Origin: Archaeoglobus neptunius
Lineage (GTDB): Archaea > Halobacteriota > Archaeoglobi > Archaeoglobales > Archaeoglobaceae
NCBI RefSeq assembly: GCF_016757965.1
Contig: NZ_JAEKIW010000012.1
Coordinates: 1-64,000, forward strand
Direction: 5' to 3'
DNA: 64,000 nucleotides
Below are positions 1 to 64,000 of the stretch, piece after piece. Within the stretch, counting starts at the first letter, position 1, and each line of letters begins with the position of its first letter. The position numbers were made by a program, and so were the translations under genes. The notes under the pieces were generated by a model. The model worked only from the letters and a program-made list of their open reading frames with translations. It ran no database searches and was not told the origin of the DNA.

Positions 1-138
1 ATGGAGAGGGTGAGTGCAATAGCCAGCCAGACCCTCCAGGTTCTGATCGAGAACTTCAAGATATTTGACTCCACGGGCAATGACGTTTCAAGGGATTACG
101 CTGAAATGATGGCAAATGGGGGGAGAAGACTATTTTGA
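1..138 (+). CDS. C-terminal end of an unrecognised protein (cut by window edge)
   Basis: An open frame runs from base 1 to a TGA at 136-138 and encodes at least 45 residues ending in GGRRLF. Base 1 happens to be an ATG, but the frame is open to the edge, so this is probably the tail of a longer gene. The segment reads as a hydrophobic/amphipathic helix (VSAIASQTLQVLIENFKIF) followed by a polar tail. I do not recognise the family. A T-rich run at 135-145 follows the stop and could end transcription before pyrF. Confidence 0.5.
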   Translation: MERVSAIASQTLQVLIENFKIFDSTGNDVSRDYAEMMANGGRRLF

Positions 139-168
139 ATTTTTTCCCCAGACATGCCAGCTGGAAAA

Positions 169-177
169 ATAATATAT
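169..177 (+). promoter_or_regulatory. TATA box of pyrF
   Basis: An AATAATATATC stretch is centred about 26 bases before the pyrF ATG at 200. This is the normal archaeal TATA-to-start-site distance. Since no ribosome site precedes the ATG, the pyrF transcript is probably leaderless. Confidence 0.5.
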
Positions 178-199
178 CTTTTTTGATCTACCCTATTCG

Positions 200-832
200 A
201 TGAAAGAGCTTGTACTTGCCCTTGATGTGCTTGACTCAGCCAGAGCCCTTGAGGTTGCAAAAAGCACATCAGATTACGTTGACAGGATAAAGGTTAACTA
301 TCCTCTTGTCCTCTCAGCAGGGCTCGGGATAATTGCGGAACTTGCAAAAGTCAAACCGGTAATTGCGGATTTTAAGATTGCGGACATACCCTACACAGCC
401 TCTCTGATTGCAGAGATCGCCTTTGAAGCAGGCTCTTCTTCGGTAATAGCCCATGGCTTTTGCGGGGAGGATATGTTGAAAGAGGTTGTGGATGTTGCTG
501 AGGGATACGGCGGAAAGGTTTATGCGGTCACCGAACTGAGCAGTCCTGGTGGGGAGGAGTTTATGTCACCTGTCGCCCTGAAAATCGTTGAAAAGGCGAA
601 GAGGGCAGGATGTCATGGATTGATTGCACCGTCAACGAGGTTGAAGAGGTTAATGTTGATCAGGAAGGCTGCTGGAGATGAAATGGAAATCCTGTGTCCC
701 GGACTCGGTGCGCAGGGGGGAAGCACTGAAGCTGTTAAATATGCCGATGCAATAATAGTTGGTAGGGGTATCTATGCAGCAGATGATCCGGGAAAGGCGG
801 CAGAGCGATACAGAAGACTCCTCGAAATTTGA
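200..832 (+). CDS. pyrF: Orotidine 5'-phosphate decarboxylase
   Basis: Converts OMP to UMP in the last step of de novo pyrimidine synthesis; cytosolic TIM barrel. The 210-residue length is normal for archaeal enzymes. The family catalytic signature D-x-K-x-x-D is present as D57-F-K59-I-A-D62 at the end of strand 3. Substrate residues D9 and K31 and the phosphate-binding C-terminal segments CPGLGAQGG and [11 protein letters not shown] are also present. The ATG at 200 lies about 26 bases after a TATA box, which fits a leaderless message. The next gene (HAD phosphatase) begins inside the 3' end of pyrF, so the two are probably co-transcribed with the pantothenate gene downstream. Confidence 0.96.
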
Positions 833-1412
833 GCTGATAGCCTTTGATATGGATGGCACCCTAATAGAGCTGAACATACCCTTTGACGAAATAAGGGAGA
901 AGCTTGGCATTAAGAAAAGGTTTATCCTCGAGTCCATCATGGAGGAAACGGATTTAGAAAGAAGACGTGAGATGTTCAGAATTCTGGAGGAATACGAGAT
1001 CAAGAGCGCCCTTGATGCCGTTCCAGCCTACTACGCCAGAAAACTTATAGAGGGGCTTGACAGCAGGGTGATCAAGGGCATCATTACGAGGAACAGCAGG
1101 AGGAGTGCGGAAATTGTTGCTGAGAGGCTCGGGTTCAGCTTTGACTTCATCATCGGAAGAGAAGACGCCCATCCCAAACCCTCTCCAGCACCCCTAAGGC
1201 TTGCACTGGACATGTTCGACGTTGAACCGTCAAATGCGTTGATGGTCGGCGATTTTCTCTTTGATCTGCTGTCGGGAAGGGCTGCCGGTGTGAGGACTGC
1301 TCTGATCATTACGGAGAGAAACAGGGAAATGGTAAAGTCTTTTATCCAGTACGCAGACTATGTTTTCAACTCTCTTGAGGAGCTTGCAGAATTTCTCGGG
1401 GTGAGGGGATGA
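783..1412 (+). CDS. HAD-superfamily phosphatase
   Basis: A haloacid-dehalogenase-type hydrolase, probably a small phosphatase. Motif I is FDMDGTL with the nucleophilic aspartate, motif II is the threonine in ITRNSR, motif III is the lysine in HPKPSP, and motif IV is the acidic MVGDFLFD. The helical insert between motifs I and II is a C1 cap, as in phosphoglycolate-phosphatase relatives. The frame is open from a TTG at 759; ATGs at 774 and 783 are better starts, but every choice overlaps pyrF by about 50 bases. Its end overlaps the next gene by 4 bases (ATGA). The substrate cannot be read from sequence. Confidence 0.85.
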
Positions 1413-2167
1413 CCGAGATTCCAAAAAGCCATCCAAGATACGTCTCGCTGATGACGAGGGAGCGGCTGGTGGAGGGTGTGAAGCTTGGAGTTACTGCGAT
1501 GCAGGGATTGATCGCTCACGGCAGAGGCGAGGCTTTCGATTACATCCTGGGGGAGAAGACCAGAGAATTTGCGCTGAAGGCTGAGAAGGCTGCTGTAGCT
1601 TCGATGCTGCTGGCAAAACATCCCGTAATTTCCGTGAACGGCAACACTGCAGTTCTCGTTCCGGAGGAGATTAAAAGGCTTGCAGACGCTGTTGGGGCGA
1701 AGGTCGAGGTAAATGTCTTCCACTACAGTCCTGAGAGAGTGGAGAAGATTAAGAGTTACCTTGAAAGGTATGGAGTTGAGGTTCTTGCCGCCTGCGATGC
1801 AGTTCTCGATGGCCTTGAATCTGCGAGGAGGATTGTGGACAGCAGAGGGATTTTAATTGCCGATGTCGTTCTCGTTCCCCTTGAAGATGGAGACAGGTGT
1901 GAAATTCTGAAGAAACACGGAAAGAGGGTTATAGCAATTGATCTTAATCCATTATCGAGAACTGCAAGAATGGCGGACATAACTATTGTTGATAACATCG
2001 TGAGGGCTTTTTCAAAAATGATAGAGATGGCGGAAAAGATGAGGGAGTGGAGCAGGGAGGAACTGAATAGGATAGTCGGGGAATATGACAACTCGGAGAT
2101 TCTCGCAGAAGCTGTCAGGGAAATAAAGAGATATCTGGAAAAAACCGCTGAGGAGATCACTCGTTGA
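1409..2167 (+). CDS. 4-phosphopantoate--beta-alanine ligase
   Basis: The archaeal phosphopantothenate synthetase (COG1701 family), which joins 4-phosphopantoate to beta-alanine using ATP on the archaeal route to coenzyme A. The 252-residue protein starts with the conserved IPKSHPRYVSL segment and has the family core EAFDYILGEKT, HPVISVNGNTA and IAIDLNPLSRTARMADITIVDNIVRA. Its ATG overlaps the HAD stop by 4 bases, so translation is probably coupled. The 3' end overlaps the convergent thioesterase gene by 11 bases. The call rests on strong resemblance to the family over its whole length. Confidence 0.92.
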   Translation: MTEIPKSHPRYVSLMTRERLVEGVKLGVTAMQGLIAHGRGEAFDYILGEKTREFALKAEKAAVASMLLAKHPVISVNGNTAVLVPEEIKRLADAVGAKVEVNVFHYSPERVEKIKSYLERYGVEVLAACDAVLDGLESARRIVDSRGILIADVVLVPLEDGDRCEILKKHGKRVIAIDLNPLSRTARMADITIVDNIVRAFSKMIEMAEKMREWSREELNRIVGEYDNSEILAEAVREIKRYLEKTAEEITR

Positions 2168-2576
2168 ACTTCCTGTCAGTGATGTAGAATGTTGCAGTTC
2201 CGGTTGCTATGAGGTCTCCATTTTCGTTTCTCACTTCCCCGTAACCAACAGCTACCTTGCCTCCGATATTCATCGGCATGCCAACTCCAACCACCTTGCC
2301 TTCGGTAACAGGCCGGATGTAGTGGATGTTCAACTGTGCAGTTACGGCTGTTTTGCCAATCTTAACGACCTCTCTGTTGACATTCAGTCCGATTGCCGAG
2401 TCAAGCACGCTTGCTATCGCCCCTCCATGAGCCATTCCCAGAGCCTGAACATGCTTGTTTTTTTCGATTCTCATTTCCACAATAATTCTGTCTCCCTGCA
2501 GTTTTGGAACCATTCCTGTGAGCCTGTACCACGGTGCAGAACCGACCACATTCAGCACATTCTCGAACCCGTCCAT
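2157..2576 (-). CDS. PaaI-type hotdog-fold thioesterase
   Basis: A 139-residue acyl-CoA thioesterase of the PaaI/YigI hotdog family. The central-helix signature MAHGGAIASVLDSAIG at about residues 48-63 carries the usual H-G-G and an aspartate in the catalytic position. It is followed by strands ending in TGTATFYITD. The likely substrates are aryl- or medium-chain acyl-CoA, which agrees with the CoA-transferase and acyl-CoA synthetases elsewhere in the window, but specificity cannot be deduced. It is convergent with phosphopantoate ligase (11-base overlap) and 47 bases downstream of a small ferredoxin gene on the same strand. Confidence 0.85.
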   Translation of the reverse strand: MDGFENVLNVVGSAPWYRLTGMVPKLQGDRIIVEMRIEKNKHVQALGMAHGGAIASVLDSAIGLNVNREVVKIGKTAVTAQLNIHYIRPVTEGKVVGVGMPMNIGGKVAVGYGEVRNENGDLIATGTATFYITDRKFNE

Positions 2577-2623
2577 AAAATTGAAGGGAAATGAAATTTT
2601 TAATAATTTTCACTCTCTGCAGT

Positions 2624-2800
2624 CTACCACTCCACCGTGATAGCCCTGTTCGGACACGCCCTTACACATGCTCCACACTCCATGCAGGCATCCTCATCAA
2701 CGAAAGCAACGCTGCCGTTGAGGTGTATGGCATTCCCCTTGCACTCGGCCAAACACAACCCGCATCCGTCGCATTTTGCCACATCGATGACCGCAGGCAT
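2624..2800 (-). CDS. Small 2[4Fe-4S] ferredoxin (58 residues)
   Basis: A short complete gene: ATG at 2800-2798, TAG at 2626-2624. The protein has two classical clusters, C-D-G-C-G-L-C-L-A-E-C (residues 10-20) and C-M-E-C-G-A-C-V-R-A-C-P (39-50), giving CxxCxxCx3C twice. In the first motif the residue after the fourth cysteine is K rather than P; the second has the normal CP. This is a soluble low-potential electron carrier, the natural partner of the POR and AOR enzymes further along. It sits just upstream of the thioesterase on the same strand. No ribosome site is obvious. Confidence 0.92.
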   Translation of the reverse strand: MPAVIDVAKCDGCGLCLAECKGNAIHLNGSVAFVDEDACMECGACVRACPNRAITVEW

Positions 2801-2952
2801 AAATAATTGAAATGTATTTCGAAAAATAGATGTTGGGAGGTTTTGAAGAAATCAGTCAATTCTGTCCTCACATCGGCTTTTAATGGGATTATCGCAGATG
2901 CCACTCATCAGCAGCGAGTTTGTCTTCAGGATGAAAAATTCCAGCAGCAATC

Positions 2953-2959
2953 TTTAAAT
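2953..2959 (+). promoter_or_regulatory. TATA box of amidohydrolase gene
   Basis: TTTAAAT is centred 26 bases before the ATG at 2982. The spacing predicts a leaderless transcript. The rest of the 2801-2952 gap shows no gene or RNA that I can support. Confidence 0.45.
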
Positions 2960-2981
2960 TGGTTTTGGATATGTAGTTCCC

Positions 2982-4238
2982 ATGCTAGTTCTTGATGGTG
3001 GAAAAGTAATTGATCCTGCAGGGGATAGGGTAATAGGCAGAGGGAGGATAATTATTGACTCTGGAAAAATCGTTGATGCTGGCTCAGTTAGTGAGGTAGA
3101 TGTGCCGGACAGCTCCTCAGTCATCGATACAGGCGGTTTAACGATTATGCCGGGACTCATCGATGCGCACATGCACATAACGGGGTTCAGGAGCGGTGAC
3201 TATGTGCGGGAAAGTTTGCTGACACCTTTTGGCGTTTTTGTTGCGAGGGCCATAAAGGATCTCGAAGCCATGCTTGATGCCGGATACACCACGGTGGTGG
3301 ATGCTGGTAGTATTGTTGCGCTGCATCTGAGGGATGCGGTTGAAGAAGGGGTCGTAAGAGGGCCGAGAATTCTGGCCTCGGGATATCCCCTCTCCCAGAC
3401 CTTTGGCCATGGAGACATTCATTTCCTTCCTCCGGAGATGGCCGATCCGAGAACCTCGCCAGTAAAAATTCCCTTTCAGTCTCTGCTTTGCGATGGAGAG
3501 GACGAGTTCAGAAAGGGCGCCCGCTATGCCCTGAGGGAGGGTGCGGACTTTCTCAAGATTTTCGTAACCGGGGGTGTTGCCTCGCAGAAGGACAAGCCTG
3601 AGTACCCACAGATGACAAGAAGAGAGATTGCTGCTGTTGTTGAAGAGGCGAGAAGAGCCGGTAGATTCGTGCACGCCCATGCCGAATCATCTGAAGGCTA
3701 CATCAACGCTGTGGAAGAAGGGGTGAGGACTCTTGCTCACGGGATGGATCTGAATCAGGATGCAGTAAACGTCTCTCTCGAGAGAGATGTCACCCTTATT
3801 CCAACACTCTCGATTGTCGATGTAACGCTGAAGTTCGGCCCCTCCATCAACCTTCCCGACTGGATGCTCGAAAAGCTTCAGGAGGTTCATGAAAGGCACA
3901 TTGAGTCTGTCAAAAAAGCTTACAGAGAAGGTGTCAGACTGGCAGCAGGTACGGATTTCTTCATAGGTGCGAAGGATGTACAGCTTTACGGACTTAACAG
4001 TCTTGAAATTAAACTTCTTGTCAATTTGGGTGTTAAACCAATGGACGCTCTGAAGGCCGCAACCATTAACGCTGCAGTATCCGCTGGTTTGGACAGGATA
4101 ACGGGTTCTCTGGAGACTGGAAAGGTTGCGGATATCATAGTTGTCGATGGGGACCCCACGGAAAATCCCGAAATACTTGTGAATCAGAACAACATAAAGA
4201 TGGTAATCAAAGAGGGGAAAATTGTTAAGCAGATGTAA
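2982..4238 (+). CDS. Metal-dependent amidohydrolase (imidazolonepropionase/prolidase-like)
   Basis: A 418-residue amidohydrolase-superfamily hydrolase with a binuclear metal centre. Visible ligands are the strand-1 HMH in LIDAHMHITG (about 60-69), a lysine in FLKIFVTGG (probably carbamylated), histidines in HAHAES and LAHGMD, and the aspartate in AAGTDFFIG. The C-terminal small beta domain ends GKVADIIVVDGDP, as in imidazolonepropionases, Xaa-Pro dipeptidases and related aryl-amide hydrolases. The true substrate is not determinable; no hut genes are nearby. The ATG is supported by a TATA box 26 bases upstream. It is convergent with aspS, with 4 bases between the stops. Confidence 0.88.
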   Translation: MLVLDGGKVIDPAGDRVIGRGRIIIDSGKIVDAGSVSEVDVPDSSSVIDTGGLTIMPGLIDAHMHITGFRSGDYVRESLLTPFGVFVARAIKDLEAMLDAGYTTVVDAGSIVALHLRDAVEEGVVRGPRILASGYPLSQTFGHGDIHFLPPEMADPRTSPVKIPFQSLLCDGEDEFRKGARYALREGADFLKIFVTGGVASQKDKPEYPQMTRREIAAVVEEARRAGRFVHAHAESSEGYINAVEEGVRTLAHGMDLNQDAVNVSLERDVTLIPTLSIVDVTLKFGPSINLPDWMLEKLQEVHERHIESVKKAYREGVRLAAGTDFFIGAKDVQLYGLNSLEIKLLVNLGVKPMDALKAATINAAVSAGLDRITGSLETGKVADIIVVDGDPTENPEILVNQNNIKMVIKEGKIVKQM

Positions 4239-4242
4239 AAAC

Positions 4243-5535
4243 TCAGGGAACGAGTCGATGCCTGTCCCTCGGGAAGAGAACGGCCTCTCTGACGTTCTTC
4301 AGTCCGAGCATTGACATCAGCAGTCTCTCCGCTCCCAGCCCCCATCCCGCATGTGGAGGCATGCCATAGCGGAAAGCTTCAAGGTAGAATCCGAAGCTTT
4401 CTGGCTCCATACCCTTCGCCCTTATGCTCTCAACGAGCATGTCATAGAGGTGAATTCTCTGAGCCCCGCTCGAAAGCTCAAGCCATCCGTGCATGAGGTC
4501 GAAGCTCTTGGTTATCTCCGGCCTGTCCTCATATGGCATGGCATAGAAGGGTTTTGATTCAGTCGGCCAGTCCACGATGAAATAAAGACCACCCAGTTCT
4601 TCCCCAACAAGCTTCAATGCGTTTGTGCTCAAGTCTTCACCCCATGGAATGCTCTCACCTTTTCTCTCTGCAAGTTCTCTTGCCTCGTCGTAGGTTATTT
4701 TCTCAAAGGGAAGTTCCGGAATTTCAATGGAAACTTCAAGCCAGTTAAGATATCTCTCACATTTTTCCGCAACATCGACGTAGATTCTGTGGACAAGTCT
4801 TTCAAGAACATCCATCACACCGTTGTGGTCTGTGAAACTCATCTCAATGTCAATCGAGATGGCCTCATTCAAATGCCTCGTGGTGTTGTGCTCTTCGGCC
4901 CTGAAGATAGGGCCTATCTCGAACACCTTCTCGAAGCCGGCCCCCATCAGAACCTGCTTGTAAAGCTGGGGGCTCTGGTTCAAGAACGCCTCCTTTTCAA
5001 AATAACTCAGTGGAAATAGCTCCGTACCGCCTTCAGTAGCAGTTGAGACAATTTTCGGGGTGTGCACTTCTATAAAACCCTCTTCTGATAAAAACTCTCT
5101 GACACTCTGCATCATCTGGTGCCTTATCCTGAAAATGGCCTGAACTCTCGGCCTTCTCAGATCCATAAAGCGGTGGTCAAGGCGTGTGTCAAGCTCTGCC
5201 GGAACTTTCTCCGTCACCTCCAGTGGCAGTGGAGCATCGGATCTGTTCAGCACCTCTATTGATTCTGGGATGATCTCAAATCCACCGGGAGCCTTGTCCT
5301 CTCTTTTTACCTCTCCCGTCACAGCGATTACGCTCTCCCTTCTGATTTTCTTGGCAAGTTTGAAGATTTCTTTGCTCACGAACTTCTTTGGCAGTGTGAT
5401 CTGGGCAAATCCTTCTCTATCTCTCAGCAGCAGAAAAACCAGCCCGCCGAGATCGCGAACTTCGTGAACCCATCCATAGAGCGTGACTTTTTTACCCTCC
5501 ATCTCGGGTTTTATGTCTGCGGTGTGAACTCGCAT
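4243..5535 (-). CDS. aspS: Aspartyl-tRNA synthetase
   Basis: A class II synthetase that charges tRNA-Asp. The N-terminal OB-fold anticodon domain ([16 protein letters not shown]) is followed by the catalytic core with motif 2 [15 protein letters not shown] and motif 3 [16 protein letters not shown]. The 430-residue length and lack of the bacterial GAD insertion identify the archaeal/eukaryotic type. In relatives lacking AsnRS this enzyme is non-discriminating and also makes Asp-tRNA-Asn for GatCAB. That is possible here but cannot be judged from the window. The ATG at 5535 is the first in frame. Confidence 0.96.
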
Positions 5536-5613
5536 GCATTTAAGTGGAGGGGCAGTTTTTAATTTTATTTATTTGCCAGAGATGGACAGGACGAAGCTGA
5601 AGAGGATAAAAAA

Positions 5614-6591
5614 TTATTTTAAAGATTCTGCAACCTTTGTGAGTTCCTCTTTTGTAATTGTACCGGAAATTGTTATTGTCAAACCATCTTTTTCAAACAC
5701 GAGCAAACCGGAACCGGCAATTTCAGTGTAGTATCCCTTATTTCCGTTAATGTCTATCTCCTCGTAATTTCCGGAAATCGGCATTTTTCGGGTGGTTTCA
5801 GTTAGGACAAGTCCCCCATCACCATACATCAGAGTCACGGTGCTGTTTCCAATGACACTGACCTTCTTCAGCTCAAAGCTTGCTGTGTAGCTCGGAACGA
5901 GGATGGTGAAGTTAACGTGTTTCTGCGCCTCACCAACAGTATCGAAATAGCTGATGCCAAAGTCCTCACCTGTTTTTATCCTGGCTCCTTTGGGTGGAGT
6001 GAACTCAAAAAGACTGTCGTTCACACCGGTGTTAAACTCAACATCTCTGTATTCGATAACGGATTTAATGCCCATAAATTCCATTTCGATTCTCAGTGGA
6101 TACCAGTGTTCTTTATCAACGTAAAGAACAGTCGGAGTAGCTGTTCCGTTTTTGGGAGTAAGCCTGAGTTTATAGCAATCCCTGCCGGAAACTTTCGAAA
6201 TACCGAGAAATTCCACATTATATCGGTCGAGCATGTTTTTGATGTATTTTCCGTAATCAGGTTCCGCCTGCTGAATGCCAGTGTCCAGCACCGTGACCTC
6301 GTTGTTTTTCATGTCGTAGATCCACGTTTTGGATCCATTGGTTATGGTCAGCAACCCCATCTCCTTGCTGTACATTCTCGCCTTGTTCGGTTTTTTGAAC
6401 ACGTATTCATACGTCATCTCAAATTTGCCTGCTTTCCCTTCGGCTGAAATGACCATTGTACCCTTGAAATCCTGGATGTTCTCATATTTTTCCTCTAGCT
6501 TTTTCGCTATATCCTCCGCACTCATCACCCCTGTTTGTGTGCATCCCAGCACCAGCAGAGTGATAAACACGCATGCTAGCAGCCGTCTCAT
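5614..6591 (-). CDS. LolA-like exported lipoprotein
   Basis: The 325-residue protein begins MRRLLACVFITLLVLGC, a positively charged and hydrophobic signal ending in a lipobox (LVLGC), so it is probably lipid-anchored outside the membrane. Residues about 20-220 resemble the LolA/LolB-like outer-membrane-lipoprotein-sorting fold found in archaeal secreted proteins (phrases such as DFKGTMVISAEGKAGKFEMTYEY and YPLRIEME). The last ~90 residues form a second beta domain resembling the DUF4367 or similar C-terminal domains. A TATA box (6612-6620) lies 25 bases before the ATG at 6591, so I prefer this start to the ORF start at 6609. Function unknown; it may carry a hydrophobic ligand. Confidence 0.75.
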   Translation of the reverse strand: MRRLLACVFITLLVLGCTQTGVMSAEDIAKKLEEKYENIQDFKGTMVISAEGKAGKFEMTYEYVFKKPNKARMYSKEMGLLTITNGSKTWIYDMKNNEVTVLDTGIQQAEPDYGKYIKNMLDRYNVEFLGISKVSGRDCYKLRLTPKNGTATPTVLYVDKEHWYPLRIEMEFMGIKSVIEYRDVEFNTGVNDSLFEFTPPKGARIKTGEDFGISYFDTVGEAQKHVNFTILVPSYTASFELKKVSVIGNSTVTLMYGDGGLVLTETTRKMPISGNYEEIDINGNKGYYTEIAGSGLLVFEKDGLTITISGTITKEELTKVAESLK

Positions 6592-6611
6592 ACTGACATG
6601 CCATCCCACCT

Positions 6612-6620
6612 CTATATAAT
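6612..6620 (-). promoter_or_regulatory. TATA box of the LolA-like lipoprotein gene
   Basis: On the minus strand this reads ATTATATAG. Its centre is 25 bases before the ATG at 6591, which indicates a leaderless message and helps choose that start. Confidence 0.5.
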
Positions 6621-6673
6621 ACTTTTGCTAGCAGATTTCAGTCATTTTTTTAACTTAAATAATTAAAAATTTC

Positions 6674-7429
6674 ATGGAGTGGAACGATATCGGAAGGGAG
6701 ATTGTAGAAATTTTGAAGCTGAGAATACCACCCGTCGGTGTCGTGTTCTATGAGGAAAAATATGAGCCTGAAAAGGTATTCAAACCCTCCAAGTATGGAA
6801 TAAAAATGGCCGTATGCCAGGCAATAGCCTTTGCACGTTATATCGGCAGAACCGTGGTTCTGGAGGCTGAGGACTTTGCGTGTCCACCGTCTGAAATTCT
6901 TTATGGTGTAGCATCATATGATGGAGGACTCAAGGAAATACTGCTTGGAGCTCAGTGGATAAGGGAGCCAGAATGCGAGGTTGTAGAGAGAACTCTTCCT
7001 CCGGGCAAGTACAAAACGTTTGTATTTGGGGACATGACAGGGATGAAGGAGAAGCCGGAAGTCATCCTGATTTTTGGAACTCCCGCCCAAATTGGGAGGC
7101 TGATTCAGGCAAAAACATTTTTTGGTGGAAGTGTGAAGGCGTCGCTTACTGCAAAAACTGCGTCCTGTGCCGAGGCTCTGTTTCCCGCATTACTAAGTGG
7201 GGAAGTCTCAATTGCCGTTCCGGGTGCTGGAGACAGAGTATTCGCTGCGGTAAATGAAACTGAAATGATATTTGCCATGCCATACGGTTGGACTGGCAGG
7301 ATTCTGGAAGGTCTTAAAAACGCTGGCAAAGGGGCGAATATCAGCTATCCACCCTCTCCGTTCCTCATGTATACACCGAGATTTCCGAAACACTACAGAG
7401 AGACAGCAGAAAAGTTCAGGAGGATCTAG
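6674..7429 (+). CDS. DUF169-family protein
   Basis: A 251-residue member of the uncharacterised DUF169 (COG2043) family, common in anaerobic archaea and bacteria. Family features are PPVGVVFYEE near the N-terminus, the conserved C-Q-A-I-A-F-A-R segment, the FACPPSEILYG box with cysteine, and MPYGWTGRILEG towards the end. Three to four conserved cysteines suggest metal or Fe-S binding, but this has not been shown. The 3' end overlaps the convergent Rossmann/cysteine-rich gene by 4 bases. The ATG at 6674 follows an AT-rich stretch that could hold its TATA element. Confidence 0.8.
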   Translation: MEWNDIGREIVEILKLRIPPVGVVFYEEKYEPEKVFKPSKYGIKMAVCQAIAFARYIGRTVVLEAEDFACPPSEILYGVASYDGGLKEILLGAQWIREPECEVVERTLPPGKYKTFVFGDMTGMKEKPEVILIFGTPAQIGRLIQAKTFFGGSVKASLTAKTASCAEALFPALLSGEVSIAVPGAGDRVFAAVNETEMIFAMPYGWTGRILEGLKNAGKGANISYPPSPFLMYTPRFPKHYRETAEKFRRI

Positions 7430-8076
7430 CGCTTTAGGGCTGTTATAACTCCGTGGCATCTGCAGGCAGTAGCTATCACAATATTCCTTCTTTTTTCTGC
7501 TTCCCTCAACACGTTGATAAAATCTCTGCCCTCTATCCCACCCAGTCCGGGTTTTAGCTGATGGCTTACGAGTACGAACGCATCAGGCCACGCATACCTG
7601 ACAAGCTCGTGCATGGGGCAGGGTTTTCTGATTTTTGTTACGGGACAGATGTCGGGGGCCGGACATTTCTCAAGGCACTCGTGGTCCCGATTGTAGCTAA
7701 CAACTAAGCTGCCCCTTCCGGATGAGATGACAACCCTTGTGGGCAAACCAGCAGCTATGCAGTCAACCACTTCGTACCAGGGCTCAAATCCGTATTTACG
7801 TCTTACAGCCTCTGCGGCAACATGAATTGGAGCTGTTGGAAATATGTATTCTATCCTCAAATTTCTGACCAGATCGGGCAGAATACTCACATCTCCTTTG
7901 AGAAAGAATTCTCCTCCATAATCAACTTCATCGAGACTGGGGACGACTTTGAGGGATAGTTCTTTCACAGCGGTGCAATCTTCACTTACGTCTATTACGA
8001 TAAAATCTCTGTTTCTCTCCCTCAAATATCTCGCAGCCTCGACTCCGTATCTCCCTCCCCCTACCACAACGTCCAT
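7426..8076 (-). CDS. Rossmann-like protein with a cysteine-rich insert, function unknown
   Basis: A 216-residue protein. The N-terminus (VVVGGGRYGVEAARYLRERNRDFIVIDVSE) is a glycine-rich dinucleotide-binding beta-alpha-beta motif like those in TrkA-N, Gfo and precorrin-2 dehydrogenase proteins. Residues about 133-155 contain C-L-E-K-C-P-A-P-D-I-C-P followed by KPCPMH, a spacing that could hold a metal or Fe-S cluster. Another cysteine pair (ACRCHG) lies near the C-terminus. The protein is conserved-looking but I cannot name the family. It is 4 bases downstream of the CoA-transferase gene on the same strand, so the two are probably co-transcribed. Confidence 0.6.
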   Translation of the reverse strand: MDVVVGGGRYGVEAARYLRERNRDFIVIDVSEDCTAVKELSLKVVPSLDEVDYGGEFFLKGDVSILPDLVRNLRIEYIFPTAPIHVAAEAVRRKYGFEPWYEVVDCIAAGLPTRVVISSGRGSLVVSYNRDHECLEKCPAPDICPVTKIRKPCPMHELVRYAWPDAFVLVSHQLKPGLGGIEGRDFINVLREAEKRRNIVIATACRCHGVITALKR

Positions 8077-8080
8077 TTTA

Positions 8081-9070
8081 TCACCTGAATGGCGGCCTGA
8101 TCAGCCTGATTTTTCTCCCGTTCCATTCTATCTCTTCGACAATATTTTCCCCTATTCTTTCCTCGATTTTCTCCACCTCACCAAGACTTCTTACTTCAAA
8201 AGCGGGGATATCCGCCTTCTCAAAAATCTCAATCGCCTCTTCAGTGCTCATTGTTAGTAGCCTATCCTGAATGGCATTTTTTACTTCATCGTACCTAGAA
8301 AAGCTTTCGATCAGTGAAAAACTGAAGTCTAATCTCAGTATGTCGCAAAGTCTCCTCCAGAAGTGCTCCTCGGCAATTATACCTATGGTTATGTATCCGT
8401 CTCTGGTCCTGTATATCCCATATACGGGGTTGCTTGAAAAGGCCGGAAGGATGCCCATTCCATTGAGTATTGAGGAGCTGTGGATCGGAACCGAGAAAAG
8501 AGCTGAGTGAAACATGCTGATGTCTATGTATCTGCCCTTTCCGGTTCTCACCCTTTCAAATAAGGCTGCCAGAATTGCGATTGTTGCATACACGGCCGAT
8601 GAAAAATCCGCCAACTGGACATTTGGGTCTCTCAGTTCCCGTATCCCGGCTATTTCAAGAATGCCACCCAGACCAAGGCAGTTCAGATCGTGAGCGGGAA
8701 GCCGGGCAAGTTTGTTCTTCTGACCGAAGGCGGATATGGAGCAGTAGATCACTGAAGGATTGACCTTCATTACACTTTCGTAATCAATACCCAGCCTTTT
8801 TGCAACACCGGGTCGAAATCCCTCGACAATCACATCAGCGTCCCTTACAAGCTCTAAAAACCGTTCACGCCCCTCGTCCGATTTTAGATCAACAAACAAT
8901 GTCTTCTTTCCGTGATTCATGGCAGCAAACACAGCATCAAGCATTCTTCCGGGCTCTCCTCCCGGTGGTTCAATCTTTACAACCTCTGCCCCCAGCAATG
9001 AAAGCAAACGGCAGCAGAAGGGCCCGGGATAAAAGGCCGCAACCTCAATGACCTTAACGCCCTCGAGCAT
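8081..9070 (-). CDS. Family III CoA-transferase (CaiB/BaiF type)
   Basis: A 329-residue family III enzyme that moves CoA between carboxylic acids (formyl-CoA, carnitinyl-CoA or alpha-methylacyl-CoA racemase type). The opening VIEVAAFYPGPFCCRLLSLLGAEVVKIEPPGG is the family's N-terminal nucleotide-binding segment. DADVIVEGFRPGV is diagnostic, and the catalytic aspartate is most likely in AHDLNCLGLGG. It is shorter than canonical members (about 400), closest in length to racemase-like ones. The gene starts with ATG at 9070 and faces thrC across about 50 bases. The substrate is unknown; a role in acyl-CoA catabolism fits the thioesterase and ligases in the window. Confidence 0.88.
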   Translation of the reverse strand: MLEGVKVIEVAAFYPGPFCCRLLSLLGAEVVKIEPPGGEPGRMLDAVFAAMNHGKKTLFVDLKSDEGRERFLELVRDADVIVEGFRPGVAKRLGIDYESVMKVNPSVIYCSISAFGQKNKLARLPAHDLNCLGLGGILEIAGIRELRDPNVQLADFSSAVYATIAILAALFERVRTGKGRYIDISMFHSALFSVPIHSSSILNGMGILPAFSSNPVYGIYRTRDGYITIGIIAEEHFWRRLCDILRLDFSFSLIESFSRYDEVKNAIQDRLLTMSTEEAIEIFEKADIPAFEVRSLGEVEKIEERIGENIVEEIEWNGRKIRLIRPPFR

Positions 9071-9119
9071 ACAGATGATTTTTTTGAAGATTTATAAAGT
9101 GCATGATTTCACTTTTTTC

Positions 9120-10316
9120 ATGTACTCTCTGAAATGCATTGAGTGTGGTAAGGAATGGGGCGACGATCACTACACATGTGAATGTGGTGGACTGCTTGAG
9201 GTCAGGATGAATCTTGACGAGATTGAAGTTGATTTCAAACTTGATGGTAATAACATCACCGTTTGGAAATACAAATCCCTACTGCCGGTGAAAATGGATC
9301 CTGTCTCACTCGGAGAAGGTGGCACACCACTGTACAGGGCAGAGAGACTTGAAAAGGAAACGGGAATTAGGAGAATTTATATTAAGCATGAGGGTCTGAA
9401 TCCTTCGGGTTCATTCAAGGACAGGGGTATGACTGTGGGTGTAACGAAGGCAATGGAGCTAGGTAAGAGGGCTGTTGCCTGCGCATCAACGGGTAATACT
9501 TCAGCCTCAATGGCCATGTATGCGGCTAAAGCAGGGATGAGGGCCTATGTTCTGCTCCCTGCCGGGAAGGTTGCTCTTGGGAAGGTCGCTCAGGCTCTGA
9601 TGCATGGTGCGAAGGTCATCGCCATTAAGGGAAATTTCGATGACGCTCTGAGAATAGTCAGGGAGGTTTGCGAAAAGGAGGGGCTGTATCTTCTGAACTC
9701 TGTCAATCCATTCAGGCCGGAAGGTCAGAAGACAATTGCCTATGAGGTTGCCGATGAAATTGGTGTACCGGACAGAGTCTGTCTTCCTGTGGGAAATGCC
9801 GGGAATATATCCGCAATCTACAAAGGCTTCAGAGAGCTTGTGGAGATTGGTTTGACCGAATCGATGCCCAAGATGACTGGAATTCAGGCTGAAGGCGCGG
9901 CACCGATATACAGGGCATTTGTTGAAGGGAAGGATGATGTGACTCCCGTGAAAAACCCGGAAACCATCGCTACTGCGATAAGGATAGGAAACCCTGTAAA
10001 CGCAAGAAAAGCCCTGAAGGCCGTCTATGACACCAAAGGGCTGGTTGAGATCGTCAGTGATGATGAAATAATTGCTGCACAGAAATTCCTGGCTGCCAGA
10101 GAAGGTATAGGTGTCGAACCCGCTTCTGCCGCAAGTGTCGCCGGATTGAGAAAACTTGCTGAAAGAGGTGACATATCACCCGATGAAACTGTGGTGTGTG
10201 TTGTAACCGGAAACCTGCTTAAGGATCCTGAGACGGTTGTCAGGGTTTGTGGGGAACCTGTGAGTGTTGAAGCAAGCATGGAGGCAGTTTTAAATTCAAT
10301 TTATAATTTAGTTTGA
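9120..10316 (+). CDS. thrC: Threonine synthase
   Basis: A fold-type II PLP enzyme converting O-phosphohomoserine to threonine. An N-terminal zinc-ribbon-like segment (CIECGKEWGDDHYTCECGG) is followed by the PLP-lysine motif GSFKDRGM, the ACASTGNTSASMA loop and the glycine-rich PVGNAGNISA phosphate-binding segment. The open frame extends up to 9048, but that part overlaps the divergent CoA-transferase gene. The ATG at 9120 gives the normal N-terminus just before the first cysteine pair. The 398-residue length agrees with archaeal threonine synthases. Confidence 0.94.
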   Translation: MYSLKCIECGKEWGDDHYTCECGGLLEVRMNLDEIEVDFKLDGNNITVWKYKSLLPVKMDPVSLGEGGTPLYRAERLEKETGIRRIYIKHEGLNPSGSFKDRGMTVGVTKAMELGKRAVACASTGNTSASMAMYAAKAGMRAYVLLPAGKVALGKVAQALMHGAKVIAIKGNFDDALRIVREVCEKEGLYLLNSVNPFRPEGQKTIAYEVADEIGVPDRVCLPVGNAGNISAIYKGFRELVEIGLTESMPKMTGIQAEGAAPIYRAFVEGKDDVTPVKNPETIATAIRIGNPVNARKALKAVYDTKGLVEIVSDDEIIAAQKFLAAREGIGVEPASAASVAGLRKLAERGDISPDETVVCVVTGNLLKDPETVVRVCGEPVSVEASMEAVLNSIYNLV

Positions 10317-10355
10317 AAAAATTAGTTTTTTTAATTTTCATTGGAGATTACGCAC

Positions 10356-10925
10356 ATGAGGAAAATGTTTCTGGCCGGTTTGGTTGCTCTCTGTGTGGCT
10401 GCTGTTTTCATAGCGGTAAGGACCTGGGAAGCTCCAGGAGTGGAGTACCAGGTACTGGGCTGCGAGGGAAGTAAGATGCAGCAGTATTCTGGCTTTGAGG
10501 TTGTGGATGGTGATTTAAAGGCATATATCATGAGAAACTGCTGCAGCGATAAAATTACAGTTGAGAAGGATGGAAAAACTTACAGAATTGTAGAAATAGA
10601 TGAGGACGGGAAGATTTGCAAATGCAACTGCATGGCCGTGGTGGAGATAAAAAATGTTGAAAAAGATGCGAGAGTTGTATTTGTGGACTTCACAGGAGAG
10701 AGAAAAGTTCTGAAAAACCTTGAGAATGAATTCTGCGGATGGTCGACCTATGCAGAATGCAAAAGCGATGCTGACTGCACTGTTGGTGGTTGCTCCGGAC
10801 AGGTCTGCATGGGTTCCGGGGAGGACATCGTCACAACATGCGATTGGAAGGACTGCTATGATGCCAAAAAATTCGGGATGACATGCGGTTGTTTTGAGGG
10901 TCAGTGTCAGTGGGCGCAAAGTTAA
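10356..10925 (+). CDS. Exported eight-cysteine-cluster protein
   Basis: A 189-residue protein beginning MRKMFLAGLVALCVAAVFIAV, a single N-terminal membrane anchor or signal. The mid-region has paired cysteines (NCCSD, CKCNC). The last ~60 residues hold a dense pattern, FCGWSTYAECKSDADC, GGCSGQVC, TCDWKDC and TCGCFEGQC. This matches the eight-cysteine-cluster domain found on archaeal surface proteins, mainly in Archaeoglobales. Disulfides or a metal site outside the cell are likely. The ATG at 10356 has a GGAG ribosome site 10 bases upstream, better than the upstream TTG at 10341. Function is not known. Confidence 0.75.
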   Translation: MRKMFLAGLVALCVAAVFIAVRTWEAPGVEYQVLGCEGSKMQQYSGFEVVDGDLKAYIMRNCCSDKITVEKDGKTYRIVEIDEDGKICKCNCMAVVEIKNVEKDARVVFVDFTGERKVLKNLENEFCGWSTYAECKSDADCTVGGCSGQVCMGSGEDIVTTCDWKDCYDAKKFGMTCGCFEGQCQWAQS

Positions 10926-10949
10926 TTTTCCTCCCATAAACTTTTGACC

Positions 10950-11501
10950 ATGAAAATTTACGTTGTGTACAACTACGGACAGTACAACCATCTGATTCAC
11001 AGAACGCTCAGGGATCTTGGAGTTGAAACAAAACTGATTGAAAACACCACACCTGTCGAAGATTTAAAGGAAGTTGACGGACTCGTTATCGGTGGTGGCC
11101 CCTCACTGGAAAGAACTGGAAACTGCGAACTTTACCTCAGGGAGCTTGACATTCCGATCATCGGAATATGCCTTGGCCACCAGCTTATGGCAAAGGTGTT
11201 TGGCGGAGAGGTTGGAAAAGGAAGCATGGGTGGATATTCTGAGGTGAAGATTCGCGTTCTGGAGGATGATGAGCTCTTTGCGAAAGTACCCCGGGAGCTG
11301 ACGGTCTGGGCGAGCCACATGGATGAGGTCAAGAAGCTGCCCAAAAACTTCAAAATTCTTGCGGAGTCAGACATCTGCAAAATTGAAGCCATGAGGCATG
11401 AGAAAAAGCCTGTCTATGGCGTTCAGTGGCATCCAGAAGTATATCACTCGCAGTATGGGGTCGAAATTTACAGAAACTTCGTTGAAATCTGCAGAAAGTA
11501 G
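10950..11501 (+). CDS. guaAA: GMP synthase, glutamine amidotransferase subunit A
   Basis: A class I glutaminase that delivers ammonia to the separate archaeal GMP synthetase subunit B (not in this window). The catalytic cysteine is in GICLGHQLMAKVFGG. The His-Glu pair is in GVQWHPEVYHSQYG, and the oxyanion segment is DGLVIGGGPS. The 183-residue stand-alone form is the archaeal arrangement; bacterial GuaA is fused. ATG at 10950 (MKIYVVYNYGQYNHLIHR) is the normal N-terminus; the TTG at 10944 is less likely. It abuts the convergent tRNA-thiolase gene with no gap between the stops. Confidence 0.93.
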   Translation: MKIYVVYNYGQYNHLIHRTLRDLGVETKLIENTTPVEDLKEVDGLVIGGGPSLERTGNCELYLRELDIPIIGICLGHQLMAKVFGGEVGKGSMGGYSEVKIRVLEDDELFAKVPRELTVWASHMDEVKKLPKNFKILAESDICKIEAMRHEKKPVYGVQWHPEVYHSQYGVEIYRNFVEICRK

Positions 11502-12362
11502 TCAGAAGCTCATTCTCAACTTGCAGAAAGAGCATATGTCTCTGTTGGTAATCTCTCCACACAACCTGCAGTACTTTACGTGATCAAACTCTTCCTTTTC
11601 AGAGATCAGTCCTCTGATAAAGTTTTTGGAGAAACCCGGCTTCCTCCTTTCAATTTCGTAAACGATCTCTTTCCATTCTGGATTCGGGGCATAGGGACAC
11701 TCCATTGGTGTGAACGGAATTGACTCTATCAGTACATAAAGCATATTTTCCTTTTCGCTTACCTCAAATAGAGGTTTGGCCCTTGCCACAATCTTCTCAT
11801 CGAATGGTTCGTTTCTGGGCAGCAGCTTTTCAGCCCAGAGTCTCATGCCACCAGCCACATTTTTGAGATAGAAGGAAACGATATCCTCCACCGTGTGACC
11901 TGTTGTAATGATGTCGAAGCCGTTTTCCCTCGCAAAGCGGTTCATTATGTACCTCTTCGCCGTACCACATGCAGAGCATGTTTTCCTTCTTAGCCTTTTC
12001 CTCACATCGCTTACTGTAAAACCGTACTCTTCCAGCCTGACCACATTGACGTTTACGTCAATGCTTTCCGCCAGCTCCATGACAGCCCTCTCCGACTCGG
12101 ATGAGTAGTGATCAATCCCAAGATCGATGTAGAGAAGTTCAAACTCGTATCCAAGTTTTTTGAGGACATTGGCCATTGCAGAACTATCCTTTCCTCCGGA
12201 AACGGCAGCAAGGATTTTTTCTTTCGGCTTCAAAATGCCGTACCTCTTTATGCTTCTTTTCACGAGGTTTAAGTAGAATTCAGGGTAACACCTTTCGCAA
12301 AGAGACAGTCCGTATGCTTTCAGAATAGCCACGGCTCTTCTACCACATTTTCTGCATTTCAT
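11502..12362 (-). CDS. TtuA/Ncs6-type tRNA 2-thiolation enzyme
   Basis: A 286-residue PP-loop ATPase of the TIGR00269/TtuA group, which activates a tRNA uridine (U54 or U34) for sulfur insertion. It has an N-terminal zinc finger (CRKCG and CERC), the PP-loop AAVSGGKDSSAMA, the catalytic C-S-A-C-G-T-A-K-R-Y segment that in relatives binds a 4Fe-4S cluster with a later cysteine, and a C-terminal zinc finger (CRLCG and CSFC). Whether it is the 2-thioribothymidine or mnm5s2U-type enzyme cannot be settled by eye. It overlaps the site-2 protease stop by 4 bases and is likely co-transcribed with it. Confidence 0.88.
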   Translation of the reverse strand: MKCRKCGRRAVAILKAYGLSLCERCYPEFYLNLVKRSIKRYGILKPKEKILAAVSGGKDSSAMANVLKKLGYEFELLYIDLGIDHYSSESERAVMELAESIDVNVNVVRLEEYGFTVSDVRKRLRRKTCSACGTAKRYIMNRFARENGFDIITTGHTVEDIVSFYLKNVAGGMRLWAEKLLPRNEPFDEKIVARAKPLFEVSEKENMLYVLIESIPFTPMECPYAPNPEWKEIVYEIERRKPGFSKNFIRGLISEKEEFDHVKYCRLCGEITNRDICSFCKLRMSF

Positions 12363-13858
12363 ATTAGCCCCTCGATGTTGGGTATGAGGATCGACAGCAG
12401 TATGGAGAAGAAAACAATGAATGCGAAGAACTTAACGACCTGCATGGACAATTGCTCTCCCCTCTTCTCTCCGTACCATCTCGAAAGGATTTTCGCAAAA
12501 ACCTCATGAAACACCCTGCCACCATCAAGCGGAACTGCAGGAAGGCAGTTGAAAAGACCGACGTAGAAGTTGATCCATCCAACCCAGTAGAGTGTGTTAA
12601 GTGTCCAGAAAACCCATTGAGGAGCATCGAAAAGCATTTCAATCTCCCCCGTAAATCCCTGAAATCTGAATGGCATCGAAATCAGGTAAAGCCATCCACC
12701 AAGACTCTTCATGAGATTGGGGATACTTTTTAGCTCATTAAGAAGTGAAGCGGAATAGAAGATGTTTATTCCATCAATGCTGTCAAAAGTCTGGACGTAA
12801 ACACCGAGAAAACCCTTACCTCCTTTCCCTGCGAGGGTGACGTTGTACCGCTTCACCGATCCATTGTCATAGATGTAAACTGCTATCTTCTGCCCCGGTT
12901 CTGTCTCCGCCATCTTCTTCTGGAAATCGGCGTAGTGCCTTATCACACTGTCATCGATTCTGACTATGAGCATGCCGGCTTTCAAGCCGGCGGCTTCAGC
13001 AGGATACGTTTTATTGTCTTCCCTGTATAACCCGATAATCTTGACACCCATAATACCGTCAACAGTAACATTTCTCAACTTTCCGTCTTTTTCAAGTGTT
13101 ATAACAGTTTTTGTGTTGTTACCAACGGCCATTTCCACGTCAGAGGGAGTTTTAACCGGAACACCATTTATACCCAAAACCCTACCCTCAATTCCACCGG
13201 TATCATTTACGGCAACAACGGTTGGATTTACAGCTCCTAAAAGGTTAAAGAAGAGAGTGAATGCGATTAAAGCTACGAGAAAGTTGCTGATGACCCCAGC
13301 GGAAAATATTCTTATCCTTGAAGATGATCTGGTCCTTTCCTTGCTCATCAGTTCCTCTTCATCCGGTTCGGCAAATCCGCCTATTGGGATCAGCGCAAGA
13401 ATAATGCCCAGAGATTTAACCTTGACACCCTCAACTCTGCAGAGAATCGCATGGCTGAATTCATGGACAAGGAGGGTTATGATCAGCCCAATTGTACCCC
13501 ATATCACCGGGATAAAGGGGTTGACGCCCGGTAATAGCAGTGCAGCCCTTGGACTTGTCAGCTCCGATGGCTGGGGGGGCGATGTAATCATTATGTAATC
13601 AGCCACAAGAATAAGGGCGAACATGAAGCACATTCCTGCGAAAACTGCGGGTAAACCAAGGTTTGCGATGGTTCTCCAGAATTTCTTTGGCCTTGATATC
13701 CTCTCAAGCAGACCGAGGCCCCTTTTGGTTCTGAGGAGGAGTACCGGTCCGTATGCAGTCATGTTGTATTTCTCCAGAACTCCCCTTCTTCTCAGAATCT
13801 CTACCAGAGCCCAGTAAGCTGTAAATGCGATCACTGGGTAAACGATTGAGGTGAACAT
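12359..13858 (-). CDS. Site-2-type intramembrane metalloprotease with two PDZ domains
   Basis: An M50-family zinc protease that cuts substrates within the membrane. Several hydrophobic segments surround the HEFSH motif (HExxH) in ITLLVHEFSHAILCRVEGV, and the third ligand motif is NCLPAVPLDGGR near the C-terminus. Between them lie two PDZ-like stretches, GGIEGRVLGINGVPVKTPSD and LIVRIDDSVIRHYADF. The frame opens at a TTG (13882), but the ATG at 13858 is 26 bases after a minus-strand TATA element (around 13880-13888) and directly starts the first membrane helix, so I use it. Substrate unknown; such proteases often release membrane-tethered regulators. Confidence 0.9.
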   Translation of the reverse strand: MFTSIVYPVIAFTAYWALVEILRRRGVLEKYNMTAYGPVLLLRTKRGLGLLERISRPKKFWRTIANLGLPAVFAGMCFMFALILVADYIMITSPPQPSELTSPRAALLLPGVNPFIPVIWGTIGLIITLLVHEFSHAILCRVEGVKVKSLGIILALIPIGGFAEPDEEELMSKERTRSSSRIRIFSAGVISNFLVALIAFTLFFNLLGAVNPTVVAVNDTGGIEGRVLGINGVPVKTPSDVEMAVGNNTKTVITLEKDGKLRNVTVDGIMGVKIIGLYREDNKTYPAEAAGLKAGMLIVRIDDSVIRHYADFQKKMAETEPGQKIAVYIYDNGSVKRYNVTLAGKGGKGFLGVYVQTFDSIDGINIFYSASLLNELKSIPNLMKSLGGWLYLISMPFRFQGFTGEIEMLFDAPQWVFWTLNTLYWVGWINFYVGLFNCLPAVPLDGGRVFHEVFAKILSRWYGEKRGEQLSMQVVKFFAFIVFFSILLSILIPNIEGLI

Positions 13859-13946
13859 TAATGAGAAAAGTTCAGAGCACAATAAAAGCTTTAGGTTGTG
13901 GATGAATCATGGCAAAGCTAATATTTTGTTCGGATAAATATGAATC

Positions 13947-15320
13947 ATGAAATTTCCGCACTCTGGCAGAAAGGCGGAAGAGGTGCTTGAAGACCTTGAT
14001 AGTTATGCCCGCAACGACTTCGATCCGCACAGTAAAAGAATGTGGGGTCACGTTTACTACGCCGGATTGAAAGAACTTGTTGAGGTTGTGAGGAGAGCGT
14101 ATCTCATGTATATGGATAAAACCATGCTCGATTTCACCACCTTTCCAAGTTTGCTGAAAATGGAGAACGAAGTTGTTGGAGCGGCAGCAAACTTGCTGGG
14201 CGGTGATGACGGGGTGGTTGGCTGCTTCACGTATGGTGGGACTGAGAGCATTATGCTTGCCTTGAAGGCTGCAAGGGAAAAATTCAGGAAGGAGAAAGGG
14301 AAGGATGCAGTTCCTGAGGTTGTCCTGCCCGCTACTGCTCATCCTGCCTTCTGGAAGTCTGCTGAGTATCTCGGGATGAGGGTGCGGCGTGCGGCAGTTG
14401 ATGACGGATTCAGAGCAGATCTGGACAGTGTGAACGAGCTTGCTGGAAGAAAAACTGCCCTGATTGCTGGCTCAGCCCCCAACTATCCTTTCGGAGTCGT
14501 GGATGACATAAATGGACTTTCGGATATTGCAGTTGATAGGGACATCTGGTTGCACGTTGATGCATGCCTTGGTGGTTTCTCCCTGCCATTTTTTAAAAAG
14601 CTCGGTGAAAGGGTTCCCGACTTTGACTTCCGCATAGAGGGTGTGAGTTCTATTTCTGCGGACTTTCACAAATATGGATTTGCCCCACGGGGGTCTTCCG
14701 TGGTGTTATACAGGGAAGCAAAGTTAAGAGAAGGGCAGATTTTTGTAATGGCATCATGGCCCGGTTATCCCCTTGTGAACACTGCGGTGCTGTCAACAAG
14801 ATCGGCGGGAACTCTCGCTGCAACCTGGGCCGTTATAAACTATCTCGGTATGAATGGTTACCTTGAACTGGCGAAAAGGATGCTTTATGCCAAGAGAAGA
14901 CTGATTGAAGGGCTCGCAGAAGTAGGTCTGGAGCTGCTTGGAGATCCGGAGGGTGCTGTGGTTGCATTCACTTCTCCCGATCTGAATCTGTTTCATGTGA
15001 GCAGCATAATGGCCGGGAAAGGATGGTACGTTCAATCACAGCCAGGATCAAAGCAGCTCGGATATCCGAAAAGTCTGCACTTTTCGATAAATCCAGGTCA
15101 TGCGGATGTGGTTGAGGAGTTTATTGAGGACATGAAACATGCAGTTGATGCGGCCAGGAAAGAATATCCGGACGTTTCGAATTTCGATATCTCGAAGATT
15201 GACTATGAGAGCGTGCTTGAAAACATGGAGATCATCAACGAGTTGATACATTCAATGCCACCTGAAGTTGTGGAAAGCACTTTCAGATACTTCATCAATG
15301 AATCAATCTTCAGACCCTGA
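13947..15320 (+). CDS. PLP-dependent lyase/decarboxylase resembling sphingosine-1-phosphate lyase
   Basis: A 457-residue fold-type I PLP enzyme of group II decarboxylases. The Schiff-base lysine is K242 in ISADFHKYGFAPRG. The cofactor aspartate is in WLHVDACLGG (about 204), and YGGTES (about 96-101) is the phosphate loop. The FHKYG-APRG context, the length and the C-terminal segment KGWYVQSQPG resemble S1P lyase rather than the shorter archaeal MfnA tyrosine/aspartate decarboxylase. Archaea lack sphingolipids, so another phospho-amino-alcohol or amino acid is the likely substrate. It is divergent from the site-2 protease gene and overlaps the convergent kinase gene by 18 bases. Confidence 0.8.
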   Translation: MKFPHSGRKAEEVLEDLDSYARNDFDPHSKRMWGHVYYAGLKELVEVVRRAYLMYMDKTMLDFTTFPSLLKMENEVVGAAANLLGGDDGVVGCFTYGGTESIMLALKAAREKFRKEKGKDAVPEVVLPATAHPAFWKSAEYLGMRVRRAAVDDGFRADLDSVNELAGRKTALIAGSAPNYPFGVVDDINGLSDIAVDRDIWLHVDACLGGFSLPFFKKLGERVPDFDFRIEGVSSISADFHKYGFAPRGSSVVLYREAKLREGQIFVMASWPGYPLVNTAVLSTRSAGTLAATWAVINYLGMNGYLELAKRMLYAKRRLIEGLAEVGLELLGDPEGAVVAFTSPDLNLFHVSSIMAGKGWYVQSQPGSKQLGYPKSLHFSINPGHADVVEEFIEDMKHAVDAARKEYPDVSNFDISKIDYESVLENMEIINELIHSMPPEVVESTFRYFINESIFRP

Positions 15321-16829
15321 GTTCAGACTCCTGTATATCTTTTTCAGCTTTCCATATACTGACTTGTAGTGTTCAAACATCCTGTCGTAAGTTTTCGCCT
15401 CCTTTTCATTGGGTCTGAACACCCTGTCAACCCTGAACTTTGCTGCGGCACTCTCGAAAGTTTCCATCCCAAGGCCAACTGCTGCCATGGTGGCAATTCC
15501 CCTCAACCCGGTCAGTTCCGGGCTTTTTATCCTTTTTACAGGCCTTTTTATTGCGCTGGCAATTATCTGACACCATGCATCAAAAAGCGCCCCGCCTCCA
15601 ACTATGCTCACCTCTTTCTGGTGCCCCGTCATCTTTTCAACGTAGCCGTAGACCCACTTTATGTTCATCGCAACCCCCTCCATCATAGCCCTCAGCACCT
15701 CTCCCCTGCCGTGATCGAGACTGATGTTAATCAGACCCCCCCTCACGTACGGATCGTCAATCGGTGCCCTCTCACCGTAAAACCACGGCATGAATAACAG
15801 CTTTCCTCCTTCGGCCTCGTTAACCAGCTTTTCGACCAGATCGTACTGCCCCTCTATCCCGACAAGCTTCATCGCCCATTCTATTGCCCCGGCAGCAGTC
15901 TCCTGTTCTGCAATCAGAAGATATTTTTCCGGAATCGCACTGAGTAGACTACCTATGAAGTGAAAGATGTCGGTTTTCCGGTCGGATATATGCGCTGCAA
16001 CCCAGTCGCTCGTCCCGATGTAAATGTGGCACTCGTTGTCCCTCACAGCACCCGATCCCACAGCGGTGGCACACACATCACCGGAGCCAACTATTACTGG
16101 TACACCTTCGTTCAGCCCAAGTTCGCTGGCGGCCTGCGGAGTAAGGTATCCTGCAATTTCTGTTGAGTTTTTTATCTCGGGGAAAAGGGAAAGGGGAAGA
16201 TTATAGTCCTTCAGGATTGATTCTGACCATCTGGCCCTTCTACCCCTCGTGTCGGCAAGCCATGTCAGGTGTGCCTCATCCGGACTCGTTACAAAGTTTC
16301 CGGTTGCTCTGGCGACGAGATATCCTCTCACATCGAGCATTTTGTGGGTTTTATTGAAAACATCGGGTTCGTTATCCCTTATCCAGATTATCTTGGAGAT
16401 GGGATCCTTTCCTGTTCTGGATGGTGCACCACCTGTTATCCTGAGGAATTTAATGAGTTTCCTCAGAGAATACCCCTGAATCTTAATCAGCCCTTTCCAG
16501 ACATCGTCCGGCAAACCCCCCGCTCTCTCATCAAGCCATGTTATGATGTTCCTTAGAGCGTTACCGTTCTCATCGACGGGGACAACACCAGCCATATGTG
16601 CATCGAACACAACCGCATCCACGCTGGAGTCTGCGACCGCTCTGCAAACTTCGGCAATGCTGTTCCACAGTGTTTCCGGATTCTTCTCAGCCCAGTGTTT
16701 TTTCGGGTATTCCACAACTGCCTTCACAGACTCGAACTTTACTGGCTCGAAGCTGGATGTGTCAACGACAGCAGCCTTTATGGATGTGGTGCCAACATCC
16801 ACGCCAAGAATCAAACCAGATTTCATCAT
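15303..16829 (-). CDS. FGGY-family sugar kinase (xylulokinase-like)
   Basis: A 508-residue carbohydrate kinase with the ASKHA fold. The N-terminal phosphate-1 loop is GVDVGTTSIKAAVVD. The catalytic aspartate lies in ITWLDERAGG and the adenosine motif is SIVGGGALFDAWCQIIASAI, as in xylulokinases. The substrate could be xylulose, ribulose or another polyol, since FGGY specificity is hard to read. It is divergent from an MFS carrier across 78 bases with back-to-back TATA boxes, suggesting uptake and phosphorylation of the same sugar. It starts MMK at 16829 (a second ATG lies at 16826). Confidence 0.85.
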   Translation of the reverse strand: MMKSGLILGVDVGTTSIKAAVVDTSSFEPVKFESVKAVVEYPKKHWAEKNPETLWNSIAEVCRAVADSSVDAVVFDAHMAGVVPVDENGNALRNIITWLDERAGGLPDDVWKGLIKIQGYSLRKLIKFLRITGGAPSRTGKDPISKIIWIRDNEPDVFNKTHKMLDVRGYLVARATGNFVTSPDEAHLTWLADTRGRRARWSESILKDYNLPLSLFPEIKNSTEIAGYLTPQAASELGLNEGVPVIVGSGDVCATAVGSGAVRDNECHIYIGTSDWVAAHISDRKTDIFHFIGSLLSAIPEKYLLIAEQETAAGAIEWAMKLVGIEGQYDLVEKLVNEAEGGKLLFMPWFYGERAPIDDPYVRGGLINISLDHGRGEVLRAMMEGVAMNIKWVYGYVEKMTGHQKEVSIVGGGALFDAWCQIIASAIKRPVKRIKSPELTGLRGIATMAAVGLGMETFESAAAKFRVDRVFRPNEKEAKTYDRMFEHYKSVYGKLKKIYRSLNSGSED

Positions 16830-16847
16830 TATTATTCTTACACTAAA

Positions 16848-16885
16848 TATTTATAACTTTCTATCGTTAATTGAAGGTTTAAATA
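16848..16885. promoter_or_regulatory. Divergent promoter pair between sugar kinase and MFS genes
   Basis: The minus-strand TATA (TTATAAATA, 16848-16856) is 23 bases before the kinase ATG. The plus-strand TATA (TTTAAATA, 16878-16885) is 27 bases before the MFS ATG. Both messages would be leaderless. TTGAA and TTCAA half-sites flank the plus TATA (16871-16875 and 16887-16891) but form only a weak inverted repeat. Confidence 0.5.
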
Positions 16886-16907
16886 GTTCAAACGGTATCT
16901 GTGTGCA

Positions 16908-17999
16908 ATGCGAAAGCTACTACTTTCAGGTTTCTTCATGTATGCTGCGCTTAGCTGCGTAATTCCTGTAATACCAGCGTACGCCATAACTCTTGGTGCC
17001 TCCCAGATCGTCTCTGCAATTGCTGCAGGCATATTTGCTCTCTCCCCGGCAATAGCCATGACGCCTTTTGGCATCTTCAGCGAGATCCACGGCAGGAGAA
17101 TCTTTATTTTATCCGGAATTCTGATGAGCATTCTTGCTTCGGTCCTGTATCTTTTTTCATCCACGACCTTCATTCTCATAGCTGCCAGATTCATTCATGG
17201 TTTGGGAGTCGCAATGTATATTCCAGCCATAAACGCTCTCGTTGCCGATGTATCAGCGGAAGGCAGGAGAGGCGAGTCTATAGGGTGGATTCAGACCTCC
17301 CTCATGTTCGGATTCTTTGTTGGACCCATGCTCGGTGGATTTACTGCAGAAATGTGGGGTGTTGAAAAGGTGTTTGTTTTATCCCTGATTTTTGCCCTTC
17401 TGTCCCTTTTCTTCGCTCTGCTTTCAGTGAGAAAAAATGGAGGAAGGACATCCAAGATCAGCCTGAGGTTTCCCATCGGAATGATCCCATTTTATTTGCT
17501 GATTTTCCTTGGAACAGCGACGACATCCGCTCTGGCAATCTTCGCTTTGCCGTATTACAGGGCCGAAATTGGCATAACAGAGTTTCAGTCCGGTGTGATC
17601 GTATCTGCCCTCTTTCTCTTCTCTTCCGTTTCCCGAGTTCCTGCCGGCATTCTGGCTGACAGAGCGGGTAGGAGGACCGGAGCAACTGCAGGTATAGTGG
17701 TTAGCAGTCTTGGCCTCTTTCTGGCCTCAACAACAAATCCTGTTCGGGTATTTCTTGCAGCTTCGGTCTGCGGGGCTGGAATGGGGATCCTCAACACATC
17801 CGTCTTTGCCGCAGCTTCGGATCTGGAAAACAGAGGTTTTGCACTGGGTCTCGCAAACTCTTTTTTGAATGCGGGGATATTTCTGGGCTCCACCCTTGCC
17901 GGTTTTATGGCGGGATTCATGAGCTTTGGGGAGATGATGCTGTATCTGGCTTTTATCACCGTCTTGCTGATACCTCTTGCGATTGCACACAAAAATTAA
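16908..17999 (+). CDS. MFS transporter
   Basis: A 363-residue integral membrane carrier with about 12 hydrophobic segments. The loop 2-3 signature is FGIFSEIHGRR and the matching second-half loop is GILADRAGRR, typical of drug/sugar MFS proteins. The second half begins after the basic loop KNGGRTSKISLRF. It is slightly short for MFS but all segments are visible. Its position opposite a sugar kinase with a shared promoter region suggests a sugar or polyol substrate; efflux cannot be excluded. The ATG at 16908 is 27 bases after a TATA box. Confidence 0.88.
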   Translation: MRKLLLSGFFMYAALSCVIPVIPAYAITLGASQIVSAIAAGIFALSPAIAMTPFGIFSEIHGRRIFILSGILMSILASVLYLFSSTTFILIAARFIHGLGVAMYIPAINALVADVSAEGRRGESIGWIQTSLMFGFFVGPMLGGFTAEMWGVEKVFVLSLIFALLSLFFALLSVRKNGGRTSKISLRFPIGMIPFYLLIFLGTATTSALAIFALPYYRAEIGITEFQSGVIVSALFLFSSVSRVPAGILADRAGRRTGATAGIVVSSLGLFLASTTNPVRVFLAASVCGAGMGILNTSVFAAASDLENRGFALGLANSFLNAGIFLGSTLAGFMAGFMSFGEMMLYLAFITVLLIPLAIAHKN

Positions 18000-18027
18000 A
18001 ATATTTGAAAAAAGCAACAGAGTGTAA

Positions 18028-19026
18028 ATGAGGGTATGTGTAATTGGCGGAAGCGTAGCAGGTTTGGAGTGCGGAATAAACCTGGCAGATTCGCTTGACG
18101 TCACGATTTTTGAGGAGCATCAGGAAATAGGCTACCCCCTGAAATGCGCCGAAGGATGGATAAATTTCAGCGGGCTGAAGCCCTACGTCAGAGGGAGGAG
18201 TATCGAAAGGGTTGTTATCAATCTACTGGATGAGAACCTGCGAATTGCAGACAGCTTTGAAATAGAGGAAAATGTCGTGCAGATAATAAACAGACCTGAG
18301 ATGGAACAGAAAATGGCCGAAATTGCTGAAAGCAGCGGGGCTGAAATAGTTACGGGGAGGAAAATGACGATAAAAGAGGCAACTGAAAAATTTGACGTTG
18401 TTATTGACGCTTCTGGCTACCCTTCCCAGTGGTGCAGAGAGTTTGGCGGTAAAAAAGCCTACGGTTTCGGAATGCAGGCCTTCTATGAGAGGGATTTTGA
18501 CTATATCTCCATATTCCTGAAAAAAGGGTTGGATGGATACTTCTGGATATTTCCCATGGCTGATGGTGGTTGTAAGGTCGGTGTTGGGGTATTTACGAGA
18601 TACGACGGAAGACTGAAAAAACTCTTGGAAAAATTTTTAGACACCATGGGGTTCGGAAAACCGTCAAAGCTAACTGCCTCTCCAATCGGATGCTACCCAA
18701 ATCTTCCGCTGGTGAGATATCATAGAACTCCAGTGGCTCTTGTGGGGGATGCTGCAGGCCTTGTTGACCGTGGAGGAGGGGAGGGAATGTCCAAAGCTGT
18801 GATTTCAGCGAGAATACTTTCGGATTGCATAATCAACGGCTCACTTGAAAGCTACGAAAAAAGGTATTTCAGTTTCATGAGAATGCACTACTTCGTAGCC
18901 AATTTCTTCGGTTCAGTGAGAAAGAACTGGACGCTGACCAAAATTTTTGGTAGAGCAGCAGTATGGAGTCTGGCGGTCAGATTAATGAACTCTCACTATT
19001 CCAATATGGTTCACGATTTCCTGTAA
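18028..19026 (+). CDS. FAD-dependent oxidoreductase, geranylgeranyl-reductase-like
   Basis: A 332-residue flavoprotein. The FAD-binding motif is at the very N-terminus (VIGGSVAGLECGINLA), followed by HQEIGYPLKCAEGW, which resembles the P-x-x-C-x-x-G active-site loop of geranylgeranyl reductases. LVGDAAGLVDRGGGEGMSKAVISARILSD is the second FAD motif of that family. Archaeal members saturate isoprenoid lipid chains or menaquinone side chains. It starts 28 bases after the MFS stop and may share its transcript. The 3' end overlaps the convergent acyl-CoA synthetase by 16 bases. Confidence 0.85.
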   Translation: MRVCVIGGSVAGLECGINLADSLDVTIFEEHQEIGYPLKCAEGWINFSGLKPYVRGRSIERVVINLLDENLRIADSFEIEENVVQIINRPEMEQKMAEIAESSGAEIVTGRKMTIKEATEKFDVVIDASGYPSQWCREFGGKKAYGFGMQAFYERDFDYISIFLKKGLDGYFWIFPMADGGCKVGVGVFTRYDGRLKKLLEKFLDTMGFGKPSKLTASPIGCYPNLPLVRYHRTPVALVGDAAGLVDRGGGEGMSKAVISARILSDCIINGSLESYEKRYFSFMRMHYFVANFFGSVRKNWTLTKIFGRAAVWSLAVRLMNSHYSNMVHDFL

Positions 19027-20675
19027 AAGTCTGCAAGCATTTTTCGGAGTTCTCTCTTCATTATCTTTCCAGATGGTGTTTTTGGAAGCTCTTCGGGCTT
19101 GAGAACAACTACTGCCTTTGGAACCTTGAAAGGTGATAGTTCTCTTTTGCAGAATTCTATTATCTCTTCAGGGTTGACGTTTTTTCCGGGTTTCGGAACA
19201 ACTATTGCCGTCACAGCCTCAATCCATTTTTCATGGGGCAGGCCAATAACAGCAACCTCCCACACGTCGGGATGCCTGTATATGACCTCTTCAACCTCCC
19301 TGCTCGAGACGTTCTCGCCGCCAGTTTTTATCATATCCTTCTTTCTGTCGACAATTTCAAAGTATCCTTCCCTGTACATCACAGCGATATCTCCGCTGTG
19401 GAACCAGCCACATTCAAACGCCTGTTTGGTCTTCTCCGGATCTTTGAAGTACATGAGCATTACGTGGGGGCCACGGGCACAGATTTCCCCAGGTTTTCCC
19501 GTATCTCTTATTTCTTTGTGGTTCTCATCTTCAAGCCGGGTTTCCAGATTCAGCCCTGCTCTGCCTGCTGTTTTTGGATAGGCAAGCACCTCATCATGCT
19601 TCGCCACAGTGTGGTACGGTGCGAGCTCGGTTTGACCATAATACTGGTAAAACCTGGCTCGGGGGAGTTTGCTGACCAGTTCATTAAGCGGGCCTTCGGG
19701 GAATATGGAGGCCCCGTAGTAACACTTTCTTAACGAGCTCAGGTCGTACCTGTCAAAATCCGGATGTCTTAGCAGCCCAATCCAGACCGTTGGTGCAAGA
19801 AACAGCATTGTTGGTTTGTACCTGTCCACGTACTCCAGAATGGTTTCCGGTTTCGGATCACTCATCATTACATTTGTCCCCCCGATGTAGAACAGCGGGA
19901 TCATGAAAACGTCTCTCTGAGCACAGTGGTAGATCGGCATGGTGTTCAGACAGATATCATCGGTAGAATACTCCCCATCTATGATGCAACCCACGTACTG
20001 CGCTATCAGAGATTCGTTTGTGTGGACGACGCCTTTCGGCCGAGTCTCGGTTCCGCTGGTGAATGTCATCTGAACCGGATCTTCGATGTTCAGAACTGTG
20101 TCGGGCTCCGTCGCACCGTAACCGCCGTACCAGTCGTCAAAGCTGAGCCATTCATCGTTCGGCGCATCATTTCCTGTGCCCTGATCCGACCACACGAAAG
20201 TTTCCACAGTTTTGAGGTCATCAATTACCGGCTCTATTCTCTCGTAAAGGGAATCCTCCACTATAAGAACTCTGGCTTCGGCGTGGTTGATGCAGTATGC
20301 CAGATCCTTTCCGTACATCAGGTAGTTCAGAGCGAGGTATATTGAACCGGCCTTGGCTGCACCGAAAATTGTCAGAACGTGGTGGAGAGTATTGTGGGCA
20401 AGTATCGCCACGCGGTCGTATTTTTTGAGGTCCAGGTCGAGAAGGGCGTTTGCGAGTCTGTTAGCTTCGTCATCAAGCTCCGGATATTTCAGTCTGATCT
20501 CCCCTTCCTTCGGGTGGTTGAAAACCAGCGCATCCTTTTTCGGATATCTTCTAGCACTTCTCTTCAGAAAGTCTGCAATCACCCATCTCCGCACCTTGTT
20601 GTACCTTCTCCTGATTTCCCGAACATTTTCGTCGGTGATCTCGCTAAACACATCTCTCGAAATATCATGTAACAT
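19011..20675 (-). CDS. AMP-forming acyl-CoA synthetase
   Basis: A 554-residue ANL-superfamily enzyme that activates a carboxylic acid as acyl-AMP then acyl-CoA. The P-loop-like motif is MTFTSGTETRPKGVVHTNESL, the A5 region is YYGQTELAPYH, the A7/A8 motifs are HSGDIAVMYREGYFEIVDRKKDMIKTGGENVSSREVE, and the catalytic lysine is in KTPSGKIMKRELR. Similar enzymes act on medium- or long-chain fatty acids or benzoate-type acids; the chain length is undetermined. One of two such genes here (the other at 37146). The ATG at 20675 is preceded by an AT-rich stretch. Confidence 0.9.
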   Translation of the reverse strand: MLHDISRDVFSEITDENVREIRRRYNKVRRWVIADFLKRSARRYPKKDALVFNHPKEGEIRLKYPELDDEANRLANALLDLDLKKYDRVAILAHNTLHHVLTIFGAAKAGSIYLALNYLMYGKDLAYCINHAEARVLIVEDSLYERIEPVIDDLKTVETFVWSDQGTGNDAPNDEWLSFDDWYGGYGATEPDTVLNIEDPVQMTFTSGTETRPKGVVHTNESLIAQYVGCIIDGEYSTDDICLNTMPIYHCAQRDVFMIPLFYIGGTNVMMSDPKPETILEYVDRYKPTMLFLAPTVWIGLLRHPDFDRYDLSSLRKCYYGASIFPEGPLNELVSKLPRARFYQYYGQTELAPYHTVAKHDEVLAYPKTAGRAGLNLETRLEDENHKEIRDTGKPGEICARGPHVMLMYFKDPEKTKQAFECGWFHSGDIAVMYREGYFEIVDRKKDMIKTGGENVSSREVEEVIYRHPDVWEVAVIGLPHEKWIEAVTAIVVPKPGKNVNPEEIIEFCKRELSPFKVPKAVVVLKPEELPKTPSGKIMKRELRKMLADFYRKS

Positions 20676-20823
20676 AAAGATAATTGTTTTTAATGTCTTA
20701 AAAAGTTTTGTGACCTTCGTGGGTCAAACTGCTGCTGACAGGCTCGAAGTTTTAGGTGCAGGCTCGGCTTTACCAGAAGGACAGGGTTGACTCGGTTTGA
20801 ATGTATACAAGTTCGACGAGCGG

Positions 20824-22115
20824 CTAATCCCCCAGTAAATTTTTAATTAGATTAAATATTTTAAAGACTGTTTTTAACATCTCCTCAACAAAGTTTGATT
20901 GCAGAGTACTTGACTGGTTCTGCGAGCTGAGGTTAACTTTCAAAACCTCAATGTTCTCCCCTATAACATACGCATACTCCCCGGATGCTGAAACCCCCAC
21001 GAGTCTGCTTGTTGAGGTATACTCTGCAACTTTCACGGGATCAGCAGGTTTGGATAGGTCCAACACCTCAAGGTTTTTTAGCACAACCATGTACCCGTAG
21101 TTACCTGAGATGTACATGTCCTCAAACTTGTTAGAATACACTCCTGCCTTCTTTATCCTATCGGGCTCTGAAGCATCCAAAATGGTAATGTTACTTCCTG
21201 AGAGAACATAAACATAACCGTTCGTGCCCATTATCTTCTTACCGCCAGTGTTAGAACTCCAAATCTCTCTTATACTGGCCGGGTCTGATGCGTCCAGTAC
21301 ACTCAAACCCTTTTTCCATACCGCATACACATGACCTTTCTCAACATAAAGAGATCCACAGCAGAAGTCCGAAGCCGTGTATTTGCCTATCTCTCGTGGA
21401 TTTGCCGGATCGGACAAATCATACACTGTAAGTTCTGCAGACTTAACTATCTCATATTCGGATCCTATGAGGCAGGATACACCCACATAGAGATATCCAT
21501 CTGAGATATAGACTGTTGCAATATTTTTGAGTGGAAATTCGTTAATAACTCTTGGCTCAGCTGGATTTGAGACATCCACGATCCAGAGCTTGCTACCGGC
21601 AACGTACACATAGTTTTCGTAGGCGACAAGATTTCGGGCAAGTTCATTAAGATGTATCTCGCCGAGCTTCTCTGGATTTGTCGGGTTCGAGACATCCAGA
21701 ACATAAAGTCCTCGAAACTCACTTCCAACATACGCACGATCTTTGAACACGGTTATGAGCCTTGCAACACTATTTCACTACAGCTCACGATCTCGGGCTT
21801 TGACGGATCTGATACATCAAAGATTATGAATCCATACGCGCAGTTTACATATGTGTAGTTTCCGTAAACCGTGAGAGAGCCAGCTTTATAACATTCATAT
21901 CTCCAGACCTCTTTCATATTCGTAGCTTCCGTGGCATCCAGAATTCTAAAGCTGGATCCAGTTGTAAGGAACACATAGGTTCTACCATCGATCTCTGCCA
22001 CATCAAATGATTTGATCATGCCAAGAAAGTCTCCCACACGCTCAATTGGTTTGGCAGAGGCAGTGCAGTTCAGTGTTGCAGCGATGGCGATAATCAGCAT
22101 GAGAACTCTTTTCAA
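20824..22115 (-). pseudogene. LVIVD-repeat beta-propeller protein, split by a frameshift
   Basis: Two adjacent frames (22115-21753 and about 21780-20824) together encode a ~430-residue exported protein of LVIVD repeats (LYVLDVSNPTNPEKLGEI, LWIVDVSNPAEPRVINEF, LTVYDLSDPANPREIGKY and others), expected to fold as a beta-propeller on the cell surface. The first frame has a signal peptide (MKRVLMLIIAIAATLNCTASA) and stops at 21753-21755, just after FDVSDPSKPEIVSCSE. The second frame continues without gap as SVARLITVFKDRAYVGSEF. A single-base shift near 21765-21780 separates them. The start is a TTG at 22115, 8 bases after a GAGGTGG ribosome site. This is a real frameshift, programmed slippage or a sequencing error. 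Confidence 0.8.
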
Positions 22116-22442
22116 ACTTTCCACCTCACACTGCAGTTACTCACTTTTTCACTTTTAACTATTTTTAAAATTTATCGATCATGTCCCATCCTAAACCGGA
22201 TTCGAATCTTATCTCCATTACGCTCCTGCGTATCCATATTGTTTGATGGGAGGGCTACGGTAAATCTGTTTGTCTGAAAGTTTTTCAATACCGATTTTAC
22301 CGAAACAGTCCTGGTGATTTTTAGGAAATTGCAGTTTTCACTGTCCAACAAAAAACTTAATAAACGGAAATATACGGTCAATTAAAAATTCGAAAGAGAT
22401 AAATAACAGATAATCATTGAAAATATTGAAGAGGTGGTGAAA
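22116..22442. other. Intergenic region between LVIVD gene and DUF22 gene
   Basis: This stretch of about 327 bases holds the two divergent upstream regions. Visible are GAGGTGG sites at each end (near 22123 minus and 22431 plus) and several AT-rich TATA candidates, for example around 22362-22376 and 22398-22410 for the plus gene. A 69-codon minus frame (22172-22381) lacks a ribosome site and a recognisable product and I do not accept it. I see no RNA gene. Confidence 0.4.
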
Positions 22443-23762
22443 TTGAAAGTTAAGGTAACGTACTGGGCCGACGAAATAGGCGGGAAGGTGGAAGAAATGG
22501 AAATGGAATTGAAGCCTTTTGGATACAGGATGGCACCCATCACCCAATGGGAGCTTCTCATAGCGGATGAGGATATCAAAGTTGAAAAAGGAGAACCCAT
22601 CATTATAAAAATCAAACCTGTTTTCCTCCCTCCAAATACGATGGTTGGGCCGCTCAGCATAATGAGGCATGCGCTCGGAATAGTTAACGATGTTGTTGAG
22701 TGTGGGATACCTGAAAAAGTTGAAGATGAAAAATGCATAAGTAGAGTTCTCTTCATACCGGTTGAGAGCGGGGAAATAAAGAAAGGTGACCTCGTCGGTG
22801 TTTTGAAGGTATACTATATTAAAACCGGCCTGCTGAACCGTTTACTCAACATAAATCCACCCAAGGTTGAGATAAAAAGAGAGGTAACACTGCTTAACAT
22901 AACATGGAGGGATAACGGGACAATTCACAGAGAAGAAGCTAAAGTGGAAGCTCTTGGTTACATACGCAGTCACATCGGCGTCTGGGAAGTTCTGGTTGCT
23001 GACGAGGACATCGCTGTTAGAAAGGGAGATATTGTCAGGGTTAAAATAAGGGAGGTCGAGTTGCCCCCCAGCACGGTTGTTGTACCGCTAAGTGTCATGA
23101 GAAACGCCTACGGTACTGTACTGGATGTAGTGGAGCTGGGAAGACCGAAGAAGGTTGAGGAGGTGAAAAGAATACAGCAGGCAATATTTCTGGCAGTTGA
23201 GGATGGCAGGATAGAGAAGGGAGACCTGATAGGTGTCATAAACGTTTATTATGTGGGGATGGAGAACGTTGAAAGCGTTATAAAGGATAAAAAACCGGAA
23301 AAGGTCAGGCTGGTTTACAGGAGTGGTGAGGGGATAATAAAGAGAGATGTCACAATTGAGCCCTTTGGATACAGGAGAAGTCCCGTTGCAAGGTGGGAAG
23401 TTCTCATTGCTGATGAGAGGAAGGAACTGAAGTATGGCGAACCTGCAACCGTGAGAGTTAAAAAGATTAAGGTGCCGCCCAACACCATAATCTACCCTCT
23501 TCACATCATGAGGCACGCCTACGGCACGGTGGTCGATGTTTTCTGCGACTGCCCGCCCTGGAGGGTGGAAGAGGGTGGCGAGATCAGAAAGGCGGTTTTC
23601 CTTCCGATCGCTGATGGGGAGATAAAAGAAGGTGACCTCCTCGGAGTGCTGAACTTTTACAGCACCGAAGTCGGGAAGCTGGGTACACTGGTGCAGTGGT
23701 ACGACAGATGGCTCAAGATGTCTGATGAGGAGATGCTGCTGTATCTGGAGGGTGTGCAGTAA
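22443..23762 (+). CDS. Protein with three tandem DUF22 domains
   Basis: A 439-residue protein made almost entirely of three repeats of about 140 residues. Each repeat carries a W-E-x-L-x-A-D-E segment, then P-P-x-T-x-x-x-P-L-x-x-M-R-x-A-x-G-x-V-x-D-V, then a [VAF]-F-[IL]-x-[VI]-x-x-G-x-I-x-x-G-D-L-[VIL]-G-V segment followed by YY. These are hallmarks of the archaeal DUF22 family, whose function is unknown. No signal peptide or membrane segment is present, so it is probably cytosolic. GTG codons at 22434 and 22437 open the frame, but they lie inside the GAGGTGGTGA ribosome site, so the TTG at 22443 is the likely start. Confidence 0.8.
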   Translation: MKVKVTYWADEIGGKVEEMEMELKPFGYRMAPITQWELLIADEDIKVEKGEPIIIKIKPVFLPPNTMVGPLSIMRHALGIVNDVVECGIPEKVEDEKCISRVLFIPVESGEIKKGDLVGVLKVYYIKTGLLNRLLNINPPKVEIKREVTLLNITWRDNGTIHREEAKVEALGYIRSHIGVWEVLVADEDIAVRKGDIVRVKIREVELPPSTVVVPLSVMRNAYGTVLDVVELGRPKKVEEVKRIQQAIFLAVEDGRIEKGDLIGVINVYYVGMENVESVIKDKKPEKVRLVYRSGEGIIKRDVTIEPFGYRRSPVARWEVLIADERKELKYGEPATVRVKKIKVPPNTIIYPLHIMRHAYGTVVDVFCDCPPWRVEEGGEIRKAVFLPIADGEIKEGDLLGVLNFYSTEVGKLGTLVQWYDRWLKMSDEEMLLYLEGVQ

Positions 23763-23844
23763 TCTTCACTTTTTTAATAAGATTTGAGAACATTTACTAA
23801 AAAATCTCAAAATTTCTTTTAATTTTTTAAAATTTTAAAACATG

Positions 23845-23950
23845 CTATATATTTTCGAAAACTAAATATACTGGTATCAAAGGTGATTAAATTGTTCCTC
23901 AGAACCAGATTATGGCCAGTATGAAGCATCTTTGGAGGTATCCTCTATGA
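23845..23950 (+). promoter_or_regulatory. Promoter and leader with two ATGA-coupled mini-ORFs ahead of a TSUP gene
   Basis: Two TATA candidates, CTATATATT (23845-23853) and CTAAATATA (23862-23870), precede a 7-base ribosome site AGGTGAT (23881-23887). It is followed by TTG at 23892, which opens a ten-codon frame (MFLRTRLWPV) ending in TGA at 23922-23924. That stop overlaps an ATG (23921) opening a nine-codon frame (MKHLWRYPL), which ends in TGA at 23948-23950 and overlaps the transporter's ATG at 23947. The three frames are all different. This may be a translational-coupling leader or a decayed N-terminus. Confidence 0.45.
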
Positions 23951-24927
23951 AGATCCAAATTACAAAGCTGGTAAAATACTGGAGATTTATTTTAGTGGCA
24001 CTGTTGCTTACGGGCGGTATTGAAGTGGCACTTGCGAGCCCTCAGGGGAATGGGGGTGGAGCACTGCAGTTCTTTTTGGAAGTATACTTTGCCTGCGTTG
24101 CGATGGGTACAACCGCCATCATTGCCGGAACGGGAGGAGGTGTTTTGTTCACAACACTCTTTCTGGGATTTACCAACATCCATCCCGATGTGATCAGGGC
24201 AACTGGATTGCTTGCGGCCATGTCAGGAACGCGTATGGGGGCACGAAGATTCCTGAAAAAAGGTATAGCCAACGTAAGGTTGGTGCTCGTTGTTGGGGTA
24301 ACCTATACGGTGTTTGCGATTATCGGGGCAATTGTTGGCCTGAAGATAACCCGGGAACTTGGAGAGTATGGAATAGCTCTCATCAAGCTGTTGCTCGGAC
24401 TTATAGTGGTGGCTGTGGGCGTTGTTTATCTGATAACCAAAAAGACGGACTATCCCGAGCCTAAGAAGATCGACTCATTCACCCGGAAACTAGGAGTGGA
24501 GTATCCCTACTGGGAGGATTCCTTAGGATCGGTTGTGGACTACAGGGTTACACGGGCTCCTCTGGCAATTCTGGCTTTCTGTGCAGTGGGTTTTGTGTCC
24601 GGTATGTTCGGTCTGGGGGCTGGATGGGCGGTAACGCCAGTTCTGAATCTCGTGATGTTGGCCCCGCTCAAGGTTGCAACGACCACCAGTGCGGTCATCA
24701 TCAGTCTTGGGGATACGGCTGCAATTTTTCCGTACCTGATGGCAAATGCTATTGTTCCGATATTTGCCGTTCCGGCAGTTGCCGGACTGATTACAGGAGC
24801 TGAGATAGGATCCAGAATCGCTGTCAGAGTGAGGCCATCTGTCGTCAGGTACATATTGATAGGGATCCTGTTCTTCACCGGTTCAAAGCTCGTGCTAACC
24901 GGTCTAACCCTCATGGGGGTGATATAA
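23947..24927 (+). CDS. TSUP (TauE/SafE) family anion transporter A
   Basis: A 326-residue membrane protein of the sulfite/sulfonate exporter TauE/SafE family, with an extra N-terminal hydrophobic segment (WRFILVALLLTGGIEVALA) before the repeated halves. Both family repeats are visible, GTGGGVLFTTLFLGFTNIHPDVIRATGLLAAMSG and GFVSGMFGLGAGWAVTPVLNLVMLAPLKVATTTS. Its start is set by GGAGGT at 23934-23939. The stop codon shares a base with the next gene's ATG (TAATG), so the two are translationally coupled. The substrate is probably a small anion such as sulfite, thiosulfate or a sulfonate, but this is not decidable here. Confidence 0.88.
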   Translation: MKIQITKLVKYWRFILVALLLTGGIEVALASPQGNGGGALQFFLEVYFACVAMGTTAIIAGTGGGVLFTTLFLGFTNIHPDVIRATGLLAAMSGTRMGARRFLKKGIANVRLVLVVGVTYTVFAIIGAIVGLKITRELGEYGIALIKLLLGLIVVAVGVVYLITKKTDYPEPKKIDSFTRKLGVEYPYWEDSLGSVVDYRVTRAPLAILAFCAVGFVSGMFGLGAGWAVTPVLNLVMLAPLKVATTTSAVIISLGDTAAIFPYLMANAIVPIFAVPAVAGLITGAEIGSRIAVRVRPSVVRYILIGILFFTGSKLVLTGLTLMGVI

Positions 24928-25379
24928 TGCAAAGAAACGAGATTCCAAACCCCCCTGTAGAAGGACGTGTTTATGGGGAAATTGCAGCTCTTATAACCAT
25001 AGTCGGAATTGTGATAGCCCTGATTGGGGTGGCAATCAATCTGACGAAAGGTGGAGAGCTGCTGGACACCTCAAAATTAATCCAGGGTCTGCTTGAAGGG
25101 AGATCACCGCATGAAATATGGAAGACCGATTCCGTGTTCAAAGCAGAGCCCCATGGATACTGGTTTTTTGGCTATCTGAGTACGGGAGAAGGACTGTCAA
25201 TGGCGGGTCTGGCAATAGCCTGCTGGGGAGGAGTAATCGGCGCATGGAGCATCTTCTTGGCAATGTTTCGAAGTAAAGAGGTTCTTCTCTACAAAAAAGG
25301 ACTGTATCCCGTTCTTGCTTTCGTTATCTCAGTAATTCTCACGCTGGCGGCTCTGGGGATCCTCTCAATTAGACATTAA
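24927..25379 (+). CDS. Small three-helix membrane partner of TSUP A (DUF1634-like)
   Basis: A 150-residue protein with three hydrophobic segments at about 20-40, 90-112 and 124-146. An outward or inward loop contains EIWKTDSVFKAEPHGYWFFGYLSTGEGLSMAGLAI. The gene overlaps the TSUP stop by one base. The segment GYWFF...LSMAGLAI matches GYGWF...LSLIGVAI in the protein at 27220-27630, which pairs with a second TSUP. The two are therefore homologous partner subunits. DUF1634-type small proteins accompany TauE/SafE genes in other genomes; the assignment to that family is tentative. Confidence 0.7.
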   Translation: MQRNEIPNPPVEGRVYGEIAALITIVGIVIALIGVAINLTKGGELLDTSKLIQGLLEGRSPHEIWKTDSVFKAEPHGYWFFGYLSTGEGLSMAGLAIACWGGVIGAWSIFLAMFRSKEVLLYKKGLYPVLAFVISVILTLAALGILSIRH

Positions 25380-25396
25380 TGTGAGGGAGGGCAGTA

Positions 25397-27223
25397 ATGA
25401 GTCCTGACCTTGGGTTGAGAAAGTCCATAAAGGAAGCATTAGAGGACCCCAACCTGCAGTATCTCAAAAAGTGGACGATTCTCGGAGTTACTGTGGGCGT
25501 AATCGCCGGTATTGGGGCCATTGTTTTCTACACTCTGCTTAATTTATGCAGCACGTTTTTTTTGGGCCGCCTCGCCGGGTACTATCCTCCAACTCCCGGA
25601 TATGAAGGGGGCAGGTTGGACTGGATCGGTCCGCACAACCCGATGAGCCTGCTTATTGTGATGGTACTTGGAGGTTTACTGACGGGATTAATAGTCTATA
25701 CCACCGCTCCCGAGGCAGAGGGGCATGGAACAGATGCTGCAATAAGGGCATTTCACAAAGAAGGCGGAAAAATAAGAGCAAGAATTCCTATCGTTAAAAC
25801 CATAGCCTCCGCCATTACCATAGGCAGTGGAGGCAGTGCTGGAAGAGAGGGACCTACAGCTCAGATCTCTGCAGGGTTCGGTTCAATTGTCGCTGACCTG
25901 CTCAGGCTCAGTCACGAAGACAGGCGACTCGCTCTGGCGGTTGGAATCGGTGCCGGGATAGGAAGTATTTTTAAAGCTCCACTGGGAGGTGCGCTTCTGG
26001 CTGCAGAGATCCTCTATATCCGCGATATAGAGAAAGAGGCAATAATACCCGGTCTGATCGCATCTACTATAGGTTACGCAATATTCTGCGAGTACTTCGG
26101 GTATGAGCCCATATTCAGGTTCCCTGAAATCAGCATTCATCCGATACATCTTCCCTTCTTTGTCCTTCTTGGTCTGATCTGCGGGATTGTTGGGATCCTG
26201 TATGTTTACGTGTTTTACAAGACCCACGATATTTTCAAAAGCCTTCCGATTCCGGACCACCTGAAACCGGCTATAGGTGCCGCTCTGGCAGGAATAACAA
26301 TTCTCCTTGTCATGAGATTTTTCGACCCGAGAGCCGGGCTAGGAGCTGTGGGGATGGGATATGGGTTTCTTCAAATGGCCATGTTAAACATGCTGCCCCT
26401 GGAGGTAATGCTGCTAATTGCAATAGTCAAAATTATTGCCACATCTTTAACAATAGGATCTGGGGGGAGTGGAGGCGTCTTTGCTCCGGGACTGGTGATT
26501 GGCGGAATGGTAGGTGGTACAGTCGGTATGGCCATGCACACCCTTTTTCCATCCATAATAACTCTGAATGTGGTGCCCGCCTTTGTCGCAGTTGGCATGA
26601 TCTCCCTCTTTGGCGGGATTTCAAAGGCCCCTCTTGCAAATATGATCATGATATGTGAAATGACAGACAATTATGTAATGATATTTCCCGCAATGGCGGC
26701 TGTGTTTGTTTCTTACGCCATAACCGGAAATCGCACCATCTACATCGAACAGGTGGAAACGAGAATTGACAGCCCTGCACACTTCCCAATCGCTCTGAGA
26801 AGCGTGCTTGACCGTATAAAGATTAAGGATGTCCCGTTCTCGGAGAAGGTAGTTGCTCTTACCCCCGAAGACACCGTGCTGGATCTGCTGGAGCTTACCG
26901 AAAAAACGGGTTTTATGGGATATCCGGTCATAGAAAACGGGATATTCAAGGGCATCATCACGCTTGAGGATATTTCAGATATAATTTCGAGGGGGAGAGA
27001 TGAGTACATGAAGATAAAGGTCAGAGACGTTATGAGGGAGGAGATTATCGGCGTTCACCCCTACGAAACCGTAAGGGACGCAATCTTAAAAATGGACACC
27101 TTCAATCTGGACAGAATACCTGTGCTGGTACGGGATAGAGTAATTGGAATTGTAACCAGAGGAAACATACTGGAGTGCATTACAGAATGGCTGGAGGAAC
27201 ATGAAATTAAACAAAAAATTTAA
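25397..27223 (+). CDS. ClC-family chloride channel/antiporter with C-terminal CBS pair
   Basis: A 608-residue membrane protein. The pore motifs are GSGGSAGREGPTAQIS (about 140-155, with the gating glutamate in GREGP) and GSGGSGGVFAPG (about 355-366); further helices extend to about residue 440. Two CBS domains follow (KDVPFSEKVVALTPEDTVLDLLEL... and VRDVMREEIIGVHPYETVRDAIL), likely sensing adenine nucleotides. The gating glutamate suggests H+/anion exchange. The first filter motif is GSGGS rather than GSGIP, so selectivity may differ from chloride. The ribosome site GGGAGGG lies 9 bases before ATG 25397, 18 bases after the DUF1634-like gene, so the three genes form one operon. Confidence 0.92.
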   Translation: MSPDLGLRKSIKEALEDPNLQYLKKWTILGVTVGVIAGIGAIVFYTLLNLCSTFFLGRLAGYYPPTPGYEGGRLDWIGPHNPMSLLIVMVLGGLLTGLIVYTTAPEAEGHGTDAAIRAFHKEGGKIRARIPIVKTIASAITIGSGGSAGREGPTAQISAGFGSIVADLLRLSHEDRRLALAVGIGAGIGSIFKAPLGGALLAAEILYIRDIEKEAIIPGLIASTIGYAIFCEYFGYEPIFRFPEISIHPIHLPFFVLLGLICGIVGILYVYVFYKTHDIFKSLPIPDHLKPAIGAALAGITILLVMRFFDPRAGLGAVGMGYGFLQMAMLNMLPLEVMLLIAIVKIIATSLTIGSGGSGGVFAPGLVIGGMVGGTVGMAMHTLFPSIITLNVVPAFVAVGMISLFGGISKAPLANMIMICEMTDNYVMIFPAMAAVFVSYAITGNRTIYIEQVETRIDSPAHFPIALRSVLDRIKIKDVPFSEKVVALTPEDTVLDLLELTEKTGFMGYPVIENGIFKGIITLEDISDIISRGRDEYMKIKVRDVMREEIIGVHPYETVRDAILKMDTFNLDRIPVLVRDRVIGIVTRGNILECITEWLEEHEIKQKI

Positions 27224-27630
27224 TGACCACCGCCACCCAGCACCAGCGGTCTGAATATTGCAAACAGGAGTTCAATAGCTATGATTGCCAGTATCACCTT
27301 GTATATTTTTGGAGCAGAAGCTATGGATGCAATAACAGCCAGTAATGGTGCAAACGCCAGAATCGCAACTCCAATTAGACTCAGACAATCGAAATGAAAT
27401 GGGTGATCCAGGAACCATCCATAACCATAGACTGTTATTCCCTTTGCATCCATCCAGAACTCCTCAGATGGCTTGTCCCAGTTGTGAACCATGTGCTGGG
27501 GGTCAACATAAACATTCTCTCCCGTTACCGATAGCAGCCCCGGTATCAGCATGACGATCAGTCCAATGGTTGTTACAAGTTCCAGCACAGACCCGAAGGT
27601 TTTGTTAAGAGGGTCAATCTTCATTTTCAC
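27220..27630 (-). CDS. Small three-helix membrane partner of TSUP B (DUF1634-like)
   Basis: A 136-residue protein with three hydrophobic segments (about 17-35, 75-100 and 106-130) and a glycine/histidine tail (GGGGH). It shares the loop pattern W-x-x-x...EFW-D...GYGWF...LSLIGVAI with the partner of TSUP A at 24927-25379. It begins at an ATG that overlaps the end of TSUP B by 4 bases, again showing translational coupling. Its 3' end overlaps the convergent ClC stop by 4 bases. Function is inferred only from this repeated pairing. Confidence 0.7.
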   Translation of the reverse strand: MKMKIDPLNKTFGSVLELVTTIGLIVMLIPGLLSVTGENVYVDPQHMVHNWDKPSEEFWMDAKGITVYGYGWFLDHPFHFDCLSLIGVAILAFAPLLAVIASIASAPKIYKVILAIIAIELLFAIFRPLVLGGGGH

Positions 27631-28514
27631 CCACCTCCTATGTAACCCAAACCCTGCAAACCCTTCCAGATGTCAACAACGGCAGAGAGCAACATTATGC
27701 ACATCACAAGATACCGGATGATTTTTGGTCTGGCCCTTGCAGCCAGTTTTGCACCCACTCTGGCCCCCAGCGTAATTCCGAGAACCGATGGAACGGCAAT
27801 GACAGATAATATTGCCCCATTTGCAAGATACACCCACACGGCTGCTGCATCATTTATTGCTATGACAAGCATACTGGTCGAGGTGGCAACCTTTATGGGT
27901 GCACCCATAACAAGGTTTAAAGCCGGTACGTTCGCCCATCCTGCTCCCAGACCAAACATACCCGCAATAAAGCCGACAGCAGCAAAAATTGGAATTGCCA
28001 CTGGCATATTTTTGATTTTGTACTCCACATCCTGCCCCAAAGTGGGTTCGTAAAAACTGCCTGAGATTCCAAGTTTTTGCGAGATTTTGTCCTGCTTCTC
28101 CACGATTGGAATTTCGACTCTCTTGGATGTGGCCATTATTCCGAATATGATGAAAAGAACGATTCCGAGGAGTATTGTGATGTAGTCCTTACCTTCCGGA
28201 AATTCGCCGGAAATCCAGAGCCCTGTTATGCTGCCGATTATCGACATCACACACGAGACTGCAACAATCGGTGCTGCAATTCTGAGGTTTGCCAGTCCCC
28301 TTTTTATAAGCTGTGGCGTGGATGACAGTGAGCTGGTCAGAGCCATTACCAGACCGACTCCACGGATGAAATCGATATCGAAGGGGAAAAAAGCTGTGGC
28401 GATTGGTACAAACAGAACGCCCCCTCCAACGCCGGATAGCGGCGAGATTACGCCAATTACAAATGTAAAAACAAATAATGCAACTGGCCAAATCCACCAA
28501 ACATCCACGTACAT
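27627..28514 (-). CDS. TSUP (TauE/SafE) family anion transporter B
   Basis: A 295-residue TauE/SafE-family membrane protein. The first-half motif is GVGGGVLFVPIATAFFPFDIDFIRGVGLVMALTSS and the second is GFIAGMFGLGAGWANVPALNLVMGAPIKVATSTS, very similar to TSUP A. A related sequence in the central loop (VEYKIKNMPVAIPIFAAVGF versus VVDYRVTRAPLAILAFCAVGF) supports common descent of the two. A minus-strand TATA (TTATAAGT, 28535-28542) lies 24 bases before ATG 28514, so it has its own leaderless promoter, unlike TSUP A, which has a leader. It is followed by its small partner gene. Confidence 0.9.
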   Translation of the reverse strand: MYVDVWWIWPVALFVFTFVIGVISPLSGVGGGVLFVPIATAFFPFDIDFIRGVGLVMALTSSLSSTPQLIKRGLANLRIAAPIVAVSCVMSIIGSITGLWISGEFPEGKDYITILLGIVLFIIFGIMATSKRVEIPIVEKQDKISQKLGISGSFYEPTLGQDVEYKIKNMPVAIPIFAAVGFIAGMFGLGAGWANVPALNLVMGAPIKVATSTSMLVIAINDAAAVWVYLANGAILSVIAVPSVLGITLGARVGAKLAARARPKIIRYLVMCIMLLSAVVDIWKGLQGLGYIGGG

Positions 28515-28599
28515 AACAACGGCTTTTTTGAAACACTTATAACTTTTACTAAAAATTTCTTAATGATTCAAAATTATATGTTGTTTTCTCAAATTTTAA

Positions 28600-28611
28600 T
28601 AAACTGTATTA
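28600..28611. repeat. 12-bp repeat TAAACTGTATTA, copy 1 (end of RHH gene)
   Basis: This 12-mer recurs in inverted orientation at 29182-29193, so the pair brackets the RHH regulator gene. This copy overlaps the RHH stop codon (28609-28611) and lies upstream of the TSUP B promoter. It may be a binding site or a chance AT-rich match. Confidence 0.4.
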
Positions 28612-29145
28612 AGGTTCGGTAACTATCAGTTTTCTTATTCCTTCGATTATATCCACTCTGATTCCGAGTTCCTCACATATCCCGAGTATAAATTCCTTCA
28701 AAAACCTCTGCTCCGGTCTGGTAGCGAGAATGAGTGTGTGAATCTTTCCCTCTGACTTTACATTGTACAGTCTTTTTGCTGCCAGGTGCTCTAGCACGTC
28801 TTTCAGCTCTACAACACCTCTGACTTTAAACTCTGCACCGTATTCACGTCCTATCTGCCTTATCTCCTCCCAGAAGCTTTCAGATGCACATTTGTTCAGC
28901 TCTGCCAGTATCATTATCCACGTTTCTGTGTCCAGGATGATATTCTCTCCTCCGCTTATAAAGTTGCAGTAAACCTCAACGTCCTTCAAAGTCAGTCCAG
29001 ATGAGCTGAGTGCAAAGTATAACTCCAGCGCTTCTCTCAATACCTCTGAAACTGGCTTATCTTCTTTTTTTGATGTTTCTTTGAGTTTTCTGAAAAGTTC
29101 AGTGTTCACGGCCGCTGATATTCTCTTCTTTTTTCTTGTCATCAT
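28609..29145 (-). CDS. Ribbon-helix-helix regulator with an unknown C-terminal domain
   Basis: A 178-residue protein. Residues about 5-48 (KRISAAVNTELFRKLKETSKKEDKPVSEVLREALELYF) are a CopG/MetJ-type RHH DNA-binding domain. The remaining ~125 residues form an alpha/beta domain (for example ENIILDTETWIMILAELNK and KIHTLILATRPEQRFLKEFILGICEELGIRVDIIEG) that I do not recognise and that may bind a ligand or dimerise. It lies between the universal stress protein and TSUP B on the same strand and is the obvious candidate regulator of the transport island. Inverted 12-bp repeats sit at both ends of the gene. Confidence 0.75.
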   Translation of the reverse strand: MMTRKKKRISAAVNTELFRKLKETSKKEDKPVSEVLREALELYFALSSSGLTLKDVEVYCNFISGGENIILDTETWIMILAELNKCASESFWEEIRQIGREYGAEFKVRGVVELKDVLEHLAAKRLYNVKSEGKIHTLILATRPEQRFLKEFILGICEELGIRVDIIEGIRKLIVTEP

Positions 29146-29181
29146 CTTAAGAAAATGTATGATAATGTTAATAAAACTTAC

Positions 29182-29193
29182 TAATACAGTTTA
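29182..29193. repeat. 12-bp repeat TAAACTGTATTA, copy 2 (upstream of RHH gene, minus orientation)
   Basis: The plus strand reads TAATACAGTTTA, the exact reverse complement of 28600-28611. It lies 3 bases after the stress-protein stop and about 37 bases before the RHH start, where an autoregulatory site would be expected. Confidence 0.4.
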
Positions 29194-29195
29194 AC

Positions 29196-29705
29196 TCAGC
29201 CCAAAGCGCATTTTGTACATTTTAACTCCTCCTTATTCTCCCATCCACTGTACGTCGACTTGCACACCAGAACAGGAGTCTTCGTCTGGAATATTACATC
29301 TTTGTGGGCATCTCCACGAAGCACCCTTTTTATGAAGCCTTCTCTCTCCATTCCAAAAATAATGATGTCTGGTTCCGTAATCTTCTCGAGATTTAAAATC
29401 TCCTCAGTAACACTTCCAAAAATTATTTTCACCTGTGTTACGTTAAATCCAGCCTCCTCAAGTCTGTCTATGTAAAAATCAACGAATTTAGATGCTTTAA
29501 TTCTTAGATCAGTGTATATCTTCATTTCTTTTCTTTGCGAGAGAACAGGAAAAGTTCCGGCATCTGAGCAGAAAATCATTAAAACATCAGCCCTAAATCC
29601 AGCTTTTCCCAAAAAAACGAGCTTCTCAACAGCGGTTCTGCCACATTCTGAGTCGTCAATTACGAGAATAACCTTTCCCTTTTCCCGAAAGTCCTTGGAT
29701 ATCAT
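29196..29705 (-). CDS. Universal stress protein (UspA-like)
   Basis: A 169-residue single-domain Usp protein. The N-terminal strand VILVIDDSECGRTAVEKLVFLG supplies the nucleotide-side aspartate. PDIIIFGMEREGFIKRVLRGDAHKDVIFQTKTPVLVCK corresponds to the family's G-x2-G-x9-G-S/T-x-P loop, but the glycine pattern is degenerate (GMEREGF...RGDAHKDV). ATP binding is therefore uncertain. The tail ends in a C-T-K-C-A-L-G motif. It is the first gene of the minus-strand run Usp-RHH-TSUP B-partner. Usp proteins are commonly associated with ClC and other anion transporters. Confidence 0.78.
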   Translation of the reverse strand: MISKDFREKGKVILVIDDSECGRTAVEKLVFLGKAGFRADVLMIFCSDAGTFPVLSQRKEMKIYTDLRIKASKFVDFYIDRLEEAGFNVTQVKIIFGSVTEEILNLEKITEPDIIIFGMEREGFIKRVLRGDAHKDVIFQTKTPVLVCKSTYSGWENKEELKCTKCALG

Positions 29706-29758
29706 AAGACCCGCTACCCCGGTTCAGTACTCAGATAGTGGATTATTACCTTAGAATC

Positions 29759-29768
29759 TTTATATAAG
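29759..29768 (+). promoter_or_regulatory. TATA box of the 29786 gene
   Basis: TTTATATAAG is a near-consensus archaeal TATA centred about 23 bases before the ATG at 29786. This supports a leaderless start there rather than the internal ATGs at 29801 or 29852. Confidence 0.5.
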
Positions 29769-29785
29769 TTGCTGTTTAAAAATAA

Positions 29786-30196
29786 ATGATTAAATGTGAC
29801 ATGCTGATAGCGGATGTCAGATTTAAATACCGTATTGCAGAGAGTGCCGGGATGAAAAAGGTGGAGCTGTACACGTATGAAGATGCGAACAGGGACGTTG
29901 AGGAGGGACTGACAGAGGGCGAAGCGGCTGTAAAGAAATGGGAATACATAGTTTTAGCTTTAAGGGAAATAGAAGAGGTTGCGTTGCAGATGACCCCACT
30001 TTGCGAACGTTACATAGATTTTGATTGCGATGGATGTCCGCTTGTAAAATTTGATCTGCCGTGTACCGAGGCAATGTCGACATACAGCATTTTCTGCACC
30101 GATCTTAAAAAGCTTCGCATGGTGGCCGAGAACATGCTTTCAATGATCATAGCGGCCCAGAAAAGTGAAGAGAGGAGAAACAGCTTTTTTGTATGA
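29786..30196 (+). CDS. Unknown protein coupled to a radical SAM gene
   Basis: A 136-residue soluble, mostly helical protein. Near its C-terminal half is a cysteine pattern ([13 protein letters not shown], then [14 protein letters not shown]) that could bind a metal. I do not recognise the family. The start ATG is 23 bases after a strong TATA box. Its TGA overlaps the ATG of the radical SAM gene at 30193 (ATGA), so the two proteins are made together and may act together. Confidence 0.65.
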
Positions 30197-31137
30197 AATG
30201 TTTGCTCTGTGATAGAAAAACCCCGTCAAGGTTTCTCCCACTCTGTCCCGCCTGTTCAAAAAAGGAGGAGGCAAGAGAATTTGCCCGGAGGCTGCATCCT
30301 CCCGTTTCAGGCAGGAGGGTTGAGAAATGCAAGCTATGCAGCAACGAGTGTTCGGGTGTTGCCCTTTGCGGGAAGCCAGAGTACGGAAAGATCAGCTATT
30401 ATGAAGATCCTCTCCCCACAAATTGCTGCAATGCATGGTTCTGCAATGGAAGCAGGTTGTCAGGTACTAATCTGGCTGTTTTTTACTACGGATGTAATTT
30501 TGATTGTCTGTTCTGCCAGAACTGGACTCACAAATTCATCGAAGAGGCGGAAAGGGTTGAAATCGATGAACTTTTGAGGGTGGTGGAGAATGACAGAGTA
30601 AAATGCATCTGTCACTTTGGCGGTTCACCCGAACCGCAACTACCCTTTGCGATAAGGTTCAGCAGAAAAGCTCTCGAAGCTCGGGAAGACCTGATGATCT
30701 GCTGGGAGTGGAACGGTGCTGGAAACGCCATTCTGGCGATGAAAGCGGCAGAGCTCAGCTACAGGTCTAATGGAACCGTTAAGTTTGATCTCAAGGCGTG
30801 GAATCCGAACCTGCACCTTCTTTTAACCGGCAGGGATAACGAACGGGTCAGGAGAAACTTCGAGAGGATTGCGGAGAGATTTCCCGACATAGTTTCGGCC
30901 ACAACGCTGTTAGTACCTTACTACATTGATGAAAATGAAGTGGCTGAGATTGCAAGGTTCATAGCGGACCTGGATGAGAACATCCCGTACAGTCTTCTGG
31001 TATTCCATCCCGATTACAAATTGAGCGATTTACCCATCACACCTTTGGAGCAGGTTAAAAAGTGTTACAATGCGGCCAGAGCACATCTCAATAATGTGAA
31101 TATTGGAAACCTGAATTTACTTGGTCATTCTTTTTAG
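30193..31137 (+). CDS. Radical SAM protein (PflA-like)
   Basis: A 314-residue enzyme. The SAM/4Fe-4S motif is [13 protein letters not shown] (C-x3-C-x2-C, about residues 99-106). Ahead of it are two small cysteine pairs (CLLC...CPAC and CKLC...CSGVALCG) that look like zinc ribbons. The rest follows the pyruvate-formate-lyase-activating-enzyme-like pattern ([37 protein letters not shown]). The substrate is unknown. It is translationally coupled to the unknown 136-residue protein upstream, which could be a partner or substrate. The 3' end overlaps hemD by 21 bases. Confidence 0.83.
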
Positions 31138-31797
31138 CAGGCTGATAACACCGTCAAATGTATATTCTTCGGGCAGGAGAGGTTTCAGACCGTATTCTTC
31201 AAGCACTCTTGCTGTGGGGGGGCCAATGGCGATGACGATCAGCTCTTTCAGTTTTTCTATACACTCCCCATCGCACAGTTCAAGAAAGCTTCTGGCTATC
31301 ATACTGCTTGAAAACACTATTGCATCGTAAAATCCATCCCTCACCCTCTCGATTTCTCTCCTCTGCTTTTCTCCGTGCAGCTTCTCGATTCGATAGACGA
31401 CAATATCGGAGAAATCACAGATTTCATCAAGCTTATTGAGTATTTCACTTCCGGCATTGCTCCTTAAAGCGATTACCCTCTTGTCTCTCAGTATTTCTGA
31501 GTACTCCCTGAACAGTGTTTCAGAGTCAAATTTTGATGGAACCATTACGTCATAGTCTTTCAGAACCTCAGCAGTCTTTTTACCTATTGCAATAACCTTC
31601 CTGAGATTGGCTTTTCTGCTTACCAGTACCTTCGCAGCGTTCTGGCTTGTAACGATTGCAAAGTCGTGCTCCGGGATATCAAAATTTGTGTAGGTCAGTT
31701 TTACAAAAGGACAGCCGTAAGCATCAAAACCTGCATCTCTGAGCTTTTTAATCGTTTCTTCAAGTACCTCGGATGGTCTCAGAATCAGTACTCTCAT
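31117..31797 (-). CDS. hemD: Uroporphyrinogen-III synthase
   Basis: A 226-residue HemD-family protein with two Rossmann-like halves (MRVLILRPSEVLEETIKKLRDAGFDAYGCPFVKL opening; DAIVFSSSMIARSFLELC and VIAIGPPTARVLEEYGLKPLLP near the end). It cyclises hydroxymethylbilane to uroporphyrinogen III, the common precursor of siroheme, heme, F430 and B12. The gene follows the nitrilase-type gene with a 4-base overlap. The only other tetrapyrrole gene in the window is ahbC (60099), consistent with the siroheme-dependent heme route. HemD is poorly conserved, but the fold signatures are clear. Confidence 0.88.
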   Translation of the reverse strand: MRVLILRPSEVLEETIKKLRDAGFDAYGCPFVKLTYTNFDIPEHDFAIVTSQNAAKVLVSRKANLRKVIAIGKKTAEVLKDYDVMVPSKFDSETLFREYSEILRDKRVIALRSNAGSEILNKLDEICDFSDIVVYRIEKLHGEKQRREIERVRDGFYDAIVFSSSMIARSFLELCDGECIEKLKELIVIAIGPPTARVLEEYGLKPLLPEEYTFDGVISLLKRMTK

Positions 31798-32567
31798 AGA
31801 ATATCAGTTCTGAGGTCGTTAAGAAATGGATACTTTTTCCTTACCTCATAAATCTCAGGGAGTCTGATATCACTCATCATAACTTCCTGGTAATCTCCCC
31901 CCTCTATCAAAATCGTTCCCAGTGGATCGATTAGCATTGAATGGCCACCGTAGTTCAGGTCTCCCTCAACGCAGTTTACTCCGGCAACAAAAATCTGATA
32001 GTCTATCGCCCTTGCCTGAAGCAAAACCTTCCAGTGTTCGATTCTTTCTTTGGGAAACTCAGCAGGAACAGCAATGAGCTCCGCCCCCATTTTTACAAGC
32101 TTTCTGAATAGTTCGGGAAATCGGAGCTCGTAACATATGAGCAAGCCTATCTTTCCAAGTGGAGTTTCAAAGACCTCCAGCCTGTTGCCCGGTTTAAAGT
32201 ACTTTTTCTCCGATGTGAGGGGAAACATGTGGGTCTTTCTGTATTTTCCTATTATCTCTCCCTTGTGAATTATAACTGCAGAGTTGTAAAGGTACTCACC
32301 TTCTTTCTCCGCCACACCGGCAATGATCACTATGTCCCGGGTGGATGAGAGCTTTAGTAGAAGCTCAAGCTCCTCTTCCAGCGGTTCAACGTTTTTGTAG
32401 TTATGGGGGTAGAAGCCGGTGTTGAACACCTCCGGCAAAATGACCAGATCGGCCCTCACCTGCAGAGCTCTCTTAATCAAACTCAGCCCCTTCATTATGT
32501 TAACTTCTCTATCGGGCAGAATCCTCTGCTGAGCAAGCGCAACTCGAATTCTCTCAGAGGTAGTCAA
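31794..32567 (-). CDS. Carbon-nitrogen hydrolase (nitrilase superfamily)
   Basis: A 257-residue amidase of the nitrilase fold. The triad is visible as E in VILPEVFNTGFYP, K in GKYRKTHMFPLTSEKKYFKPG and C in IGLLICYELRFPELFR. It resembles omega-amidase/deaminated-glutathione-amidase-type proteins; substrate unknown. The start is a TTG at 32567, 5 bases after a GGGTGA ribosome site, inside the end of the winged-helix gene (14-base overlap). The order wHTH-amidase-hemD is probably one operon. Confidence 0.88.
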   Translation of the reverse strand: MTTSERIRVALAQQRILPDREVNIMKGLSLIKRALQVRADLVILPEVFNTGFYPHNYKNVEPLEEELELLLKLSSTRDIVIIAGVAEKEGEYLYNSAVIIHKGEIIGKYRKTHMFPLTSEKKYFKPGNRLEVFETPLGKIGLLICYELRFPELFRKLVKMGAELIAVPAEFPKERIEHWKVLLQARAIDYQIFVAGVNCVEGDLNYGGHSMLIDPLGTILIEGGDYQEVMMSDIRLPEIYEVRKKYPFLNDLRTDIL

Positions 32568-32823
32568 CTATCTCACCCTCCTTTGTTATCCTCCACCCCT
32601 CATCGGTTTTTTCTATGCAGAATCCCCATTCAAGAATTTGAATATGATATTCGAGCTCTTTTCTGGATATTTTTAGTTCCTCCATAATCTCATCCTCAGA
32701 TTTCCCATGTGCAATCAGCTTAAGTATGTTTTTCCTCACAGGATTTGAAACTGCCTTGTGGTACCTCTCGTGATAGATTCTGCTTTTCTCAATACTGTCG
32801 CTGAATTCACTCCATTTTGCCAT
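32554..32823 (-). CDS. Small winged-helix (ArsR-like) DNA-binding protein
   Basis: An 89-residue protein with a winged helix-turn-helix (HKAVSNPVRKNILKLIAHGKSEDEIMEELKISRKELEYHIQILEWGFCIEKTDEGWRITKEG). The pattern NPVRKNIL and KELEYHI is typical of ArsR-related archaeal regulators. No metal-binding cysteine cluster is present. First gene of the run wHTH-amidase-hemD; it may regulate this operon or the divergent purP across 84 bases. Confidence 0.78.
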   Translation of the reverse strand: MAKWSEFSDSIEKSRIYHERYHKAVSNPVRKNILKLIAHGKSEDEIMEELKISRKELEYHIQILEWGFCIEKTDEGWRITKEGEIVDYL

Positions 32824-32907
32824 TGCCAGAATATTGAAATTTTTGATTTTTAACTTTTTTCCGGGCTTTTCCGATTTTTATTTATATTCAGCAGGTGGTT
32901 GGAAAAT

Positions 32908-33978
32908 ATGAGAGATGAACTGCTGAGGGTGCTTGAGAGTTACGACACTCAAAACATTCATATCGGAACGATCGGCAGTCATTCGGCCTTGAATATTCTG
33001 AAAGGTGCCAAGGATGAGGGTTTTGGAACGGTTTGCATCTGCAGAGAAAGGGAGAGGAAAGTTTATGAGAGCTTCGGTGTTGCTGACAGGTTTATCATTG
33101 TAAAAGATTACAGAGATCTGCTGGAGGAAAGAATACAGGGCAAGCTGAGGGAAATGAACACAATTTTGATCCCTCACGGGTCATTCAATGCATATATAGG
33201 CAAGTTCAACGAGCTGCTCGTTCCAATTTTTGGGAACAGAGAGCTTATGGTGTGGGAGACTGATAGAGAGAAACAGAGGGAGTGGCTGATTAGGGCCGGG
33301 GTAAAAATGCCGAAAAAATACTCGGTTCCCGAGGAAATTGAAGGTCTGGCCATAGTGAAGTTCCCAGGGGCAAAAGGGGGGAAGGGATACTTCATCGTTT
33401 CAGATGCTGAAGAATTTTACAGAATATCCGAAAGAATGGTGAAAACCGGGTTGATAACTAGAGAGGACGTTATGAAAGCCGAGATTCAGGAGTACATTCT
33501 CGGAACGAACATATACTTTTCCTTCTTCTACTCACCGGTCTATGGAAGAATCGAACTTATAGCCGTTGACAGGCGATATGAGTCAACAGCCGATGCTCTT
33601 GGAAAGGTTCCGGCGAAGGAGCAGATAAAAGGGGAAATTGATCCCACATACACCGTGATTGGAAATTTCCCGGTCGTCTTGAGAGAGAGTCTTCTTGTTC
33701 AGGCCTTTGAAGCAGCCGAGAACGTCGTTAAAGTCTCAAAGGAAATAGCATATCCCGGGATGGTTGGGGCTTTCTGCATAGAGTCAATTTTCGATGAAAA
33801 TGCGCAGATGTATGTGTTCGAAATTTCAGCAAGAATTGTGGCCGGGACGAATGTCGGAATACCCTCATCTCCATATTCTTACATACTTTTCGGGGAGAAC
33901 ATGTACATGGGCAGGAGGATTGCGAGAGAGCTGAAACTGGCAGTCGAGAAGGATATGCTTGGAGAACTGATCTACTGA
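32908..33978 (+). CDS. purP: Formate-dependent AICAR ligase (FAICAR synthetase)
   Basis: The archaeal ATP-grasp enzyme that makes FAICAR from AICAR, formate and ATP in purine synthesis, replacing the folate-dependent PurH domain. The 356-residue protein has the family N-terminus (IHIGTIGSHSALNILKGAKDEGFGTVCICR). The ATP-grasp core includes VKFPGAKGGKGYFIV, and EISARIVAGTN carries metal ligands. ATG at 32908 is preferred over the TTG at 32899. Together with guaAA it reflects de novo purine synthesis. Confidence 0.93.
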   Translation: MRDELLRVLESYDTQNIHIGTIGSHSALNILKGAKDEGFGTVCICRERERKVYESFGVADRFIIVKDYRDLLEERIQGKLREMNTILIPHGSFNAYIGKFNELLVPIFGNRELMVWETDREKQREWLIRAGVKMPKKYSVPEEIEGLAIVKFPGAKGGKGYFIVSDAEEFYRISERMVKTGLITREDVMKAEIQEYILGTNIYFSFFYSPVYGRIELIAVDRRYESTADALGKVPAKEQIKGEIDPTYTVIGNFPVVLRESLLVQAFEAAENVVKVSKEIAYPGMVGAFCIESIFDENAQMYVFEISARIVAGTNVGIPSSPYSYILFGENMYMGRRIARELKLAVEKDMLGELIY

Positions 33979-34014
33979 CAAAAAATATAACTGATAGCAA
34001 GGTAATAAATAAAC

Positions 34015-34764
34015 ATGGAGGAGATTAAAAAAGCAGCAGAAATCATAGCGAAATCAAAGCATGTGGTTGTTTTCACAGGTGCGGGTATTTCGGCTGAGAG
34101 TGGTATTCCGACATTCAGAGGGGAAGATGGGCTGTGGAGAAGGTACGATCCAGAAGAAGTAGCTTCAATACAGGGATTCAAGCGAAATCCAAAGGCATTC
34201 TGGGAGTTTTCGATGGAAATGAAGGACAAGCTTTTCGCCGACCCGAACCCTGCCCACTACGCAATAGCTGAGCTGGAAAGAATGGGAATTGTGAAGGCGG
34301 TAATCACTCAGAACATAGACATGTTGCATCAGAAATCCGGAAGTAGAAGAGTTCTTGAGCTTCACGGGAGCATGGAAAAGCTTGACTGTCTTGATTGCCA
34401 CGAAACATACGACTGGGACGATTTTGCGGAGGACTTTAACAGGGGAGAGATACCCCGCTGCAGGAAATGTGGAAGCTGGTATATAAAGCCAAGAGTCGTG
34501 CTTTTTGGCGAGCCTCTGCCCCAGAGGGTGCTGTTTGAGGCAATGGAGGAGTCCAAAAAGTGTGATGCCTTTATCGTCGTAGGTTCGAGCCTTGTGGTTT
34601 ACCCCGCAGCGGAACTTCCCTACATGGCGAAAAGTTCGGGAGCAAAGATGATTATAATAAATGCTGAGCCGACGGTAGCCGACTCGATTTTTGATGTCAG
34701 AATCATCGGGAAGGCTGGGGAGATCCTGCCCAGAATCGTGGATGAAGTCAAAAAGATGCGCTAA
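34015..34764 (+). CDS. Sir2-family NAD-dependent protein deacylase
   Basis: A 249-residue sirtuin. Motifs in order: NAD loop FTGAGISAESGIPTFRG (about 21-37), TQNIDMLHQKSGS, catalytic histidine in ELHGSMEKLDC, two zinc cysteine pairs (CLDC and CRKC), and PRVVLFGEPLP with VVGSSLVVYPAAELP. It removes acetyl or other acyl groups from lysines, for example on Alba or acyl-CoA synthetases. A related Archaeoglobus enzyme (Sir2-Af) is well characterised; this one has the same architecture. Stand-alone gene with an ATG at 34015. Confidence 0.95.
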   Translation: MEEIKKAAEIIAKSKHVVVFTGAGISAESGIPTFRGEDGLWRRYDPEEVASIQGFKRNPKAFWEFSMEMKDKLFADPNPAHYAIAELERMGIVKAVITQNIDMLHQKSGSRRVLELHGSMEKLDCLDCHETYDWDDFAEDFNRGEIPRCRKCGSWYIKPRVVLFGEPLPQRVLFEAMEESKKCDAFIVVGSSLVVYPAAELPYMAKSSGAKMIIINAEPTVADSIFDVRIIGKAGEILPRIVDEVKKMR

Positions 34765-34865
34765 AATCATTTAATTTTTCCAGCAGAACGCCATGACTTG
34801 GAAAATTATAAATATCCTTCACGGCCATTAACTAATATTTAAATTTAAAATTGGAGGTGATGCAA

Positions 34866-35765
34866 ATGGTTGAGCTTGATCTGACCCAGATCCAGAAGGA
34901 CATACTGTATGCGTTGATAACTCTCTACAAGAAAAAGGCCGGCGGGTCGGTTAAAGGTGAGGAGATTGCAGAGCTGATTAACAGAAATCCTGGAACGGTA
35001 AGAAACCAGATGCAGGCTTTGAGAGCTTTGGGGCTTGTAGAGGGTGTTCCCGGTCCAAAGGGAGGATACAGACCAACATCAAAGGCCTACGAACTCCTGT
35101 CAGTCACGAGGCCTGAAGAATCTGTAAAGGTTAATGTGGTTGTAAATGGAAACGAAATGGAGGAAATCTCTGCCGAGGAGATATCTCTGCCATCGATTTC
35201 AAATCCAAACGTGTGTCAGGCAAGAATCAGACTTATCGGGGATATCAAGAAAATTAACCCCGGAGACAGCGTTGTAGTAGGCCCAACACCTGTGAACGAG
35301 ATGATGGTCTACGGAAAGGTTGTTGGAAGGGATGACACCGAAAACACAATTGTGATAGACATTGAGAAAATTGTTGCCCTTCCCAAAGATACTGTTGGGG
35401 AGCACATGTCCTCTCCGATAATAGCCGTTGACGCTGAAGAAAAGGCAATCACAGCAGCAAAAATTCTGGCTGAAAACGGAATTTACTGCACCCCTGTAAA
35501 AAAGGATGGCAAGTTTGTTGGTATCTTCACCCTCGATCATGTCGCCAAGGCAGTTGCCGAGAACAAGCTTGAAGCGAAGGTTGAGGAGGTAATGAGGCCG
35601 AAGCTCGTCATGGTTGAGAAGGACACAAAGATCAGAGAGGCAATCAGGCTGATGAGGGATGAGAAGGTCAGGATTCTTCTTGTTACAGACAAGGGAGAGC
35701 CAATCGGAGTCATAACTGATCAGAAGATCCTTACGAGACTTGCTCCAGAGCAGATAACTTCTTAA
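34866..35765 (+). CDS. Helix-turn-helix regulator with CBS-domain pair
   Basis: A 299-residue cytosolic protein. The N-terminal winged helix (KDILYALITLYKKKAGGSVKGEEIAELINRNPGTVRNQMQALRALGLVEGVPGPKGGYRPT) is followed by a beta-rich linker domain. Two CBS motifs then close the protein (VGEHMSSPIIAVDAEEKAITAAKIL and VEEVMRPKLVMVEKDTKIREAIRLMRDEKVRILLV). CBS pairs bind adenine nucleotides or SAM, so this is probably an energy- or metabolite-sensing transcription factor common in Euryarchaeota. The start ATG at 34866 is 5 bases after an excellent GGAGGTGAT site. The targets are unknown. Confidence 0.85.
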   Translation: MVELDLTQIQKDILYALITLYKKKAGGSVKGEEIAELINRNPGTVRNQMQALRALGLVEGVPGPKGGYRPTSKAYELLSVTRPEESVKVNVVVNGNEMEEISAEEISLPSISNPNVCQARIRLIGDIKKINPGDSVVVGPTPVNEMMVYGKVVGRDDTENTIVIDIEKIVALPKDTVGEHMSSPIIAVDAEEKAITAAKILAENGIYCTPVKKDGKFVGIFTLDHVAKAVAENKLEAKVEEVMRPKLVMVEKDTKIREAIRLMRDEKVRILLVTDKGEPIGVITDQKILTRLAPEQITS

Positions 35766-35769
35766 ATTT

Positions 35770-36312
35770 TTATTTTAGTCCAAGATCCTCTTTCACAGAA
35801 ACCAGTCCACGTATGGCAATTTCGTAAAGTTTTTCCAGCGGTATGTCTAGCTTTTCTATCATTCTTATTCTGTTCCTGTCACAGCCAGCCGCAAAGCTCT
35901 TTTCTTTGAACTTTTTCCTGACGGTTTTTGGTGTAACCTCCGTTATCTTCCCACTCTTTACGAGAGCGCATGCAATGATCAGCCCCGAAACGCTGTCTGC
36001 CGCCTGCAGGGCTATTTCAACAGGTTTTTCGTAATCTCCAAAGAGAATGTGGTTGTGTCTCTTCACAACCTCAGCAATCTCCTTATCCACACCCTCTTTC
36101 AGCAGAATCTCTGCCCCCACCAGTCCGTGCCTTTCCATGTCTCCCTGTGTCTGTTCATAGTCGATGTCGTGCAGTATACCAATTGTCCACCATTGCTCTT
36201 CATCCTGTCCGAGTTCTCTTGCAAGTTCCCTCATTACCGCTGCGGTTGCGATGCAGTGCTTTATCAGCTTGTCATCCGTTATGTACTTCCTGAGCAATTC
36301 AACGGGATCCAT
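35770..36312 (-). CDS. HD-domain phosphohydrolase
   Basis: A 180-residue HD/HDIG-family protein. The metal ligands are H19 in IKHCIATAA, the HD pair in GILHDIDYEQT and a further histidine in VKRHNHILFGD. The C-terminal helix contains the conserved EKLDIPLEKLYEIAIRGLVSVK. Members are often annotated as HDIG hydrolases acting on nucleotides or phosphoesters; the substrate is not determinable. Convergent with the CBS-HTH gene (4 bases between stops). Confidence 0.85.
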   Translation of the reverse strand: MDPVELLRKYITDDKLIKHCIATAAVMRELARELGQDEEQWWTIGILHDIDYEQTQGDMERHGLVGAEILLKEGVDKEIAEVVKRHNHILFGDYEKPVEIALQAADSVSGLIIACALVKSGKITEVTPKTVRKKFKEKSFAAGCDRNRIRMIEKLDIPLEKLYEIAIRGLVSVKEDLGLK

Positions 36313-36356
36313 GCTAAAAGTAATCCGCAGCTATTTTTCTTTTTCGCCATAAAAAA

Positions 36357-37145
36357 TTATGGAAAAGATCTCCCGTCCAGACTGGGATCGTGTCCGGGAA
36401 GTATATTCTGCTTTCTCACCGTGCTGAGCGCTTTGAAGCAGCTTTCATACCATTCAGAAAGATCTACATGCAGTCCTGGTGGTACAAAGGGTGTCGTGGC
36501 CGGTGGAAATTGAACCTTGTTACCTGCAGCGTCCGTAAATTCGACCTGCTGTTTTGGCGGGAAGAAGTTGAAGTACGTGTAGAAGTGATCGCCGGCTATC
36601 AGATAATCTCCCTTTTCGGTTCTCACGCTCACCCCCTGCAAACCCTTTGTGTGACCCGGCAGCAAAACGACTCTGATCCCCTCGGCCACCTCAGCATCAC
36701 CACAAACCAGGCAGAGGTCCATCTCCTCAAGGGGGAGAATCATGTTCTCATCGTAGGTCTGGCGATAGTGCATGGGCGGGTTAAGTGCTGACTCCCACTC
36801 TCTTTTCTGGACGTAGATCCTGGCATTGTGGAAAAGCTTTGCGTTGGCAACATGATCAAAGTGGAGATGTGTTATAATCAGCTTGTCCACATCCTCCGGT
36901 TTCATATTGGCTCTTTCCAGCGCCTCCCTCAGACTCTTTTCGCCGCCACCTTTGCCCGGAAATCCATGAACAAGACCGTTTTTGGCCTCCTCAACCCCGG
37001 CATCCACAACTATTTTTTCATCCCCACCATCAATTACCCAAACAAAAACAGGCCCTGTTACAAGGGCACGCATATCTCCCATCATCTGAACGACCCCAAT
37101 TGGGACGCTAATTTCCGCCATTTTCAAGGGTGTAATCCTGTACAT
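36357..37145 (-). CDS. Metallo-beta-lactamase-fold hydrolase (lactonase-like)
   Basis: A 262-residue MBL-fold enzyme. The zinc motif HLHFDHVAN (HxHxDH), the later histidine in LLPGHTKGLQG, the bridging aspartate in LIAGDHFYTYFN and a final histidine in LPGHDPSLDG form a complete binuclear site. Length and layout match the N-acyl-homoserine-lactonase/AttM-like branch; the real substrate may be another lactone or ester. The ATG directly follows the TGA of the acyl-CoA ligase (37146), so the two are co-transcribed, which suggests a shared acyl or CoA-ester pathway. Confidence 0.87.
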   Translation of the reverse strand: MYRITPLKMAEISVPIGVVQMMGDMRALVTGPVFVWVIDGGDEKIVVDAGVEEAKNGLVHGFPGKGGGEKSLREALERANMKPEDVDKLIITHLHFDHVANAKLFHNARIYVQKREWESALNPPMHYRQTYDENMILPLEEMDLCLVCGDAEVAEGIRVVLLPGHTKGLQGVSVRTEKGDYLIAGDHFYTYFNFFPPKQQVEFTDAAGNKVQFPPATTPFVPPGLHVDLSEWYESCFKALSTVRKQNILPGHDPSLDGRSFP

Positions 37146-38801
37146 TCAACCACCTCCCATTTTTTTTCTTTCCCTTTCCTGCAGCAATCTCCACAAAATC
37201 TTGCCTGCTCCACTCTTCGGCAACTCCTTGACGAATTCAACTATTCTCGGATACTTGTAGGCAGCCATCTCCTTTTTGGCCCACTCGATTATGTCGCTTT
37301 CTCTGACCTTCCCCTCATATTCAGGTTTCAGAACAATGAAAGCCTTGACTTCCTCAACAACCCTCTCATCTGGAACTCCGATCACGCATACCTCCTTTAC
37401 CGCCGGATGTCTGTACAGAACAGCCTCAACCTCGGTTGGCCACACCTTAAATCCTGATCTGTTTATCATTCTCTTTATTCTGTCAACAATGAAGAAATAG
37501 CCGTCCTCATCCATATACCCAAGATCTCCTGTTCTCAGGTACTTTCTGCCTTCGATCTCAATGAAAGCTTTTTCTGTCTCCTCTGGCTTGTTCCAGTATC
37601 CTTTAAACACCTCCGGTCCTGAAATAACTATCTCTCCCTGCTCGTTTGGAGGCAGAGGTTTTCCAGTTTCAACGTCAATTACCAGCGCATCAACACCGAA
37701 ATCCGGAATTCCAAGACATTGCAGTTTTGGATTGTGGGGAGGGTTTAGATGAGTCTGTGAAATCGTTTCCGTCAGTCCGTATCCCTCCATGTACCTTATG
37801 CCGGTGAGCTGATACAGTTTTTCAGCAACAGCCTTCGGCATTGGTGCTCCACCACCGCCAACAACGAGCAGTGAACTGAGATCTCTTTTGCCGATTTCCG
37901 GATCACTCAGCATATCAACAACCATCGTTGTAATGTTAACCCAGTGGGTGCAGCGGTACTTTTCAATGGCCTGTATTGCCGTTTCCCTGTCCCACCTGGT
38001 TATCAGCACCATGGTGGCCCCCGCATAAATTGGAGCAAACATCGAATGCACCATGCCCGTAACGTGGAAGAACGGCAATGTAGCGAGAATGACCGAGGCA
38101 GGTGTCATGTTGAACCAGTGCACCGAACTCAGTATGTTGGCAACTGCAGTGGAATGTGTGTGCATGCATCCCTTAGGCATTCCCGTCGTGCCGGCAGTGT
38201 AAGGAATTAACGCCAGATCGTCACTGCTGACTCTGACATCTGGCGGATTCCTTTCGGCCATAACCTCGTTCCAGCTTATGGTGTTCTCCACGTCAAGTTT
38301 GAGTTTTGCAAAATCCGGGACGGGCAGTTCAGGTTGCTCGGGAATATAGTCCGATAGATTGCCGCTTATCACGTCAATTCCAAGCTTCTTTGCCACCGGA
38401 ACTATTCTCGATGCCAGTTCGGACGTTGTAACGACCATTTTGCTCCCGGAATCCTTCAGAACGTACTCGAGCTCTCTTTCCACCAGCATCGGGTTCAGTG
38501 GGACTGTTATCGCATTCGCCCTCATTATTCCGAAAAATGCTATTATAAACTGTGGAGAGTTCTGGGCATATATCGCAACCCTGTCTCCTTTCTCGATACC
38601 GGTTGAAGCCAGATACGTGGCGAATCTCTCAACACTGTCAAGAAGTTCCCCGTAGCTTATTTTTTTACCATAGTAGATGATTGATGGTTTCTCTCCGTAT
38701 CTTCTTGCAGAGGTCTCCAGAAATTCAAAAAGCGGAACTTTCGGGTAGTCGAGGGTTTTCGTCAGCAGTTTTGGCCAGTTTCGAAACCATGGTCTTTCCA
38801 T
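37146..38801 (-). CDS. AMP-forming long-chain acyl-CoA ligase
   Basis: A 551-residue ANL-superfamily enzyme. The motif LIPYTAGTTGMPKGCMHTH replaces the more usual TSGTTG (A for S), while GYGLTETISQTH, YLRTGDLGYMDEDGYFFIVDRIKRMINRSGFKVWPTEVE and the catalytic lysine in KSGAGKILWR are all present. Typical of archaeal/bacterial long-chain fatty acid-CoA ligases. It is followed without gap by the MBL hydrolase. It differs clearly from the other synthetase at 19011. Confidence 0.9.
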   Translation of the reverse strand: MERPWFRNWPKLLTKTLDYPKVPLFEFLETSARRYGEKPSIIYYGKKISYGELLDSVERFATYLASTGIEKGDRVAIYAQNSPQFIIAFFGIMRANAITVPLNPMLVERELEYVLKDSGSKMVVTTSELASRIVPVAKKLGIDVISGNLSDYIPEQPELPVPDFAKLKLDVENTISWNEVMAERNPPDVRVSSDDLALIPYTAGTTGMPKGCMHTHSTAVANILSSVHWFNMTPASVILATLPFFHVTGMVHSMFAPIYAGATMVLITRWDRETAIQAIEKYRCTHWVNITTMVVDMLSDPEIGKRDLSSLLVVGGGGAPMPKAVAEKLYQLTGIRYMEGYGLTETISQTHLNPPHNPKLQCLGIPDFGVDALVIDVETGKPLPPNEQGEIVISGPEVFKGYWNKPEETEKAFIEIEGRKYLRTGDLGYMDEDGYFFIVDRIKRMINRSGFKVWPTEVEAVLYRHPAVKEVCVIGVPDERVVEEVKAFIVLKPEYEGKVRESDIIEWAKKEMAAYKYPRIVEFVKELPKSGAGKILWRLLQERERKKMGGG

Positions 38802-38930
38802 GATGGTAGTTATCTTTAATATATTTAATCATTTCTTTTGCATTTCGTATTTTCAACTTGCATTTGAAAGATAAACTGCAACTTCTACTAATTGATGTCA
38901 AAAATATTGTCGTGTAACACGAACTTAATA

Positions 38931-39641
38931 TCACCGTTTCTTTTGAATGATCCTGAGAAACGCCAGTCCTGTTTCGTACATGACGACGAACAATACGAGA
39001 ATGGCCATCTGTGTCAGACCGGTAAAATCCATGCTCAGATTTGTGATGAATAGCAAAACAACGATGTAAATCGGAATTCTCAGGTCTCGGAAAGTCTTGT
39101 AGCTTACAATATTAAAGTGTTCTGCGAGCACCATAACAAGTGGAATCTGAAAAAAGATTCCGAATGACAGAAGCAGCTTTATTGCGTTGGAGATTGTCCT
39201 TCCTGCTGAAAGATATGGTTCCATGGATCCTGTAAGGGCAATACCGTAGAGGAAAGGCACTACAAACCTGTAGGCAAAAATAAGGCCGAAGAGAAATATA
39301 AAGTAGCTCGGTATAAGTATCGTTTTCAGGAACTTCCTTTCGTGTTCGTAAAGTCCAGGTTTTGCAAACAGATAGAGTTCATACATTATGTAAGGGTACA
39401 GAAATACCAGAGAAAGTATGGCTGAGAACGTGAGTCTAATTACAACCCATTCGAGTGGGGAAAAGACGTAAATTGGATTCTTACCTACAAGGGTTTCCCA
39501 GAAACTCATCATAAAATTGTAGGAGATGTAAAAAACAACAGAAATGGAAATTATAAATGCAAGGCAAATTCTCAACAGTCTTTTTCTCAACTCTTCAATG
39601 TGTTCGGTCAGTTCAAGCTCCTTATCATCTGGTGGATTCAC
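38931..39641 (-). CDS. tatC: Sec-independent protein translocase TatC
   Basis: A 236-residue six-helix membrane protein, the substrate-binding core of the twin-arginine export system. The conserved amino-terminal ELTEHIEELRKRLL, the YPYIMYELYLFAKPGLYEHERK loop with its family proline and glutamate, and the FGIFFQIPLVMVLAEHF helix are all present. No tatA lies next to it, as is often the case in archaea. It is divergent from the Lrp-type regulator gene, and the inverted repeat at 39681-39699 could affect both. Confidence 0.94.
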   Translation of the reverse strand: MNPPDDKELELTEHIEELRKRLLRICLAFIISISVVFYISYNFMMSFWETLVGKNPIYVFSPLEWVVIRLTFSAILSLVFLYPYIMYELYLFAKPGLYEHERKFLKTILIPSYFIFLFGLIFAYRFVVPFLYGIALTGSMEPYLSAGRTISNAIKLLLSFGIFFQIPLVMVLAEHFNIVSYKTFRDLRIPIYIVVLLFITNLSMDFTGLTQMAILVLFVVMYETGLAFLRIIQKKR

Positions 39642-39680
39642 AGAGTACGTATGTCTGGTCTACTAAAATCTTTGGATTGG

Positions 39681-39713
39681 AAGTTTAGACAATAAACTTT
39701 ATGTGGAAGTTTA
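39681..39713. promoter_or_regulatory. Inverted repeat over the Lrp-gene promoter
   Basis: AAGTTTA (39681-39687), a 5-base spacer GACAA and TAAACTT (39693-39699) form a perfect 7-bp inverted repeat. A further AAGTTTA follows at 39707-39713. The right arm overlaps a TATA-like ATAAACTTT about 30 bases before the Lrp ATG at 39728. This is the expected layout for archaeal Lrp autorepression. Confidence 0.5.
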
Positions 39714-39727
39714 TTTTAAAAAATTGC

Positions 39728-40291
39728 ATGGATGAAAGGGACAGGAAGATTATTTCGATTCTACAGCGTTCAGGTCGTCCGACACTATCTGAAATAGGGG
39801 AAGCAATCGGCATGTCTGCAATGGGGGCAAAGAAGAGAATACACAGGCTTGAAAGTAAAAATATGGTTAGGTTGACAACTCTTCTGAACACTGAAAAGTT
39901 AGGGGTCCTTACTGCAATTCTGGCGATGGAAGTGGAGAGCTCTGCAGCACTGGAAAGGCTGCTGAAGAAGTTTGAGAACTGCCCCCGTATCATCAAGTTT
40001 TTCGTGACAACGGGAGGTTACAACCTTTTTGCTCTCATCTGGGCTGAGGATCTGCATTCTCTGGAGAGCGTTACACTCGAAAAGTGTTCACTGAGAGCAC
40101 AGCCGGGAATAAGAAGATATGAGGTCTACCCGGTACAGGGGATCCACTACGATCCCTTTCTGGAGATCAGGGTGGTGGCAGATAAGGTCTCATCAGCTCC
40201 GTGTGGTGTGGACTGCGGTAGCTGCAGCAGGTACAGAACCGGAAAGTGTCTCGCCTGTCCTGCAACGGTGTATTACAGGGGGAAACTTTGA
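39728..40291 (+). CDS. Lrp/AsnC regulator with a cysteine-rich C-terminal tail
   Basis: A 187-residue protein. The N-terminal winged helix (DERDRKIISILQRSGRPTLSEIGEAIGMSAMGAKKRIHRLESKNMVRLT) is the AsnC/Lrp DNA-binding domain, followed by a RAM-like ligand/oligomer domain (FVTTGGYNLFALIWAED...VTLEKC). After about residue 150 it has a tail not found in ordinary Lrp proteins: CGVDCGSCSRYRTGKCLACP, a C-x3-C-x2-C-x7-C-x2-C pattern suggesting a zinc or Fe-S site. ATG at 39728 is preferred over the frame opening at 39701. An inverted repeat overlaps its promoter. Confidence 0.83.
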   Translation: MDERDRKIISILQRSGRPTLSEIGEAIGMSAMGAKKRIHRLESKNMVRLTTLLNTEKLGVLTAILAMEVESSAALERLLKKFENCPRIIKFFVTTGGYNLFALIWAEDLHSLESVTLEKCSLRAQPGIRRYEVYPVQGIHYDPFLEIRVVADKVSSAPCGVDCGSCSRYRTGKCLACPATVYYRGKL

Positions 40292-40416
40292 ATTTTTGCA
40301 ATTTATAAATCCAAACGAGCTTGTCCCAAAACTCTGCCAGGCACCGACCCTGTCCGGTAGTGGTTAATGATATGCTGCCTGTTACCGACTGATACGAGAC
40401 CACATGTATACCAGAA

Positions 40417-41310
40417 TTAAGGTAAGAAGACCTGCCCTGAGCTGCTGATACCGGTGTCGATACTACCCAGCATTTCCAGACTTTTGACAGCATAAAAAGT
40501 GTTTTCAAGGCTTGAAATTCCGAGATACGGGCTTCTTCTGAACCCGCCATCCGGGTTCTGGAGGGAGATCAGGTATCTTGCAGTCTCTTCATCCCTGTAT
40601 TCGTATCCTGCTTTGTTAAAGATGGAAAGGGCATAGTAAGTTTCCTCGATATAGGACGGGAAGCTGTTGGGTTTCTTGGCGAAACCACCGTCAGGACATC
40701 GAAATTTTCTGGCAAAGCTCACAGTACGGTTATCCGGCTTAACCACTGAAGTACAGTAGAAGGTGTCCCGTAGATTCGCTTTCCTAACTCCATATCCACC
40801 GTTTCTTCTGAACCTTTCGATGAAATCTTTCACCTTCTCAGGTACCCTCATCCCGCACATTTCGAGGGATGTGGAGATGCAGTAAATCTCTCTCAGGATG
40901 TTTGGGGACTCAAAGGAGTAGGTGGCTGTAATTCCTCTTTCACTGCCCAGATCTCTGCTGTGACTCCTCATTAAGACGTCATCGAGCTTTTCGAGAAGGA
41001 AGTCACAGTACTCCTCTGGAAGTTTATGGTCAAGGGCCTCAAGAGAGCTGAAAATGTAGAAAATGGAGTACACTTCCTTTCTCAGATTGGACATTAGAAA
41101 CTCGACCACCACTTCTTTACCCGGAACCTCTTCCTTCAGAGTCTTCAAAATCTGAACTGCGTAGAAGGTTTCGGCGAGAGATGATGGCAGAGGCCTGCAC
41201 ATCGCGAAACCACCATCCTCGTTCTGTCTGGACAGCACGTAGCCCTTCAGCCTTTCCAGAGATAGATTCAAAGCTACCACCCTACCACCGCTATTGAGAA
41301 CAGGCGTCAT
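40417..41310 (-). CDS. Prenyltransferase/squalene-cyclase-repeat (alpha/alpha-barrel) protein
   Basis: A 297-residue protein with repeats of the protein-prenyltransferase-beta/squalene-cyclase type: SRQNEDGGFAMCRP, RFRRNGGYGVRKAN, FRCPDGGFAKKPN and LQNPDGGFRRSP. Each is followed by a helix such as AETFYAVQIL, RDTFYCTSVV, EETYYALSIF and ENTFYAVKSL. An alpha/alpha barrel is expected. The zinc ligands of prenyltransferases (D, C, H) are not obvious and no cyclase DCTAE/DxDD motif is visible, so the reaction is unknown. The ATG at 41310 is the first start; the TTG at 41271 after a GGTGG site would be an alternative (284 residues). Confidence 0.75.
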   Translation of the reverse strand: MTPVLNSGGRVVALNLSLERLKGYVLSRQNEDGGFAMCRPLPSSLAETFYAVQILKTLKEEVPGKEVVVEFLMSNLRKEVYSIFYIFSSLEALDHKLPEEYCDFLLEKLDDVLMRSHSRDLGSERGITATYSFESPNILREIYCISTSLEMCGMRVPEKVKDFIERFRRNGGYGVRKANLRDTFYCTSVVKPDNRTVSFARKFRCPDGGFAKKPNSFPSYIEETYYALSIFNKAGYEYRDEETARYLISLQNPDGGFRRSPYLGISSLENTFYAVKSLEMLGSIDTGISSSGQVFLP

Positions 41311-41442
41311 CAGCCGTACGGCGGTTATGGGGTGGACGCCTTCACCCTTGTCTGTCTAAAATCTGCAACGGCTTTTAATTTTTCCCTTTTAGTTTGTTTT
41401 TTAAACCAAAAAACTAAATATTGTTTAATAACCATAACAACT

Positions 41443-42300
41443 ATGGTAGGCGTGGTTGAGGTATCGATCTTTGCGGTTTCCATGGCCGTCCTCGTAATAA
41501 CCGGAATAGCTGTGGGGTTTGCAAGTGGTTTGCTCGGTGTGGGTGGATGTTTCATAATGATTCCCGTGCAGTACTGGGTGTACACGAGCATGGGTATGGA
41601 TGCAAGACTTGCCATCCTGACAGCATTCGGAACGAATCTTGCTGTTGTGTTCCCGACAGCGATAAGCGGAGCTTATGGTCACAGCAAACGTGGAGCTGTG
41701 CTGTGGAGAGCTGCCGCTGTGATGGGGATAACCGGAGCCGTTGGGGCATTTGCCGGATCTGCAATAGCAGCTCATCTGCCGGTTCAGGTCTTAAAGACGG
41801 TCTTTGGCCTGGCAATTCTTGCTGGAGCTGTAAGGATGCTGGTTGCAGGACTGCCCAAGGTGGAAGAGGGGCCAAATGAGAATGCAGCAGTACTGGCAGC
41901 CTGTGGAATCGTGCTGGGGATAGTAACAGGCATCATCGGTATTGGAGGTGGAGTGCTGATGGTTCCGGTAATGGTTGCACTGCTCAGATTCGGGATGCAC
42001 AGGGCTGTGGGAACCTCAACTGCCGTTATGATCTTTACGTCGCTCGGAGGATTGGCGGGATACATTGTCAACGGATTGAAGGCTGGAGTGTTTGGCAGTT
42101 ATCCAGCAGGTCAGCTTATCGGTTACTTCAATCTCGAATCATGGCTTGCTCTGGCGGTAACAAGCGTTCTTGCGGCTCAGATTGGGGTGAAGACTGCTCA
42201 CAGATTGCCAGCAGGGTATCTGAAGCACATCTTCATTGCTGTGATGGTTTACATGGCCTTGAAAATGATTGGCCTGTTTACCTGGCTGCACATGGGATGA
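41443..42300 (+). CDS. TSUP (TauE/SafE) family transporter C
   Basis: A 285-residue TauE/SafE membrane protein with the paired motifs GFASGLLGVGGCFIMIPVQYWVYTSMGMDARLAILTAFGTNLAVV and GIVTGIIGIGGGVLMVPVMVALLRFGMHRAVGTSTAVMIF. It is less like A and B than they are like each other, and has no small partner gene. The frame opens at 41332, but ATG 41443 begins the mature-looking protein and lies about 25 bases after a TATA-like CTAAATATT (41414-41422). It is followed by an ArsB/SLC13-type carrier on the same strand, giving four anion-type carriers plus ClC in 20 kb. Confidence 0.88.
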   Translation: MVGVVEVSIFAVSMAVLVITGIAVGFASGLLGVGGCFIMIPVQYWVYTSMGMDARLAILTAFGTNLAVVFPTAISGAYGHSKRGAVLWRAAAVMGITGAVGAFAGSAIAAHLPVQVLKTVFGLAILAGAVRMLVAGLPKVEEGPNENAAVLAACGIVLGIVTGIIGIGGGVLMVPVMVALLRFGMHRAVGTSTAVMIFTSLGGLAGYIVNGLKAGVFGSYPAGQLIGYFNLESWLALAVTSVLAAQIGVKTAHRLPAGYLKHIFIAVMVYMALKMIGLFTWLHMG

Positions 42301-42372
42301 AATGGCGAAGTTCGAAAAATTTTATTAAGTCTGAATATTCAGGGATCGATAACTGTCCGGCATGGTGTTTTG

Positions 42373-43497
42373 ATGAGGAAAATCAGATGGGTTGTGGCGA
42401 GGGGCATTGAAATTGCTGAAAAGGATACCATTCTAACCTTCTTTCTTTTTCTTCTGGTCATTCTGGCAATTGTGTATCCGGATAAGATGGCGAGTTACAT
42501 TTCCATCATCGACTGGAGACCGATAGTTGCTCTTGCTGGACTGATTTTGATTGCCACGGGGCTGAAGGAGAGCGGCTATTTTGATATTCTTTCGAGGAGA
42601 GTGTTGGGGTGGTGTAAAACCGAGAGAGGTCTGTCCATCATCCTGGTTTTGCTGGCAGTGTTTTTATCAACATTTCTGACAAATGATGTTACGCTTTTTG
42701 TGGTTGTACCAATCACGCTTGGAATTCGAAAAATGGTGGAAATTGATGCTCTGAAGCTGGTAGTATTTGAAGCAATGGCCGTCAACGCAGGTTCAGCCCT
42801 AACTCCGATCGGCAATCCACAAAATATCTTTCTATGGCATGAATGGGGTGTATCGTTCATAACTTTCTTACTGCAAACCCTTCCGCTCTTCATCGTTTTG
42901 CTCGTGCTTCTCCTGCTGTTCACATATCTTTCCTTTCCAGCCATAGAACTGGACTTTTCAAAAAATATAGAGGATCCAAAGAAGGATACCACCCTGTTTG
43001 TTTTATCCACAGTAATGTTAGCAGCTTATCTAGCCTTCCTTGAATTGAGGCAGAGTCAAATGCTGCTGCCTTTAGTCGTCCTACTCTACGCTTTGCTGTA
43101 TCGTAGAGTTTTAATAAATACTGATTGGCTTCTGATTTTGCTTTTTATTGTTGTTCTGATTGATTTCCGTGTCCTTTCTTCAGTTCCTCCATTGATTGAG
43201 TTGGTGGGCACTTTAGACATAAAATCCTCAGGCAACATCTTCATATTCTCGGCAGTCACTTCTCAGTTGATCAGCAATGTTCCAGCGGCCATATTCGTTT
43301 CGAATTTCAGCCACAACTGGCCTGCCATAGTGTATGGGGTTAATATTGGAGGAAACGGCCTAATAACGGCCTCCTTTGCGAACATCATTGCGTTGAGGAT
43401 GGTTCAAAGCGAGAAAAGGTGGAGAAGATTCCACAAGTACTCTGTACCCTACTTTCTCATTACGGGATGGGTTGCATATATGCTGTTTTTTAATTAA
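42373..43497 (+). CDS. Ion-transporter-superfamily anion permease (ArsB/SLC13/CitT-like)
   Basis: A 374-residue membrane protein with about ten hydrophobic segments. The family signatures are LSTFLTNDVTLFVVVPITLGI in the first half, AVNAGSALTPIGNPQNIFLWH, and in the second half SQLISNVPAAIFVSNFS with NIGGNGLITASFANIIAL. These are the two pseudo-symmetric re-entrant loops of the ArsB/NhaD/SLC13 group. Substrates in the group include arsenite, dicarboxylates, sulfate and Na+/H+; none can be chosen here. ATG 42373 follows a GGTG site; the TTG at 42370 is adjacent. It is 72 bases after TSUP C and has its own AT-rich promoter-like segment (42314-42328). Confidence 0.85.
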   Translation: MRKIRWVVARGIEIAEKDTILTFFLFLLVILAIVYPDKMASYISIIDWRPIVALAGLILIATGLKESGYFDILSRRVLGWCKTERGLSIILVLLAVFLSTFLTNDVTLFVVVPITLGIRKMVEIDALKLVVFEAMAVNAGSALTPIGNPQNIFLWHEWGVSFITFLLQTLPLFIVLLVLLLLFTYLSFPAIELDFSKNIEDPKKDTTLFVLSTVMLAAYLAFLELRQSQMLLPLVVLLYALLYRRVLINTDWLLILLFIVVLIDFRVLSSVPPLIELVGTLDIKSSGNIFIFSAVTSQLISNVPAAIFVSNFSHNWPAIVYGVNIGGNGLITASFANIIALRMVQSEKRWRRFHKYSVPYFLITGWVAYMLFFN

Positions 43498-43508
43498 AAT
43501 AATTTAGA

Positions 43509-43910
43509 TTATGGATTCCATCCCATGAATTTCAGCATCATTGACTGCATGTATCCGAACATTTTTTTCATTATGCCGACCATCTGATCCATGATTCCCT
43601 GGCTGTGCATGTATCCGTTCTGGGCAGGCCCGTTCTGTGGCCCATACTGCGAGTTCATGATTCCCCCATACATTGTTACATTGTCCATCGTACCCGGATA
43701 GTTCATGCCATTATTTGCCGGCATTCCGTATCCCATATTTCCCATTCCATAACCCATTCCCATTCCGTATCCGCCATACCCTGACCCGTATCCCATCATG
43801 GGCATGCCGTATCCTCCGTATCCCATACCCCCCATGCCCATAGCAGATGCAAGGGTGGTTACGAACAGGAGGCTCACAATTCCTGCAGCAATTCCCGCTT
43901 TCACATTCAT
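43509..43910 (-). CDS. Exported Met/Gly/Tyr-rich repeat protein
   Basis: A 133-residue protein. Residues 1-23 are a clear signal peptide ending TLASA. Residues about 24-70 are an irregular repeat of GMGGMGYGGYGMP-type units containing only G, M, Y, P, S and N. Later come NGYMHSQGIMD and a methionine-rich amphipathic helix (QMVGIMKKMFGYMQSMMLKF). No cysteines are present. Methionine clusters bind Cu(I)/Ag(I) in other exported proteins, and Gly/Tyr repeats form adhesive or filamentous materials; either is possible. The start is supported by GAGGTGATGTGA 8-10 bases upstream. It is convergent with the ArsB/SLC13-like gene. Confidence 0.78.
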   Translation of the reverse strand: MNVKAGIAAGIVSLLFVTTLASAMGMGGMGYGGYGMPMMGYGSGYGGYGMGMGYGMGNMGYGMPANNGMNYPGTMDNVTMYGGIMNSQYGPQNGPAQNGYMHSQGIMDQMVGIMKKMFGYMQSMMLKFMGWNP

Positions 43911-43964
43911 TCACATCACCTCAAAACACTGTTAACCTCAAGAGCATTATACTTTGCAGGTTAA

Positions 43965-44024
43965 AACGTTAAGATTTGGAGCTGTCAGAACGTTCAGAAA
44001 TGTTTTAAACTCCACAAAACGTTT
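43965..44024. promoter_or_regulatory. Cluster of three AACGTT-centred palindromes upstream of the Met-rich protein gene
   Basis: AACGTT (43965-43970), GAACGTTC (43988-43995) and AAACGTTT (44017-44024) lie upstream of a minus-strand TATA-like element near 43945-43952. Centre spacings are 24 and 29 bases. They may be operators for the exported protein gene. The rest of the 43911-44176 gap shows no gene. Confidence 0.35.
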
Positions 44025-44176
44025 CACAATTTGAAATGGATTTGAGAAAAACAACTGAATACTTTTAGGACGGTTAGTCTGGCTTCAGCAATCAAACAGA
44101 AGTGTTGGGGTCTGTGAAGTTATCTTGTGAGGCAATCAAGGGCAAGTTTAAAAACAGCATTGGCAAAAGCAGAGCG

Positions 44177-45658
44177 ATGCACTGGGCAGATGTAATTGCA
44201 GCGAAACTTCTGAAAAAAGGAAGCAGGCATAGAATAGCGACCGGTATATCTCCATCAGGGCACATACACCTTGGCAATTTAAGAGAAATGGTAACGGCAG
44301 ATGCAATCAGAAGAGCCCTGATAGATGCTGGTGGGGATGCAGACATCGTTTACATAGCAGACGACTTTGATCCTTTGAGAAGAAAATATCCATTTTTGCC
44401 AGAAGAGTACGAAAGTTACGTTGGAATGCCGCTATGCAAGATTCCTGACCCTGAAGGATGTCACGAATCGTATTCGGAGCATTTTCTGCAACCTTTTCTT
44501 GAGTCTCTTGAAGTTCTTGGAATTCCGGTAGAGGTTAGAAGGGCTTACAGGATGTATGAAGATGGTCTTTATGAGGATAAAATAAGGGAGGCTCTGGGAA
44601 AAAGAGATGAAATTGCAGGGATAATAAGTGAGGTAACGGGGAGGGAGCTTGAAGTTGACTGGTATCCATTCATGCCCCTCTGTGAAAAATGTGGAAGGAT
44701 CAACTCTGCAAGGGTAACGGGTTTTGATGACAGATGGATATACTACACATGCAGTTGCGGCTACGCCGGCAAAGCTTCATACAGAGGGGGAGGCAAGCTT
44801 ACCTGGAGGGTTGACTGGGCGGCAAGATGGCAGATTCTGAAAATTACCTGCGAGCCATTTGGAAAGGATCATGCCGCTGCTGGAGGAAGTTATGACACTG
44901 GAAAGAGGATATCCAGCGAAATCTTCAATTACGAACCTCCGTATCCCGTGCCTTACGAATGGATTCACCTGAAAGGCGTTGGGGCGATGAAAAGCTCGAA
45001 GGGGATTGTAATCCCCGTGAGAGAGATGATAGAGATAATTCCACCCGAGATTGTCAGATACTTTACCATCAGGGTGAAGCCCGAGAGACACATAGAGTTC
45101 GATCCGGGCATCGGACTGCTTGACCTAATCGAGGAATTTGAAGAAAAATTCAGGGAAGGAGACAGGAGTGTCGAAATCAGTCTCGTCAGCGATGTTCGGT
45201 ACTCAGAAGTCCCGTTCCGCCATCTGGTGGTTGTGGGACAGATAGCAAAATGGGATGTCAGAAAGGTTCTCGAAATTTTAAAGAGAACAGGCTACAGTAT
45301 TGACGAGGAAGTGATCAGGGATGTTGAGAGAAGGCTTGTTTATGCCAGAAAGTGGCTTGAAAAGTATGCTCCGGAGAGGATAAAGTTTGAGATACCAGAT
45401 GAAATAAAATCGGAGTTCAGCGATAAGGAGAGGGAGTTTCTGAAAAATTATGCAGAAAGGCTAAAAGAGGACATGAAACCCGAGGAGATACATACTCTCG
45501 TCTACGACGTGGCAAAAGAGATTGGCATCAAACCCTCAAAGGCCTTCAGCGCTATTTACAAGGTAATACTGGATAAAACCTACGGCCCTAGAGTGGGATA
45601 CTTTATCAAGTCTCTAGGGATTGGATGGGTGAAGGATAGAATAGAAGCAGTAATATGA
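44177..45658 (+). CDS. lysS: Lysyl-tRNA synthetase, class I
   Basis: The class I (archaeal/spirochaete) LysRS, structurally unrelated to the usual class II enzyme. The HIGH motif is HIHLGN in ATGISPSGHIHLGNLREM, and the KMSKS motif is MKSSKG. Two cysteine pairs (CEKCG and CSCG) lie in an insert. The frame opens upstream at 44102, but the conserved N-terminus MHWADVIA begins at ATG 44177, giving 493 residues. Its stop overlaps the radical SAM ATG by 4 bases; five genes follow with almost no gaps (lysS, radical SAM, DUF2551, uppS, prf1). Confidence 0.95.
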   Translation: MHWADVIAAKLLKKGSRHRIATGISPSGHIHLGNLREMVTADAIRRALIDAGGDADIVYIADDFDPLRRKYPFLPEEYESYVGMPLCKIPDPEGCHESYSEHFLQPFLESLEVLGIPVEVRRAYRMYEDGLYEDKIREALGKRDEIAGIISEVTGRELEVDWYPFMPLCEKCGRINSARVTGFDDRWIYYTCSCGYAGKASYRGGGKLTWRVDWAARWQILKITCEPFGKDHAAAGGSYDTGKRISSEIFNYEPPYPVPYEWIHLKGVGAMKSSKGIVIPVREMIEIIPPEIVRYFTIRVKPERHIEFDPGIGLLDLIEEFEEKFREGDRSVEISLVSDVRYSEVPFRHLVVVGQIAKWDVRKVLEILKRTGYSIDEEVIRDVERRLVYARKWLEKYAPERIKFEIPDEIKSEFSDKEREFLKNYAERLKEDMKPEEIHTLVYDVAKEIGIKPSKAFSAIYKVILDKTYGPRVGYFIKSLGIGWVKDRIEAVI

Positions 45659-46647
45659 GAAAGTTCAGGAGAATAGAGGCAGGAAGCTACTACAGCTATC
45701 TGCCCGAGGGGTGCAGGCTCTGCAGAAGGGGATCCAAACTCGTGCTTTTTGTGACCGGTAAATGCATGCACTCATGTTTTTACTGCCCCATCTCGAAAGA
45801 GAGATCGGGCAGAGATGTGATATATGCCAATGAGCGAAAAGTAAGAAGCATCGAGGACTTTCTTGAGGAGGCAGAGCTCATGGGAGCGGATGGAGTGGCA
45901 ATAACGGGTGGTGAACCACTCCTGAAAATTGAGAGAGTTGCCGAGTTTCTTAAAATAGCCAAGGAATTGGATATGCACGTGCATCTTTACACGTCACTTC
46001 CTGCGGGTGAGGAGAAACTCAGGAAACTCAGAAAGCTGGATGAAATCAGATTTCATCCACCCGAGCTTCTGAAACCTGAAGCTTATGCTGACTCCATAAG
46101 AGCTGCAAAAAAGCTTGGAATGGATGCCGGGTTCGAAATCCCTGCTTTAAGATTTGATGAGAGGATTGTTGAGATTGCCAACGACCTGGATGCTTTCCTC
46201 AACGTTAACCAGCTTGAGGTAAGTGAGACGAACTGGCGGGAGATAGTGGGTAGAGGTTATGCGGTCAAAGACTACTACGTTGAAACACCGGAGGTCATAA
46301 AGGCCTACGAAAAGGCCAGCAAGTTTCACTACTGCAGTGCAAGATTCAAGGATGTGGCACAGTTCAGAAGGAGACTGATCAGAATGGCCATGAATCACCC
46401 CGAATTTTATGAGATAACCGGAGATGGTACGGTGGTGTGCTGCCGGATTGACGGAAATCTGGATGTGGCCGAGTACATTTTAAGCCGGAAAGGAATCAAA
46501 TATGTCAGATTTGAGGATTGCATTGAAACTTCACCTGAACTGGACGAAGAGATTAGAGAAGCTTTAAAATCTGAAGGGTTGAAACTGAGTTTGGTGGAGA
46601 GGTATCCGACTTTCAACAGAATGGTCGTAGATCGGATAGAAATCTGA
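45655..46647 (+). CDS. Radical SAM protein of unknown substrate
   Basis: A 330-residue enzyme. The SAM/4Fe-4S motif is GKCMHSCFYCPIS (C-x3-C-x2-C, about residues 41-48), followed by the glycine-rich GADGVAITGGEPLL. A preceding pair CRLC (about 21-24) and later cysteines (FHYCSAR and TVVCCRIDG) could form an auxiliary site. The ATG overlaps the lysS stop, and DUF2551 follows within 10 bases. The genomic position between a tRNA synthetase and a release factor hints at a translation-related modification, but that is inference. Confidence 0.83.
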   Translation: MRKFRRIEAGSYYSYLPEGCRLCRRGSKLVLFVTGKCMHSCFYCPISKERSGRDVIYANERKVRSIEDFLEEAELMGADGVAITGGEPLLKIERVAEFLKIAKELDMHVHLYTSLPAGEEKLRKLRKLDEIRFHPPELLKPEAYADSIRAAKKLGMDAGFEIPALRFDERIVEIANDLDAFLNVNQLEVSETNWREIVGRGYAVKDYYVETPEVIKAYEKASKFHYCSARFKDVAQFRRRLIRMAMNHPEFYEITGDGTVVCCRIDGNLDVAEYILSRKGIKYVRFEDCIETSPELDEEIREALKSEGLKLSLVERYPTFNRMVVDRIEI

Positions 46648-46656
46648 GGTTTGATT

Positions 46657-46950
46657 ATGAACGGAGAGGTTGAGTCAAGGGTCAGAAAGTATCTGGAAAG
46701 GGACAAAAATGGGTTGAGAAAAGAATTGCTCAGAGTACTCCTCGACGGAAAGAAGTTCACAACTGCCGAAATCCACCAGATTCTGAGTGAGCGAGGTTAC
46801 TCAATAAGTTCAAGGGGAATCTCAGCGATGGTTGGTTTGATCTCTGCCAGACTGGGGATTTTAAAAACAGAACTTGGTGAGAAGAATAGATACTATCTCA
46901 AACCGGAGTATGCTGAACTCGTGAGGAGAATAGTTGAGGAGTATGATTGA
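46657..46950 (+). CDS. DUF2551-family protein
   Basis: A 97-residue archaeal protein with the features of the DUF2551 family: RKYLERDKNGLRKELLRVLLDGKKFTTAEIHQIL, then GISAMVGLISARLGILKTELGEKNRYYLKPEYAELVRRI. The layout of helices plus a beta-wing is like a small winged helix, so it may bind nucleic acid; function is unknown. ATG 46657 is used (TTG 46651 is in frame). It overlaps the uppS start by 8 bases, supporting tight co-expression with lysS, radical SAM, uppS and prf1. Confidence 0.75.
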   Translation: MNGEVESRVRKYLERDKNGLRKELLRVLLDGKKFTTAEIHQILSERGYSISSRGISAMVGLISARLGILKTELGEKNRYYLKPEYAELVRRIVEEYD

Positions 46951-47707
46951 TAGACTTGTTTACAGAATTTATGAGAGCAGATTGCTGAGGAAGGTAAAGA
47001 ATGGCTCGATTCCCGAGCATATAGCCATAATAATGGATGGAAACAGGAGATTTGCAAGAAAAATGGGGTTGGAGCCGCATCAGGGACATTTTTTCGGCTC
47101 CAAAAAAGCTGAAGAGGTTCTCGAATGGTGCTGGGAGCTCGGGGTGAGGATGCTGACTCTTTACGCCTTCTCGACTGAAAATTTTAGAAGAAGTGAAAGG
47201 GAAAAGCAGAATATATTTGTCCTGTTGGAAAAGGAGTTGAGGAGAATCCTTAACGATAGAAGGACTTATGAAAGAGAAATGAAGGTAAGAGTTGTGGGCA
47301 GGAGAGAACTTCTCCCCGACAATCTGCTGAAAACGATTGAAGAGGTTGAGAACGCAACGAAAAGACATGGTAGACACTTTTTAAACATTGCTATTGCTTA
47401 CGGTGGAAGACAGGAAATTCTTGATGCTGTTAGAAAAATTCTGCACAAGGTAAAGGCCGGAAAACTGCGGCCTGAAAGTATAGACAGGAAAGTCTTTGAG
47501 GAACATTTATATGGCGATGGAAAGTATTCTCAGGTTGACCTCGTAATCAGAACTGGAGGTGAGCAGAGGTTATCGAACTTCCTGCCCTGGCAGACTGCAA
47601 ACAGCGTGGCATACTTCTGCGATGTTTACTGGCCTGAGTTTAGAAAAATCGATCTGCTGAGGGCAATAAGGGCCTGGCAGTACAGGAAAAGGCAGGAGGG
47701 GGTATGA
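46943..47707 (+). CDS. uppS: cis-Prenyltransferase (polyprenyl diphosphate synthase)
   Basis: A 254-residue UppS/DHDDS-family enzyme that elongates farnesyl or geranylgeranyl diphosphate into long cis-polyprenyl diphosphates, the lipid carriers for archaeal N-glycosylation. The catalytic aspartate is in IAIIMDGNRRFARKMG. LTLYAFSTENFRRS and the C-terminal RTGGEQRLSNFLPWQTANSVAYFCDVYWPEF (with the conserved R-x-x-R-x-S-like region and W) are all present. ATG 46943 begins the protein; the TTG at 46934 is an upstream alternative. Its TGA is immediately followed by the prf1 ATG. Confidence 0.94.
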   Translation: MIDRLVYRIYESRLLRKVKNGSIPEHIAIIMDGNRRFARKMGLEPHQGHFFGSKKAEEVLEWCWELGVRMLTLYAFSTENFRRSEREKQNIFVLLEKELRRILNDRRTYEREMKVRVVGRRELLPDNLLKTIEEVENATKRHGRHFLNIAIAYGGRQEILDAVRKILHKVKAGKLRPESIDRKVFEEHLYGDGKYSQVDLVIRTGGEQRLSNFLPWQTANSVAYFCDVYWPEFRKIDLLRAIRAWQYRKRQEGV

Positions 47708-48931
47708 ATGTCTCAGAAAATGATGTATGAATTCAAGAGGAAGATTGAGGAACTTGACAGGTATAAGGGTAGAGGAACCGAGCTCATTACACTGTATATT
47801 CCTCCAGATAAAAATATAGCCGATATTTCCAACCAGCTTAGAAGTGAACTGAGTCAGGCTTCAAACATAAAGTCAAAACAGACAAGAACGAACGTAATAG
47901 CCGGTATAGAAGCAATTTTAAACAGACTAAAGCACTTCAGAAAACCCCCTGAAAACGGTATGGTAATTATCAGTGGTGTTGTAAATATTAACGGCAAGGA
48001 AAAACACATAACGGAGATAATAGAGCCTCCTGAACCTGTACCACTCTACAAATATCACTGCGACTCAAAATTTTACCTTGATCCCCTCAAGGAAATGCTC
48101 GTGGATAAGAAGCTGTACGGGCTCATTGTAATTGATAGAAGAGAAGCAACGGTTGGACTGCTCAAAGGAAAGCGAATTGAGGTTCTTGACTGGGACACAT
48201 CGATGGTACCGGGAAAGCACAGGCAGGGAGGCCAGAGTAGCGTCAGATTTGAAAGGCTCAGGGAAATCGCCATCCACGAGTTTTACAAGAAGGTCGGGGA
48301 GATGGCAAGTGAGGCCCTTCTGCCCTACAATGACAGGCTGGTTGGAATTATAATTGGGGGACCATCTCCAACAAAAGAAGAGTTTTACGAGGGTGAGTAT
48401 CTCCACCATGAACTCCAGAAAAAGGTTCTAGGCCTGTTTGATGTGGGTTACACAGATGAAAGCGGTCTTTATGAACTTGTGGAGAAAGCTAAGGACCTGC
48501 TCCAGGAAGTTGATATGATCAGGGAGAAAAACCTCATGCAGAGATTTCTCAAGGAGGTTGCAAGGGATGGACTAGCGGCGTATGGTGAGGAAGAAGTCAG
48601 GAGGTACATCGAACTTGGGGCTGTTGAAACCCTGCTTCTCTCTGAGGGTCTGCGATACGAGAGAGTTACGTACAGATGCCCCAAATGTGGGAAGGAGGTA
48701 ATTGTAACTGTTAGGGAGGGGCAGGAAAAACCACCCTTCTGCGATGAAGACAGCGTCCAGATGGAGGAGGCTGAAAGAAAAGATATAGTTCTTGAGCTTT
48801 CAGAGCTTGCTGAGAGCATGGGTTCGAAGGTTGAGTTCCTTTCAACTGAGAGTGAAGAGGGAGAAATGCTTTACAGAGCATTTGGTGGAATTGCAGCAAT
48901 CCTGCGATTCAAGCCGGATCAGAACAGTTAA
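47708..48931 (+). CDS. prf1: Peptide chain release factor aRF1
   Basis: The archaeal class 1 release factor that reads all three stop codons. The stop-codon-recognition motif NIKS is at residues 53-56 (ASNIKSKQTR). The peptidyl-hydrolysis motif GGQ is in KHRQGGQSSVRFERL (near 180). The C-terminal domain has the minidomain cysteines YRCPKCGK and PPFC. The 407-residue length is normal. It is the last gene of the lysS run, and the ATG directly follows the uppS stop (TGAATG). Confidence 0.96.
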   Translation: MSQKMMYEFKRKIEELDRYKGRGTELITLYIPPDKNIADISNQLRSELSQASNIKSKQTRTNVIAGIEAILNRLKHFRKPPENGMVIISGVVNINGKEKHITEIIEPPEPVPLYKYHCDSKFYLDPLKEMLVDKKLYGLIVIDRREATVGLLKGKRIEVLDWDTSMVPGKHRQGGQSSVRFERLREIAIHEFYKKVGEMASEALLPYNDRLVGIIIGGPSPTKEEFYEGEYLHHELQKKVLGLFDVGYTDESGLYELVEKAKDLLQEVDMIREKNLMQRFLKEVARDGLAAYGEEEVRRYIELGAVETLLLSEGLRYERVTYRCPKCGKEVIVTVREGQEKPPFCDEDSVQMEEAERKDIVLELSELAESMGSKVEFLSTESEEGEMLYRAFGGIAAILRFKPDQNS

Positions 48932-49105
48932 AGTTGGACAGAATTTTCGGGTACATTCAATTTCAGCTCTGCTCCAGCCTCTTCATCGAATTCAACGACA
49001 CCTTCTTTTTACCCTTTTGCTATCAGTGCAGACCTCGACGTGGAGTTACCTCTCCACCCTGACGATTCCCGATGGTATGATCCGCAATTAAAAAAGTTTT
49101 AAAGA
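48932..49105. other. Intergenic region with a small hairpin and open-frame remnants
   Basis: A 174-base gap between prf1 and the lipase gene. GTGGAG-TTACCT-CTCCAC (49040-49057) is a perfect 6-bp hairpin. Short protein-like frames are present on both strands (for example ADLDVELPLHPDDSRWYDPQ on plus; VVEFDEEAGAELKLNVPENS on minus), but none has a start with a ribosome site, so I do not call a gene. The hairpin may help end transcription. Confidence 0.3.
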
Positions 49106-50485
49106 TCAGTGGGGTGTTATTCCGTAAGCCCTAACTTTCTCGAGCCACGCCCCAATCTTCGGAAACACCTCGGATGGTACTTTCAGCCCGAAGGGCAGGT
49201 CCACATGACCTGTTCCCTCTATTATGTAGTATTCGTCGTATTTGTGCAGCGTCTTGGCCTCCATGAGGTTTCTGATTACCTCATCTGCCTCGACTAGACC
49301 ATCGTACTCCGAAAGCAGGGTTATGAAGGGCACCTTTACCTTTTTCATGTTGTAGATGTAGTAGTAATATCCATCCCTGCCCGGTTTTGGAGTTGGTGCT
49401 TCAACAAGCCACCACCTCCCCCCATTTTCAAAGTACTCTCTAACAGTTTTGTGGGTTCCGAAGTCATTGTACTGGGCGACAGTTGGGGTGTAAAGGCTGT
49501 CAACGATGTATCTTGCCATGAAGTCCTCCAAGGCTGGATTGAGATCGTTCGGGTTTGTAAAGGTGAGGTCTCTGATGATCTCGCTATACTCTCCGCATTT
49601 CTCGTTCATCTCGAAGATTAGCTTGAAAACTCTGTCCACCGTCAGCATGGTTTTGTGCCATAGCTTGTTATTCTTCGCAATATCCTCAACAACTCCCCTA
49701 AGGTCTATGTAGAGTGGTGCGTCGAGCAGCAGCCATGCGAGGTCTGCATCTGTAACTCTTGGCAGAGGTGGTATCATTGCAGGATCGAGAGCTATGACAC
49801 CAATGACCGTTTCCGATCCATCGATTTCTCCGTTTCTTTCCCTGACAAGGATGTCGTCTGACACAACCTTTCTGCACCAGGGTTCGCCAAAGAGGCAGTG
49901 GTAGGTCCACTTGAACCTCGTTCCCTGTAGATACACGTAGCTCACAAGCCCTCCCGTGCTGTGTCCACCAATGATTGGATGTTTTCCGGTGACATCATAC
50001 ACTTTCCTTATGGCTGCTCTTGCATCGTACAACGCCCAGGTGTCAAGACTCGTTTTTGCCGATCCAACCTGACTCTTCATCTCCCTATCGCCCGTACCCC
50101 TGTAGTTTACGAGCCACACGTCATATCCCTGCTTCCAGAGGTAATATGCGAGACTGTGGTAGAGCATCGGGTCTTGCCGTATTCTATCGTCTCCAACAGC
50201 CCACTCAGCAAGGTCGGATGGTAGCCTGACGTCATACAGCTCCCTGAGTTCGGGTGGTGTGTTGGTGAGGTATTCGTTCATGTTACACAGCAGTCCGGGA
50301 AAAAGAACTACAGGTTGCGCCCCATCGTTTACGTTCTCTCCAGGTGGATGGTATCTCAGAAGCTTAATCGTAACTCCATCGTCCGTTTTGGCAGTGTACA
50401 CGTTTCCGAGATGCTCAAATGCTGCACTGCTGGACATCACTAAAGCTAAACCAAGGCATAAGGTTGCTATAAGAACTACTTTCAT
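49106..50485 (-). CDS. Secreted alpha/beta-hydrolase lipase
   Basis: A 459-residue hydrolase with an N-terminal signal (MKVVLIATLCLGLALVMSSSAAF). The nucleophile elbow is GGHSTGG (GxSxG), the acid is probably the aspartate in LLSEYDGLVEADE, and the histidine is in IEGTGHVDLPFG. PVVLFPGLLCNMNEYL holds the oxyanion region. The layout resembles acid-lipase/AB-hydrolase lipases with a large cap between about residues 200 and 370. It may digest lipids or esters outside the cell and feed the acyl-CoA ligases. It sits downstream of rps2 where mevalonate kinase is often found in other archaea, but has its own AT-rich promoter (50500-50515). Confidence 0.85.
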   Translation of the reverse strand: MKVVLIATLCLGLALVMSSSAAFEHLGNVYTAKTDDGVTIKLLRYHPPGENVNDGAQPVVLFPGLLCNMNEYLTNTPPELRELYDVRLPSDLAEWAVGDDRIRQDPMLYHSLAYYLWKQGYDVWLVNYRGTGDREMKSQVGSAKTSLDTWALYDARAAIRKVYDVTGKHPIIGGHSTGGLVSYVYLQGTRFKWTYHCLFGEPWCRKVVSDDILVRERNGEIDGSETVIGVIALDPAMIPPLPRVTDADLAWLLLDAPLYIDLRGVVEDIAKNNKLWHKTMLTVDRVFKLIFEMNEKCGEYSEIIRDLTFTNPNDLNPALEDFMARYIVDSLYTPTVAQYNDFGTHKTVREYFENGGRWWLVEAPTPKPGRDGYYYYIYNMKKVKVPFITLLSEYDGLVEADEVIRNLMEAKTLHKYDEYYIIEGTGHVDLPFGLKVPSEVFPKIGAWLEKVRAYGITPH

Positions 50486-50551
50486 AAATCGTGAGCAACT
50501 CCTAATATTATAAAAGTTTCGAAAAATTAATGATTATTATGGTTACAAAGA

Positions 50552-51151
50552 TTAAAGTTCAGCTTCGAAGTCCTCTATTGTATAGGTGAAATCCTGTCCC
50601 CTGATCTTCGCTATCTCTCTTGCGAGAAGCCAGTAAACTATTGCCAGCGCTCTCCTTCCTTTGTTGTTTGTGGGTATGACGAGATCGATGTCTGCAGAAG
50701 AGTTGTTTGAATCACACAGTGCAACGACCGGGATGCCCACGACCGTTGCCTCGTTCACAGCCTGCTTGTCTATTGCCGGATCGTTAACGAAAACAACGTC
50801 CGGCTCTCTGTAATCCTTGAGCATGGGGTTTGTGAGGGTTCCGGGTATGAACCTGCCGACAATGTAATCGCTGCCCACAACCTTCGAGAACATCTGAACC
50901 GGTTTCTGAGCGTACTGCCTTGCTGCAACAAGCAAAATCTTTGATGGATCATATCTGGAAAGGAATTTTGCTGCAACCCGGATCCTCTCATCCAGCTTTC
51001 TGATATCCAGAACGTAAAGCCCGTCCTGCCTTACCTTGAAGATGAACTTCTTCATGTCGCCGGTTTTTATCTGCGTTCCAATGTGCACTCCTGCTGCGAG
51101 ATAATCATCCGGTGGTACAAGATATTCGTATTCCTTCTCCTTTTCCATCAT
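50552..51151 (-). CDS. rps2: 30S ribosomal protein S2
   Basis: A 199-residue small-subunit protein, the archaeal/eukaryotic SA type. Typical segments are [73 protein letters not shown] and [11 protein letters not shown]. It is the last gene of the rpl18e-rpl13-rps9-rpoN-rpoK-eno-rps2 operon, and its ATG overlaps the eno stop by 4 bases. Confidence 0.96.
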
Positions 51152-52347
51152 ATTCTCACCATTCTCGGCTTATCCATCAGTTCTTCGATTCTGATGAGCT
51201 CATTAAGTTTTGAGATTCTTTCTCCACCAACCACACCCGTCTTTATTAACTTTGCGTTGAAAGCAACGGCAAGGTGCGCCAGACTTTCATCCTCAGTTTC
51301 TCCGCTTCTGTGACTCACAACTATGCTGCAACCGCCATCCTTCGACATCTTCACGGCCATTGCAGTCCCTGATATGGTACCATTCTGATTTGGCTTTATC
51401 AGTACGGTGTTGGCAGCGCCAATTTCAAGACCTTTTGCGATCCTCTTTGGACTGGTTACAAAAATGTCGTCCCCGCAGACCATACATTTTACCTGATTCG
51501 TCAACTCTGCGAAACCCTCAAAATCGTTTTCATGAAGCGGATCCTCGATGTAAAGCAGATTGTACCTGTCGGCGAGTTCTGCAATGTACGCTATCTGCTC
51601 CTCCGCAGTGAGCTTTCTATCTGGATAAACGTATCTCTCTCCATCCCACAGCTCGGTTGCTGCCACATCAATACCAATTCTTATCTCCACTCCGGTCTGG
51701 TCTCTGGCATTCTGTACAGCCTCGTTGAGGATTTCAAAGGCCATCTCATCGCTGATCTGTGCCGCCCAGGCACCTTCATCTCCCTTGGCTGCAAAGATTC
51801 CTCTCCTCTTGAACTCCTTTTTTAACTCCTTGTGCACAGCAGCGTTGGTTCTTTGTGCTTCAAAGAAGCTCTTGGCTCCTACCGGAATTACGAGAAACTC
51901 CTGAATACTTGTCGAACCCTCAGCATGCCTACCACCCCCAATCACGTTTCCAAGGGGGTAGGGCAGCTCATTCGCAAAAGCACCACCTATATAGGCGTAC
52001 AGGGGCAAACCGAGAAGCTCTGCTGCGGCTTTGGCTGTTGCGAGACTTGCTGCGATTGCAAAGTTACCGCCAATTTTTGAAAAGTTCTCGGTACCGTCAA
52101 TCTCCTTTAAGGCTTCGTCAACACTATTCTGGTCAAAAACACTCAGGCCAATCAGACCTTTTGCCACATCTTCCTCAATTTCCTCAAATTTACTTGGACT
52201 CACAACAACGGCTTCCTCACTTCCCGTGGATGCTCCGCTTGGAGCCATTGCTTTTGCAACCACATCTCCTGCGATAATTTCACACTCAATGGTTTCATTC
52301 CCTCTGCTGTCGAAAACAATCCTGTAATGAACATCCTCTATTATCAA
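51148..52347 (-). CDS. eno: Enolase
   Basis: Interconverts 2-phosphoglycerate and phosphoenolpyruvate. The 399-residue protein carries the [15 protein letters not shown] loop, metal and catalytic residues in [10 protein letters not shown] and [14 protein letters not shown], the [11 protein letters not shown] lysine and [18 protein letters not shown]. The start is a TTG at 52347, 4 bases after a GAGGTGAT ribosome site. Enolase within a ribosomal/RNA polymerase operon is a conserved archaeal arrangement. pgk lies 9 kb away in this window. Confidence 0.95.
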
Positions 52348-52356
52348 GCTATCACC

Positions 52357-52587
52357 TCAGAAAAGATCATATCTTTCGAGCCACACAAACTCGTTTCTCC
52401 TTCTTTTTACGGTTATGGGAATGACGCCTCTGCTGAACTCTTCAAGGGCAATATCGAGAGGTTCGGTTTTGTCTGTTTCGATTAAAACAGGAGCTCCCAT
52501 GGCTATCTGCAGTGCTCGTGCTCCTATAATTCTTGCTTTCTCAAATCTCGTGTACTTGAACGGAAACTTTACCTTAATAGTTACCAC
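52357..52587 (-). CDS. rpoK: RNA polymerase subunit K (Rpo6)
   Basis: A 76-residue homologue of eukaryotic RPB6 and bacterial omega. [28 protein letters not shown] is the diagnostic core, and the C-terminal [20 protein letters not shown] is also conserved. The start appears to be a GTG at 52587 just 15 bases after the 3' end of tRNA-Pro, so the mRNA must be released by processing of the tRNA or start close to it. It is 9 bases from eno. Confidence 0.94.
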
Positions 52588-52602
52588 CCCTCAAAGCGGG
52601 TA

Positions 52603-52676
52603 TGGGGCCGCCGAGATTTGAACTCGGGTCACGGCGTCCCGAACGCCGCAGGATCACCAGGCTACCCCACGGCCCC
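52603..52676 (-). tRNA. tRNA-Pro (anticodon CGG)
   Basis: A 74-base tRNA on the minus strand. The acceptor stem GGGGCCG pairs with CGGCCCC, with A as discriminator. The anticodon arm is CGGCG-TTCGGGA-CGCCG, giving anticodon CGG, and the T-arm contains GAGTTCAAATCTC. CCA is not encoded. It lies inside the ribosomal/RNA polymerase operon between rpoN and rpoK. Its first 15 bases are also the last codons of rpoN (stop TAG at 52664-52662). Confidence 0.96.
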
Positions 52677-52892
52677 ATGAAAGCGGGACAACTCCTTAAT
52701 CACAGACTTGTGGGTTATGAACATTCTCCTGCAGCAGTACCTTTCGATTCCAAGTTCATCCAGCGCCTCCCTGGCACTTTTGCCTTCGGCAAGCTTTTTC
52801 CTGTACTCCTCGTAAAGGTGCCCGATGATGGCTCCGCACGAAAAGCATCTTATTGGAAAATCACTGGCACTCTCTCCTCTGGGCACGTCCAT
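52662..52892 (-). CDS. rpoN: RNA polymerase subunit N (Rpo10), 3' end inside tRNA-Pro
   Basis: A 76-residue homologue of RPB10. The zinc-binding N-terminal box is PIRCFSCGAIIGHLY, and ERYCCRRMFITH supplies the second cysteine pair. The ATG at 52892, 9 bases after an AGGTGA that overlaps the rps9 stop, gives about 15 extra residues (MDVPRGESASDF) before the usual start of the family. No in-frame start lies closer to the zinc box. The last codons (HGAVG, TAG) are read from the 5' 15 bases of tRNA-Pro. Confidence 0.9.
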   Translation of the reverse strand: MDVPRGESASDFPIRCFSCGAIIGHLYEEYRKKLAEGKSAREALDELGIERYCCRRMFITHKSVIKELSRFHGAVG

Positions 52893-52900
52893 TTTTGCAC

Positions 52901-53299
52901 TCACCTGTACGATGTCTGTCTTCTCGCTCTAGCTCCCCTGCCACCCTGGATCTTTGGAAGTTTTCTTCTGACGTCGTTGACGAGAAGACTTCTGTCGTAC
53001 TCGAGATACGCTTTCCTGAGTTCCTCATCTCCGCTAAACTCTGTTAGGGCTCTTGCAATTGCAGTTCTCGCAGCTTCAGCCTGGGCCATGAACCCGCCTC
53101 CCCAGGTGGTGACGTCAATGTCAACCCTGCTGGCCAGTTCTTTCGCAATGATGAGTGGTTCGAGTATCTTCATTCTTGCCATTTCTGGCTGATGGATCTC
53201 AACGGGAACCTTGTTTATCCTCACTCTGCCGATCCCGGGCCTTATAACCGCTCTGGCAGTTGCGGTCTTTCTTTTACCACTCGTTACAACAATCTTCAT
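52901..53299 (-). CDS. rps9: 30S ribosomal protein S9
   Basis: A 132-residue protein (universal uS9). The start [33 protein letters not shown], the middle [20 protein letters not shown] and the basic tail [15 protein letters not shown] are typical. The tail reaches the P-site tRNA in the ribosome. The ATG follows a GAGGTG site at the end of rpl13. Confidence 0.96.
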
Positions 53300-53301
53300 T
53301 T

Positions 53302-53772
53302 TCAGACACCTCTGAATCCGAGATATCTGCTTACCTCTGCAAGGGTGACATACTTATCTGTTTTTGAAACTTTCTCAAGCATGGCATCATCGATTGTTTC
53401 AAAGTTCATACCTTTAAGCTCCTCAGGGACACCCATAAATACACGAAGTCTTCTATATGCATCTCTGCCCCTCGACGTCTTCCAGGGAAGCATTCCTCTT
53501 ACTGTTCTCTTGAATATTTTTTCTGGATGCCTCGGAAAGTAGGGGCCTTTTTCCTTGCTTCCCCTGTCGTACTTCTCTTTGTACCTCTCGAACACCATAT
53601 GCTTGTCTCCTGTAATGACCACCTTTTCTGCATTTACCACAACGATTCTCTCACCCTTCAACAGTCTCTTTGCAATCCTGCTTGAAAGCCTTCCCAAAAT
53701 GTGTCCCGAAGCGTCGATGATCGTAAAATCTTCGCCCAACGTTTTTATCACTCTGCTAACGTTTACCGCCAT
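53302..53772 (-). CDS. rpl13: 50S ribosomal protein L13
   Basis: A 156-residue uL13. [34 protein letters not shown] is the family N-terminus, and [26 protein letters not shown] is the conserved C-terminal part. ATG 53772 has a GAGGTGG ribosome site directly upstream. The frame could be extended to 53781, but the site argues for the shorter form. Confidence 0.96.
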
Positions 53773-53782
53773 ACTGTCCACC

Positions 53783-54160
53783 TCACACCATCAATTTCAC
53801 TCCACTGCCTTTCGGATTCTCTCTTAGAAGCTCTTCTATGCCCATGCATCTTCCCCCTGCTTCGATAATCTTCCTCTTTGCTGTTTCCGAAAAGCTCAGG
53901 GCAGCAACTTTCACGGGTTTTGTGATCCTGCCGCTTCCCAGCACCTTTCCGGGAACAATTACATACTCATTTTCCCTCGCATACCTTTCAATCTTCGACA
54001 CGTTAACCTCTGCCTGCAATCTTCTGGGCTTTGCCAGTCTCCCTGCTACGTCTTTCCAGATTGCGGCGTCATTTTTGGCCGATTCACTGAGCAGAACATC
54101 AATTAGAGTGACAAGGTTTGGATTTGATTTCCTTTTCTGCAACCTTCTGATTTTGCTCAT
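53783..54160 (-). CDS. rpl18e: 50S ribosomal protein L18e
   Basis: A 125-residue archaeal/eukaryotic eL18-family protein: RLQKRKSNPNLVTLIDVLLSESAKNDAAIWKDVAGRLAKPRR and VIVPGKVLGSGRITKPVKVAALSFSETAKRKI. First gene of the operon. A TATA element (GATTTAAATTC, about 54202-54212 on the minus strand) lies about 45-50 bases upstream, leaving a short leader. Many archaea carry a tRNA-Leu before this gene; none is seen here. Confidence 0.95.
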   Translation of the reverse strand: MSKIRRLQKRKSNPNLVTLIDVLLSESAKNDAAIWKDVAGRLAKPRRLQAEVNVSKIERYARENEYVIVPGKVLGSGRITKPVKVAALSFSETAKRKIIEAGGRCMGIEELLRENPKGSGVKLMV

Positions 54161-54287
54161 ATCCGCAACACCCCAACGTAGTTCTCACCGTTACATCACT
54201 GAATTTAAATCTTTGCAGCCTTCTGATTTTTAATGTTCTTTTTGCTCAGGGAGGCTAAATAATTCTTTCGTATTGATTAATGATGTT

Positions 54288-54995
54288 TCAGTCTTCCAGA
54301 TACCTTTCCCTCTCCCAGAGCTCCTCAAGGAACTTTTTCAAGATCTTCTGCTCTGCTGATCGGATATGGTGGAGGCATGTTGATTTTGCTATTCCGAATT
54401 TTTCGGAGAGTTCTTTAAGATTTACTTTTCTGGGCCACTCGAAGTATCCTGATCTGTAAGCTTCAAACAGTACCTTTTTCTGCTTCATGGATAGCTCAGA
54501 TAAAAGCTGATCGATGATGTCGTCAAACTCTTCCTTCGCATCTCCCAAATTGGCAATGCTAAGAACTTCGAGATCTATGTTTTCGACCCCCTCCAACTTT
54601 TTGAGAGCCTCTCCAAGTTTTTCTTCGTAGACTAGAACGGTCCAGTATTCGTGTCCGTTGTGGATGACTATCCTTGTGGGCATGATGTCGAGACCAAAAA
54701 TGTTCTCATAAAAGGTGGATTTCGGGGTAAATCTGCCATGAATGTATACGATAAGCTTTTTTCGGCTTATTACAGTCAACTCCTTTGCCAGATCTCCGTA
54801 ACTGTACATGTCTTTGATAAAACTCGATAATGCGTCATAGTTCTCTGCCACAAGTTTAAAGTTTGCCCTTATCTCATCCGAAATCTTGAATACTCCGGTA
54901 ACAATGAGATAGACCCCTGGATGGTTCCTGGTTATCTCTATTGACCAGCATCCGGGATGCCAGAGTTTAAGAACTACCTCCTTCAACCCCTCCAT
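54288..54995 (-). CDS. Bat-type (HTH_10) transcriptional regulator
   Basis: A 235-residue protein. The C-terminal HTH of the bacterioopsin-activator type is clear (LSMKQKKVLFEAYRSGYFEWPRKVNLKELSEKFGIAKSTCLHHIRSAEQKILKKFLEELW, about 168-228). The N-terminal ~160 residues form the alpha/beta sensor-like half seen in archaeal Bat relatives (PGVYLIVTGVF, LIVYIHGRFTPKS). It lies immediately downstream of the POR operon on the same strand (31 bases after porB) and is therefore the leading candidate to control por and the divergent aor. The ligand is unknown. Confidence 0.83.
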   Translation of the reverse strand: MEGLKEVVLKLWHPGCWSIEITRNHPGVYLIVTGVFKISDEIRANFKLVAENYDALSSFIKDMYSYGDLAKELTVISRKKLIVYIHGRFTPKSTFYENIFGLDIMPTRIVIHNGHEYWTVLVYEEKLGEALKKLEGVENIDLEVLSIANLGDAKEEFDDIIDQLLSELSMKQKKVLFEAYRSGYFEWPRKVNLKELSEKFGIAKSTCLHHIRSAEQKILKKFLEELWERERYLED

Positions 54996-55026
54996 TTTAG
55001 AGAATTAAATCTGATAAAATATAACT

Positions 55027-55962
55027 TTAACCAAGCGCATTCTGAGCGGAGAGACGAATGAAGCTTGGAAGTTCATGATCCCTTATCCCGACAAGTCTGT
55101 TCCATCTGTCATTTATGTACTTTTTAATTTCCCTGATTTCCGATTCGGTGAGTCCGGAGAACCTGCCCTGCGAGGAAAGATATTCCTGAACATCTTTCAT
55201 CTTTTTCTTTCCTTTTGCTATCAGGTCGCTTGCACCTGTAAAACTGAATCTTCCTTCAGAGTACTCGAAAAGAATCCACATCCCCGTCTCAACTGCCAGT
55301 CTTGCGATGTGGACAGTCCTGTTCATCGGAAAACGCCAACCCGGGGGGCACGGAGCGTGAATTTCTATGTATCTGAATCCTCTGATTTCTCTAGCCTTTC
55401 TGACCTTCTCGTAGAGGTCTCCGAGGTACCCGATCGAGGCAGTTGAGACGTAAGGAACGTTGTGGGTTAGCAGTATCTCTGCAACATCCTTTCTGTGTTC
55501 CTTTTTCCCCTTCCAGGTGGTTGTCGTCCATGCACCATATGGTGTAGCGGAACTCCTCTGGATGCCCGTATTCGAATAGATCTCATTGTTGTAGCAGATG
55601 TAGATTATGTCCTCATTCCTCTCAGCAGCACCACTCAGAGCCTGAAGGCCGATGTCGTACGTTCCTCCATCTCCCGCCCACACAACCACCACTGTATCAT
55701 CACCCTGCATTTCCAGTGAGGCCCTGATTCCGGATGCAGTTGCTGCGGCAGCGGCAAAAGCTGTGTTGAATACAGGAATCCTTATGGCAGAATTTGGATA
55801 CGGCCCCATGTAAACTGACGTGCAGCACGCTGGTACCACCAGAATCGCCTTACCACCGAGGGCCTTAAGAACTGTCCTCAGGGCCATCGATGATGGACAG
55901 CCGTGACAGGCAGCATTTCCAGGAAGAAGAAACTCCTCCCTTTCAATTTCCGAGATTTTCAC
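55027..55962 (-). CDS. porB: 2-Oxoacid:ferredoxin oxidoreductase, beta subunit
   Basis: The 311-residue thiamine diphosphate subunit. NAACHGCPSSMALR supplies the paired Fe-S cysteines, VVWAGDGGTYDIGLQALSGAAERNEDIIYICYNNEIYSNTG is the TPP-Mg motif (GDG...N), and HAPCPPGWRFP gives a further cluster cysteine. It most resembles pyruvate/2-ketoisovalerate oxidoreductase beta subunits. The start is a GTG at 55962 with GGAGGTGAT just upstream, overlapping the porA stop by 4 bases (GTGA). It oxidises a 2-oxoacid with CoA, giving acyl-CoA, CO2 and reduced ferredoxin. Which 2-oxoacid is not decidable. Confidence 0.9.
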   Translation of the reverse strand: MKISEIEREEFLLPGNAACHGCPSSMALRTVLKALGGKAILVVPACCTSVYMGPYPNSAIRIPVFNTAFAAAAATASGIRASLEMQGDDTVVVVWAGDGGTYDIGLQALSGAAERNEDIIYICYNNEIYSNTGIQRSSATPYGAWTTTTWKGKKEHRKDVAEILLTHNVPYVSTASIGYLGDLYEKVRKAREIRGFRYIEIHAPCPPGWRFPMNRTVHIARLAVETGMWILFEYSEGRFSFTGASDLIAKGKKKMKDVQEYLSSQGRFSGLTESEIREIKKYINDRWNRLVGIRDHELPSFIRLSAQNALG

Positions 55963-57086
55963 ATTATCACCTCCTTAATCCAGATTTTTCTCTCAAAAAT
56001 CGCTTTTTCGATTGTCCTCTTCGTTACGTCCACACCTCCGATTCCAACAATCCTCGGTACGATTTTGGCATCAGAAAATGCGAGAGCAGCCCTGATCTCT
56101 GTGTAGAGCTGCCCTCCAGAACCCGGACTTATCGCCCTGTCAAAGACAACTACCCGCTTACCATCGAGAACCCTCCTGATATCTTTTTCGGGAAATGGCC
56201 TGAATGATTTCAACCTCAGGAGGCCAACCCTTACATTTTTGTTTCTGAGACTGTCAACTGCAACTCTGGCTTCGGAGGCAACCGCTCCCATCGCAACAAC
56301 AATAATATCTGCATCCTCGGTTTTGTACTCCTCAATGGTTAGGGGTACTCTCCTTCCTGAAAGCTCCAAGAACTCTTCCTCTACCTCCCTCATCACCTTC
56401 AAAGCCCTGTCATGTGCCTTCTGTATGCTGTGCCTGAATTCCGCAAAGTAGATCGGAAGCAGGATATTTCCGTGGGTAAAGGGATTATCAGCATCAAGCT
56501 TCCAGTTAGGATCGTACTCATCGAGAAAGCCGTCAAAGCCGGTGAGTTCAACCGGCATTGTGGTGTGGGACAGAACAAAACCGTCGTAACAGACCATTGC
56601 TGGAAGCATAACCTTTCTGTTTTCTGCAACCCGGTAGGCCATTGCGATGGTATCGTAGATCTCCTGAATGCTGCTGCAGTAGAACTGGATCCATCCGGTA
56701 TCCCTCTGGCTCAGAGAATCGCTAAGGTCTGCCCAGATATTCCAACCCGGACCTATTGCTCTGTTTGCCACACTCATCACAACGGGTGTCCTTGCGTTTG
56801 CAGCCCAGTGAAGCATTTCATGCATGTAGGCAAGTCCATGGCTGGATGTTGCGGTAAACGTTCTTGATCCTGCTGCACTTGCTCCAATGCACGCTGCCAT
56901 CGCTGAATGTTCCGACTCAACCCTGATCAATTTGGCCCTCATTTCTCCGTTTTCGATCAGCTTCGAAAGCGTCTCAACGACTGGAGTCGATGGGGTGATG
57001 GGATAGGCTGCTATAACTCTCACTCTGGAGTTCATTGCAGAGAAAGCTGCGCTCTCGTTTCCCGTTAGCATTTTAACCTCCGGCAT
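55959..57086 (-). CDS. porA: 2-Oxoacid:ferredoxin oxidoreductase, alpha subunit
   Basis: The 375-residue subunit binding the pyrimidine side of TPP. It has MLTGNESAAFSAMNSRVRVIAAYPITPSTPVVETLS, the ESEHSAMAACIGASAAGSRTFTATSSHGL segment and the C-terminal domain II (DADIIVVAMGAVASEARVAVDSLR). ATG 57086 is 8 bases after GGAGGTG at the end of the fused gamma-delta gene, so I do not use the frame opening at 57119. The overlap with that gene is 14 bases. POR and VOR alpha subunits are similar, so specificity stays open. Confidence 0.9.
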   Translation of the reverse strand: MPEVKMLTGNESAAFSAMNSRVRVIAAYPITPSTPVVETLSKLIENGEMRAKLIRVESEHSAMAACIGASAAGSRTFTATSSHGLAYMHEMLHWAANARTPVVMSVANRAIGPGWNIWADLSDSLSQRDTGWIQFYCSSIQEIYDTIAMAYRVAENRKVMLPAMVCYDGFVLSHTTMPVELTGFDGFLDEYDPNWKLDADNPFTHGNILLPIYFAEFRHSIQKAHDRALKVMREVEEEFLELSGRRVPLTIEEYKTEDADIIVVAMGAVASEARVAVDSLRNKNVRVGLLRLKSFRPFPEKDIRRVLDGKRVVVFDRAISPGSGGQLYTEIRAALAFSDAKIVPRIVGIGGVDVTKRTIEKAIFERKIWIKEVIM

Positions 57087-57942
57087 CTGCAAGCACCTCC
57101 CGGTTACTTTTGATTGCACGTCTCGGGCATACGGCAGAACAGATAAGACAGCCCTTGCAGAACTCGTATTCGATCTCGACTTTTTCGTTAACCATCATTG
57201 CACCTTCAGGACAGTGGAACCAGCAGTTCAGGCACATGTTGCACTTTTCGTATTCAATTTCTGGCCTAAAGTCTCTCCAGAAGCCTGTTCTACCAGCAAC
57301 ACCGGGCGAAGGCATGGAGATTGGCAGTTCCACCTTTATCTTCTCCATTTTTACCGGACTATACTTCTTTCTGCCCTTTACGACAGCATGAATGGCATTT
57401 TCGTAAGCTTTTCTGGCAGCCAGAACGTTTTCAATTCCAAATTTCTTTCTGATGGTTTTTTCAAGGACCTTAAATCCGATGTTTACCTTGAGTGCTTCAA
57501 AGGCTCTCATAACCGCCCCGAGAACCGTCGTGCTGACCACCGGTGTTCCCGCAAGCAGCAGGTTGTGTTCGATTGCTATTCCCGTCGCATCTGTTGTGAT
57601 GATATGGAGGAACTTTTGTTCGAATTCGAATTCATCCGGTTTTCTGGTTGTGTTTATCACGATAACTCCTCCCTCTTTAACTCCAGAAAACACATCAATC
57701 GACCTCATAATCAGAGGGTCGAGAACCACAACAATGTTTGGGTGGTAAACCTGACTTGTTTCGTAAATATTTTCATTTGAGATTCTTGTGAACGCAACAA
57801 CCGGTGCTCCTCTCCTCTCGGCACCGAAAAATGGCATTGACTGGCTTTTTAAACCAGTGAGATGGGCGACCCCGGCCAGTAATTTGCTTGCCGTTACCGC
57901 CCCCTGCCCCCCTCTCCCGTGAAACCGGATCTCCAGCTTCAT
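57073..57942 (-). CDS. 2-Oxoacid:ferredoxin oxidoreductase, fused gamma-delta subunit
   Basis: A 289-residue fusion. Residues 1-180 are the gamma domain (MKLEIRFHGRGGQGAVTASKLLAGVA...GAERRGAPVVAFTRIS). Residues about 200-289 are the delta ferredoxin domain, with PGVAGRTGFWRDFRPEIEYEKC and two clusters CNMCLNCWFHCPEGA and CKGCLICSAVCPRRA. Gamma and delta are separate genes in most archaeal PORs. It is the first gene of the operon. A TATA (TTATATAG, minus strand 57971-57964) lies 25 bases before its ATG, with a palindrome just beyond. It accepts electrons from the TPP subunits and passes them to ferredoxin. Confidence 0.9.
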   Translation of the reverse strand: MKLEIRFHGRGGQGAVTASKLLAGVAHLTGLKSQSMPFFGAERRGAPVVAFTRISNENIYETSQVYHPNIVVVLDPLIMRSIDVFSGVKEGGVIVINTTRKPDEFEFEQKFLHIITTDATGIAIEHNLLLAGTPVVSTTVLGAVMRAFEALKVNIGFKVLEKTIRKKFGIENVLAARKAYENAIHAVVKGRKKYSPVKMEKIKVELPISMPSPGVAGRTGFWRDFRPEIEYEKCNMCLNCWFHCPEGAMMVNEKVEIEYEFCKGCLICSAVCPRRAIKSNREVLADAGG

Positions 57943-57963
57943 AATTTATCATTGTTTTTCATC

Positions 57964-58017
57964 CTATATAACGGAAAATGCGAACATGTTTGCATTCTGT
58001 GAAAAAAGCTTTTAAAA
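57964..58017. promoter_or_regulatory. Divergent por/aor promoters with a 20-bp central palindrome
   Basis: The minus TATA (57964-57971) is 25 bases before the por ATG and the plus TATA (CTTTTAAAA, 58009-58017) is 23 bases before the aor ATG, so both messages look leaderless. Between them AATGCGAACATGTTTGCATT (57977-57996) matches its own reverse complement at 18 of 20 positions. Its centre is about 20 and 27 bases from the two TATA centres, fitting a shared activator or repressor site. Confidence 0.65.
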
Positions 58018-58035
58018 TTGCAGGGAATAAATATT

Positions 58036-59670
58036 ATGCGAGCCATTGAGGTCGATCTTACAGCGAACGAGGTATATGAGAGAATTCTGGATTCTGAATT
58101 TTTCGGCGGAAAGGGTGTGGCTGTCAATCTAATGCTGGATGAAATCAAGAAAGGTATCGACCCGCTGTCTCCCGATAACCTGCTTATCTTTGCAACAGGT
58201 CCGCTAAACGGCATAAATCTCAGTGGAGCTTCGAGAGCTACCTGTCATTTCAAATCCCCGATGACCGGTGGTTACGGTGAATCTCAGTGTGGTGGGTACA
58301 TCGCCTATGAAATGAAAAAAACTGGTGTGGATTTTTTGATGATAAAGGGAAAGGCAGAGAGACCGGTCTACATTCTGGTGGAGAATGGTGAAGTGAAGAT
58401 TATCTCTGCAGAAAAACTGTGGGGAAAGGATTCCTATAAAGTTGAGGATTATCTTCGGGAAAAGCATGGTGGGGAGATTCTGTCCATCGGACAGGCAGGG
58501 GAGAATCTGGTCAGGTTTGCGTGCATAAACCATCGAAGGGGTAGGCAGTTTGGTAGGGGTGGAGGAGGAGCCGTGATGGGTTCCAAAAATCTTAAAGCAG
58601 TGGTCTTCAGAGGAAACAGGAGAAAAATTGATGTGGCAAATCCGGAGGAGCTGAGAGAATTCAGGAAATGGCTAAACGGGAAGGTTAAGAAGACTCACAG
58701 GAGTCTGACAGTATACGGGACATCCGGGATGATGAGCCTCGTCAACGAACTTGGAGTTCTCCCGACAAGATACTGGCAGAAGGGAAGATTTGATGGAGCC
58801 GAGCGCATGAGCGGTGAGGAGATAAAGAAATATTTCGTTAAAAGCACCGCTTGTTATGGCTGTTCTGTTGCGTGTGGAAAACTTGCAAGGGTCGGGAATT
58901 GCGAGACAGAGATAGAGTATGAAACTCTGTTCGCCCTGGGAGCTCTCTGTGAAAATGAAAATGTTGAAGACCTGATCAGAGCCGCTGAGCTTTGCGACAG
59001 GTATGGGATGGACACGATCTCAGCAGGAAATGTAATCGCCTTCTGGATGGCAAACGGCAGGGCTGAGTTCGGAAATTCTTCAGAAGTTATCAGGCTGGTT
59101 GAGAAAATAGCCTTCAGGAGGGATGAGGGAAACATTCTTGCAGAAGGTGTAAAAAGGGCCGGTGAAGTTCTTGGGAGTGAGGTGGAGGCCATACATATAA
59201 AAGGCCTGGAACCGGCTGGGTACGACCCGAGAGGCTTGTACGGCATGGCCATCGGCTATGCCACATCTCCGAGAGGAGCATGCCATATGAGGAGCTGCGC
59301 ATATCGCCCAAATCTGACGGGCCATCTGAACAGGCTCAGCATTCAGGGTCAGGCTGAAATGGTAAAGGACTACGAGGATTTCTATGCTGTAATCGATTCA
59401 ATGGTTTATTGTCGTTTTCTCTGCCTGCCAGTTATAGGCCCAGTTTACTGGGAGGAACTCTCCAAGCTTTATGGAATTGTTACAGGTGAAAAGAAAGATG
59501 TTGACGAATTCAAGGAGGTTGGGGAGAGAATCAACGATCTGGCGAGGGAGTTCAATATTAGGGAGGGAGTTACCGATTACTATCTACCAAAGACTTTTGT
59601 TGAGGCTATCGGTAAGGAAAATCTTGATAAAATGATTGGAGAGTATTTGAGGCTGAGAGGTTGGAGATGA
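58036..59670 (+). CDS. aor: Aldehyde:ferredoxin oxidoreductase (tungsten/molybdopterin enzyme)
   Basis: A 544-residue AOR-family enzyme that oxidises aldehydes to acids with ferredoxin. Domain 1 has the pterin-binding GGKGVAVNLML, GPLNGINLSGASRATCHFKSPMTGGYGESQCGGYIAYEMKK and GRGGGGAVMGSKNLKAV segments. The 4Fe-4S ligands are STACYGCSVACGK plus a late cysteine in MVYCRFLCLP. It is shorter than Pyrococcus AOR (~605). The start ATG 58036 is supported by a TATA 23 bases upstream. Promoter sharing with the 2-oxoacid oxidoreductase suggests it removes aldehydes formed by side reactions of that enzyme. Confidence 0.92.
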   Translation: MRAIEVDLTANEVYERILDSEFFGGKGVAVNLMLDEIKKGIDPLSPDNLLIFATGPLNGINLSGASRATCHFKSPMTGGYGESQCGGYIAYEMKKTGVDFLMIKGKAERPVYILVENGEVKIISAEKLWGKDSYKVEDYLREKHGGEILSIGQAGENLVRFACINHRRGRQFGRGGGGAVMGSKNLKAVVFRGNRRKIDVANPEELREFRKWLNGKVKKTHRSLTVYGTSGMMSLVNELGVLPTRYWQKGRFDGAERMSGEEIKKYFVKSTACYGCSVACGKLARVGNCETEIEYETLFALGALCENENVEDLIRAAELCDRYGMDTISAGNVIAFWMANGRAEFGNSSEVIRLVEKIAFRRDEGNILAEGVKRAGEVLGSEVEAIHIKGLEPAGYDPRGLYGMAIGYATSPRGACHMRSCAYRPNLTGHLNRLSIQGQAEMVKDYEDFYAVIDSMVYCRFLCLPVIGPVYWEELSKLYGIVTGEKKDVDEFKEVGERINDLAREFNIREGVTDYYLPKTFVEAIGKENLDKMIGEYLRLRGWR

Positions 59671-59676
59671 GTCGAG

Positions 59677-60120
59677 ATGCTGCAGATAGGAGTGATCGGT
59701 GCGGGTAGGTGTGATGAGAAAATTTACAGAACTGCATTTCGGGTTGGGCAGCTCATAGCTGAAAGAGGGCATGTGCTGATAAATGGGGGACTTGGAGGGG
59801 TTATGGAGGCGAGTGCCAGAGGTGCGAAGAGCAGGAACGGAACGGTCGTGGCGGTACTCCCGGGCAAAATGGATTACTGCAACGAATTTTCAGACATCAG
59901 GATTGCCACGGATATGGGGCATGCGAGAAACGTTATTATCGTGCACAGCTCCGATGCGTTAATTTCCGTGGGTGGAGGTTATGGGACGATCTCGGAGATT
60001 GCAATAGCTCTGAAGGAAGGTAAAAAGGTCGCATCTCTCTATCCACCGGTCGTTATAGATGGAATGAAAGTATTTGAAACTCCGGAGGAGGCGGTAGATT
60101 ACTGTATCTCAGATTCATAA
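59677..60120 (+). CDS. TIGR00725/LOG-like Rossmann protein
   Basis: A 147-residue SLOG-superfamily protein. The opening IGVIGAGRCDEKIYRTAFRVGQLIAERGHVLINGGLGGVMEASARGA and the later DALISVGGGYGTISEIAIALKEGKKVASL are the lysine-decarboxylase-like/LOG pattern, with GGGYGTISE corresponding to PGGxGTxxE. LOG proteins release bases from nucleotide monophosphates; TIGR00725 members have no proven role. It starts 6 bases after aor and is likely in its operon. The 3' end overlaps ahbC (convergent) by 22 bases. Confidence 0.83.
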   Translation: MLQIGVIGAGRCDEKIYRTAFRVGQLIAERGHVLINGGLGGVMEASARGAKSRNGTVVAVLPGKMDYCNEFSDIRIATDMGHARNVIIVHSSDALISVGGGYGTISEIAIALKEGKKVASLYPPVVIDGMKVFETPEEAVDYCISDS

Positions 60121-61232
60121 AGATAGCAGCTCGGGTCATCTCCCCAGAGATCGCCGTATCTGTATGCCCTTAATCTGAAACCCCCGCAAACATCCTTGAA
60201 TCTGCATCTCCCGCATTTTCCTCTGAGGTATCTGACCTTGTTTCTCAATTTTTCGAGTAACCCATCACCCCCCATCCAGATCTTTTCAAAGTTGCTTACG
60301 AGAACGTTTCCCAGTGTGTAATCCCACCAGAACTGATTGGGATGAACGTCTCCCCTGTGATCTATGCAGGCGAGTCTTATTCCGCTGCTGTCCCCACCCC
60401 TGTACCTGAGAAAATCTCTGGCCATTTCTGCCTTCTCCGGATCGATTTCCAAAAGCTTCAGGTAGGTGTATATTCCATCGGCGGGATTGTCAACGGTCAT
60501 TATTTCCATTCCCTCCTTTTCAGCCTCTCTGATCAGCAGTTCGATGAGCTTTCTTCTCTCTTCATTGCTGATGTCATCCCCGAAATCGGCTCTACCTGAA
60601 GGAACGAGATGGTAGAGACAGAATCTGGGAATTTCGTTCTCTCTTGAAAGATTTATCAGAGGAATGACCTCGCTGTAATTGTGCCTCGTTACTGTGAACC
60701 TGACACCCGAAAGCACAACTTCACTTGCGGCTAAAAGGCCTTTAAAGGCCATTTCAAAAGCTCTCTCCACCCCTCTGAACCGGTCGTTCGTCTCCTTGAG
60801 ACCGTCAAGACTCACTCCGACGTATTCAAAGATTTCAAGGTTCCCGGCAATATCTCTGTCAATCATTGTTCCGTTTGTTGAAAGAACGGCTTTAATCCCC
60901 CTCTTTTTCGCATACTCTGCGATATCAAAGATGTCCTCTCTCAGTAATGGCTCTCCACCACTGAACAGGATCAGAGGAACCTTGAATTTTGCAAGGTCAT
61001 CGATAATCTCAAAACACTGCTCAGTTGAGAGCTCCACCCTGTCTGTACCGGCAGATGCGTAACAGTGCAGGCATCTCAGGTTACACCTGTTTGTTACATT
61101 CCAGACGACTATGGGTGTGTATGATCGTGTGAACGCCTTCAGCCTTTCTGGAATGAAGTTTGAATCACCCTCGTATGTTATATGTTTTGAAACTGTGGCC
61201 TCTCCCGCTACAAGCTTGCTCAGACTAATCAT
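60099..61232 (-). CDS. ahbC: AhbC-type radical SAM enzyme of siroheme-dependent heme synthesis
   Basis: A 377-residue radical SAM/SPASM protein. The N-terminal VWNVTNRCNLRCLHCYASAG holds the C-x3-C-x2-C motif, LILFSGGEPLLREDIFDIA is the glycine box, and the C-terminal CGRCRFKDVCGGFRLRAYRYGDLWGDDPSC holds the auxiliary cluster ligands. The opening ISLSKLVAGEATVSKHITYEGDS and overall layout match AhbC, which turns 12,18-didecarboxysiroheme into Fe-coproporphyrin III. The closely related AhbD and NirJ enzymes are the alternatives; the N-terminus favours AhbC. Fits with hemD at 31117. Confidence 0.8.
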   Translation of the reverse strand: MISLSKLVAGEATVSKHITYEGDSNFIPERLKAFTRSYTPIVVWNVTNRCNLRCLHCYASAGTDRVELSTEQCFEIIDDLAKFKVPLILFSGGEPLLREDIFDIAEYAKKRGIKAVLSTNGTMIDRDIAGNLEIFEYVGVSLDGLKETNDRFRGVERAFEMAFKGLLAASEVVLSGVRFTVTRHNYSEVIPLINLSRENEIPRFCLYHLVPSGRADFGDDISNEERRKLIELLIREAEKEGMEIMTVDNPADGIYTYLKLLEIDPEKAEMARDFLRYRGGDSSGIRLACIDHRGDVHPNQFWWDYTLGNVLVSNFEKIWMGGDGLLEKLRNKVRYLRGKCGRCRFKDVCGGFRLRAYRYGDLWGDDPSCYLYESEIQ

Positions 61233-61253
61233 CCATATAACAAAAACCCTTGT

Positions 61254-62483
61254 TTAAAAAATGATTTCTCCTCCCCATTTCTTCTGCCAGTACTCCTTGA
61301 TGGCTTCCAGTGCAACGAGCTTTTCACCACTGAGGAACCTTATACATGCTCCTCCTGCCGTGGAAACATGGCTGAATCTATCGCTGAGACCAAAAAGTCT
61401 AGCAGCAGATGCGATATGTCCTCCACCAACCACCGAGTAGCTGGCTTTTGTTGCAGCCTTAAGAATTTCGTACGTTCCGAGGGAGAATCTGTCGTCTTCA
61501 AACACACCCGCAGGACCATTGAGAACCACGTAATCGTACTCCGGGATAATGCTTGAGAACAGGGTAACGCTCTCAAGTCCTATATCCATGATTTTGTATC
61601 GGCCATCGAATTTCTCCAGAGGTATATCGGCCCTGACCCCATCTTTCTCCACGCCAAAATCCACTGGAAGAAGTATCCTGTCGGAGTACTTCTCGAGAAG
61701 AATCTTCATGTCCTCGTCCCTCACTCCCTCTTTGTTGTCCTCGATAATCTTCCTGTTTACCTCTCCAATTTCTTCTCCCTTCAGCATGAGAAAATAGTTT
61801 GCAACTACCCCCGTTAAGACAACTTTATCCGCTATACTGTTCTTCAGGACATTCTTCATGACCTTTACGGAATCCTTTATTTTTGTACCTCCGAGAACGA
61901 ATAGTTTTTTCCCTTCGCCTTTTAGAGGTTTGCTCAGTGCTAAGATCTCTCTTTCGACGAGTCTTCCAACCACTGATGGTAGAACTGGCACAAAACCCAC
62001 CAGTGAAGCATGGTTCCTGTGTGAGGCTGAAAACGCATCATTTACAAACAGGTCAACCACGCTCTTCAATTTTCTGACAAGATGTGACTCTGCATGTTCT
62101 TCAGGAGTTCTGTTAAGCTGCTCTTCCGAGTAAAATCTAACGTTTTCGAGCAAAAGGATCTCGCCGTCTTCCATATCCTTTATTCTCTGGACTGTATTTC
62201 TGCTAAAAATCTCGTCAACGTATTCGACCTTTCTTCCTAGTAGCCTTGAAAGCGTCAGTGCGTGGGTTTCGAGTGTGGTGAAGTCCTTTTTTCCGGGCCT
62301 GCTCTGGTGTGCGAGGAGTATCAGTTTTGTCGATGACAGGTCTTCAATTGTTGGCAGATGACTCTCGAACCTTGCCGTGTCGAGAATTGTGGAGTCCACT
62401 ATCGGTGAGTTGATGTCAACCCTCAGGAGGACTGTTTTGCCGTAAAAAGGAATATCGTCCAGCGTTGGAAGACCGTCAATCAT
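61254..62483 (-). CDS. pgk: Phosphoglycerate kinase
   Basis: A 409-residue enzyme making 3-phosphoglycerate and ATP from 1,3-bisphosphoglycerate (and the reverse in gluconeogenesis). KTVLLRVDINSPIVD is the family N-terminus, VDLFVNDAFSASHRNHASLVGF the substrate segment, LFVLGGTKIKDSVKVM the nucleotide-side lysines and SVVGGGHIASAARLFGLSDRFSHVSTAGGA the C-terminal ATP loop. ATG 62483 is used; a TTG at 62486 is adjacent and a GGGTGAT site precedes both. Divergent from argJ. Confidence 0.94.
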   Translation of the reverse strand: MIDGLPTLDDIPFYGKTVLLRVDINSPIVDSTILDTARFESHLPTIEDLSSTKLILLAHQSRPGKKDFTTLETHALTLSRLLGRKVEYVDEIFSRNTVQRIKDMEDGEILLLENVRFYSEEQLNRTPEEHAESHLVRKLKSVVDLFVNDAFSASHRNHASLVGFVPVLPSVVGRLVEREILALSKPLKGEGKKLFVLGGTKIKDSVKVMKNVLKNSIADKVVLTGVVANYFLMLKGEEIGEVNRKIIEDNKEGVRDEDMKILLEKYSDRILLPVDFGVEKDGVRADIPLEKFDGRYKIMDIGLESVTLFSSIIPEYDYVVLNGPAGVFEDDRFSLGTYEILKAATKASYSVVGGGHIASAARLFGLSDRFSHVSTAGGACIRFLSGEKLVALEAIKEYWQKKWGGEIIF

Positions 62484-62553
62484 CAATCACCCTTCACCCC
62501 TGACTTTAAAATTTTTCTGAAAAAAATTAATTTACGCACTTCTTAATAGAACC

Positions 62554-63693
62554 ATGGAAATAACTGATATTGACGGAGTTTTCTGCAATGGCGTAAAGGA
62601 GGGGAAATTGGGGTTGGGAATCGTAAGGTGCAGGGGTAATGTGGCTGGAGTTTTTACCCGAAACAGACTTAAAGCTGCCCCAGTCCTGGTTTGCAGGGAG
62701 AATATAGATGATGGGCATATTGAGGGAATAATAGTCAACAGCGGAAATGCAAATGCGTATACGGGAGAGCAGGGTTTGAGGGATGCCAGGGAGATGTGCA
62801 GAATTGCTGCCAGCTTATTCGGTTGCAGCGATGCGGATGTGGCGGTGGCATCTACAGGTGTGATCGGAAGGCCACTGGATATGGAGTGGATAAGATCGAA
62901 GGCTCCCGAAATTTATGCTCGGATTGGCAAATCAGGGAAACATGCTGAAAACTTTGCAAGGTCAATAGTAACCACAGACAGGTTTGTTAAAAAAGCTCAT
63001 TCAGACGTGGGATTGATTTCTGCAGTTGCCAAGGGTGCGGGAATGATAGCACCTAACATGGCAACCATGCTCTGCTTCATATTCACCTCTGCCAGCTTTG
63101 ATAGTGGGGAACTTTATGAAATGCTGAAAAAAGCTGTAGACAGATCCTTTAACAGACTTACGGTTGATGGAGATACCTCAACCAATGACACGGTACTTAT
63201 TGTCTCCACAGGAAAAGAGAAAGTGGATAGAGATGTTTTTGAAGGGGAGCTGTGGAAGGTTTGCTACAGTCTTGCCAAGCAGATTGCAATGGACGGGGAG
63301 GGGGCAACAAAGACGTTTGATGTGGTGGTTAGCGGTGCTGCAAGCGATGATGAGGCAAACGCAATCGCAAGGGCCATTGCCAGCTCTCTGCTTGTTAAAA
63401 CTGCTATATTCGGATGTGATCCGAACTGGGGCAGGATAATTGCTGCGGCAGGTTACAGTTCTGCTGATGTGGACGAGAGGATAACTCTATCTTTAAAAAG
63501 CGGCGATAGGGAAGTTCTTTTAGTAGATGATGGAAGACCCACTGGTAATGAAGAAGAGGCCAGAAATCTCCTGAAAACCAGTAACAGCTTCGTTATAGAG
63601 ATGAAGCTCGAAAAAGGACGTGGAAAGGGTTTTGCAATAGGCTGTGATCTGAGTTACGACTACGTAAAATTGAATTCCGAGTACACGACCTAA
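62554..63693 (+). CDS. argJ: Glutamate N-acetyltransferase / ornithine acetyltransferase
   Basis: A 379-residue ArgJ-family enzyme. It transfers acetyl from N-acetylornithine to glutamate in the cyclic arginine pathway, and in bifunctional forms also uses acetyl-CoA. The precursor self-cleaves before the nucleophile Thr171 in MIAPNMA-T-MLCF, giving two chains. SGNANAYTGEQG, DVGLISAVAKGAGM and IFGCDPNWGRIIAAAGYS are conserved. The TATA-like AAATTAATTTA (62524-62533) is 25 bases before the ATG. Its stop overlaps the convergent Lrp gene stop. Whether it is mono- or bifunctional cannot be read here. Confidence 0.94.
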   Translation: MEITDIDGVFCNGVKEGKLGLGIVRCRGNVAGVFTRNRLKAAPVLVCRENIDDGHIEGIIVNSGNANAYTGEQGLRDAREMCRIAASLFGCSDADVAVASTGVIGRPLDMEWIRSKAPEIYARIGKSGKHAENFARSIVTTDRFVKKAHSDVGLISAVAKGAGMIAPNMATMLCFIFTSASFDSGELYEMLKKAVDRSFNRLTVDGDTSTNDTVLIVSTGKEKVDRDVFEGELWKVCYSLAKQIAMDGEGATKTFDVVVSGAASDDEANAIARAIASSLLVKTAIFGCDPNWGRIIAAAGYSSADVDERITLSLKSGDREVLLVDDGRPTGNEEEARNLLKTSNSFVIEMKLEKGRGKGFAIGCDLSYDYVKLNSEYTT

Positions 63694-64000
63694 AGTTCAA
63701 TCAGATGAGTCTCCTTGACCACGTTCAGCACGAGCATTGTGTACGTCTTCAGAACCCTCTCCATACCCGCAACTTTTTTCACAAACGAATTCAGGCTGTC
63801 CCTGTCCCTGAACTTCGCAACCACGAGGATGTCATATTCTCCTGTAACATCGTAAACAGCCGTAACGTTGTGTTCTCTGGCAATCTCCTTTTCAATTTCC
63901 AGCAGGTACCCCCCCTCGGCTGTAATTCCAATTATTGCAATCAGATCGTAACCGAGGGCGGAGTAGTCAACGATAGGAATAAATTTTTTGATTATTCCTG
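63690..64000 (-). CDS. Lrp/AsnC regulator, C-terminal part (cut by window edge)
   Basis: The minus frame runs from the window end to a TAG at 63692-63690, giving 102 visible residues. VDYSALGYDLIAIIGITAEGGYLLEIEKEIAREHNVTAVYDVTGEYDILVVAKFRD is the RAM (ligand-binding) domain of Lrp/AsnC proteins, and the tail is VLKTYTMLVLNVVKETHLIEL. The N-terminal HTH lies outside the window. It overlaps argJ tail-to-tail by 4 bases, and may regulate amino acid metabolism. Confidence 0.85.
   Translation of the reverse strand, partial: GIIKKFIPIVDYSALGYDLIAIIGITAEGGYLLEIEKEIAREHNVTAVYDVTGEYDILVVAKFRDRDSLNSFVKKVAGMERVLKTYTMLVLNVVKETHLIEL

Follow-up and report, generated by a model that had tools for sequence, protein, structure and literature searches.

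The 64,000-nt window of Archaeoglobus neptunius DNA analysed here is part of a 2,115,826-bp assembly made up of 32 contigs. On the minus strand, porGD-porA-porB are followed by a gene encoding an HTH_10 protein, and aor lies on the plus strand (Table 1). The start codons of por (ATG, 57942, minus) and aor (ATG, 58036) are separated by 93 nt (57943-58035), and the TATA boxes are centred ~25 nt (por) and ~22 nt (aor) from the respective start codons. A first-pass annotation had described the start codons, the 93-base gap, two outward-facing TATA boxes and, between them, a near-perfect 20-bp palindrome; all were present, and the palindrome was correct in both coordinates and letters, with 18 of 20 positions equal to its own reverse complement. 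At por, a pyrimidine-rich BRE region, ATTTTCCG, adjoins a strong TATA box. The stretch that contains the TATA box of the HTH_10 gene is common to the HTH_10 promoters of A. neptunius and four relatives (G008, G009, G010 and G012).

Table 1. Genes and promoter features at the por/aor locus (positions in the 64,000-nt window)
Feature	Position	Strand	Remarks
HTH_10 regulator, 235 aa, candidate protein for the site	54288..54995	minus	Pfam HTH_10 E=2e-20; pLDDT 86
TATA box of the HTH_10 gene, TTATATTT	55017..55024	minus	inside TTAAAGTTATATT stretch
porB, beta subunit	55027..55962	minus	best NCBIfam PRK11864 (3-methyl-2-oxobutanoate dehydrogenase subunit beta)
porA, alpha subunit	55959..57119	minus	
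porGD, fused gamma-delta subunit, 2-oxoacid:ferredoxin oxidoreductase	57073..57942	minus	Pfam POR + Fer4; NCBIfam PorC_KorC, PorD_KorD
por TATA box, TTATATAG	57964..57971	minus	exactly 13 nt downstream of CATG
imperfect palindrome, AATGCGAACATGTTTGCATT	57977..57996	none	18/20; outer arms specific to this genome
por promoter core, AACATGTTCG	57981..57990	minus	CATG at 57985-57988; identical in 9/16 por promoters; CATG offset constant in 16/16
aor TATA-like box, TTTTAAAA	58010..58017	plus	21 nt from CATG; preceded by GTGAAAAAAGC (A-rich, BRE-like)
aor, AOR-family tungsten aldehyde:ferredoxin oxidoreductase	58036..59670	plus	Pfam AFOR_N/AFOR_C; PDB relatives include 1aor

The length of the palindrome had been considered unlikely by chance, which was not borne out: the window contained six 20-mers with at least 9 of 10 positions paired, and such a 20-mer arose in 1.3% of gap shuffles. 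Genome-wide motif scans were performed as pattern searches. With up to three mismatches allowed, the 20-mer occurred once in the 2.1-Mb genome, and the scan that the annotation had suggested gave no further matches.

A protein search of 55 genomes of the family yielded 16 with a fused porGD. In every one of the 16, a CATG-centred site preceded the por TATA box by exactly 13 nt, and this conserved core and spacing supported the proposal that the 20-mer region is a regulatory element of por. The promoter element read AACATGTTCG in nine genomes, which span three genera, ATCATGAT in four and TTCATGTT in three. Within the Archaeoglobus-type set, mean pairwise identity was 0.97 for the core, 0.93 for the TATA box, 0.50 for the spacer and 0.35 for the upstream flank, and none of 20,000 shuffles matched the observed conserved block. 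Since four-fold degenerate sites of porA were saturated (0.24-0.43 identity), the core identity of 0.97 indicates strong selection. Alignment of the relatives' gaps, also suggested earlier, showed conservation of only part of the palindrome: the inner AACATGTTCG was conserved, but the outer arms AATGC/GCATT were not, with 9 of 10 positions paired in A. neptunius only and 4-8 in relatives. The full 20-bp palindrome is peculiar to the A. neptunius genome. Its 20-bp extent is mostly incidental, and the site is exceptional through its conservation, which is confined to the inner AACATGTTCG. A functionless palindrome arising by chance, as the abundance of similar palindromes in the window and in gap shuffles might suggest, is extremely improbable, given that core and spacing were kept across 16 genomes despite saturated silent sites; the chance reading is refuted for the core and applies at most to the arms.

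The variants of the site were informative about its symmetry. The 8-bp dyad was intact in 13 of the 16 por promoters. ATCATGAT, found in four genomes and in the second por locus of G009, alters both half-sites at once, as dyad recognition predicts, and the compensating change from AACATGTT to ATCATGAT fits a dimer that would read the dyad. In three genomes of the Geoglobus clade (G027, G028 and G030), TTCATGTT disrupts the dyad, and the TATA box is also changed. Decayed second HTH10-por clusters were seen in two genomes, at G009:C20 (L132, G009:C20:55000-70000, 5367-6875) and G011:C217 (L133, 1394-3686); in the former the HTH_10 gene has an open frame and por is present merely as remnants. Both decayed loci retain CATG, the 13-nt interval and the TATA box.

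Linkage of the site to the HTH_10 gene was observed directly. The gene lies within ~4 kb of por in 16/16 porGD genomes and directly upstream of porGD in 14 (HTH10-porGD-porA-porB). The exceptions are A. neptunius, where it lies behind porB, and G008, where it is ~4 kb upstream beside a cstA-like gene (by inspection); the site remains at por in both. Beyond the 16 por genomes, an orthologue of the regulator (53-64% identity among orthologues) turned up only in G023, at a contig end; best matches in the remaining genomes had E values of 5e-15 or weaker. The exact promoter distance, together with the same neighbouring regulator gene in 16 genomes, makes AACATGTTCG very probably the binding site of this regulator. 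By inspection, a gene resembling amino-acid dehydrogenases often trails HTH10-porGD-porA-porB, and in three genomes (L069, L070 and L075) the por cluster has cstA-like and ArsA-like ATPase genes as neighbours, hinting at peptide or pyruvate uptake tied to por. A second conserved element, approximately CATGGTCGAAA, usually ~12 nt ahead of the regulator gene's own TATA box, was noted in the Geoglobus/Ferroglobus clade, in the HTH_10 promoters of G024, G026, G027, G028, G030 and G023; autoregulation of the HTH_10 gene is possible.

The first-pass annotation had named a Bat-type protein as the natural candidate. The protein itself (54288-54995) stood, with strict co-occurrence and linkage in 16/16 genomes; "Bat-type" is true of its HTH_10 domain alone. 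Bat proteins, named for the bacterio-opsin activator of haloarchaea, combine REC, PAS, GAF and BAT domains with a C-terminal DNA-binding HTH_10 domain (PMC5847659). The regulator shares the latter, a full-length match to the C-terminal HTH_10 profile (PF04967) at residues 168-220. HTH_10 was its sole Pfam match. With no REC, PAS, GAF or BAT sensor domain detected, the regulator does not qualify as a Bat protein. Instead, its N-terminal half was predicted to consist of repeated beta-alpha-beta, ferredoxin-like units, and its HTH resembled sigma region 4 in the predicted structure. Searching PDB sequences with the alignment of the regulator returned nothing significant. In fold searches, the N-terminal half had no clear PDB relative, with a borderline match to Thermoplasma Ta1207 (E=1e-3, TM 0.43), and the HTH resembled -35-binding domains of sigma factors (TM ~0.6 of the short target, E ~0.1). 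The recognition-helix stretch KSTCLHH was invariant across A1. Distant full-length homologues (30-34%) were seen in Haladaptatus (L181-L183), with no por within the flanks examined. In the open-licence literature, we found no binding site for any HTH_10 protein outside the Bat family, which is not proof of absence.

To our reading, the site has essentially one target. When the full architecture was searched with up to three mismatches, por was the sole site with 0-1 mismatch in each of nine genomes, and weaker matches were about as frequent as with a reversed control. A loose motif-plus-TATA pattern matched por in 8/8 Archaeoglobus-type relatives and in A. neptunius, and gave five scattered matches in 18 genomes without the regulator. 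Because por alone is near-perfect in each genome and the other matches are background, the site looks like a single-target operator. The same data bear on whether the site is instead occupied by some other DNA-binding protein, such as an amino-acid sensor of the Lrp/FFRP type, with the HTH_10 gene linked to por for a separate reason. Regulators of the Lrp type are universal and abundant in archaea (PMC2995911), but a near-perfect site found once per genome, at por only, is unlike that of a global regulator, and genomes without an HTH_10 orthologue showed only background-level matches; such a protein is an improbable occupant.

Several other matches were examined and rejected. A possible second A. 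neptunius target, TCGAACATGTTCGA (G000:C3:75650; L136:5653), a 14-bp perfect palindrome that extends across the start codon of a different 2-oxoacid:ferredoxin oxidoreductase, was absent in orthologues. Other AACATGTTCG matches in the A. neptunius genome were in coding DNA or away from promoters, and the motif-plus-TATA matches examined in other genomes were mostly in coding DNA or not at a por-like distance. In G022 (L185, G022:C1:1808000-1818000, 5076-5085), a paralogous AOR-family gene that diverges from a radical-SAM-like gene has CGAACATGTT 36 nt upstream; this match was not counted, being isolated and in a genome without the regulator.

We consider it probable (roughly 0.7) that AACATGTTCG is the por operator, and that the linked HTH_10 protein binds it as a dimer and activates porGD-porA-porB locally. 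We infer that the protein would bind the AACATGTT dyad as a dimer, always from the same face of the helix. Since CATG precedes the TATA box by 13 nt, the operator sits just upstream of the BRE, and the bound protein would most likely activate transcription by aiding TFB/TBP assembly. Such a switch for 2-oxoacid oxidation would be local, with essentially one target. The inducing signal is probably a metabolite related to 2-oxoacids or amino acids. Activation is the most likely mode, argued from site position only. The typical position of archaeal activators is upstream of the BRE, from where they recruit TBP or TFB (PMC5512572), and a conserved CATG-centred site just upstream of BRE/TATA was present in 16/16 por promoters, 13 of them with the dyad intact. 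Tar (TK0271) of Thermococcus kodakarensis, a metabolic regulator, has a comparable arrangement, with the palindrome TGGACA-N8-TGTCCA upstream of BRE/TATA, and activates in vitro (PMC6737238); the two sites differ in sequence and spacing, Tar governs three biosynthetic operons, and the por site is known from sequence. The activator EarA likewise has its sites immediately before the BRE in the fla promoter of Methanococcus maripaludis, which has a strong TATA box (PMC5512572), although EarA uses four 6-bp sites and por has one CATG-centred dyad at fixed spacing. A real operator used by a repressor, or repression by the HTH_10 protein itself, is unlikely but deserves weight, since only 5 nt separate the por TATA box from the upstream-lying start of the 20-mer and a wide footprint could hinder TFB at the BRE. 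Known archaeal repressors, however, typically cover BRE/TATA or sit downstream (PMC5512572), and the constant 13-nt spacing, the strong TATA box and the poor, pyrimidine-rich BRE position agree better with an activator.

The palindrome had also been read as letting one regulator control por and aor together, and this was not supported. Among aor orthologues with upstream DNA (L033-L055), none had AACATGTT upstream. CATG lies 13 nt from the TATA box on the por side in every genome and 21 nt from it toward aor. The aor gene adjoins the por cluster in only one relative, G002, with the HTH10 gene in between; there the motif was present at por and absent from the aor gap, which has only TTACATGTGG. 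Co-control is therefore unsupported, because the aor orthologues, that of G002 apart, are unlinked, those with upstream DNA are without the motif, and the aor TATA spacing differs. AOR could oxidise aldehyde by-products of 2-oxoacid oxidoreductases. This connection, the position of the site between both promoters, the adjoining aor in G002 and the occurrence of symmetric outer arms only where por and aor share a gap (chance given the core ~0.005 per site) speak for a shared bidirectional operator, with one regulator on the 20-bp palindrome; against the motif distribution and spacing above, and an aor promoter with its own A-rich, BRE-like stretch, we regard it as quite unlikely.

The history of the gap may explain its layout. 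The por half of the A. neptunius gap aligned with the HTH10-por gap of G002 (0/2000 shuffles as good), and the aor half aligned more weakly with the G002 HTH10-aor gap (16/2000 shuffles), mainly through TGTGAAAA..TTTTAAA. On these alignments, the simplest reading is that two once-separate gaps were fused after the regulator gene left. In A. neptunius that gene now follows porB and has its own promoter. As it no longer separates aor from por, the por operator faces aor directly. It is a long shot that this relocation, having put the operator between por and aor, was followed by the arms AATGC/GCATT making it symmetric and recruiting aor to a dedicated, non-Bat HTH_10 activator of one operon, with a ferredoxin-like sensor half and CATG locked 13 nt from the TATA box.

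A tempting claim of co-regulation, drawn from the gene order of one genome, is corrected by these comparisons. What they offer is a precise candidate regulator-site pair with fixed geometry, testable in vitro for cultured species that carry it, including A. neptunius.
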